Positions 1 to 35,203 of a stretch of DNA of 35,203 nt are shown in pieces. The notes beneath the pieces are model-generated. The model was not told where the DNA came from. It saw only the letters and a list, made by a program, of their open reading frames with translations, and did not search any database. The position numbers and the translations under genes were made by a program. The DNA is from an uncultured Erysipelotrichaceae bacterium (GTDB taxonomy: Bacteria > Bacillota_I > Bacilli_A > RFN20 > CAG-826), in the NCBI GenBank assembly GCA_902802905.1, contig CADCNT010000003.1, forward strand, positions 88,354 to 123,556, given 5' to 3'. Numbering within the stretch: position 1 is the first letter of the stretch; the number at the start of each line of letters is the position of its first letter.

Positions 1-378
1 TAAAGCGTAAGCGAACATATATGCGTAGCATTTGGCTTGGCCTAGATGCCATTGGAGGTTTTCTTCGCGGAATTCATCAAGTTCAATTACTGTGGTTTTG
101 ATTTCATCAATGATATATTCTTTTTCACTCTTTTTGATGATGCCATCTGCTCTTCCTTGAAGAGTAATCTCGATATCTTCTACGAGGAATGTCTGCTTTA
201 AAGGATATTCAGAAATATAATTCTTCCCTTGAGCGGATTGATATACGGAATGGAGTCTACTACCTTCGGTTTGACTAGAACGATTAAAAACGCGGTTATC
301 TATATCACCGCTTCTTAAAAGAAAATCCACCAACTGATGGACCGAGAGTTCAATGTGAGCTTTCTTTTCTACTTTCAT
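1..378 (-). CDS. DinG-like helicase with N-terminal PD-(D/E)XK nuclease domain (partial, N-terminal 126 aa)
   Basis: The reading frame is open from an ATG at 378 to the left edge of the window, so only the first 126 residues are present. The protein starts MKVEKKAHIELSVHQLVDFL and contains LLRSGDIDNR, then GRADGI, IDEIKTT and QAKCYAYMFA. This order (D in GRADG, E-x-K in DEIK, then a Q/Y helix) is a RecB/Cas4-type PD-(D/E)XK nuclease signature. The LRSGDIDNR opening is familiar to me from long Bacillota proteins that fuse this nuclease to an XPD/DinG-type DNA helicase. The helicase part lies outside the window, so that half is inference. The start overlaps the fmt stop by 4 nt (ATGA), so the two are likely co-transcribed and translationally coupled. 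Confidence 0.6.
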   Translation of the reverse strand, partial: MKVEKKAHIELSVHQLVDFLLRSGDIDNRVFNRSSQTEGSRLHSVYQSAQGKNYISEYPLKQTFLVEDIEITLQGRADGIIKKSEKEYIIDEIKTTVIELDEFREENLQWHLGQAKCYAYMFAYAL

Positions 379-1307
379 CTAAGTTTCTTGCCTAGTAAAT
401 GAGGTTGTCCATTAATAAAGGACATGTAGTCCATTCTTTTCTTTCCTTCTAATTGCACGCTTAGTAAGGAAAGGATTCCGTTTGTGGTTTGCAAATGCAA
501 GCCCCTTTTATCTGCTTTTATAATTTCACCAACTTCGCCAATCATCTCATCGGAGACAATTTCTGATTGATAAATTTTTAATTTAAGTTCATCTAAATAT
601 AAGTACGCTCCTGGAACATCACTTAAGGCTCTAATAAAACCAAATAGTTGCTCTTTAGATTTATTTAAATCTAGTTTTTCTTCTTCTGGCTTAATTGAAG
701 GAGCAAAAGTTACCAAGGATTCATCTTGTGGAGTACCTGGGAGTTTATTATCTAAATAAAGAGGTAAGGCTCTTAAGATCAATCTAAGAGCGGCGTCACC
801 CATCTTTTTAAACAAGGATGTTGAGTTATCTAAAGGTGATATCTCTACTTCTTCAGTAGCGTACATCTCACCAGCATCCATTTCTTTTACCATTTTCATA
901 AGAGTCATGCCGGTGACTTTTTCATTATTCATTAAGGCATATTGAATAGGAGCGGCTCCTCGATATTTTGGAAGCAAGCTGCCATGGAGATTAATACATC
1001 CTTGAGCAGGAATATCTAATAAACCTTGTGGCACGATTTGGCCATAGGCCAATGTGATAATAACGTCCGGTTTTAATTCGCTAACAAAATCGTATTCTTT
1101 ACGAATTTTGATTGGTTGATAAACTGGAATATTATGTGCTTGAGCAACGACTTTTGTTGGTACTGGTTCTAATATTTTTTTACGGCCAACAGGACGATCA
1201 GGTTGAGCAATGACCGCAACGACATTGTATCCAGCAGAAATAAGGCCTTCGAGTACGGTGGCGGAGATTTCTGGGGTGCCCATAAAAATAATACGTTTAT
1301 CTGTCAT
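375..1307 (-). CDS. fmt: methionyl-tRNA formyltransferase
   Basis: Transfers a formyl group from 10-formyl-tetrahydrofolate to initiator Met-tRNA in the cytoplasm. The 310-aa protein starts MTDKRIIFMGTPE, carries the folate/catalytic motif INLHGSLLPKYRGAAP and the MDAGEMY segment, and ends with the usual C-terminal tRNA-binding domain; the length is normal for the family. The frame extends 15 codons further upstream, but the ATG at 1307 aligns with family N-termini and is preceded by an AAGG-type ribosome site. A TATAAT box for this strand is visible at 1324-1329. The stop is TGA and overlaps the downstream nuclease-helicase start. Confidence 0.95.
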   Translation of the reverse strand: MTDKRIIFMGTPEISATVLEGLISAGYNVVAVIAQPDRPVGRKKILEPVPTKVVAQAHNIPVYQPIKIRKEYDFVSELKPDVIITLAYGQIVPQGLLDIPAQGCINLHGSLLPKYRGAAPIQYALMNNEKVTGMTLMKMVKEMDAGEMYATEEVEISPLDNSTSLFKKMGDAALRLILRALPLYLDNKLPGTPQDESLVTFAPSIKPEEEKLDLNKSKEQLFGFIRALSDVPGAYLYLDELKLKIYQSEIVSDEMIGEVGEIIKADKRGLHLQTTNGILSLLSVQLEGKKRMDYMSFINGQPHLLGKKLR

Positions 1308-1365
1308 ATTTAATACCTTAAGTATTATAAACGAGAATGTGCTGTTTCTCAAACGGAAAAACGAG

Positions 1366-1371
1366 TATAAT
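1366..1371 (+). promoter_or_regulatory. -10 box of the phosphodiesterase gene, near-leaderless
   Basis: TATAAT lies 8 nt before the ATG at 1380. Transcription would start within 1-2 nt of the start codon. The intervening TACCTTTG contains no Shine-Dalgarno sequence. No good -35 is visible (TGTTTC at 1343-1348 at best). Confidence 0.45.
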
Positions 1372-1379
1372 TACCTTTG

Positions 1380-1841
1380 ATGAAAATTCTTTTACTTAGC
1401 GACACTCACCGTGACGATCAAATCATGTTTGATTTAAAAAGAATGTATCCTAACATGGATTTATATCTCCATGCTGGTGATAGCGTGTCTGATGAATATT
1501 CAATCCATCCTTTTATTTCTGTGAATGGTAACTGTGATTACTACCCATTCCCAGAATTTTATCGTGTAGCCACACCAATTGGATATCTTTTAATGAGACA
1601 TCTTCCATACTTCGATGATAAGCAAGTAAAAGACAATAAAATTCTCATTCATGGACACACCCACAAAATTAAAGTAAATTTCGATTGCGACAAAGTTTTT
1701 CTTTGTCCAGGTTCACCGAATTTACCGAAAGATGAAACTGAAGGAACATATATGATTTTGGACCTCAAAGAGAAGGGAAGTTTCATCTATATCCATGATG
1801 TTGAAACAAAAAATATTCTCTATACTTATGAAATAAGGTAA
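1380..1841 (+). CDS. YfcE/MJ0936-family metallophosphoesterase
   Basis: A small cytoplasmic calcineurin-like phosphodiesterase of 153 aa. Metal-binding motifs are in the expected order: SDTH (Asp8, His10), HAGD (Asp34), GNCD (Asn51, Asp53) and HGHTH (residues 91-95). This matches the YfcE/MJ0936 family, whose members hydrolyse phosphodiesters in vitro but whose cellular substrate is usually unknown. In many Bacillota a relative sits beside rph and a nucleoside-triphosphatase gene, which is not the case here. A TTG one codon upstream is in frame, but ATG at 1380 is preferred. There is no Shine-Dalgarno sequence; the -10 box is almost on top of the start. It diverges from fmt. Confidence 0.85.
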   Translation: MKILLLSDTHRDDQIMFDLKRMYPNMDLYLHAGDSVSDEYSIHPFISVNGNCDYYPFPEFYRVATPIGYLLMRHLPYFDDKQVKDNKILIHGHTHKIKVNFDCDKVFLCPGSPNLPKDETEGTYMILDLKEKGSFIYIHDVETKNILYTYEIR

Positions 1842-1867
1842 AATACACAAGGAAAGTAGGACTAATT

Positions 1868-3871
1868 ATGTACCCTGAATACAGAAAAGTTAAAAACTGC
1901 GCTGCTGAAGCAAATCAACTTCTCAGCACCTCAAGAACAATGGAAGACATTTTTGTCTTATCCACCAAAAGAAACTTAAAAAGACTTGCCGTCACCTACA
2001 CAAACAATGAAGGCAAACTCAAAAAATACAAATATTCCCGTTTTAGAAAGCATGCATTCGAAATCGCATCCATTCTTTCTAATTTCATGATTCAACAACC
2101 AAAGAATGTGCCAATCGTCTTAAAAGCAAGCAACGGACCACACTGGGGTGAAATCTTCTGGGCTATTTTAATGACCGGATATAAACCATTATTAGTGGAT
2201 GCCAGAACTTCTAAAGAAGGAACCGAAAACCTCATTAAGCAAGGTAAGGCTGTTGCTATTATTACCGACGATAACTTTAGTTATGATGTTCCAAAATTCT
2301 CATTAAGAGATATCTTGGAAGAAAAACACAGTTATGAATTTGCTCCTAACTGGGAAAACGAAGTTATCTTCTGCTCTAGCGGCACTACTGGTGATGTTAA
2401 ACTCATGGTTTATAACGGCGAAAATCTCTGCCACCAAATCTTGGCAGCCTTAGATTTCGCTGATACCACCAAAGATCTTTTGTATCCAAAATCAATGGGA
2501 CCATTAAGAGTTTTAGCCATGATTCCATTCCATCACATCTTTGGCTTCATCGCTACCTTCTTATGGTATTTCTATTACGGCGCAAACTTTGTTTTTGTCC
2601 GTTCTTTAGCACCATCTGAAGTTCAAAGCGTTTCCCAAAAATGTAAAGTTACCCATGTTTTCTCAGTCCCATTATTCTGGGATTCTTTAGCCCAAGGCTT
2701 AGAGAGAAAGAAAGCATTAGAAACTCCGGCCAAACAACAATATATTGATAAATTAATCGGTTATAACACTGGCAAAATCTTAAAAGAAGAAGCTGGACCA
2801 TATAAGACAGTACAAAAAGTTTTACAAAGTAAGTTATTAGGAACCAAGGTCAGATATTGTATTTCTGGTGGCGGTTATCTTGATAGCAAGACCCAAACAA
2901 TCATTAACGGTATCGGTTATCCTTTATATAACGGATATGGCATGACCGAAATCGGTATTACCTCTGTTGAACTTTCACCAATCGTTGAACTCCGTTTAAA
3001 AGGCAGTATCGGTATCCCACTACATGGCATTTCCTATAAAATTAAACCAACTAATCCTGCCAATCCAAATAGCGGTGAACTTTTAGTTAAATCTCCAATC
3101 ACCCACATTAGAGAAATCATTGGTGGTGTGGAAAAAGAAACTACTTTAGATAAAGATGGTTACTTCTCCACTGGCGACATTGCTGAAGTCGACGCCACAA
3201 ACAGATACTACCTTAAAGGTAGAATTAAAGATGTCATCATTAACGCTGATGGTGAAAACATCTTCCCAGATGAGCTTGAAATCTACTTCAAAAAAATCGC
3301 CCACGTTAACAACGTCTGTGTTTTAGGTGTTGATCAAAAAGGTAGTAAGAATCAAAGAATCGTCTGTGCTGTTGAAATTGATAACAGCATCTCTGAAGAT
3401 GAAATTGAAGTCTTAAAGAAAGAAATGCTCGCTGCTGGACAAGACTTACCAAAAGGCACAAAGATTACTGAATTCTACTTCTGCAGAAGTAAATTACCAG
3501 TCGCTAATAATATGAAGGTCAAGAGATTCGTAGTTAAGAAAGGTATCGAATCCCGTAATGGAGATTACATCCCATTTGACTACAAGAAAGAAGTTAAATC
3601 TACAAGACAATTCTCTAGCGAAGTTGTTAAAGAAATCCTTGAACCAATGAGAAAAATCTTCTCAAGAATCTTAATTCTTCCAGAATTTAAGATTGATGAT
3701 GATGCCCATTGGGTTGATGCTTTAGGCGGAGACTCCATGAGCTATGTTGAACTCATCACCACCGTTCAAGAAGAATTCGATGTCATAATCCCAGAAACAT
3801 CATATGGCAAGTTAACTTGCGTCAATGACTTTGTTGAAGAGATTATGAAGTTAAAAAGTGCGAAAAAATAA
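1868..3871 (+). CDS. AMP-forming acyl/amino-acid ligase fused to a carrier protein domain
   Basis: A 667-aa, two-domain protein. The adenylation domain shows IFCSSGTTGDVKLM (P-loop, about 167-180), YNGYGMTEIG (354-363), YFSTGDI (432-438), LKGRIKDVIINADGENIFP (449-467) and a C-terminal lysine in NNMKVKRF (Lys550). The last 70 residues form an acyl/peptidyl-carrier domain with LGGDSMSYVEL, the serine at about 623 being the phosphopantetheine site. It should activate a carboxylate as an adenylate and load it onto its own carrier arm. There is no condensation, thioesterase or reductase domain and no biosynthetic neighbour, so substrate and acceptor are unknown; a DltA/DltC-like aminoacylation or fatty-acyl transfer role is possible. 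No signal peptide. AGGAAAGTAGGA precedes the ATG. Its codon use is rich in C-ending codons, as in well-expressed genes. Confidence 0.85.
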   Translation: MYPEYRKVKNCAAEANQLLSTSRTMEDIFVLSTKRNLKRLAVTYTNNEGKLKKYKYSRFRKHAFEIASILSNFMIQQPKNVPIVLKASNGPHWGEIFWAILMTGYKPLLVDARTSKEGTENLIKQGKAVAIITDDNFSYDVPKFSLRDILEEKHSYEFAPNWENEVIFCSSGTTGDVKLMVYNGENLCHQILAALDFADTTKDLLYPKSMGPLRVLAMIPFHHIFGFIATFLWYFYYGANFVFVRSLAPSEVQSVSQKCKVTHVFSVPLFWDSLAQGLERKKALETPAKQQYIDKLIGYNTGKILKEEAGPYKTVQKVLQSKLLGTKVRYCISGGGYLDSKTQTIINGIGYPLYNGYGMTEIGITSVELSPIVELRLKGSIGIPLHGISYKIKPTNPANPNSGELLVKSPITHIREIIGGVEKETTLDKDGYFSTGDIAEVDATNRYYLKGRIKDVIINADGENIFPDELEIYFKKIAHVNNVCVLGVDQKGSKNQRIVCAVEIDNSISEDEIEVLKKEMLAAGQDLPKGTKITEFYFCRSKLPVANNMKVKRFVVKKGIESRNGDYIPFDYKKEVKSTRQFSSEVVKEILEPMRKIFSRILILPEFKIDDDAHWVDALGGDSMSYVELITTVQEEFDVIIPETSYGKLTCVNDFVEEIMKLKSAKK

Positions 3872-3884
3872 TTACAAATAATAT

Positions 3885-3913
3885 TTGCATTATTTATACG
3901 TATTTAGTATCAT
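3885..3913 (+). promoter_or_regulatory. rpsT promoter
   Basis: TTGCAT (3885-3890), a 17-bp spacer and TATCAT (3908-3913) form a good sigma-A-type promoter. It implies a start near 3920 and a leader of about 24 nt carrying the AAGAAGG ribosome site of rpsT. Confidence 0.7.
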
Positions 3914-3943
3914 TATCGCTGACGCAAAAAAGAAGGTATACAC

Positions 3944-4207
3944 ATGGCAAACATTAAATCTCAAATCAAACGTAATCGTACAAACGAAGAGGCACGCTTA
4001 AGAAACAAGGCTGCAAAGAGCGCTATCAGAACCGCTGTTAAAAAGGTCAGAGTCGCTGTTGAAGCCAAGAACTTAGAAGAAGCTGAAAAAGCTTTATTAG
4101 CTGCTACCCGTTTAATCGACAAGTCTGTCTCTGATGGCATTCAGCACAAAAACACTGCCAGCAGACAAAAGAGTGAAATCCAAAGATTAGTCAATTCTTT
4201 AAAATAA
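3944..4207 (+). CDS. rpsT: 30S ribosomal protein S20
   Basis: An 87-aa, strongly basic, helical protein starting MANIKSQIKRNRTNEEARLRNK and containing KKVRVAVEAKN and GIQHKNTASRQKSEIQRLV, the hallmark S20 tail. It binds 16S rRNA in the small subunit. The start follows AAGAAGG by 7 nt. It has its own promoter and a terminator at 4265-4286. It converges on holA, a neighbourhood (comEC-holA-rpsT) common in Bacillota. Confidence 0.97.
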   Translation: MANIKSQIKRNRTNEEARLRNKAAKSAIRTAVKKVRVAVEAKNLEEAEKALLAATRLIDKSVSDGIQHKNTASRQKSEIQRLVNSLK

Positions 4208-4219
4208 GTAATACTTAAT

Positions 4220-5200
4220 TTATTGCGTTTTAAATTTTAACAAAAACAATTCAAAACCATAATTGCGGTCCACAAGACCGCTTTTTATGTCGAGATCTAA
4301 TTGATACAAAGTATCTAATGTTTCTCTAATGGTTTTATCTGATATCATAGGCAAAAGTTTAGAGAGAATATAGACTCTGCCTGGTTTGATTTTCAATTCA
4401 CTAGCTATGTCTTCTTTAGACATTCTTTTTTTAGATAAATAACTGACTTGAGATAATAAACGGAATTGATTGCCTAATTGAGAGATTAAAGTCGCTACTT
4501 GAATGTTTTGTACTTTTAAATCTCTAAACAGCGAAACCGCTTCAGCGTTCTTTTTATCTATTAATAAATTAAAAATAAGGAAAGCATTGTCGTCTAATGG
4601 CTTATTAACCATCAAGATAACATCTTTATAACGAATATGGTCAGTATATAAAGTTAAAACTTGGACACTATTTTGGAATAAACCAACATCTCCAGAAGTA
4701 CGATCTGCAAGTTCCATAATCGCATCACGGTCAATAACTACGTTATGTTTATCTAAATAGGCTTTAACATATTCGCTCCAGCCTTTTTCATCAGGGTCCA
4801 CTATTTGCACAATCTTTGCTTTTTCTTTTAATGTTTTAAATAAATCTGATTTTTCATCAACCGAAGAAGAAGCAACAGACAGAATCAAGCAAGCATCAGT
4901 GTCTTGACTATTTTCAGAAATATAATTGAGGAGTTCACCATAGTTTTGATCGCTTTCGATCTTGTTTTTTGGTTTTGGTTTTAAAAGGAAATAGCAGTTT
5001 TCAAGTGAAACTACCTTTTTTTCATATCCAAGGGCGACATATTTGCATTCATCTACTGCGTCTTGCACTAAAGCATTGTGTCCATCTAACTTAATAAAAT
5101 TAAGTTCATCAGGTTTTTCGCTACCTAAAAATGCTTCGCCAATCTTACGGATTTGCGATTTGATTGTAGGACCTTGATTTCCGTATACTAAGTAAATCAT
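4220..5200 (-). CDS. holA: DNA polymerase III delta subunit
   Basis: The clamp-loader delta subunit, which opens the sliding clamp during replication. It starts MIYLVYGNQGPTIKSQIRKI and contains a long helical C-terminal part (VATLISQLGNQFRLLSQV, IKPGRVYILSKLLP, LYQLDLDIKSGLVD) typical of HolA; about 326 aa, normal for the family. Two in-frame ATGs occur (5206 and 5200). The second is chosen because it matches the family start and lies 7 nt from a TATAAT box at 5208-5213, giving a predicted leaderless mRNA. It follows comEC by 28 bp. Confidence 0.9.
   Translation of the reverse strand: MIYLVYGNQGPTIKSQIRKIGEAFLGSEKPDELNFIKLDGHNALVQDAVDECKYVALGYEKKVVSLENCYFLLKPKPKNKIESDQNYGELLNYISENSQDTDACLILSVASSSVDEKSDLFKTLKEKAKIVQIVDPDEKGWSEYVKAYLDKHNVVIDRDAIMELADRTSGDVGLFQNSVQVLTLYTDHIRYKDVILMVNKPLDDNAFLIFNLLIDKKNAEAVSLFRDLKVQNIQVATLISQLGNQFRLLSQVSYLSKKRMSKEDIASELKIKPGRVYILSKLLPMISDKTIRETLDTLYQLDLDIKSGLVDRNYGFELFLLKFKTQ
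4265..4286 (+). terminator. rpsT terminator, inside the holA coding region
   Basis: GCGGTC (4265-4270), a 5-nt loop, GACCGC (4276-4281) and five Ts. It lies 58 nt past the rpsT stop, within the 3' end of the convergent holA gene. Confidence 0.75.
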
Positions 5201-5207
5201 CGTCATT

Positions 5208-5238
5208 ATTATAACTTATTTGTCAAAATCATTGCCAA
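5208..5238 (-). promoter_or_regulatory. possible holA promoter, leaderless
   Basis: On the minus strand TTGGCA (5233-5238), a 19-bp spacer and TATAAT (5208-5213) overlap the end of comEC. The predicted start coincides with the ATG at 5200. The long spacer lowers confidence. Confidence 0.4.
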
Positions 5239-7235
5239 TAAGTTATCGTTCCTTCATAGTCGGTACGTCGAATGATAACATTATTTTTCTTTAAGATGGT
5301 CAGTACTATGTCATGTGGATGACCATATTTGTTATTCTTGCCACAGGATATTATTCCTACCTTTGGTGACAAATATTTAACGAATTGGTCACTTGTCGAC
5401 GTGTTTGATCCATGGTGTCCAACTTTAAAAATGTCACAAGGAATCGACTCATTATCTTTCATGATTTGATTTTCAATCTTTTTAGGAGCGTCACCCGTGA
5501 TTAAATAGTTATATTTATTGGTTTTAAAGCCAATAACTAAAGAACAATCATTTTCCTCGTTCCATAATTCTGGATAGACATTGTAGTTTTGAAAAGTCAT
5601 TCCTCCAATAGTTAATGGGAAAAGTGAATAATCATTTACATATTGCTTGACTGTAAAGTGTTCTATTAAAGAATCAACAGCCCCAGAATGGTCATAATCA
5701 TCATGGGTGGTTATCAATAAATCAATGTTATATATCCGGTTCTTTTTAAAAAATGGGATTAATGAATTAGTAGCGATATCTTGATAAATACTACCGCCAG
5801 TATCAATCAAAACGGAATATTTATTTCTTCTAATTAGTGTAGCATCTCCTTGACCTACATTTATGAAAGAAACCTGGTCTACAAATAGATTTTTATATGG
5901 AATAAACAAAAGAGAATTATATAAAGCGAACGCCACTAATGAGATTTTAAACATTGGTTTGAATCTACTTGCAAAATAATAAACCGAAACGATATACATT
6001 CCTTCAAATATTGTGATTAGTAAACTATTCATCTCCATTCCATAGAATTTAATATTGATCTTGTTAAAAAAGCTAATCATGTTGGTCAAAAACCAACCAT
6101 AAGAATTAAGAAAAGAATAAATAGGGATGCCAATAAAAGATATAAGCGACAAAAAATAATAAAGAACGAAAAATGGAGCAAGAATAAGTTGATAAATCGG
6201 TGAAGTAATTGAGACTTCGTGATAGAAATCTAACGCAAACGGAACAAAAGCCATAAGAATCAATATAGTCATTAACAATCTCTTCTTGAATCGTTTGAAT
6301 CCGTGAATTGAATTTATGAAAAAGAATGATATTATCGGAATAAAATAAGTAAGGATAAACCCACTTTGATACGCCAGATGGTAATCGATTAACAAAAAGA
6401 ATATAGCGGAAAATGATATCAGTTCGAGATAAGAGAACTTCTTTTTAAGTAGATATTCATTGATCCATCTTAATAGTTTAAGAAATACAAATTTTATTAC
6501 TACAAATCTTGGGTATGAAAATATCAGGAAAGGTAAGAATAAGGCAATTACAACTATATCTTTCGCTTTATCTTTCTTGATTAAATATGATAAGAGTAAA
6601 GAAAATAGCAAATAGACTATAGATAAATAGAATCCACTATTAGATAAGAGTCTATTTAAGTGTAGACTCTGGCTTTGCTGATACACTTCTTCATCGCTCC
6701 CCATAGAGAAAAGAAATGAACCGATTAACGCACTGGAGTTACTATCAAATTTAGCAAGGAAATTCTTCTTAACTTGATGAAGGCGAAAAGGGGTGAGAAA
6801 TTTAACCTTAATATCACTTGGGTACATCTGGGAGTATACCCCTTTATTATTTAGATATTCTTTAAAGTTGAAACCTGATTCAATCGTCACTGAATCAAAT
6901 GGTGTCTTTTCACCCCTTATAAGCAAAATATCGCCTATCTCATAAGGATGATCTTTTTGATAGACATACATCCTTTCAAATGTCGAATTAATAATGTAAT
7001 AGTTGTCCTTGGCTTCTTCCACCACCGAAAGATATTCAGCTTTGTTGTAAGAAGGACGAATAAAGGACAATCCCACTCCGAGCAAGGAAGATATTGTCAT
7101 GAACAATAAAGTCTTCTTACCGAAGCGATAAAAGCCAAAAGCTAGCAAAATGACAGCTTCAATTATCCCTAGCACTATGCCGGTTCTAATATTGATACCA
7201 ACAAAAAGCGATAAGAATAAGAGAAATACAATCAC
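5229..7235 (-). CDS. comEC: ComEC/Rec2 DNA-uptake channel protein
   Basis: A 668-aa polytopic membrane protein: several hydrophobic N-terminal segments, a soluble OB-like part, the Competence transmembrane domain (about 180-450), and a C-terminal metallo-beta-lactamase domain with NVGQGDATLI, IDTGGS, TTHDDYDHSGAVD, ITGDAP and VGHHGSNTSTS. In naturally competent bacteria it passes single-stranded DNA across the membrane. It is somewhat shorter than the B. subtilis protein but has all recognisable domains. The start codon is GTG and overlaps the comEA stop by 4 nt (GTGA), so the pair is coupled. No other competence gene is seen here, so functional competence is only a possibility. Confidence 0.93.
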   Translation of the reverse strand: MIVFLLFLSLFVGINIRTGIVLGIIEAVILLAFGFYRFGKKTLLFMTISSLLGVGLSFIRPSYNKAEYLSVVEEAKDNYYIINSTFERMYVYQKDHPYEIGDILLIRGEKTPFDSVTIESGFNFKEYLNNKGVYSQMYPSDIKVKFLTPFRLHQVKKNFLAKFDSNSSALIGSFLFSMGSDEEVYQQSQSLHLNRLLSNSGFYLSIVYLLFSLLLSYLIKKDKAKDIVVIALFLPFLIFSYPRFVVIKFVFLKLLRWINEYLLKKKFSYLELISFSAIFFLLIDYHLAYQSGFILTYFIPIISFFFINSIHGFKRFKKRLLMTILILMAFVPFALDFYHEVSITSPIYQLILAPFFVLYYFLSLISFIGIPIYSFLNSYGWFLTNMISFFNKINIKFYGMEMNSLLITIFEGMYIVSVYYFASRFKPMFKISLVAFALYNSLLFIPYKNLFVDQVSFINVGQGDATLIRRNKYSVLIDTGGSIYQDIATNSLIPFFKKNRIYNIDLLITTHDDYDHSGAVDSLIEHFTVKQYVNDYSLFPLTIGGMTFQNYNVYPELWNEENDCSLVIGFKTNKYNYLITGDAPKKIENQIMKDNESIPCDIFKVGHHGSNTSTSDQFVKYLSPKVGIISCGKNNKYGHPHDIVLTILKKNNVIIRRTDYEGTITYWQ

Positions 7236-7762
7236 GCGTGCAAGATTACATATCCACGGATTTTGCGGTAAGTGGCGTTACCGATACCATACACTTCCAT
7301 CAATTGTTCAAGAGTAGAAAACATTCCTTTTTCTTCTCTATAGGAGACGATGGAATTGGCTAAAGTCGAAGTGATTCCACTTATAGTGGATAAAGTAGTA
7401 GCGTCATCACTATTGATGTTGACCTTTGTGACTTCACTAGTGTTACAGACATCACTGGAATCATATCTAGAAGCAATAAAATAAGTCATTCCTTTGGTGA
7501 GCTCTGCTTCTTCATAGTAAGCACGAGAATCAGCGTTTACAGTTGTTCCACCGGCGGTAGAGATCAAATCTGCCATAGTGGCTCCGTCTTTCATAGTGAA
7601 GTTACCGGTTTTATAGACCTCGCCTTCGACTGCTACAGTAAAAGTGTTTGCAACCTCAGTAACACTCCCAGCAGCGCTACCTTGGATTTTTGGGTCGATT
7701 ATGAGGAAAGCACCAATTACTGCGATGGTGACAATCACGACCCCGATAAGGATTTTAAACAT
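7232..7762 (-). CDS. comEA: ComEA family DNA receptor
   Basis: A 176-aa protein with one N-terminal membrane anchor (ILIGVVIVTIAVIGAFLII), an SLBB-like domain (FTVAVEGEVYKTGNF, DLISTAGG) and a C-terminal helix-hairpin-helix domain (INSDDATTLSTISGITSTLANSIVSYREEKG, LMEVYGIGNATYRKIRGYV, read in two pieces). It binds double-stranded DNA outside the membrane and hands it to ComEC. The GGAGG ribosome site (7774-7778) is 11 nt upstream and forms part of the preceding terminator hairpin. Stop is TGA, overlapping comEC. Confidence 0.93.
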   Translation of the reverse strand: MFKILIGVVIVTIAVIGAFLIIDPKIQGSAAGSVTEVANTFTVAVEGEVYKTGNFTMKDGATMADLISTAGGTTVNADSRAYYEEAELTKGMTYFIASRYDSSDVCNTSEVTKVNINSDDATTLSTISGITSTLANSIVSYREEKGMFSTLEQLMEVYGIGNATYRKIRGYVILHA

Positions 7763-7768
7763 ATAAAT

Positions 7769-7800
7769 AAAAACCTCCCTTCATATAATAAAGAGGGAAG
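7769..7800 (-). terminator. greA terminator whose 3' arm holds the comEA ribosome site
   Basis: On the minus strand CTTCCCTC (7793-7800) pairs with GAAGGGAGG (7774-7782) over about 7 bp including a G-U pair, followed by five Ts. It lies 40 nt past the greA stop. The GGGAGG in the 3' arm is also the only Shine-Dalgarno-like sequence for comEA. Confidence 0.65.
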
Positions 7801-7839
7801 TTTTTCGAAAATTTGCTAAAAAATTTTAAAAAGTTTTAA

Positions 7840-8322
7840 TTAAGCACCAATTTTTAAGACTTCTACTTTGTAGACGCTCTTTGGTCCTTTAACATCGACG
7901 ACGTCGCCAACGACTTTGCCGATAAGCGCTTCACCAAGTGGGCAGGCATTGGAAATCTTGTTATTGAATGGGTCGCTTTCAACAGTGCCAACAATCATAT
8001 ATTTGCCTTCTTTGCCAGTTTCTACAAATCTAATTGTAACAACAGATCCAAGAGCAACTTTGTTTCCTTTTTTGCCAGGCTTACCTTCTTCATCGATAAT
8101 CTCAGCGTTAGAAAGGATGTTTTCAATTTCCTTAATTCTGCCTTCAACTTCAGCTTGTCTATTTCTTGCTGCATCATAGTCAGCGTTTTCTGATAAGTCG
8201 CCTTGAGCACGAGCTTCAGTTAATTGTCTTTTAACTTCTTCTCTAGTGTGATCGATTAATTCACGAAGTTCTTTTTCAAGATTTTCTTTACCAGCTTTGG
8301 TTAATATTACTTTATCTCCCAT
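7840..8322 (-). CDS. greA: transcription elongation factor GreA
   Basis: Stimulates transcript cleavage by backtracked RNA polymerase. The 160-aa protein has the N-terminal coiled coil with the acidic tip GDLSENADYDAARNRQ and the C-terminal FKBP-like domain (VTIRFVETGKEGKYMIVG, GEALIGKVVGDVVDV). Length is normal. The start follows GAGAGG. It has its own promoter at 8352-8381 and its own terminator. Confidence 0.97.
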   Translation of the reverse strand: MGDKVILTKAGKENLEKELRELIDHTREEVKRQLTEARAQGDLSENADYDAARNRQAEVEGRIKEIENILSNAEIIDEEGKPGKKGNKVALGSVVTIRFVETGKEGKYMIVGTVESDPFNNKISNACPLGEALIGKVVGDVVDVKGPKSVYKVEVLKIGA

Positions 8323-8351
8323 GATAGTTACCTCTCAAATTGTCATGCGTT

Positions 8352-8381
8352 ATTATATCAATAACGATTTATTTATTCCAA
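8352..8381 (-). promoter_or_regulatory. greA promoter
   Basis: On the minus strand TTGGAA (8376-8381), an 18-bp spacer and TATAAT (8352-8357). The leader would be about 20 nt and carries GAGAGG. Confidence 0.6.
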
Positions 8382-8383
8382 CA

Positions 8384-9163
8384 TTATTCTTGCGAAATGT
8401 GATCAAACAAATAATAAACTAGTCCAACAGCCCCTTTTTCAATAGACGTAGGCGTAGTTATGTCAAGCGTGTATGTGTATTGTTTCATGTTCACAGGAAC
8501 CTCATTCAACAAAGTTGAGTTCCCATCTTTTAGATAAACCACAAACACATCTTTGTTGTTTGCAAAAGCATATTGCAGCTCGGTTTTATATGAATATGAA
8601 TTGAATGAATTTTCACTTAGGAAGAACAACATAGCGCTGGAGCGTTTTATTTTATGTACCAAGTCTACACCCCAATCCATGCTTGGAGCTAAAGATTCAT
8701 CAGATGATGTTACTATTTCGTATTTTCTTAAAACTTTTCTAATCTCGTCAACAACAACACTATCTTGACGTGAGTATGAAACGTAGATATGTTGCAAGTA
8801 GATAAATTTCATTAGTTCTTTTCTAAGTCTACGTTTAGTGCTTTCTTTCAAATAACCTCTTTTATCAAAATCAGAATCTAAATCAATGGTTGTTGTGTTT
8901 CTTTTCCCGGTTTTGTAAACATAATCTAATTCTTTATTAACCCAAACTGATTCTCTAGCATTTTTAGAATCACAATAAATGAACCAAATACGGGCATCAA
9001 TTTCTTCTTCAATTAAAGAAGTAATTTCGTCATCATCATCTTTACTCTTTAAAAAGAATAAAAGCGGTTCTGAGGAATTCCTTTCCAAGAAGTTGCGGAT
9101 TTTTCTCACTTTTTCTAAATCTCTATGAGAGTGAGATATAAAAATGAAAACTTTGTCTTCCAT
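8384..9163 (-). CDS. tandem TIR-domain protein
   Basis: A 259-aa protein made almost entirely of two TIR domains. TIR1 (about 4-95) has VFIFISHSHRD, a central IWFIYCDSKNARESVW and VNKELDYVY with Glu78 at the place of the catalytic glutamate of TIR NADases. TIR2 (about 125-215) has HIYVSYSRQD, SSAMLFFLSENSFNSYSY and KTELQYAF with Glu195. A basic helical linker (residues 105-122) joins them. There is no signal peptide or membrane segment, so it is cytoplasmic. TIR proteins in bacteria serve in anti-phage signalling (Thoeris, CBASS and others) or NAD+ hydrolysis; which applies here cannot be told, and no known defence partner is adjacent. ATG 9163 is chosen because it starts the first beta strand and lies 7 nt after a -10 box; the frame extends 31 codons further upstream through the promoter. 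Confidence 0.8.
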   Translation of the reverse strand: MEDKVFIFISHSHRDLEKVRKIRNFLERNSSEPLLFFLKSKDDDDEITSLIEEEIDARIWFIYCDSKNARESVWVNKELDYVYKTGKRNTTTIDLDSDFDKRGYLKESTKRRLRKELMKFIYLQHIYVSYSRQDSVVVDEIRKVLRKYEIVTSSDESLAPSMDWGVDLVHKIKRSSAMLFFLSENSFNSYSYKTELQYAFANNKDVFVVYLKDGNSTLLNEVPVNMKQYTYTLDITTPTSIEKGAVGLVYYLFDHISQE

Positions 9164-9170
9164 GTCTATA

Positions 9171-9199
9171 AGTTTAAAAGAGTTAGATATCTTATTCAA
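9171..9199 (-). promoter_or_regulatory. promoter of the tandem-TIR gene, leaderless
   Basis: On the minus strand TTGAAT (9194-9199), exactly 17 bp, then TAAACT (9171-9176), with 7 nt to the ATG at 9163. The predicted transcript would begin at or next to the A of the start codon. No Shine-Dalgarno sequence is present. Confidence 0.6.
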
Positions 9200-9214
9200 A
9201 TAGATTAATCTATT
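9199..9214. promoter_or_regulatory. perfect 16-bp palindrome, candidate operator
   Basis: AATAGATTAATCTATT equals its own reverse complement. It lies between the divergent TIR and chromate-transporter starts, touches the -35 of the TIR promoter and covers the expected -35 position of the transporter promoter. A dimeric helix-turn-helix regulator bound here could control both sides; the regulator is not in the window. Confidence 0.55.
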
Positions 9215-9223
9215 GCGTTCATA

Positions 9224-9229
9224 TATAAT
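9224..9229 (+). promoter_or_regulatory. -10 box of the chromate-transporter operon
   Basis: TATAAT lies 8 nt before the ATG at 9238. The -35 region at 9201-9206 (TAGATT) is a poor match and lies within the palindrome, which would fit a regulated promoter. No Shine-Dalgarno sequence precedes the start. Confidence 0.5.
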
Positions 9230-9237
9230 GGTTGAGA

Positions 9238-9828
9238 ATGAAAAAAGATAACACATTTATTCGTCTATTAATCCTGTTTCTCACCTTCTTGAAGATTGGT
9301 GCTTTAACTTTTGGTGGTGGCTACGCGATGATTCCTATTATCGAAGAAGAGGTCACCAAGAAAAGAAAATGGATTTCTGAGATTGAAATACTCGATATTA
9401 TCGCAATTAGTGAATCCACTCCTGGCCCAATTGCGGTTAACACCGCTACTTACGTAGGCTATAAAGTAGGTGGCATAGCTGGTAGCATTTTTGCAACACT
9501 TGGACTCGCATTCCCATCATTTGCCATTATCTTTGTTATTTCCTTCTTTTATAAAGACTTTATGCAATGGAAGGTTATCCAAGCCATGTTTAAGGGGTTA
9601 AAAGTTGGCGTTATTATCCTTTTATTTTCTGCAGTTTTAAAACTTAAAAAAGGCGTTAAAGTTAACGTGATTGGCATCATCTTATTCGTGATTGCTTTAT
9701 CCATTATGTTGGTGTTTTCATTTATTAATATCGGCTTTAAATATCTATCACTTTGCCTAATTTTATTAGGCATTGTTACCGGATTAACCCTTACGGCACT
9801 TGGTAAAATGAAGGAGGAAAAGAAATGA
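9238..9828 (+). CDS. chromate transporter, single-domain subunit 1
   Basis: A 196-aa membrane protein of the CHR family with the conserved opening FLKIGALTFGGGYAMIPIIEEE and SESTPGPIAVNTATYVGYKVGG, followed by about five hydrophobic segments. It corresponds to one half of the long ChrA transporter and probably pairs with the next gene. CHR proteins export chromate in some bacteria, but the natural substrate in an anaerobe is uncertain. The ATG at 9238 is preferred over an in-frame TTG at 9232. The stop is TGA, overlapping the next gene by 4 nt. Confidence 0.9.
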   Translation: MKKDNTFIRLLILFLTFLKIGALTFGGGYAMIPIIEEEVTKKRKWISEIEILDIIAISESTPGPIAVNTATYVGYKVGGIAGSIFATLGLAFPSFAIIFVISFFYKDFMQWKVIQAMFKGLKVGVIILLFSAVLKLKKGVKVNVIGIILFVIALSIMLVFSFINIGFKYLSLCLILLGIVTGLTLTALGKMKEEKK

Positions 9829-10400
9829 TTTTCTTTGAACTTTTCTACACCTTCTTCTTAATTGGTTTGTTCACCTTTGGTGGGGGCTATGCGATGATTC
9901 CAATGATTCAAGAGCAAGTCGTTGGTAAAGGCTGGATTAGTGAATCAAATTTAACCGACTTTATCGCAGTTAGCGAGGTTACTCCTGGTCCATTTGCTTT
10001 AAATATATCAACATTTGTTGGTAACACAGTGGGTGGTGTTTTTGGAGCGATATGTGCGACTATTGGCGTTATTCTCCCTTCACTCATTATCATCATTATT
10101 ATTGCGATGATTATGAAAAAGTTCATGACCAATAAATACGTTCAGGGGGCCCTTGCTGGGGTAAAGCCAATCGTTTTTGCGCTTATTCTTTCCACCGCTC
10201 TTGTTTTACTGATTAAAGTTATCTTCTTTAATGGCAACGCCATCAAAGGTGATTTGCAGTTTGATATTAGAAGTTTAACTTTGTTAATTATCTTGTCTTC
10301 CATTCTAGTTATATATAAAAAGACGCAAAAGAAAAACCTAGGAGCAATTAAACTACTAGGTTTATCAGCTTTACTTGGAATAATAATCTTTACTATTTAG
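9825..10400 (+). CDS. chromate transporter, single-domain subunit 2
   Basis: A 191-aa membrane protein homologous to the preceding one: FFLIGLFTFGGGYAMIPMIQEQ, then SEVTPGPFALNISTFVGNTVGG and several hydrophobic helices. Short CHR proteins of this kind are usually encoded as pairs that insert in opposite orientation and act together. It is coupled to subunit 1 by an ATGA overlap, with AAGGAGG at 9811-9817. Its last 8 bases overlap the end of the convergent DUF1292 gene, and its coding region contains that operon's terminator. Confidence 0.9.
   Translation: MIFFELFYTFFLIGLFTFGGGYAMIPMIQEQVVGKGWISESNLTDFIAVSEVTPGPFALNISTFVGNTVGGVFGAICATIGVILPSLIIIIIIAMIMKKFMTNKYVQGALAGVKPIVFALILSTALVLLIKVIFFNGNAIKGDLQFDIRSLTLLIILSSILVIYKKTQKKNLGAIKLLGLSALLGIIIFTI
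10327..10363 (-). terminator. terminator of the alaS-ruvX-DUF1292 operon, inside the transporter gene
   Basis: On the minus strand AAACCTAG (10356-10363), a 14-nt loop, CTAGGTTT (10334-10341), then TTCTTTT. It lies 30 nt past the DUF1292 stop, within the convergent transporter coding region. The 8-bp stem is perfect. Confidence 0.6.
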
Positions 10401-10650
10401 CGTTTTCTTGTTCATCCATGAAGGCATTGAAGACTTCTTCAACTTCTTCGTATTCTTCATCGGATTCAATTTCAAATAACTCACCGTTATCGTTATATTC
10501 CATAGCAATGACATCTTCTGGATTTTCTTTTGTGTATAAAAAGACGTACTTTTTGCCTCTTTCTTCATGTTCATAAGTAAAGAGGATTTCCATTAAATGT
10601 TCATTGCCTTCTTCGTCACGAATTGTGATTTGTTTTTCATCTGTAATCAT
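10393..10650 (-). CDS. DUF1292 / UPF0473 (YrzB-like) protein
   Basis: An 85-aa, very acidic protein starting MITDEKQITIRDEEGNEH, with ILFTYEHEERGKKYVFLY and an acidic tail ending MDEQENAK. It matches the DUF1292 family, always found behind ruvX in Bacillota; function unknown. The start at 10650 follows AAGGAAG, located within the end of ruvX 2 bp away. The frame extends 15 codons upstream, but those codons overlap ruvX and lack family similarity. Confidence 0.88.
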   Translation of the reverse strand: MITDEKQITIRDEEGNEHLMEILFTYEHEERGKKYVFLYTKENPEDVIAMEYNDNGELFEIESDEEYEEVEEVFNAFMDEQENAK

Positions 10651-10652
10651 TT

Positions 10653-11075
10653 TTATCTTCCTTTCATTCTTAAGTAGAAATCCAAGATTTCGCACGCTGC
10701 TAAACGGTCAACGCTTTGCTTTTGATTTCTGCTTGAGACATTTAATTCTCTTAATGTTTTTTGGGCGCTTACTGTTGTAAGTCTTTCATCCACTAATTCT
10801 ATTTTAAGCGATGGGTCTTCTTTTTCTAAGTCTTCTTTAAATCTTTTAGAAGATTCAGCTCTAAAGCCTTGAGAACCATCCATGTTGATTGGTAAACCAA
10901 TCACGATATTCTTAATGCCAGTTTTAGCCACTAAATCATGCACATACTTTCTGGCTTGTCCATATGCTTCCTTTGGAAAGCGGAATGTTTCTAAGCCATG
11001 GACAAATCCTAAAGCATCACTTGTGGCAACACCTAAGGTTGTTGTTCCTAAATCTAAGCCAATATATTTTTCCAT
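10653..11075 (-). CDS. ruvX: RuvX/YqgF RNase H-fold nuclease
   Basis: A 140-aa protein with the family motifs YIGLDLGTTTLGVATSD, IVIGLPINMDGSQG, LVDERLTTVSA and VDRLAACEIL. YqgF has an RNase H fold and is linked to 16S rRNA 5'-end processing and, by fold, to Holliday-junction resolution. The start overlaps the alaS stop by one base (TAATG), so it is coupled to alaS. The small ireB gene that commonly lies between alaS and ruvX in Bacillota is absent. Confidence 0.93.
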   Translation of the reverse strand: MEKYIGLDLGTTTLGVATSDALGFVHGLETFRFPKEAYGQARKYVHDLVAKTGIKNIVIGLPINMDGSQGFRAESSKRFKEDLEKEDPSLKIELVDERLTTVSAQKTLRELNVSSRNQKQSVDRLAACEILDFYLRMKGR

Positions 11076-13675
11076 TACTTCAATAATTCCTTAGCGGTTT
11101 TAATGGCTTCTTCGATTTTGGAAGCGTCTTTACCAGCGCCACTTGCGAAATCTGGTCTTCCACCACCAGATCCACCTAAAACAGTAGCGACACTTCTAAC
11201 TAACTCACCTGCTTTATAGGATTTTTGAGCTTCTCCGTTTACACTACAGACAATAGAGATAGTTCCCTTATCAAGTCCAATTAAAACGATAACTGAATTA
11301 GTGTGTTTGACCTTTAATTCATCAATTAAAGTAACAAGAGCATTTCTATTGGCGTCTTTTAAGCATTTAACCAACACTTCTTTATTTCCGAGAGTCTCGA
11401 ATTCGTTATTTAAGGAAGCTGATTCGGCGTGAGCTAATTTTGAAGATAAGGACTCTACTGTTTTCTTTAATTCAGCCTTTTCATTTAGGAGAGTTCCAAG
11501 TCTAGTATTTACTTCGCTAATTGAGCTTGCACCTAAAGAATTTCTTGCTTGCACCAACATATTTTCACGTTTCTTAAGTAGTTCATACGCTCCAATTGAG
11601 GTACGGGCAACAATACGTCTAATGCCACTGGCGACACTTTCTTCACTTTCGATTACAAAGACACCAATGTCACGAGAATTACTAACGTGTGTACCACCAC
11701 AAAACTCCTTAGATACTTCGCCAAAGCAAACAACTCTAACGACATCTCCATATTTATCATCAAATAAGGCTTTTGCGCCTAATTTTTTAGCGTCGTCAAT
11801 AGAGAGAACTTTAGTTTCTTCTGGGATTGCTTCGGAAATCCAGCGATTAACCTTTCTCTCCACTTCTGCGATTTGTTCTTCTTTCATCTTCTCGAAATGG
11901 GAGAAGTCGAAGTGAATATAGTCAGCACATACATAGCTACCTTTTTGAGCAACGTGGTCTCCAAGGACTTCGGTTAATGCACTTTGTAATAAGTGAACTG
12001 AAGAGTGATTTCTTCTAATGAGTTCACGGTTGTATTCATCAATCTTGAGTGTGACTTTATCGCCAACTTTGATCTCACCAAAAAGAACACTAATATGATG
12101 TAAATGTTGCTTATTAGGAGCTTTACTTACTCCTTCAACCTTGGCTTCCATGTCTTTGCCAGTAACGGTACCAATATCAGCGATTTGACCACCGCTTTCA
12201 GCGTAGAACGGAGTTTCTTTAACAACTAAGTCACCTTCTCCGTTTAAAACATCAACTTTCTTGCCACTGACAAATAAGCCGATAACTTCACTTTCAATAG
12301 CTGTCTTTTCATAGTTAAAGGTGCTAGGAGCGGTAAATTGCATCAAGTCGATTGATTGCTTATTCATGGATTGTTGATCTCCACGAGCGGCTCTCGCTCT
12401 TTCTTTTTGTATATTCATTTCTTCGTTGAATTCTTCAATGTCAACGGTGACACCATTTTCTTCACAAATTTCTAAAGTGAGTTCTTTAGGGAAGCCAAAG
12501 GTGTCATATAATTTAAACATATCTTTACCAGATAAGACTTTCTTATCTTTGATAAGTTCGTTTAATAAAGCTTCGCCATTAGATAAAGTCTTAATGAATT
12601 TTTCTTCTTCAGCAATAATGAGCTTTTTAATGTATTCTTTTTTGCCTTCAAGATATGGATAGAACTCTTTCATGATTTCCACGACCACATCAACAAGTTG
12701 ATATAAGAATGATTTATTGATACCTAAGACTCTACCAAAACGCTCTGCTCTTCTAAGTAATCTTCTTAAGACGTAGCCTCTACCTTCATTGGAGAATACT
12801 TCTCCATCTGCGGTAGCGAATGTCACAGTTCTAATATGGTCCGCGATTACTCTAAAGGCTCTCTTGTCACTTTCATATTTCTTGCCAGATAACTTTTCAG
12901 TACAAGCAATAATTGGCCAGAATAAATCAGTTTCATAAACGGTATCAGTTTCTTGCATGACAACCGCAAATCTTTCTAAGCCTGCACCGGTATCGATGTT
13001 TTTACTTGGAAGTTCTTTGTATTCGCTTCTTTTCTTACCTGGTTCGCTATTAAACTGCGAGAAAACGATGTTCCAAATTTCTACAAAGCGGAAATTAGGT
13101 AAATCATCTTCTAAAAGTTTTAATCCAATATGTTCAGGATCAAATTTCTCTCCACGGTCATAATGGACTTCGGTGTCAGGTCCACATGGGCCTTCACCAA
13201 TTTCCCAGAAGTTGTCTTCTTTTTTAATTAAATGGCTTTCTTCAATGCCATTTTCCATCCAACATTTCTTAGTTTCTAAATCATCTGGATGATAGGTAAC
13301 GTAAATTTTTTCCTTAGGAAAACCAAACCATTTTTCACTGAAAAGCATTTCAGTTGCCCAGGCAATGACTTCTTTACGGAAATAATCCCCAATAGAGAAG
13401 TTTCCGAGCATTTCAAAGAATGTTAAATGGGTCGCGTCACCCACATTTTCAATATCATTAGTTCTAATGGATTTTTGAGCGTTAGTAATTCTTCTACAAG
13501 CAGGAATTTCCCTTCCATCAAAGTATTTTTTTAAGGCTGCAACTCCAGCGTTAATCCAAAGTAAAGTTGGATCATTAACAGGGATTAATGACGCACTTGG
13601 TTCGATACGATGTCCTTTAGATTCAAAGAACTTTAACCACGTATTTCTAATCTCATTACCGGTCATTTTTTTCAT
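11075..13675 (-). CDS. alaS: alanyl-tRNA synthetase
   Basis: Charges tRNA-Ala. The 866-aa protein starts MKKMTGNEIRNTWLKFFESKGH and shows the class II catalytic core (LLWINAGVAALKKYF, THLTFFEMLGNFSIGDYF), the editing domain zinc-type motifs HSSVHLLQ and CGGTHVSN, and the C-Ala domain ending GGSGGGRPDFASGAG. The start at 13675 follows GGAGG by 8 nt; an in-frame TTG at 13690 overlaps that ribosome site and is rejected. Expression is governed by a T-box leader. Confidence 0.98.
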   Translation of the reverse strand: MKKMTGNEIRNTWLKFFESKGHRIEPSASLIPVNDPTLLWINAGVAALKKYFDGREIPACRRITNAQKSIRTNDIENVGDATHLTFFEMLGNFSIGDYFRKEVIAWATEMLFSEKWFGFPKEKIYVTYHPDDLETKKCWMENGIEESHLIKKEDNFWEIGEGPCGPDTEVHYDRGEKFDPEHIGLKLLEDDLPNFRFVEIWNIVFSQFNSEPGKKRSEYKELPSKNIDTGAGLERFAVVMQETDTVYETDLFWPIIACTEKLSGKKYESDKRAFRVIADHIRTVTFATADGEVFSNEGRGYVLRRLLRRAERFGRVLGINKSFLYQLVDVVVEIMKEFYPYLEGKKEYIKKLIIAEEEKFIKTLSNGEALLNELIKDKKVLSGKDMFKLYDTFGFPKELTLEICEENGVTVDIEEFNEEMNIQKERARAARGDQQSMNKQSIDLMQFTAPSTFNYEKTAIESEVIGLFVSGKKVDVLNGEGDLVVKETPFYAESGGQIADIGTVTGKDMEAKVEGVSKAPNKQHLHHISVLFGEIKVGDKVTLKIDEYNRELIRRNHSSVHLLQSALTEVLGDHVAQKGSYVCADYIHFDFSHFEKMKEEQIAEVERKVNRWISEAIPEETKVLSIDDAKKLGAKALFDDKYGDVVRVVCFGEVSKEFCGGTHVSNSRDIGVFVIESEESVASGIRRIVARTSIGAYELLKKRENMLVQARNSLGASSISEVNTRLGTLLNEKAELKKTVESLSSKLAHAESASLNNEFETLGNKEVLVKCLKDANRNALVTLIDELKVKHTNSVIVLIGLDKGTISIVCSVNGEAQKSYKAGELVRSVATVLGGSGGGRPDFASGAGKDASKIEEAIKTAKELLK

Positions 13676-13690
13676 GATTTTTTCCTCCAA

Positions 13691-13896
13691 ATATAAGAAA
13701 ACGTTCCTTATAGGAACGACTAAGCCGCGATACCATCCTATTTCCTATCTATTAGATAGACACTTAATTCTAGTTATTTCGTTAACTTAACGGTGGCATT
13801 ACCCACATGACAAGGAGTGGCCCATTTATTTTCTATTGCGTTATTGCACCAAACAAACGCTCTCTAAGAATAGAAGAAATAAATTTCTTTCCTTCG
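13691..13896 (-). promoter_or_regulatory. T-box riboswitch (alanine) of alaS
   Basis: On the minus strand the leader contains the antiterminator bulge AGGATGGTATCGCGG (13725-13739), a variant of the AGGGTGGNACCGCG consensus. It is followed by a terminator hairpin CGTTCC/GGAACG (13702-13718) with a U-rich tail. The 5' part has AGAGAGCG and GGTG typical of Stem I, and AATGCCACC near 13792-13800, whose GCC (13795-13797) is the likely specifier codon for alanine. Uncharged tRNA-Ala would stabilise the antiterminator and switch on alaS-ruvX-DUF1292. Confidence 0.88.
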
Positions 13897-13901
13897 CAAG
13901 T

Positions 13902-13929
13902 ATCTTATCACAATCGCATATACATGCAA
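13902..13929 (-). promoter_or_regulatory. promoter of the T-box-alaS transcript
   Basis: On the minus strand TTGCAT (13924-13929), a 16-bp spacer and TAAGAT (13902-13907) preceded by an extended -10 TG. The start would be near 13895. The -35 lies one base beyond the T-run of the rubredoxin terminator. Confidence 0.65.
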
Positions 13930-13930
13930 G

Positions 13931-13952
13931 AAAAAACGCTCAATGTTGAGCG
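13931..13952 (-). terminator. terminator of the flavodiiron/rubredoxin operon
   Basis: CGCTCAATGTTGAGCG (13937-13952) is a near-perfect stem. Six Ts follow on the minus strand (13931-13936), 8 nt beyond the rubredoxin stop. Confidence 0.85.
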
Positions 13953-13959
13953 TCTAATC

Positions 13960-14118
13960 TTATTCTGCTTTATCGAATTGGTCTTTGCCAACACCACACC
14001 ATGGGCAAGTAAAGTCTTCAGGTAAGTCTTCGAATTTGGTGCCAGGAGCGATTCCTAAATCTGGGTATCCTTCATCTTCATCGTAGATAAAGCCACAGGC
14101 TAAACAAATGTACTTCAT
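13960..14118 (-). CDS. rubredoxin
   Basis: A 52-aa protein, [20 protein letters not shown]..., with the two iron-binding motifs CLACG and CPWCG at the normal rubredoxin spacing and the conserved [17 protein letters not shown] run. It is a one-electron carrier with an Fe(Cys)4 centre and is the likely electron donor to the flavodiiron protein encoded 14 bp upstream. AAAGGAAA precedes the ATG. It is the last gene of the flavodoxin-flavodiiron-rubredoxin operon. Confidence 0.95.
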
Positions 14119-14132
14119 ATTCGTTTCCTTTC

Positions 14133-15938
14133 TTAATTTATTGGTTCAAAGTCAGCTGCGCCGTGTTTACAAAGTGGACAGACGATGTCTTCTGGTAGTT
14201 CATCACCTTCATAGACATAGCCACAAACTTTACAGACGAAGCCTTTTTTCTTTTCGGTGTTTGGTTTTGGTTTAACGTTTGCCTGATAGTAATTATAAGT
14301 CATGGTCTCGACATTATTGATAATCTTACTTTCAGTAACTTGACAAATAAACATGCCATGTGTACCTAAATCAACGTAGTTTTCAACCTTTAAGGAAATA
14401 AAGGCGTTGATATATTTATCAAGCACAGGTAAACCATTTTCACTTCGTATGATTTCTTGACCTTCAAACTTGTTTTTGTCTTTGCCAGAAACAAATCCGA
14501 ATTGTTGGAAGACACTGAATGGAGCTTCAACATTTAAACAGTTAACGTTAAGAACGCCTGTCTTTTTGATAATGTCATGAGAATAGTTAGCCTTATTGAT
14601 GTTGACACACACTCTTAATGGAGTGTCGGTTAACTGAGAAACAGTGTTAACGATTAAGCCGTTATCTTTATTACCATCTCTAGAGGTGACAACATATAAT
14701 CCGTATCCAATTTTGAATAACGCTTTTGGATCAAGTTCAGGAGCTTTTTCTTCTTTCATCTCTTTATGGGCTTTATATTCTTCACAAAGTTTTTCTGCTA
14801 AAGCAGAAATTTGTGCTTTATTTTCTTCAGACATGCTAGAGAGGATTCTCACTTTTGGCTCAAGAATTTCAATGTTTTTACAACCCGCAAGTTTTTCAGA
14901 CATCACTTTAGCAGCAAGAGGAGCCCAGGTTCCATTTTCCATTAAGCCAATCTTCTTGTTTTGGAAATTTCTTTCCACTAGGTGGGCAATGAAAGTATCC
15001 ATGAATGGGAAAATACCAGCGTTATAGGTAGTTGTTGCTAAAACGATCTTGCCATATCTAAATGCATCTTCTACACATTCAGGCATGTCATCACGCGTTA
15101 AATCGCTACAAGCGACTTTTGGACAGCCATTCTTTTTAAGCTCTTCACACAAGAATTCCACTGCTTCTTTGGTATGTCCATATACAGATGTATAAAAGAC
15201 AGCAACACCTTCAGATTCAGTTTGATATGAACTCCATGTGTCATATTGTTTCAAATAATGACCTAAATCTTTATCAAGGACAGGTCCATGTAATGGACAA
15301 ATGATTTGAATATCTAAAGTCGCTGCTTTTTTTAATAAAGCTTGCACTTGTGGGCCGTATTTACCGACGATACCGAAGTAGTATCTACGGGCTTCGCAAT
15401 CCCATCCTTCAGGATCTTCCACGTCATTGGCGCCAAATTTACCAAAGCCGTCCGCAGAGAATAAGACTTTGTCATAGCTATCATAGGTAACCATAACTTC
15501 TGGCCAGTGCACCATAGGTGCAAAGACAAATGTTAATGTATGTTTTCCGATATTTAATGTGTCACCTTCGTTAACCACAATTCTGTTTTTAATTTCTTCG
15601 TGGAAGAATTGCTCCATCATCTTAAATGTTTTTGCGTTTCCTAAAACTTTTGCAGATGGATATTCTTTTAAGAAGTTGATGATATTAGCAGAGTGGTCTG
15701 GCTCCATATGTTGCACCACTAAGATGTCAGGTTTTCTAGAGCCTAACACTTCTTTAATGTTTGCTAACCATTCTTTAGTGAAATGTTGGTCAACAGTGTC
15801 CATCACCACCACTAAGTCATCAACGATGACATAAGAGTTATAAGCCATCCCTAATGGAACAACATATTGGCCTTCAAATAAATCGATATCGTGGTCGTTA
15901 ACACCAACGTAATAGATATCTTTTGTGACGTTTTTCAT
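14133..15938 (-). CDS. four-domain flavodiiron protein (O2/NO reductase with flavin reductase and rubredoxin domains)
   Basis: A 601-aa fusion. Residues 1-240 form the beta-lactamase-like diiron domain with every expected ligand: His77-Glu79-Asp81-His82 (QHMEPDH), His144 (PMVHWPEV), Asp163 (SADGFG) and His217 (PLHGPV). Residues 243-390 are a flavodoxin domain ([16 protein letters not shown]), 410-560 an FMN-binding flavin reductase domain ([20 protein letters not shown]), and 566-601 a short rubredoxin (CKVCG...CPLC). It should reduce oxygen (or NO) to water (N2O), taking electrons from NAD(P)H through its own chain, in the cytoplasm. The start at 15938 follows GGAG 3 bp after the flavodoxin stop. 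Confidence 0.93.
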
Positions 15939-15940
15939 AA

Positions 15941-16447
15941 TTATGCTCCAATCCAAGCATTAAGCTTGCCATCAATTGTATTTACTTCGCTACCTTTACA
16001 GGCAAATCCTTTTTTAATCAATGCACCTTTTAAAGAACCTTTGAGTTCGAGCTCCGCTAATCCTAATGCGCCTTCTTCATTGGTGGCGAAAGGATAAACA
16101 GTTTTCCCTAGCCAACTGTGGTCTTTTATAAAGCTAGCAACAATACGTGGATAAGTTCTCCACCAGCAAGGGAAGCCTAGATAAATCACATCATATTCAT
16201 CTAAAGATGAAAGAGGATGCAAGTAGGCAACTTTTTCATTATATTGATCCTCAATTCTACTTCTTTTGACACATTCTTCATAGGAAGTTGGATAAGGAAT
16301 TTCAGGTTCTAACTTAAATAAGTCTCCACCGGTTTTTGCCGCAATCTTTTCTGCCACAACTTCGGTAAAACCTTTGGTGATAATTTCCATTTCACCATTA
16401 ACAGAATTCTCACCGACACGAGAGAAATACACGATTAATGTTTTCAT
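15941..16447 (-). CDS. flavodoxin-family protein
   Basis: A 168-aa protein starting MKTLIVYFSRVGENSVNGEM, with EYDVIYLGFPCWWRTYPRIVASF and PFATNEEGALG, typical of the 'flavodoxin_4' type of FMN proteins with a slightly long chain. It is probably an electron carrier or quinone/flavin reductase serving the flavodiiron protein that follows 2 bp downstream. The ATG at 16447 follows GAGG by 9 nt; an in-frame start 5 codons upstream overlaps that site. First gene of the operon. Confidence 0.88.
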   Translation of the reverse strand: MKTLIVYFSRVGENSVNGEMEIITKGFTEVVAEKIAAKTGGDLFKLEPEIPYPTSYEECVKRSRIEDQYNEKVAYLHPLSSLDEYDVIYLGFPCWWRTYPRIVASFIKDHSWLGKTVYPFATNEEGALGLAELELKGSLKGALIKKGFACKGSEVNTIDGKLNAWIGA

Positions 16448-16511
16448 ATATGAATACCTCATACCTATTATTACAAATTTATAATTTTTAATAAATCTAT
16501 ATTTGAAAAAA

Positions 16512-16520
16512 TGTTAGAAT
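16512..16520 (+). promoter_or_regulatory. extended -10 promoter of the GNAT gene, leaderless
   Basis: TGTTAGAAT is an extended -10 (TGnTAGAAT) with the box at 16515-16520. Six nt separate it from the ATG at 16527, and no Shine-Dalgarno sequence is present. Confidence 0.5.
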
Positions 16521-16526
16521 TATTCC

Positions 16527-17066
16527 ATGAAATTCATAAATTATAAGAATGATAAATCGATAAGAAAAGACATTGAACCACTATACATTTCTGCCTTTCC
16601 AGAAGAAGAAAGACCACCAGAAGATATGTTCTTTACTAACGCTTTAAAAAAAGATAATGAATTATTCGGATTCTATAAAGATGATAAATTTATTGGTTTT
16701 GCCAATCTTCTCTTCTATAAAGACTTGTGCTACATGTTCTTTTTAGGAATTGTTTCGGAATATAGAAATAAAGGATATGGTAGTCAAATAATTCAAGAAG
16801 CGTTAAAAATGTATTTTGGAAAAACCTTTGTCCTCTGCTACGAAGAAGTCGATGATAAATATCAAGATAATGAATTAAGAAAAAGAAGAAGAGAATTCTA
16901 TTACCGAAATGGGTTTAAAGATAATAATTTGAAAACATGTGAATATTGGGTGAACTATGACACATGTTACTTCGGTTCCCACCAAGTTCCATTCGAAGAT
17001 TATCTAGGTCTCATGGTTCACTGCTATGGACCATTAGCGAAAAAATACATTAAAAAAGCATCGTGA
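16527..17066 (+). CDS. GNAT family N-acetyltransferase
   Basis: A 179-aa protein with the acetyl-CoA binding motif GIVSEYRNKGYGSQIIQEAL (R/Q-x-x-G-x-G/A type) in the middle and YYRNGFKD after it, as in the GNAT fold. The long C-terminal part (CEYWVNYDTCYFGSHQVPFEDYL) resembles GNAT proteins of unknown substrate common in Clostridia-like gut bacteria. It diverges from the flavodoxin operon. Its TGA stop lies in the loop of a terminator. Confidence 0.85.
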   Translation: MKFINYKNDKSIRKDIEPLYISAFPEEERPPEDMFFTNALKKDNELFGFYKDDKFIGFANLLFYKDLCYMFFLGIVSEYRNKGYGSQIIQEALKMYFGKTFVLCYEEVDDKYQDNELRKRRREFYYRNGFKDNNLKTCEYWVNYDTCYFGSHQVPFEDYLGLMVHCYGPLAKKYIKKAS

Positions 17067-17086
17067 TTAGCGATGCTTATTTTATT
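17050..17086. terminator. bidirectional terminator between GNAT and membrane-protein genes
   Basis: AAGCATCG (17056-17063) and CGATGCTT (17071-17078) form an 8-bp perfect stem. ATTTTATT follows on the plus strand and a T-run follows on the minus strand. The loop contains the GNAT stop codon, and the minus-strand gene ends 12 bp away. Confidence 0.8.
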
Positions 17087-17097
17087 AATAAAATAAT

Positions 17098-17820
17098 TTA
17101 TTTAACTGCAGCAAGTGAGATACTTAAAGCAAATGCGGCCATAACCGCGATAGAGACGGTGATTGGTGAATATAAAATTTTTTTAAATTCAATCTTTTCA
17201 TTGATGTTTAATTTCATCGCTAAACGATATAAGCCGTAAAGGGCTGCGCCGAAGGATAAAGCGTAGATGATAGCAACACCGTTATAGGTAAATAGATATT
17301 TCTCACCAACTTTTTGCCAGTTTTTCATATTTTCAAAAGCATTAATGTTTTTGGTTAAAGATGGGCTAGCAACCGCAACGATTGAAGCAATGCTAATATA
17401 TGAGAATTGATAAACTGTGTTTGCGGTGACAAAAGTAGCAAAATTCTTAAGACTTAAAACACTAGTTGGTCTAAAGATTGCTAAAGCACCCATCATCGCA
17501 AGTGATTCAACAACAATATAAATAGCAGGGAAATAGACATAAATTGTCATGCCCATCACAAAGGCTGTACTTAATTTAATAGTTGCAGAAACAAGTCCAG
17601 CAAAGAAAACAGATAATAGTGAACCAGTTTTCTTATAGCATAAGCTCATAAATAAGAAGGCGATAGGAACAATAATGATGCTGCTTTTTGTAAATAATCC
17701 ACCAGCTTCAAAAAACGGAAGATGTAATAAAGTTCCTAAACTAGCTTCAAAGATTCCCCATAAAGAGCCAAAAAGCAAAACAGGGAACAAGATACTTAAA
17801 AATTTCTTTTGTTTTTCCAT
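17098..17820 (-). CDS. polytopic membrane protein of unknown function
   Basis: I do not recognise this gene with certainty. The 240-aa product starts MEKQKKFLSILFPVLLFGSL and has about six to seven hydrophobic helices with few charged residues. The first helix continues LWGIFEASLGTLLHLPF, a later one is FVMGMTIYVYFPAIYIVVES. The size and layout resemble substrate-binding (S) components of ECF vitamin transporters, but no energy-coupling gene is adjacent, so this is only a suggestion. The ATG at 17820 follows GGAG by 7 nt; an ATG four codons earlier overlaps that site. A structured stretch precedes it. Confidence 0.7.
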   Translation of the reverse strand: MEKQKKFLSILFPVLLFGSLWGIFEASLGTLLHLPFFEAGGLFTKSSIIIVPIAFLFMSLCYKKTGSLLSVFFAGLVSATIKLSTAFVMGMTIYVYFPAIYIVVESLAMMGALAIFRPTSVLSLKNFATFVTANTVYQFSYISIASIVAVASPSLTKNINAFENMKNWQKVGEKYLFTYNGVAIIYALSFGAALYGLYRLAMKLNINEKIEFKKILYSPITVSIAVMAAFALSISLAAVK

Positions 17821-17882
17821 AATTTTCTCCATTTCGACAACAAATGTGTCAATTCAACATTATTTTGCCACAAGAATTTGGC

Positions 17883-17999
17883 TTAAAAAAGTTGTTTTTT
17901 AGGCCTCGCGGGCGCAGTCATTAACCTTGAATGACGCGCATGTTCGAAAAATTTATTTTAGTTTGAATAGCGATAAATTTAGTTGGTTTATTGCTAATT
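17883..17999 (-). other. structured intergenic region upstream of the membrane protein
   Basis: The 192 bases between mnmA and this gene's start hold three stems. TAGCGATAAA (17968-17977) pairs with TTTATTGCTA (17987-17996) with one wobble. GCGC-A-GTCATT (17912-17922) pairs with AATGACGCGC (17930-17939), loop AACCTTG. A third hairpin (about 17880-17905) has an A6/T6 stem with GGC/GCC at its base. The middle stem is far more GC-rich than its surroundings. None matches a riboswitch family I can confirm, though the fragment CCCGCGAG resembles part of FMN riboswitches. It may be a regulatory leader, a small RNA or a palindromic repeat. Confidence 0.4.
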
Positions 18000-18012
18000 A
18001 GAAAGTTTTAAC

Positions 18013-19143
18013 CTATAAATCAGTTCTTTTGCCTTTATAGTAAGTTGAGTCAATTAAACCGCCGCCAAGGCAAATATCACCATCATAAAATACAGCGGCT
18101 TGTCCAGGGGTGACTGCTTTATATGGTTCATCAAATCTTAACTCAACAGTATCCTCATCTTTAAAGAAAATAGTCACTCCATTATCTTGCTGACGATAGC
18201 GGAATTTAGCGTAGATATGTTGTCCATCTTTTGGCTTATCAGTAATGAAATTAAGATCAGTAACTAAGCAAGAATCGGAATTGAGCCTGTCAGATTCTGG
18301 GCCACTTGCAACATATAAAATGTTGTTTTTGATGTCTTTTTTGACTACAAACCAACCATGAGCAACTTCTCCATGGATTCCACCAATACCGAGTCCTTTT
18401 CTTTGACCAATTGTGTAATACATGACTCCATCATGTTGAGCAATTACTCGACCTGTGTCGATATCAACCACATCTCCTTTTTTAGCAGGAATGTAATTTT
18501 TTAAAAATTCTTTGAAGTTTCTTTCACCGATAAAACACACTCCAGTCGAGTCTTTTTTATCAGCGATTTCAAGGTTTAAATCATGAGCGATTTTTCTAAC
18601 CTCTTTTTTATCAATATCACCAAGAGGGAATAAAGCGTATTTTAATTGGTCTTGGCTAATTTGCGAAAGAAAATATGTTTGATCTTTGTTTTGATCAAAG
18701 CTTTTGCACAAATAAGCTTTTCCTTCTTTATCGATACGCTTTGCGTAGTGACCCATGGCGATCATATCAAAACCTTTATCGAGTGCGAACTTCAAAAACG
18801 CATCGAACTTAATATATTTGTTGCAGAAAATATCTGGATTTGGAGTTCTTCCGTTTTCATATTCTCTAATGAGATAGGAAAATACTTCATCCCAGTATTC
18901 TTTGACAAAGTCAATTCTTAATAATTCAATACCCAGTTTTTTTGCAACAGCGACTGCATCATCGTAATCTTTTTCTTGTGGGCATTGGGAATTATTGATA
19001 TTTGGATTTCCTAAATAATCATTATTAGCAAGGCTATCCCAGTTACGCATAAAACAGGCAGTGACTTCATATCCCTGTTTTTGAAGTAGATAAGCGGCAA
19101 CTGCACTATCAACACCACCGGAAAGGCCAACTAAAACTTTCAT
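18013..19143 (-). CDS. mnmA: tRNA-specific 2-thiouridylase MnmA
   Basis: Adds sulfur to uridine-34 of Lys, Glu and Gln tRNAs. The 376-aa protein has the ATP pyrophosphatase loop GLSGGVDSAVAAYLL at its N-terminus, the catalytic cysteines in NPDIFCNKYIKF and STGVCFIGER, and MGHYAK and YTIGQRKGLGIGG motifs. Length is normal. The start overlaps the dtd stop by 4 nt (ATGA). Confidence 0.97.
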   Translation of the reverse strand: MKVLVGLSGGVDSAVAAYLLQKQGYEVTACFMRNWDSLANNDYLGNPNINNSQCPQEKDYDDAVAVAKKLGIELLRIDFVKEYWDEVFSYLIREYENGRTPNPDIFCNKYIKFDAFLKFALDKGFDMIAMGHYAKRIDKEGKAYLCKSFDQNKDQTYFLSQISQDQLKYALFPLGDIDKKEVRKIAHDLNLEIADKKDSTGVCFIGERNFKEFLKNYIPAKKGDVVDIDTGRVIAQHDGVMYYTIGQRKGLGIGGIHGEVAHGWFVVKKDIKNNILYVASGPESDRLNSDSCLVTDLNFITDKPKDGQHIYAKFRYRQQDNGVTIFFKDEDTVELRFDEPYKAVTPGQAAVFYDGDICLGGGLIDSTYYKGKRTDL

Positions 19144-19595
19144 TTAAATAATTCCTTGCTATCAAGCACCAAAGTGAATGGGCCATCATTCACGCTATAC
19201 ACGTCCATATCTGCACCGAAAACACCAGTTTCAACGTGTTGTCCGCTTAATCTCTCTAATTCTTTATTGAAGAATTCGTATAAAGGTTCTGCTTCATGTG
19301 GATGTAAGGCGTTAACAAATGATGGGCGTCTACCACCAGTCGTATCTGCGTATAAAGTAAACTGAGAGATAGACAAAATATGTCCATTAACCGCTTCAAG
19401 CGACAAATTAATTTGTCGATGGTCATCTGCAAACACTCTTAGTTTAATAATCTTATCAGCCATCTTAGTAGCGATTTCTTGATCATCACCATCAGTAAAG
19501 CCGACAAGTAAAAGGTAACCGTTAGAAATCTTTCCAACGGTTTTACCTAATATATCAACGTGAGCTTCTTTAACTGTTTGTAAAACAACTTTCAT
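19140..19595 (-). CDS. dtd: D-aminoacyl-tRNA deacylase
   Basis: Removes D-amino acids (and glycine) wrongly loaded on tRNAs. The 151-aa protein contains LSISQFTLYADTTGGRRPSF (the SQFTL active-site motif) and NDGPFTLVLDSKELFK. The usual GPVT motif reads GPFT here, a conservative change near the substrate pocket. Its start overlaps the phosphorylase stop by one base, and it is coupled to mnmA downstream. Confidence 0.95.
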   Translation of the reverse strand: MKVVLQTVKEAHVDILGKTVGKISNGYLLLVGFTDGDDQEIATKMADKIIKLRVFADDHRQINLSLEAVNGHILSISQFTLYADTTGGRRPSFVNALHPHEAEPLYEFFNKELERLSGQHVETGVFGADMDVYSVNDGPFTLVLDSKELFK

Positions 19596-20902
19596 TATCT
19601 AATAATTTCTCTAATAACTGGAAGCGTCTCCACTTTTTCATCAGAATAAGCGTATGCTTGTCTAATTTCATCTAAAACAGGGAGATATTCTTCAGCTGGT
19701 TTATTGGTATAGATGGTGCATAATAAGTCACCACGTTTAACTTGAGCACCAATTTTCTTGGCTAGAACAATACCAGCAGACATATCAATGACATCTTCTA
19801 AGGTTTCTCTACCAGCGCCGAGTTTCATCGCACTGATACCGATTTCAAGAGCGTTGATTTCTTTGATGTAACCATCGCGTTCGCTTCTGATTTCAACAAT
19901 GTTCTTACTGATTTCAAATTTCTCTGGATTTCTAATATAGCTGACATCGCCACCTTGAGCTTCTACCATTAAGCAGAATTTCTCAAAGGCTTCGCCATTA
20001 TCAATTACTTCGTGAAGTTTCTCACGAGCTTCTTCGATGCTCTTGCAGACTTTAGATTCTACAAGCATGATACTTCCGGATGTATAACATAATTCCATTA
20101 AATCTTCTGGTCCATGGCCATGTAAAGAGTCAATGGCTTCTTTAACTTCAAGGCTATTGCCTACGGCAAAACCTAGAGGTTCACTCATATCACTTAAAAC
20201 AGCAACGGTATCTCTATTTAAAGATTTACCAATTTCCACCATGGTCTTGGCTAATTCTCTAGCCTGATCCATGTTCTTCATAAAAGCGCCTTCACCAACG
20301 GTGACATCAAGTAAGATGACATCAGTACCACTGGCGAGTTTTTTAGACATAACACTAGCGGCAATTAATGGGATAGATTCAACTGTTCCAGTAACATCTC
20401 TAAGAGCATATAGCTTTTTATCAGCAGGAACTAAGGTGCTAGTTTGACCAACAATAGCTAAACCGATACGGTTAACTTGGTCCACCATTTGTTCTTTGCT
20501 TTTAGCAATGATTAATCCTGGGATGGATTCTAATTTATCTAAAGTTCCACCAGTGTGGCCAAGTCCACGACCACTCATTTTGGCAACCATGCCACCGACA
20601 GCGGCAACCATTGGTCCTAAGACCAAAGATGTTTTATCACCAACTCCACCTGTGGAGTGTTTATCAACTTTAATACCTTGGATATCGCTTAAATCAATAA
20701 CTTCACCACTATGTTCCATGTAGTCAGTTAAAGTTGCGATTTCTCTTTTATTCATCCCTCTAAAGAAGATTGCCATGTTCATTGCACTAGATTGATAATC
20801 TGGGATTTCTCCTTTAACATAGCCATCAATCCAGAATTTAATTTCTTCGTCTGTTAATTCATGACCATCTCTTTTTTTGATGATTAAATCGACCATTCTC
20901 AT
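19595..20902 (-). CDS. pdp: pyrimidine-nucleoside phosphorylase
   Basis: Phosphorolysis of uridine, thymidine and deoxyuridine to base plus (deoxy)ribose-1-phosphate. The 435-aa protein starts MRMVDLIIKKRDGHELTDEE, like other Bacillota Pdp proteins. It contains VDKHSTGGVGDKTSLVL, MSGRGLGHTGGTLDKLES, LYALRDVTGTVESIPLIAAS and the C-terminal ISAMKLGAGRETLEDVID. The same fold includes thymidine phosphorylase DeoA, so exact preference is unsure. GAGG lies 10 nt before the ATG. A perfect palindrome at 20937-20954 is upstream. First gene of a three-gene operon with dtd and mnmA. Confidence 0.93.
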   Translation of the reverse strand: MRMVDLIIKKRDGHELTDEEIKFWIDGYVKGEIPDYQSSAMNMAIFFRGMNKREIATLTDYMEHSGEVIDLSDIQGIKVDKHSTGGVGDKTSLVLGPMVAAVGGMVAKMSGRGLGHTGGTLDKLESIPGLIIAKSKEQMVDQVNRIGLAIVGQTSTLVPADKKLYALRDVTGTVESIPLIAASVMSKKLASGTDVILLDVTVGEGAFMKNMDQARELAKTMVEIGKSLNRDTVAVLSDMSEPLGFAVGNSLEVKEAIDSLHGHGPEDLMELCYTSGSIMLVESKVCKSIEEAREKLHEVIDNGEAFEKFCLMVEAQGGDVSYIRNPEKFEISKNIVEIRSERDGYIKEINALEIGISAMKLGAGRETLEDVIDMSAGIVLAKKIGAQVKRGDLLCTIYTNKPAEEYLPVLDEIRQAYAYSDEKVETLPVIREIIR

Positions 20903-20936
20903 ATGTTATATACCTCGCTAATATGGTATCACAAAT

Positions 20937-20954
20937 AATGTATTTAAATACATT
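20937..20954. promoter_or_regulatory. perfect 18-bp palindrome, candidate operator
   Basis: AATGTATTTAAATACATT equals its own reverse complement, and the symmetry continues imperfectly for about 4 more bases on each side. It lies between the divergent pdp and RNA-methyltransferase genes, just upstream of the latter's -35. Confidence 0.5.
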
Positions 20955-20958
20955 GTTT

Positions 20959-20987
20959 TTGTAATATATATTCTTCTCTTTTATAAT
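20959..20987 (+). promoter_or_regulatory. promoter of the RNA methyltransferase gene, leaderless
   Basis: TTGTAA (20959-20964), exactly 17 bp, TATAAT (20982-20987), then 6 nt to the ATG at 20994. The predicted first transcribed base is the A of the start codon. There is no purine-rich ribosome site in the region. Confidence 0.7.
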
Positions 20988-20993
20988 AATTAT

Positions 20994-22268
20994 ATGGATT
21001 TCAAGGAACATTTAATCGAATCTATCGGAGAAAAAGAAGCAGAATTATTAATAGCCTCTTTATCTAGACCAAGCGAACACGCGGTTCTTTTAAACATTGA
21101 GAAAATCAGTGATGAAGAATTCTTAAAAGAATTCCCGCAAGTTAAGCCTCATCCTTACGTTAAGCACGCTTATATCTACGACAAGAGTGTCTATGAACTT
21201 GGGAAGCACATTTATCACGAATTAGGTTTCTATTATTTGCAAGAACCATCAGCGATGGTTGTTTCCTCACTCATCGATTTTCAAGATGACGATTATGTCC
21301 TTGATATGTGTGCCGCACCTGGAGGAAAGGCTATACAAGCATCCTTTAAAATGCACGGAAACGGGCTTATTATCGCTAACGACTTATCGTTTGATAGATG
21401 TGGATTATTAAGTAACAACGTAGAAAGATTGGGTTTAGGAAATATCATCATTACCAACGGCAATATGACCGATACTTATCAAAAACCAATCAACGCTTTC
21501 GACAAGATTATTTTAGACGCTCCATGTTCTGGATCAGGAATGTTTAGAAAACACGAACTTATGGAAAGCGAGTGGTCCATTAACAAAGTTAAAAGATTCC
21601 AAGCCATTCAAAAAGATTTAATTCTTATTGCTTATAAGATGCTTAAACCTGGAGGTTTGCTTTCATATTCAACTTGCTCTTATTCTAAAGAAGAAGATGA
21701 AGATGTCATTTCTTATCTCTTAGATAAGACTGACGCGGTCATTGAAGAGATAAAAGACATCGATGCTGCATATATCAACCCTAATTGTCCTATCGGAATT
21801 AGACTTATGCCTTCACATTTCCAAGGTGAAGGGCAATATATTTGTCATATCAGAAAACCAGGAGAAAGCAAAAAGAATGAATATGATCATGTAAATAAAT
21901 TTAAAGATATCATTCCATTTGATTATGATGTGAAAAAGGTCAATGACTATTTGTTCGCTATTAAAAACGGCAAGGAAATCAAAGGCTTTAATATCTATAG
22001 ATATGGAATCAAGGTTGGTGAATATAAAAAAGATAGATTTGCTTATGACCTTCATTATGCAAGGAGTTTAAGTCCAGAGCAATTCCCTAGTGTAGACTTA
22101 TCTTTAGAAGAAACTAAGGATTATTTATTCGGTAACCAAATCAATAAATCAAGTAATAAAAAAGGTTTTATCCTTTTAACATATAAAAATAAGGCAATCG
22201 ACATTGCCAAAACTGATGGAAAAGTAATTAAAAATTATTATCCAAAAGGACTAAGAAAAAAGTTTTAA
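20994..22268 (+). CDS. NOL1/NOP2/Sun family RNA cytosine-C5 methyltransferase
   Basis: A 424-aa SAM-dependent methyltransferase of the RsmB/RsmF type that methylates cytosine in rRNA or tRNA. Motifs: LQEPSAM, VLDMCAAPGGKAIQ (SAM binding), DAPCSGSGMFRK (motif IV cysteine) and LSYSTCSYSKEEDE (motif VI cysteine). The C-terminal 120 residues look like the PUA-like/RsmF C-terminal extension (RYGIKVGEYKKDRFAYDLHYARSL, read in part). An rRNA role is likely but not proven. It converges on plsC with a 4-bp overlap and carries the plsC-side terminator in its coding region. Confidence 0.9.
   Translation: MDFKEHLIESIGEKEAELLIASLSRPSEHAVLLNIEKISDEEFLKEFPQVKPHPYVKHAYIYDKSVYELGKHIYHELGFYYLQEPSAMVVSSLIDFQDDDYVLDMCAAPGGKAIQASFKMHGNGLIIANDLSFDRCGLLSNNVERLGLGNIIITNGNMTDTYQKPINAFDKIILDAPCSGSGMFRKHELMESEWSINKVKRFQAIQKDLILIAYKMLKPGGLLSYSTCSYSKEEDEDVISYLLDKTDAVIEEIKDIDAAYINPNCPIGIRLMPSHFQGEGQYICHIRKPGESKKNEYDHVNKFKDIIPFDYDVKKVNDYLFAIKNGKEIKGFNIYRYGIKVGEYKKDRFAYDLHYARSLSPEQFPSVDLSLEETKDYLFGNQINKSSNKKGFILLTYKNKAIDIAKTDGKVIKNYYPKGLRKKF
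22185..22208 (-). terminator. terminator of the ftsK-pulA-plsC operon, inside the methyltransferase gene
   Basis: On the minus strand GGCAAT, loop GTCG, ATTGCC (22193-22208), then TTATTTTT (22185-22192). It is about 57 nt past the plsC stop. Confidence 0.6.
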
Positions 22269-23050
22269 TAAACACGATTGAATCGATAATGCTTGTCGTT
22301 GAGTTCAAGCATTCTTTTTTGATCGATTTTTCTAGTGACAAAAGTGAGTTCAGCTTGGATTCTAGACTGCACCATTTTCGCCACTTGTTCAGTGGTTAAA
22401 CCTTCATATTCTTCTGGATAAATTGGCTTTAAGAATTTGATATATGTAGGATATTTTTTGTAGTTATGATGTTTGTATAAAGTTCTAAAGCTACCAAAGA
22501 CCACAGTTGGTACGATTGGTGTCTTAGATTTCATAGCAGGGCGAAAGGTTCCATGATGAAAACTAAGAAGTAAGCCCATTTGGTCTTTATTTCTTGTTCC
22601 TTCTGGGAAGATAACCCAGCTAATTTCTTTTCTAGCTAATGAGTCTTGAACCTTCATCATCACCTTTAAAGATTGTTTTAAATCTTCACGGTCTAAGAAA
22701 AGCCCTAAATCACTTTTAAATACACGACCAACGAATGGGAGTTTTTCAATTTCTTTTTTAGCCACAAATGTCACTGGTTTATCAAGAGCATCAAAATAAA
22801 TAAGTGGATCTGCAGCACCCATATGATTAGAAATAAAACAGCAAACATCATCTGGGATATTTTCCTTGCCTTCAACAAGAGTGTCATACTTTAAAGCATG
22901 GGTGGCTTTGGTGATAATTCTTCTTACTTTTTTGTAGCGTTTTTCAACAGGAACATTGCTATTTTTCTTAGAATAAGAAAGCATCCACGCAAAATACGAG
23001 ATTAGAATTCTCGGTAACATTAATAATGCCGCTTTAATAATGTGCCACAT
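22265..23050 (-). CDS. plsC: 1-acyl-sn-glycerol-3-phosphate acyltransferase
   Basis: Makes phosphatidic acid in phospholipid synthesis at the inner membrane face. The 261-aa protein has an N-terminal hydrophobic anchor, the catalytic NHMGAAD motif (His76, Asp81), the substrate-binding FPEGTRNKDQ and a PIVPTVVFGS segment. Length is typical. It starts 2 nt after the pullulanase stop without a clear ribosome site, so it is probably translated by coupling. Confidence 0.92.
   Translation of the reverse strand: MWHIIKAALLMLPRILISYFAWMLSYSKKNSNVPVEKRYKKVRRIITKATHALKYDTLVEGKENIPDDVCCFISNHMGAADPLIYFDALDKPVTFVAKKEIEKLPFVGRVFKSDLGLFLDREDLKQSLKVMMKVQDSLARKEISWVIFPEGTRNKDQMGLLLSFHHGTFRPAMKSKTPIVPTVVFGSFRTLYKHHNYKKYPTYIKFLKPIYPEEYEGLTTEQVAKMVQSRIQAELTFVTRKIDQKRMLELNDKHYRFNRVY
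22288..22320 (+). terminator. terminator of the methyltransferase gene, inside plsC
   Basis: AATGCTTG (22288-22295), a 10-nt loop, CAAGCATT (22306-22313), then C and six Ts. It lies 20 nt past the methyltransferase stop, within the convergent plsC coding end. Confidence 0.8.
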
Positions 23051-23052
23051 AA

Positions 23053-25119
23053 TTACTTAACAATAATGAGTTCTACTCCTAATCCAGGACAAATAAAATT
23101 CTTGGTATATGAATCTTTTTTAGTAAAGCCATTGGCCCCAAAATAGACCATGCAATAATCATTAAACTCAAGAGTTTTAGCGTCTTCACTTGGATTGATA
23201 ACTAATATGCCTTCGCTATGGTTATCAAAGAGTAATTTGTTATCTTTAATTTCAATAACAAGTAAGCCATTCTCGAGGTATTTGATTTCCATACCATCAA
23301 GCGCAGAGAGATTTTGTACTTTATATAAACCAAGTTGTTTTCTTAGCTTAATTAAATCGGATAAATAAAGGACCATCTCATCCCTTTCGGAGACTAAAGT
23401 CCAATCCATATTATTTACTTTAGGAATGTTATAAGTATTATCAAGCATGCACTTTGACATGCCAATTTCTTGGCCCATGTGTATAAATGGAACACCTAAA
23501 GAAAGGATAGTAATGGCGTTAGCGAATTTTACACGTTTGAGGTTAATTTCTTCGTTGTCATCAAAGTAAGAAATCTTATCGTATAAAGTTTGGTTATCGT
23601 GGCACTCAACATAGTTAATTGATTGTGCGATATTGTCATATCGATTCTTAATCATGCAAGCACAAAGAACATTATTTAAGTCTTCTTTATAATAGGTGTT
23701 AAAAATAAAGCCTCTTTCATAACGGTTAAAAGTTGAACCTTTAATCACATCTCTAAATTGGTCATTAAAGAATCCCATTTCTGGAATTTGGTGAGCGTTA
23801 TCACTACAAGTCTTCATATCTTTAGGAATGCCGGTCATCATATCCCAGCCTTCTCCATATAATAAAGCGTCACTCTTAATTTCTTTTGTCAATTTAACGA
23901 TTTCTTGAGAGGTTTTAATATCGATTAAACCAAGTAAATCAAATCTAAATCCATCAACATCAAACACTTCAAGAGCATATTTAATGGAATCTAAGATATG
24001 TTTTCTCACCATCGTTCTTTCGCTAGCGATATCATTACCACATCCACTGCCTTCAGAGATTTTCTTGCCCATTCTTCTGAAATAATAGTTAGGAATATTT
24101 TTATGGAAATCAGAGCTTTGATATTCATAAATGTGGTTATAAACCACATCCATAATGACACGAATGTCATTTTTATGAAGTTCTTCCACCATAGTTTTAA
24201 ATTCTAATAGTCTCGCCAAAGGATCTTCTGGATAGTTGGAATAGCTTCCTTCAATCGCGAAATAGGAAATTGGGTTATAGCCCCAGTTATAGTTATCTTT
24301 AATTGTGTCGTCGACACCAAAGAAATCATGCACAGGTAAAATCTGTACATGGGTGACACCAAGTTTCTTAAGATAATCAATTTTATTGATTAAGCCAAGA
24401 TATGTTCCTGGTTGGTCGTTATCTTTATCAAGTTCGGTGAAATCGCGAATATCTAATTCATAGATTATTGCTTCAGTTGCGGATTCAATCTTAGTGGTTG
24501 GTTTTACTTTCTTAACAACGTCCAAACACTTTAAATCAATGACTGCTGAATAACGAGAATTAAGCGACATGCCGTATCCATATGGGTCTCTAATTTCTTT
24601 TGTGACTTCATTTTGATGAATCATGTAAGAATATTTCTTGTTAAACAAATCACCTTTAACTGTTAATTTGAAAACGCCTTTCTTGCCCTTTGCCATTGGC
24701 AAAAGAACGAAATTGTTTTCACTTTTCTCTAGTTTCAAATAAACCTTTTCACTCATTGGTGACCAAAGAGTAAAAGTTGTTTCTTCTTTTGTATATTTAG
24801 CGCCAAACTCTTTATCAAAAGGGGTATAGAGTTCATCAAATTCTCTAGAGGTTACATAAGTGCGATAATCAAGTCCTTTAGTCTCTCCATCGTTACACTT
24901 AACGATATTTAAATTTCCTAAAACAATATCTTTATCTGAAGTTAACTCGATTCTAAATAATTTATCACTTCTAGAAAAACGAGCGATTTTAAGTGGAGAA
25001 ACAATCCCATCCATTTCGATGCTAAAAACAACATCATTGATATCGGATGATTCTCCATAATACATAACTGCAATTACGTTCTTACTGATTAATTCAGCAT
25101 TTATTAAGCCATAATCCAT
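23053..25119 (-). CDS. pulA: type I pullulanase (glycogen/starch debranching, GH13)
   Basis: Hydrolyses alpha-1,6 branches of glycogen, pullulan or starch fragments. The 688-aa protein has an N-terminal beta-rich region, an early-set CBM48-like domain (FTLWSPMSEKVYLKLEKSE), and a GH13 barrel with YELDIRDFT, YNWGYNPISYF, VIMDVVYNH, DGFRFDLLG (nucleophile Asp near 391), YGEGWDM (acid Glu near 422) and VECHDNQTL. YNWGYNP is characteristic of type I pullulanases. There is no signal peptide, so it acts on intracellular glycogen or imported oligosaccharides. It begins 3 nt after the ftsK stop. Confidence 0.9.
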   Translation of the reverse strand: MDYGLINAELISKNVIAVMYYGESSDINDVVFSIEMDGIVSPLKIARFSRSDKLFRIELTSDKDIVLGNLNIVKCNDGETKGLDYRTYVTSREFDELYTPFDKEFGAKYTKEETTFTLWSPMSEKVYLKLEKSENNFVLLPMAKGKKGVFKLTVKGDLFNKKYSYMIHQNEVTKEIRDPYGYGMSLNSRYSAVIDLKCLDVVKKVKPTTKIESATEAIIYELDIRDFTELDKDNDQPGTYLGLINKIDYLKKLGVTHVQILPVHDFFGVDDTIKDNYNWGYNPISYFAIEGSYSNYPEDPLARLLEFKTMVEELHKNDIRVIMDVVYNHIYEYQSSDFHKNIPNYYFRRMGKKISEGSGCGNDIASERTMVRKHILDSIKYALEVFDVDGFRFDLLGLIDIKTSQEIVKLTKEIKSDALLYGEGWDMMTGIPKDMKTCSDNAHQIPEMGFFNDQFRDVIKGSTFNRYERGFIFNTYYKEDLNNVLCACMIKNRYDNIAQSINYVECHDNQTLYDKISYFDDNEEINLKRVKFANAITILSLGVPFIHMGQEIGMSKCMLDNTYNIPKVNNMDWTLVSERDEMVLYLSDLIKLRKQLGLYKVQNLSALDGMEIKYLENGLLVIEIKDNKLLFDNHSEGILVINPSEDAKTLEFNDYCMVYFGANGFTKKDSYTKNFICPGLGVELIIVK

Positions 25120-25122
25120 AAA

Positions 25123-27696
25123 TTAGAAAATTACTTCCTCGCTAGTAACTATGTTGCTATCATCACTATTGTCGTCGTCACTAGTGACTAAGACACGGCA
25201 GCCTTTAGAGACACCATCGACTTCGAAATCAACAACACCTTCCATTTGTAAGCGCTTAAAGAACTTACCAGCTCTATTGAAACCAACTTGGCATTCTCTT
25301 TGAATCTTACTCATGGAAACGAATTTTTGTGTTAAAACCCATTCTTTGACGGATTGATATTTCATTTCTTCAGCTTCATCAGCTTCTTTTTGTACTTCGC
25401 CAGAAGCAATCATTTCCCTAGCTGTCTCTTTAGAGTGATCCACTAAATCGAGATATTTTTCATCATAATATGGTTGATAATGTTCTTTTAAGTAGCTGAC
25501 GATATGGATGATTTCTTTGTTTTGAACAAAACAACCTTGTAAACGTGTAACACCTTGTTTAGAAACAAGTGGGGATTGCACTAACATGTCGCCTTTACCT
25601 TGTAAAGCTTCCGCACCACCTTCACCAATGATAGTCATAGAATCTGTATAGCTGGATGTAGTTAAAGCCACGTGAGTTGGTAAATTACCTTTAATAACAC
25701 CAGTAATAACGTTTGTGGATGGTCTTTGGGTAGAGATTAAAAGATGGATACCACAAGCTCTAGCTTTTTGCGCGATAGAGACGACTGGTTGTGATATTTC
25801 TTTACATGTGTCCACTAAATCAGCATATTCATCTAAGACTACGATGATATATGGCAATTTCTCTTCGCCGATTTCTTCGGCAACTTCGTTAAATTGTTCA
25901 ATGTTACTTGCTCCACTATTGGAGGTATTAAATAATTCATAACGATTATTCATTTCATCGACTAATTTAGAAAGTAAGACTTTCGCCTTAGAAGACTCGG
26001 TGATAATTGGACATAGTAAGTGCGGCATATCACGATATTTAGTCATTTCTACTTTCTTAGGGTCAACCAAAACAATCTTCAAATCATCTGGAGAGACTCT
26101 CATAATTAAAGTAGAAATAATAGAGTGAATATAAATGGACTTACCACTTCCAGTGGTACCAGCGACCAATAAGTGTGGGAATTCATTGAAGTCACGAGCG
26201 ACAACCTCGCCAGATATATCTTTACCAAAAGCCACGGAAAGCGGATGCTTTTTCACATCTGGAAGCGCTTCCACGATTTCCTTAAAGCTCACGGTTGTAA
26301 TTGCAGCATTAGGAACTTCCAAGCCAGAGAAAGATTCGTTTGGCACGATTGGTGTAAATCTAGTAGCAACGCCACCAAGTCTGATGGAGATATCACCCAC
26401 TAAACGTTCAACGGATTTAACAGTGACGTTTGGATCATATTCAATGTTGTATCTAGTGATACCTGGACCAATTTTATAGCCAGTACATCTAGCGCCCACT
26501 TTAAAATCAGCAAAAATACGGTTAATAGCTTCTAATCTAGAAGCTGCAACTTTTTCATTTAATTCTTGAGCTTCAGTGGTGTCATAAGTTGCTAAGAGTT
26601 CAGTAGAAGGTGGAATCCAGTTAACTCTTTCTCTCTTTTTAGGAGCTTCTGGTTTCTTTTCTTCAACATATTCCTCTTGAGGAACTGCTTCTTCCTCAGG
26701 AGCAATATAAACTGGCTGGGCCCTAACTAAAGATTCATCAAGTACCGGTCTTTCTTCAACTGGTTCTTGAGGGACAACTTCGGTTGGTCTAGTTTCAATT
26801 AAGTTGATATCTTCGTCTTCAACCTCATTTTCCATAATAGAAGGTTCTTCTTCCTTAATAGGAGCAGGAGGAACCACTTCACTAATAGGAGTGGTTTTCT
26901 TTTGTCTAGAAAACACTAACGGGGTGAACTCATTATATTCATTTTGGTTATATTTGACTCCATAGGAGTCATCTAAAGAAACAGATGGCTTTGAGAAACC
27001 ACTATTTTCGTTAATGAATGGTTTTTGATCACTTTCATAACCAGGTTTAACTTCTAAAGGCTCTTTTTCAATAATAGGGTTATCCGCTGGTTTTTCTTCT
27101 TCGACTCTAATTTCCTTCTTTGGTTTTTCCTTCTTAACCTTTTTCTCTTTTGGTTTTCTATTCTTAATGGCCTTTGCAATAACAGGAGCAAAGACGATAA
27201 GTAAAGCCAGGAAGATTAAAGCAATACCAATAAACAAAGAAATGGTTTGATTATTGATTGTGGAATGGAGTAAAACACCGAGTAAACCACCTTGGAAAGT
27301 ATTTCCTGGTTCAAGAGCGTTAATAAATGGAATTGTGTAATAGCCATTTAAACCAGCATGGAATGTATCCATCGCGGTATACATGTTGCCAGGGAAATTG
27401 ATAAAGGCGACACTAGCGATAAAGAAAATAGCAATGAACACTAAAAGGGAAGCAATTAAATAAGAAATCTTCTTATAGTTAAATTTAGGGGCAAAGACTT
27501 TTAATAAGCCGATAACACCAATCCAAGCAAACAAGAAATAGTAACTCGCACCAAATAAGTAAAGAGGGACAAACGCTAAAGTTCTTGCCACTTTGCCAAC
27601 ATTAATGATGCAAACAATAGAAAACAAGAAAAGGAATAATCCTTTTATGATCGCTTCAGCTCTAGGATTTAAAGGTTTTCTTTCTTTGTCCGCCAT
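25123..27696 (-). CDS. ftsK: FtsK/SpoIIIE DNA translocase
   Basis: Pumps chromosomal DNA during division. The 857-aa protein has about four N-terminal membrane helices (residues 15-175), a long charged linker (180-370) rich in E, K and P, then the translocase motor with Walker A VAGTTGSGKSIYIHS (about 515), Walker B IVVLDEYADL and LISTQRPSTNVITGVIKGN. It ends in a gamma winged-helix domain (KIQRECQVGFNRAGKFFKRL) that reads polar DNA motifs. The start has no Shine-Dalgarno sequence; a TTGAAA-16-TATAAT promoter ends 9 nt before the ATG. First gene of ftsK-pulA-plsC. Confidence 0.96.
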   Translation of the reverse strand: MADKERKPLNPRAEAIIKGLFLFLFSIVCIINVGKVARTLAFVPLYLFGASYYFLFAWIGVIGLLKVFAPKFNYKKISYLIASLLVFIAIFFIASVAFINFPGNMYTAMDTFHAGLNGYYTIPFINALEPGNTFQGGLLGVLLHSTINNQTISLFIGIALIFLALLIVFAPVIAKAIKNRKPKEKKVKKEKPKKEIRVEEEKPADNPIIEKEPLEVKPGYESDQKPFINENSGFSKPSVSLDDSYGVKYNQNEYNEFTPLVFSRQKKTTPISEVVPPAPIKEEEPSIMENEVEDEDINLIETRPTEVVPQEPVEERPVLDESLVRAQPVYIAPEEEAVPQEEYVEEKKPEAPKKRERVNWIPPSTELLATYDTTEAQELNEKVAASRLEAINRIFADFKVGARCTGYKIGPGITRYNIEYDPNVTVKSVERLVGDISIRLGGVATRFTPIVPNESFSGLEVPNAAITTVSFKEIVEALPDVKKHPLSVAFGKDISGEVVARDFNEFPHLLVAGTTGSGKSIYIHSIISTLIMRVSPDDLKIVLVDPKKVEMTKYRDMPHLLCPIITESSKAKVLLSKLVDEMNNRYELFNTSNSGASNIEQFNEVAEEIGEEKLPYIIVVLDEYADLVDTCKEISQPVVSIAQKARACGIHLLISTQRPSTNVITGVIKGNLPTHVALTTSSYTDSMTIIGEGGAEALQGKGDMLVQSPLVSKQGVTRLQGCFVQNKEIIHIVSYLKEHYQPYYDEKYLDLVDHSKETAREMIASGEVQKEADEAEEMKYQSVKEWVLTQKFVSMSKIQRECQVGFNRAGKFFKRLQMEGVVDFEVDGVSKGCRVLVTSDDDNSDDSNIVTSEEVIF

Positions 27697-27705
27697 ACAT
27701 TAATA

Positions 27706-27733
27706 ATTATATGAGCGTACGCACTATTTTCAA
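27706..27733 (-). promoter_or_regulatory. ftsK promoter, near-leaderless
   Basis: On the minus strand TTGAAA (27728-27733), a 16-bp spacer and TATAAT (27706-27711), with 9 nt to the ATG at 27696. The predicted leader is only 1-3 nt. The -35 lies directly after the T-run of the RNase J-like gene terminator. Confidence 0.65.
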
Positions 27734-27762
27734 AGAAAAAAAGCACAAACCTTTGTGCTTTT
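27734..27762 (-). terminator. terminator of the RNase J-like gene
   Basis: On the minus strand AAAAGCACAAA, loop GG, TTTGTGCTTTT and further Ts; the stem is 9-11 bp (27739-27762). It starts 2 nt past the stop codon. Confidence 0.85.
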
Positions 27763-27763
27763 A

Positions 27764-29449
27764 TCAATCTTTTGTCAAGATAATTGGTTCAATCAGTGGT
27801 TCACGACCATTTTCGCGTTTGATGAACCATCTAGCGCGGTCTTTAATCGTGTTTTTCGCTCCTTCTAAATCAGCGCCTTTAAGTAGAGCGGCAGTTACTT
27901 CTTCAATGAAGATTTGGGTGACCGATTTTAAAAGTGGCTCTGCTTCTTTAACATAGACAAACCCGCGCATTTGACAGTCTGGACCAGCGATAATCTTCTT
28001 TTCGCTAAGCGAGACTGTAGCAGCAATAATAACTGTGCCATCAACACCAAGTTTTTGTCTCATCTCCACGATTTCTCCAGCGTCTTTAGTGATACCTTTA
28101 CCGTCAACAATAACTGGAGAGATATCAATTCCATTGATTTCGTTAGGAATAATGACTGGTCTCTTACCTGGTTCAAAGATGAGTTGCATGCCGTTATCAA
28201 GAACAAAAACATTCATATGGTTAAGGCCAATGCCAAGAGAAACCGCTAGTTTAGCGTTTTCCATGATTTTGGTATAGTGACCACGAACTGGGAAATAATA
28301 TTTTGGTCTAAAGATGTTGAGAATGAATCTCAAGTCATCTTCTTGAGCGTGCATCGCATGGACGTCTTTGCCTTTTAGCCAGACAACATGACATCCAGAA
28401 CGATAGACATCATCCATACTTCTTGTAGCAATGGTTTCAAAGATTGGTCTAGGAATAGCGACATTCATAAAGATGTCGGTTGGTTCTAGTTTGATACGTT
28501 TGTCAGAATTCAAACCATGAGTTAAAGCCTTGATTTCCTTGAAGATGTCATCAGAATGACCAAACATCAAAATGACCAAATCATCACTTTTAACCCTAAG
28601 CAGGTCCTCTCTTTTAACAAAGTTAGCGGCTGAAAATGAAGGACTATCAGAAGCTTTAAGAATTAAATTGGTCATCACTTCAGTATATTGGTCATAACAA
28701 TAAATCTTTTTGTTATATTTGATCGAAAGACGTAAAATTTCACGAATTCGATACATGTTTTGCCAATAGCACGCTACAAAAATTCTACGATTAAGTTTGA
28801 AATACTTCTCCACCAAGTCGTTGATACGATGCTTTGGAGAGCAATATCCGTTTTTATCAGCGGCTTTAGATTCCGCCATTAAAAGGAGAGTTTGTTCTTT
28901 AGCGAGTTCGCTAGTCATAGCAAGGTCAAATCTATAGCTATCTTGTTCAGTAGCAAAGTTGATAATAAAGTCAGAAGTATAGATGATATTGCCTTGATCA
29001 GTGGAGATAGCAACTCCAAAGGAGTTAAGAGCGTTATGACAGGTTTGGAAGAATCTAACTCTTCTACCTGCAATTTGTATATCATCAGAAGGATTAACGA
29101 TTTGATAATCTAATTGCACTTTGGCTTCATTGATGGAGAGTTGTCCTTCAATAATAATCATTGTTGATTTAGTACAATAAATCTTAGCTGGAGCGTATTT
29201 ATAGAAATGTCTAAGAGCTCCAAAACTTTCATCGTGCCCATGGGTGATGATGTAAGCCTTTACTCTATCTTTATTCTTAATTAAATAATCTAAATTAGGG
29301 AGAATATAATCAACACCTGGAAGGGTTTTATCAGGAAGGGCACTACCAGCATCCAAGACGAAAATATCGTCATTGATTTCAACAACGTAACAATCTCTAC
29401 CATCCTCGTCTAAACCGGCGAGCGCAAATACCTTAATACGATCAGACAT
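27764..29449 (-). CDS. RNase J family protein with degenerate active site
   Basis: A 561-aa protein co-linear with RNase J: metallo-beta-lactamase core, beta-CASP insert, C-terminal domain (EEVTAALLKGADLEGAKNTIKDRARWF). The metal/catalytic motifs are altered. ITHGHDES (His70, His72, Asp73, Glu74, Ser75) replaces THGHxDH. VHAMHAQEDDL (His364, His367) replaces the longer VHxSGH motif. PVRGHY (Arg389) replaces PVHGEY. His138 (TCHNALNSFG) and Asp160 (YTSDF) remain. It may resemble RNase J2, the weakly active partner in Bacilli, or act as an RNA-binding subunit. AGGAG precedes the ATG, and a TATAAT lies at 29505-29510, giving an approximately 50-nt leader. Stop is TGA. Confidence 0.85.
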   Translation of the reverse strand: MSDRIKVFALAGLDEDGRDCYVVEINDDIFVLDAGSALPDKTLPGVDYILPNLDYLIKNKDRVKAYIITHGHDESFGALRHFYKYAPAKIYCTKSTMIIIEGQLSINEAKVQLDYQIVNPSDDIQIAGRRVRFFQTCHNALNSFGVAISTDQGNIIYTSDFIINFATEQDSYRFDLAMTSELAKEQTLLLMAESKAADKNGYCSPKHRINDLVEKYFKLNRRIFVACYWQNMYRIREILRLSIKYNKKIYCYDQYTEVMTNLILKASDSPSFSAANFVKREDLLRVKSDDLVILMFGHSDDIFKEIKALTHGLNSDKRIKLEPTDIFMNVAIPRPIFETIATRSMDDVYRSGCHVVWLKGKDVHAMHAQEDDLRFILNIFRPKYYFPVRGHYTKIMENAKLAVSLGIGLNHMNVFVLDNGMQLIFEPGKRPVIIPNEINGIDISPVIVDGKGITKDAGEIVEMRQKLGVDGTVIIAATVSLSEKKIIAGPDCQMRGFVYVKEAEPLLKSVTQIFIEEVTAALLKGADLEGAKNTIKDRARWFIKRENGREPLIEPIILTKD

Positions 29450-29514
29450 TGAAAATCTCCTATTTACAGAACATTGACTATGAAATAGTTCGTATCTAAA
29501 TTCTATTATATTTT

Positions 29515-29535
29515 AAAACATTTAATCAATGTTTT
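29515..29535 (-). terminator. weak hairpin at the end of the DUF1667 gene
   Basis: AAAACATT (29515-29522) and AATGTTTT (29528-29535) form an 8-bp, AT-rich stem with the DUF1667 stop codon within it. The -10 box of the RNase J-like gene follows immediately. Stability is low, so termination here is uncertain. Confidence 0.3.
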
Positions 29536-29863
29536 TTGTAATAATAATGTCTGCTCCAGTGCCTAAAACATCTTTGATAACGACATCGCCAATATGTGTA
29601 GGAGCGTCCACCCCCACTTTAGCGATTTCGTTCATCACATCAAAAATCTTGCCTTTAGGAACCGAACAACTGGTTTTGACACTGCAGACTGTGTCTTTTC
29701 TATTTTTAACCCTCACAAATGAAGTAATCATTCGCTTTGGATTGGTTAATTCGTCTTTGGCGTACTGCGCTCCTCGAGGACAGAAATTGCCAGTAACATT
29801 AAGTTCATCATCGATAGTTAATCGACAGCCTCTTGGGCAGACGATACATGTTAACTCTTTCAT
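29522..29863 (-). CDS. DUF1667 domain protein, third subunit of a GlpAB-like dehydrogenase
   Basis: A 113-aa protein starting MKELTCIVCPRGCRLTIDD, with CxxCxxxC and a further cysteine in NFCPRGAQY, matching DUF1667. In Bacillota this family is encoded behind the two flavoproteins upstream and probably holds a metal or iron-sulfur centre for electron transfer. It overlaps the upstream gene by 4 nt, so the three are coupled. Confidence 0.9.
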   Translation of the reverse strand: MKELTCIVCPRGCRLTIDDELNVTGNFCPRGAQYAKDELTNPKRMITSFVRVKNRKDTVCSVKTSCSVPKGKIFDVMNEIAKVGVDAPTHIGDVVIKDVLGTGADIIITKNID

Positions 29864-31113
29864 TTTCTTTCCTCCAAATAGAGACTAATTTCTTCGCCTT
29901 TAATATTCGCTAATTTGTCTTTGCTAACTTTAATCATTACCATCTCACTTGGAATGAGAACAGGTTTAATAACCTTATGGAAGACTTCGCCATTAGATTC
30001 GAAGTTCACAAAGACATCTTTGATTGGTTTTCTAACTCTAAACTTGAAAGTAATATCATGATTTAAATCAGTTTCAATATATTGAGGAATGACATAACCA
30101 ATGCCGTTTCCTGGATTGACTTTGATTTTAATTGTCTTTTTGACTTCACCTAAAATATAGCGAGCGGCACTTCTTCCAGCGTCTCTACCTTCATCGGTAA
30201 CAAAGTCGACAACATCATGAACATGCAAGCAGTTACCACAAGCAAAAATACCAGGAACTTCGGTTTCGAGTTGATCGTTGACCATTGCTCCACGAGTGGA
30301 TGACATCTTCACATCGATATTATCTAAAAGTGAAACATAAGGAATGAGTCCGACTGACAAAAGTAAAGTATCACATTCAAATTCCATCTCTGTTCCAGGG
30401 ATGAATTTCATCTTGTCGTCAACAGCGGCAAGCACTACTTTTTCTACCCTACCTTTACCTTCAACACGAAGCACACTTCTTGAGAGATAAAGTGGGATAT
30501 TATAGTCATTTAAGCATTGAGCAATATTACGATTTAAACCGTTAGAATATGGCATTAATTCACTGACACAAAGGACTTTAGCGCCTTCAAGTGTCATACG
30601 ACGGGCCATAATTAAACCGATATCGCCACTACCAAGGATGACAATACGTTTGCCAGCAAGGTAGCCATGGATATTCAAATACTTTTGCGCTGTGCCAGCA
30701 GTAATGATACCACTAACACGATCACCAGAAAGTTGAATCGCTCCTGGGCTTCTTTCATAACAACCAGTAGCAAAGATAATAGCTTTTGCCTCTAAAGTTA
30801 CCACTCCGTCAACAGCGTTACTATAAGTAACTAGTTTGTCTCTAGTGATACTTAAGACTAAAGAATCTAGTTTGTATTCGATACCTAATTCTTTAACTTG
30901 CTCAGCAAAACGAGATAAATATTCTGGCCCAGTTAATTCTTCTTTGAATTCAGTTAAACCAAAGCCGTTATGAATGCATTGATTAAGGATACCACCAAGC
31001 ACACTATCCTTTTCAAGGATAAGAATGTCATCAATACCGTTTTTCTTCGCTTCAATAGCGGCCGCCATACCAGCGGAACCACCACCGATAATTACTAAAT
31101 CACGTTTTCTCAT
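29860..31113 (-). CDS. FAD/NAD(P)-dependent oxidoreductase (GlpB-like partner)
   Basis: A 417-aa pyridine-nucleotide-disulfide-type flavoprotein with an N-terminal FAD site (DLVIIGGGSAGMAAAIEAKK), GGILNQCIHNGFG, FATGCYERSPG, an NAD-binding site (RIVILGSGDIGLIMARRM) and a second FAD contact (TEVPGIFACGNCLHVHDVVD). It lies between the GlpA-like and DUF1667 genes with ATGA overlaps on both sides, so it most likely passes electrons within one complex. No membrane segment is seen. Confidence 0.9.
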   Translation of the reverse strand: MRKRDLVIIGGGSAGMAAAIEAKKNGIDDILILEKDSVLGGILNQCIHNGFGLTEFKEELTGPEYLSRFAEQVKELGIEYKLDSLVLSITRDKLVTYSNAVDGVVTLEAKAIIFATGCYERSPGAIQLSGDRVSGIITAGTAQKYLNIHGYLAGKRIVILGSGDIGLIMARRMTLEGAKVLCVSELMPYSNGLNRNIAQCLNDYNIPLYLSRSVLRVEGKGRVEKVVLAAVDDKMKFIPGTEMEFECDTLLLSVGLIPYVSLLDNIDVKMSSTRGAMVNDQLETEVPGIFACGNCLHVHDVVDFVTDEGRDAGRSAARYILGEVKKTIKIKVNPGNGIGYVIPQYIETDLNHDITFKFRVRKPIKDVFVNFESNGEVFHKVIKPVLIPSEMVMIKVSKDKLANIKGEEISLYLEERK

Positions 31114-32543
31114 AATACTTTCACCTCCTCAACTAGGATTTCAGAATCATCTTTATCCCATTTGATTGCGGTTGGTGAAACATGGAAGTGTTCGGCTAAT
31201 AACATAGTGACCATTGGAGAGCAGAATCCACCTTGGCATTTACCAAAACCGGCTCTACATCTTCTTTTTACACCTTTAACTGTAGTTGGAGGTACGCTTC
31301 TAGCAAGTAAATCTTTAATTTCTCCAAGAGATACTTTTTCGCAACTACAAATAATCTTTCCATATTCTGGATTTTGTTTAATAAGAGCGTTTCTATCTTC
31401 TTCACTTAATTCATTTAAGCGATGATATCTTCTCACTCTTGGATTAAAATCTTTCTTTTCTTCTAAATTAAATAATTTAGAAACGAAGTTATCTACAACG
31501 TATTCGGCAATTGCAGGAGAAGAAACCAAACCAGGAGATTCAATACCTGCAACATTAATAAAGTGTTCATTGCTTTTTGCAAAACCAATAATAAAGTCAT
31601 GAGTAGATGGAGTAGGTCTTACTCCAGAAAATACTCTAATGACTTGGTTAAATGGGATGGAAGGAACGAGTTCTGTGGCTTGTCTTCTGATTTCCGCTAA
31701 TGTTGGTGCATCAGTAGAAGCGTCATCCTTATCTTGAATTGGTTCACTACTTGGACCAACGATATAGTTGTTGCTGCTAGTTAAAGAAACAAGAACGCCT
31801 TTTCCTTTAGCACTTGGAAGTGGGAAAATCGTATGATTGACTAAGCCAAGTTTATAATGGTCTAAAACAAAATATTCGCCTTTTCTAGGGGTTAAAGACC
31901 AATCAATTGGTTCGATCATCTTAGCAATTTCATCACTATGTAATCCTGCAGCGTTAATCACTACTTTCCCTTGATAAGTATCTTTAGTGGTTTTCACACT
32001 AAAAACACTATTTTGATATTCTATATCAACTACTGCTTGGTCTAAGAATAGTTTTACTCCGTTATCAACTGCATTTTCGACAGCGTGGACCACTAAATTG
32101 AATGGGTCAATAATACCTGCTGTTGGAGCAAGTAAAGCCCCTTTAGTGTCACTAGTTAAGTTTGGTTCCAATTCTAAAGCTTGCTCTTTAGATAATAGTT
32201 CAGTAGGAACGCCATTAAGTTCACTACGTTTTTTTAGTTCTTTTAATGTTTCAAGTTGCTCATCGCTAGTGGCGATAGTCATGCTACCGATACGCTTAAA
32301 ATGAACATCAAGTTCGTCAGCGATTTGATCGAACATGGAGTTTCCTAAAACATTGAGTTTGGCTTTTAAAGTTCCTGGGACTGGGTCATAACCACTGTGA
32401 ATGATTGCGCTATTGGCATTACTAGTTATATTACCAACATCGTTCTCCTTCTCTAGTAAAGCAATAGAGAGATTAAATCTAGCTAATTTCCTAGCAATCA
32501 TCGCACCGGTCACACCAGCGCCGATTATTATTACGTCGTACAT
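31110..32543 (-). CDS. GlpA-like FAD-dependent dehydrogenase with BFD-type [2Fe-2S] domain
   Basis: A 477-aa flavoprotein of the DAO family (MYDVIIIGAGVTGAMIARKLARF; NSAIIHSGYDP; VINAAGLHSDEIA; RVFSGVRPTPSTHDFIIG). The C-terminal domain has ICSCEKVS and RRCRAGFGKCQGGFCSP, four cysteines of a BFD-like [2Fe-2S] centre. By family it oxidises glycerol-3-phosphate to dihydroxyacetone phosphate; related enzymes act on 2-hydroxyglutarate, so substrate is not certain. ATG 32543 is preferred; an in-frame GTG lies two codons earlier. A TATAAT at 32554-32559 lies 10 nt from the ATG and there is no ribosome site, so the leader is at most a few bases. Confidence 0.88.
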   Translation of the reverse strand: MYDVIIIGAGVTGAMIARKLARFNLSIALLEKENDVGNITSNANSAIIHSGYDPVPGTLKAKLNVLGNSMFDQIADELDVHFKRIGSMTIATSDEQLETLKELKKRSELNGVPTELLSKEQALELEPNLTSDTKGALLAPTAGIIDPFNLVVHAVENAVDNGVKLFLDQAVVDIEYQNSVFSVKTTKDTYQGKVVINAAGLHSDEIAKMIEPIDWSLTPRKGEYFVLDHYKLGLVNHTIFPLPSAKGKGVLVSLTSSNNYIVGPSSEPIQDKDDASTDAPTLAEIRRQATELVPSIPFNQVIRVFSGVRPTPSTHDFIIGFAKSNEHFINVAGIESPGLVSSPAIAEYVVDNFVSKLFNLEEKKDFNPRVRRYHRLNELSEEDRNALIKQNPEYGKIICSCEKVSLGEIKDLLARSVPPTTVKGVKRRCRAGFGKCQGGFCSPMVTMLLAEHFHVSPTAIKWDKDDSEILVEEVKVL

Positions 32544-32561
32544 ATACACATTTATTATAAT

Positions 32562-32590
32562 AAAAACTCCCGAATATTCGAGAGTTTTTT
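32562..32590 (-). terminator. pnp terminator
   Basis: On the minus strand ACTCTCGAA pairs with TTCGGGAGT with A-T extensions, followed by TTTTTATTAT. It lies 14 nt past the pnp stop. The -10 box of the GlpA-like gene begins within its T-rich tail. Confidence 0.75.
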
Positions 32591-32603
32591 AAGGAAATTT
32601 TAA

Positions 32604-34799
32604 CTATTTTCTAAATTTCTTTGGTCCCTTTACGGATTTGTCTGGACGGGTGTGATGTTCTAACTTGCGTCCTTCTTCTTCCGCTGGTTTTTCCATGAAT
32701 TCTTTAGCAGAGACTTTCACCTTGCCATGGTCATCAATTTCGATAACTCTGACTCTGAGTGTGTCGCCAACTTTGACAACGTCACTAGCTTTTGCAACAT
32801 AGCCCCAACCTAAGCGGGAAACGTGACATAAGCCTTCGACATTACCAAAGAGTTTAACGAATGCACCATAGTCTTCAACACGGGTGACTTCACCGACGAA
32901 TTCTTCACCAACTTTGGCTTCTCTAACGATGTCGAGAATGATTTGTTTTGCCTTGTTGATGACCTCTCTATCCATATGGTAGAGAGTGACTTGACCATTG
33001 TCTTCAATGTCAATTTTGACATTGTCACATTGAGCAATGATTTCGTTAATGACTTTACCACCAGTACCAATGACTTCTCTGATCTTATCTTCATCAATGA
33101 AGAAGGTATCCATCTTAGGAGCGTACTTGCCAACATCTGGACGAGGTTCTGCAATAGCGGTTTTCATCACTTCACGAATCTTCGCACGAGCGTCATGAGC
33201 TTGAGCTAAAGCTTCTCTTAAGACGTCTTTAGTGACACCTTTGATTTTGATATCCATTTGTAAGGCAGTAATACCTTTTTCAGTACCAGCAACTTTGAAG
33301 TCCATATCACCGAAGTGATCTTCTAAACCTTGAATATCGGTAAGAATGGTATATGGGTGTTTGCCATCTAATGGTCCACTACTGATTAAGCCCATAGCGA
33401 TGCCGCTAACCATAGCTTTGATTGGGACACCTGCAGCCATTAAGGACATACAAGATGCGCAGATAGAAGCTTGAGAAGAGGAACCATTGGATTCCACAAC
33501 TTCTGCCACTGTTCTAATGGTGTATGGGAATTCTTCAGCGCTTGGAATAACGTAAGATAATGCTCTTTCACCTAAAGCACCATGACCGATTTCTCTTCTT
33601 CCTGGAGAGCCCATTCTTCCAACTTCACCAACAGAATATGGTGGGAAGTTATAATGATGCATCCAGTGTCTAGTTTCTTCATCAGTCAAATTATCAATAA
33701 TTTGTTCATCGCTCTTAGCACCTAATGTGGTCACTGCGATAACTTGAGTTTGACCTCTGGTGAACATAGCAGAACCATGGGTTCTTGGGAGTAAATCAAC
33801 TTGAGCGTCAAGAGGTCTGATTTCATCAACTTTACGACCGTCTGGTCTAATCTTTTCATCAGTGATTAATCTTCTGACTTCTTTAGCCACTAATTTTTCT
33901 AAGGTTTCTTTGACCATGTGCACGGCTTTTTGATGTTCTTTTTCATCAGGATATTTACGTGTGTCATAGTCATCGATGATTTCATTTTCAATTGCATCAA
34001 TCGCGTCTTGTCTTTCTAGCTTATCAAAGATAGAGATGGCTTTCACTAAGCGAGCTTCTGCTCTTTCAGTGACATCTTTTTCAATGACCGGATCGCAGAC
34101 ATATAAATCGATATGACGTTTTGGTTTACCGACTTCTTTAATGATTTTTTCTTGCCAGACACAAAGCTTTTTAATCGCTTCATGACCAAACATTAAAGCG
34201 TCTAACATATCTTCTTCACTAACTTGGTCAGCACCAGCTTCGACCATGTTGATCGCTTCTTTGGTACCAGCAACAGCGAGGTTGATATCGGATTTGGCTT
34301 TTTGTTCAACGGTTGGGTTGATCACAAATTTGCCATCAACACGTCCCACATAGACACCAGCGATAGGACCATCAAATGGAATGTCGGAGATACCTAAGGC
34401 TAAACTTGAACCAAGCATAGCGGACATTTCTGGAGTGCAGTCTAAGTCAACAGACATAACGGTGTTAACGATTTGCACTTCGTTTCTAAATCCTTCAGAG
34501 AACATTGGTCTGATAGGACGGTCAATTAATCGGGCTGTTAAGGTCGCATGTTCACTTGCTCTACCTTCTCTTCTGAGGAATGATCCTGGAATTTTACCAA
34601 CAGCGTATTGTTTTTCTTCATAACCAACGGTTAATGGGAAGAAATCGCCTTCTTTTGGTAAATCAGAAGCACATGCGGTGGAAAGAACTACAGTTTCGTT
34701 AAGTCTAACAAGCACAGCACCGTCGGCTTGTTTGGCAATCTCGCCAGTCTCGACAACGAATTTCTTTCCTTCGAATTCTAATTCGAATACTTTTTTCAT
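32604..34799 (-). CDS. pnp: polyribonucleotide nucleotidyltransferase (PNPase)
   Basis: Phosphorolytic 3'-5' exoribonuclease and part of RNA turnover. The 731-aa protein starts [20 protein letters not shown] and carries two RNase PH domains ([60 protein letters not shown]), a KH domain ([15 protein letters not shown]) and an S1 domain ([21 protein letters not shown]). The frame begins 10 codons upstream at 34829 ([10 protein letters not shown]); I prefer 34799 by family length, but the upstream ATG lies 9 nt after a -10 box and could be used. Confidence 0.96.
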
Positions 34800-34836
34800 T
34801 TCTTTCTTTTTCTTCTTTCTAAAACACATAACGGGG

Positions 34837-34860
34837 TTATCTTATCATAGATAAGGATAA
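34837..34860 (-). promoter_or_regulatory. pnp promoter overlapping an inverted repeat
   Basis: On the minus strand TGATAAGAT is an extended -10 (box at 34839-34844). The -10 lies within a near-perfect inverted repeat: TTATCTTATC (34837-34846) and GATAAGGATAA (34850-34860) with one bulged base. No good -35 is seen. The repeat could be a protein-binding site covering the promoter. Confidence 0.45.
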
Positions 34861-34911
34861 AAAGCGAAATGATTTTTTCTTTTATTCATTTTTTGTTTAA
34901 AAACAACTATT

Positions 34912-35019
34912 GTGATTAAGTATATACAAGGTTTCATTAAAGTATCAATACAAGTAGACATTAACGATATAACTCACGCTTGGATTAAAACCATTTTTAA
35001 AACATATAACATTAATTAG
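34912..35019 (+). other. possible 35-codon ORF or small RNA ahead of an orphan terminator
   Basis: A GTG-started frame (MIKYIQGFIKVSIQVDIND...) runs 35 codons to a TAG inside the terminator at 35018-35038. There is no ATG, no convincing ribosome site and no recognised homologue. The reason for listing it is that a strong plus-strand terminator otherwise has no gene to serve. The frame may simply be chance and the transcript non-coding. Confidence 0.2.
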
Positions 35020-35038
35020 TCTCGAAAGAGGCTTTTTT
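35018..35038 (+). terminator. orphan plus-strand terminator
   Basis: AGTCTC, GAAA tetraloop, GAGGCT and a run of six Ts. The stable GNRA-type loop and the T-run make it a good intrinsic terminator. No confident plus-strand gene precedes it; the nearest upstream gene is pnp on the other strand. Confidence 0.75.
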
Positions 35039-35050
35039 CTTTATTTTGTT

Positions 35051-35080
35051 AAAATAAAAACGCCCGTTGTTTGGGCGTTT
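35051..35080 (-). terminator. terminator of a minus-strand gene beyond the right edge
   Basis: AAACGCCC (35058-35065), a 7-nt loop and GGGCGTTT (35073-35080). The T-rich tail TTATTTT lies on the minus strand. It implies a minus-strand transcript entering from the right. No confident coding end is seen between here and the edge. Confidence 0.75.
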
Positions 35081-35125
35081 CGATTGTCTTGAACTTAATT
35101 ATTTTCTGGTTCTTTAAACTAAAAG

Positions 35126-35155
35126 GTGGACAAAATTATTGATGTCCACTTTTTT
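35126..35155 (+). terminator. terminator-like hairpin near the right edge
   Basis: GTGGACA (35126-35132), a 10-nt loop, TGTCCAC (35143-35149) and six Ts on the plus strand. On the minus strand the trailing bases are CCTTTTAG, also weakly terminator-like. The arms could alternatively be insertion-sequence related. The final 50 bases contain only short frames. Confidence 0.5.
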
Positions 35156-35203
35156 GTTTATAACTTTGTTATGTTTTAGGCACAAGAAAAGTCCTCGTTA
35201 TAA

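What the first reader, a model, noticed from the sequence alone, without database searches (positions are those of the whole stretch)
8384..9163. Stand-alone tandem-TIR protein: candidate new TIR immune or NAD+ signalling protein
The sequence shows two TIR domains in only 259 aa, each with a box-1-type motif (FISHSHRD; YVSYSRQD) and a glutamate in the catalytic-type position (VNKELDYV; KTELQYAF). Established knowledge: bacterial TIRs make or cleave NAD+-derived signals in defence systems, usually with a separate sensor or effector domain. Here there is none; one TIR may act as the enzyme and the other as a scaffold, or the pair may self-assemble as an intramolecular dimer. It sits alone between housekeeping genes and opposite a transporter pair. 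A defence role is inference.
Basis: partly seen in the sequence, partly recalled or inferred. Interest (0 to 1): 0.7.

Follow-up and report, generated by a model that had tools for sequence, protein, structure and literature searches.

The report
Stand-alone tandem-TIR protein, single-gene insertion
This bacterial gene makes a small protein built only of two different TIR domains (the enzyme module of many immune systems), dropped on its own between two housekeeping genes; both halves keep the catalytic glutamate, so it is probably a one-gene NAD+-using anti-phage protein, but its activity is untested.

Summary
Window 8384-9163 (-) encodes 259 aa with two TIR domains, shown by Pfam and by two confident AlphaFold2 models. 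It is not an isolated oddity. Twenty other full-length tandem-TIR relatives occur patchily in Bacillota (7 of 279 genomes of the order, counting this one), with one in a planctomycete bin. Some add a zinc ribbon or a Cys-rich tail. No partner gene is conserved. The two halves are different TIR lineages, not a recent duplication. TIR1 is strongly constrained (52% mean identity) and TIR2 diverges freely (23%), yet the catalytic-type glutamate is kept in both (E78 and E195, 20/20 each; E195 is the only TIR2 column at 20/20). This speaks against 'one enzyme, one dead scaffold'. In 14 of 17 congeners greA and the transporter gene are directly divergent with a 107-134 bp spacer; here the TIR gene alone has been inserted. 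No SIR2/STALD effector was found in the genome. Most likely it is a self-contained, horizontally acquired NAD+-processing TIR defence protein: TIR1 the constant catalytic core, TIR2 a fast-evolving second TIR that completes the assembly and may carry the trigger. Enzymatic and defence roles are inferred, not shown.

The parts
8384..9163 (-). Tandem-TIR gene, 259 aa
   Evidence: ORF/translation; Pfam TIR_2 x2; AF2 model; family of 20 other full-length relatives
8876..9154 (-). TIR1 (residues 4-96): conserved half; short TIR with four predicted strands, alphaD/betaE reduced to a loop
   Evidence: 25 columns at 19-20/20; AF2 of TIR1 alone; PDB fold matches SPARTA TIR, RPP1-type TIR, ThsB, AbTir, SARM1
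8795..8845 (-). Helix joining TIR1 to TIR2 (residues 107-123)
   Evidence: DSSP of AF2 model
8387..8794 (-). TIR2 (residues 124-259): full TIR fold, fast-diverging
   Evidence: Pfam TIR_2 126-213; Z 15.5 to SPARTA TIR-APAZ and 14.2 to SARM1 TIR; mean pairwise identity 23%
8930..8932 (-). Codon of E78, catalytic-type glutamate of TIR1
   Evidence: 20/20 aligned full-length members; sits in SxxVxxE like SARM1 WVHKE (knowledge)
8579..8581 (-). Codon of E195, catalytic-type glutamate of TIR2
   Evidence: 20/20; only TIR2 column at 20/20
8384..9196 (.). Approximate extent of the single-gene insertion between greA and the chromate-transporter gene
   Evidence: Absent from 14 congeners whose intergenic DNA aligns to both flanks
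8352..8381 (-). greA promoter-like site (TTGGAA-18-TATAAT); TIR stop codon lies 2 bp upstream of it, no terminator seen
   Evidence: conserved in congeners

Best explanation
A self-contained, horizontally acquired TIR immune enzyme. Two unlike TIR domains are joined by one helix. TIR1 is the constant, constrained catalytic core. TIR2 is a fast-evolving second TIR that still keeps its catalytic glutamate. At rest the protein is off. A phage-made trigger, most likely felt through the diversified TIR2 surface (or by the zinc ribbon / Cys-rich tail in some relatives), drives TIR1-TIR2 units to stack head to tail. TIR NADase active sites form between neighbouring TIR domains, so stacking turns on NAD+ cleavage or a cyclic-ADPR-type product and stops the infected cell. 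Shown here: the two folds (predicted), both conserved glutamates, asymmetric conservation, separate TIR lineages, single-gene insertion, patchy distribution, no conserved partner. Inferred: NAD+ chemistry, phage trigger, stacking, sensor role of TIR2.
For: Two TIR folds closest to NADase TIRs (SPARTA, SARM1, AbTir, ThsB). E78 and E195 in 20/20 members; TIR1 more conserved than TIR2 in 190/190 pairs. TIR1s form one clade (100/100) apart from all TIR2s. Patchy: 7/279 genomes of the order, 2/392 sampled from the phylum. Clean insertion: 14 congeners have greA directly divergent from the transporter gene, none of 17 has the TIR gene there; near-identical flank with and without a relative's gene in G023/G204. 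No conserved neighbour in 19 loci; other TIR genes (TIR-methyltransferase, TIR-NB-ARC-TPR, TIR-LRR) lie within 8 kb in several relatives. Literature: TIR NADases act through composite sites at head-to-tail TIR interfaces (PMC12847820).
Against: No activity or phage data. TIR1 is short, and TIR2 lacks a strict box 1 in some relatives (e.g. ISAP in L016/L029), so one or both sites could be weak. Most relatives sit among housekeeping genes (SecA, Obg, KsgA, AdhE types) rather than in defence islands. No phage, plasmid or viral-contig copies were found. Close congeners live without it.
Confidence: 0.5

Rival explanations
1. Thoeris-like sensor (ThsB-type): the TIR protein makes a cyclic-ADPR-type signal for an effector encoded elsewhere in the genome.
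For: TIR1 scores above the cut-off of Pfam ThsB_TIR (37.9 vs 21.2 bits), PADLOC ThsB models hit at 1e-8 to 1e-10, and Foldseek ranks ThsB structures first for TIR1.
Against: No SIR2_2 or STALD (uncontrolled) gene in the genome; no effector recognised beside any of 19 relatives; NCBIfam type III ThcB4 is not met (44 vs 220 bits at best in relatives, none in P0001).
Confidence: 0.17
2. Non-catalytic adaptor or scaffold: the TIR pair nucleates assembly of the genome's other TIR proteins (TIR-LRR, TIR-GNAT) and the glutamates are structural.
For: Animal TIRs often act as scaffolds (knowledge); the genome has two other TIR genes.
Against: The only invariant TIR2 residue is the catalytic-type Glu, against 23% background identity.
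Confidence: 0.13
3. Non-defence enzyme: a small NAD+ or nucleotide N-glycosidase (the related nucleoside deoxyribosyltransferase-like fold) with a regulatory or metabolic role.
For: DNPH1 and deoxyribosyltransferase folds also match; neighbours are housekeeping genes.
Against: Box-1 and SxxVxxE motifs are TIR-type; distribution is patchy with insertion polymorphism between near relatives, unlike core metabolism; TIR2 diverges fast.
Confidence: 0.13
4. Secreted or injected TIR effector acting on an animal host, like known TIR virulence factors of pathogens.
For: Many carriers are gut bacteria (record titles).
Against: No signal sequence visible in the translation; relatives include a planctomycete bin; no secretion genes conserved nearby.
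Confidence: 0.04

Closest known systems
ThsB (TIR protein of Thoeris)
   Same: TIR fold, catalytic-type glutamate, Pfam ThsB_TIR match in TIR1, often small cytoplasmic protein
   Different: Two TIR domains in one chain; no ThsA-type effector next to it or (SIR2_2, STALD) in the genome
SPARTA TIR-APAZ, AbTir and SARM1 TIR NADases
   Same: Among the closest solved folds; Glu in the same helix
   Different: Those carry APAZ, coiled-coil or ARM-SAM domains; here the only partner of the TIR is another TIR
SpbK (stand-alone anti-phage TIR protein of Bacillus subtilis)
   Same: Single-gene TIR protein of Bacillota, needs no effector gene
   Different: SpbK has an N-terminal sensor domain for the phage portal; here there is a second TIR
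Tandem-TIR proteins elsewhere (Dictyostelium TirE, mollusc Tolls; two-TIR proteins in L048, L064, L066)
   Same: Two TIR domains in one chain
   Different: Fused to other domains or made of other TIR lineages; those in L048, L064 and L066 lie outside the conserved TIR1 clade of this family; TirE and the Tolls were not placed in the tree

Membership tests
TIR domain superfamily (Pfam TIR_2) | Profile match above curated cut-off and TIR fold in each half | tested here: met
   86.2 bits vs 28, two stretches; folds
Catalytic (NADase-type) TIR domains | Conserved glutamate on the alphaC helix | tested here: met
   E78 and E195 20/20
Catalytic (NADase-type) TIR domains | NAD+ cleavage or cyclisation in vitro | not testable with these tools
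   Needs a protein assay
Thoeris (ThsB) | ThsB-type TIR domain | tested here: met
   ThsB_TIR 37.9 vs 21.2 bits
Thoeris (ThsB) | Adjacent ThsA effector (SIR2-SLOG, TM-macro or caspase-like) | tested here: not met
   Neighbours are greA and chromate transporter; none recognised in 19 relatives; no SIR2_2 in genome
Thoeris type III ThcB4 (NCBIfam NF058526) | Score above equivalog cut-off of 220 bits | tested here: not met
   No match in own genome; best relative 44 bits, over TIR2 only
CBASS/Pycsar TIR effectors | Fused ligand sensor (SAVED, STING, cNMP) and adjacent cyclase | tested here: not met
   No other domain; no cyclase neighbour
Stand-alone anti-phage TIR proteins (SpbK-like) | Protection from phage without other genes | not testable with these tools
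   Needs phage challenge

The most novel reading that the evidence does not exclude
A one-protein, two-active-site TIR immune system: TIR1 and TIR2 run different NAD+ reactions or form an obligate hetero-TIR active site within one chain, with a constant TIR1 and a diversifying TIR2 that acts as the phage-facing sensor. A TIR would thus serve as sensor and enzyme with no separate sensor domain.
Probability: 0.17. Interest if true: 0.75.

Novelty: new variant of a known kind. Interest (0 to 1): 0.5.

Why it matters
TIR NADases are shared by bacterial, plant and animal immunity, and their active sites form between neighbouring TIR domains. A natural covalent pair of unlike TIRs with both glutamates kept is a simple system for asking how two TIRs make one active site, and whether a TIR surface itself can sense infection. 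The empty-site congeners give a clean genetic comparison.

Tried and rejected
Internal duplication as the origin: rejected, TIR1s form one clade (100/100) without any TIR2; TIR2 placement itself is poorly resolved. Type III Thoeris membership (ThcB4 hit): rejected, 44 of 220 bits and only over TIR2. C1 family (membrane + Rossmann-like protein) as a partner: near three relatives only and absent from this genome. Mobile element as carrier: no transposase beside the gene and no usable inverted repeats at the insertion; an IS21-type pair lies beside one relative (L029). Phage or plasmid carriage: no hits; absence limited to those collections. The structure library of viral proteins gave only generic TIR, deoxyribosyltransferase and other Rossmann-like folds. 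GC of the gene (0.324) is within the range of its neighbours, so no compositional sign of transfer. The STALD search had no positive control. Literature searches found no description of this family in the held library, which omits most subscription papers.

Full report
Observation. The gene is real and placed as described: window 8384-9163, minus strand, 259 aa. Pfam TIR_2 matches twice, and ThsB_TIR matches the first half above its cut-off. AlphaFold2 with 22 other rows gives pLDDT 90.7 and pTM 0.80 for the chain, and 92.7 / 0.86 for TIR1 alone. Against solved structures TIR2 is closest to SPARTA TIR-APAZ (Z 15.5), with RPP1-type (14.5) and SARM1 (14.2) TIRs nearby. TIR1 is closest to RPP1-type, SPARTA, SARM1 and ThsB TIRs (Z 12-13; Foldseek top ThsB, AbTir, EcThsB). 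TIR1 is short: the model shows four strands, with alphaD/betaE replaced by a loop before the helix that leads into TIR2. A pTM of 0.80 suggests a defined orientation of the two halves, but coordinates and aligned errors were not available.

Family. tblastn and profile searches found 20 other full-length relatives with the same two-TIR layout in Bacilli, Erysipelotrichales, Clostridia and one planctomycete bin. In the order of the host, 7 of 279 genomes carry one, counting this genome (rows with nearly full-length matches). In an even sample of the phylum, 2 of 392 have a TIR1 match at E 1e-8, both from the family of the host. Subtypes: plain (this one, L044, L017); zinc ribbon + TIR + TIR (L024, L019, L020, L022, L027, L030-L032); TIR + TIR + Cys-rich tail (L021, L033-L035). 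The assemblies are mostly metagenome bins, so single cases may be misplaced.

Asymmetry. Over 20 aligned full-length members mean pairwise identity is 52% in TIR1 and 23% in TIR2; TIR1 is the more conserved in all 190 pairs. TIR1 has 25 columns at 19-20/20. In TIR2 only E195 reaches 20/20 and only L145 reaches 19. So TIR2 is free to change almost everywhere except the catalytic-type glutamate. In a tree of 126 TIR domains, TIR1s form one clade (100/100) that includes a few single-TIR proteins (L028, L037, L026); TIR2s lie outside it, many on long, poorly placed branches. The pair is therefore a fusion of two TIR lineages, not a recent duplication.

Genome context. The gene sits between greA and a divergent chromate-transporter pair. 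In 14 of 17 congeners with greA these two are directly divergent with a 107-134 bp spacer; two others have greA next to ruvX; none has the TIR gene there. The spacer aligns to both flanks of the insert, with junctions near 8384 and 9190-9196. The TIR stop codon lies 2 bp from the -35 of a conserved greA promoter and no terminator was seen there, so read-through into greA is likely (inference). The congener G015 carries a different subtype elsewhere in its genome. A second polymorphism: G023 has the gene downstream of an M18 aminopeptidase gene, G204 with a 96% identical aminopeptidase does not. GC is unremarkable.

Partners. Clustering of neighbours in 21 loci found no gene shared widely. Pfam and PADLOC scans of 98 neighbours from 19 loci show mainly housekeeping genes and scattered single defence-type hits. 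Other TIR genes lie within 8 kb of several relatives: TIR-methyltransferase and TIR-NB-ARC-TPR beside L017, TIR-methyltransferase beside L044, TIR-LRR beside L022, a lone TIR1 beside L026. The host genome has two further TIR genes, TIR-LRR-like and TIR-GNAT-like (the fusion partners were judged from the translations), and no SIR2_2 match (control positive in two genomes).

Mechanism. Work on SpbK and other TIR NADases shows that active sites form at head-to-tail interfaces between TIR domains (PMC12847820), and many ThsB proteins have extensions thought to hold them apart until infection (PMC11204291). On that basis I propose that one chain supplies two neighbouring TIRs, that stacking is triggered by a phage product, and that TIR2, being the variable part, faces the trigger. 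Because TIR1 lacks betaE in the model, its BB loop could dock on TIR2 but its own E face is reduced; I predict E78 as the main active site. All of this paragraph beyond the two citations is inference.

Verdict. Ordinary in kind (TIR protein), unusual in layout and evolution. Not filed under Thoeris, because the defining adjacent effector was looked for and not found. Confidence in an NAD+-processing defence role is about one half.

Noticed in passing
window 9199-9214: Perfect 16-bp palindrome AATAGATTAATCTATT upstream of the chromate-transporter gene, kept in close congeners; candidate operator.
   Followed up: partly
window 8348-8366: CGTTATTATATCAATAACG, an inverted repeat over the greA -10 region, conserved across congeners.
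   Followed up: partly
L048:4794-8106: Four consecutive two-TIR proteins (261-293 aa) in one apparent operon in a Clostridiales bin; outside the TIR1 clade.
   Followed up: no
L037:4920-13160: Five TIR proteins in a row in a Bacteroidaceae bin, two with the TIR1-type domain, others with beta-propeller or hexapeptide acyltransferase parts.
   Followed up: partly
L044:12165-14546, L017:11443-12801, L022:5014-7269: Family without informative Pfam match (by eye: membrane helices, a Rossmann-like GxGxxx stretch and an EHxRW-like motif in the two longer copies) near three relatives; 17 of 279 genomes of the order carry it.
   Followed up: partly
L026:7992-8333: A 113-aa lone TIR1-type ORF directly upstream of a tandem-TIR gene, giving three TIRs in a row.
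   Followed up: no
L001, L003: Two other TIR genes of the host genome: TIR plus BspA-like repeats, and TIR plus an acetyltransferase-like part (judged from the translation).
   Followed up: no
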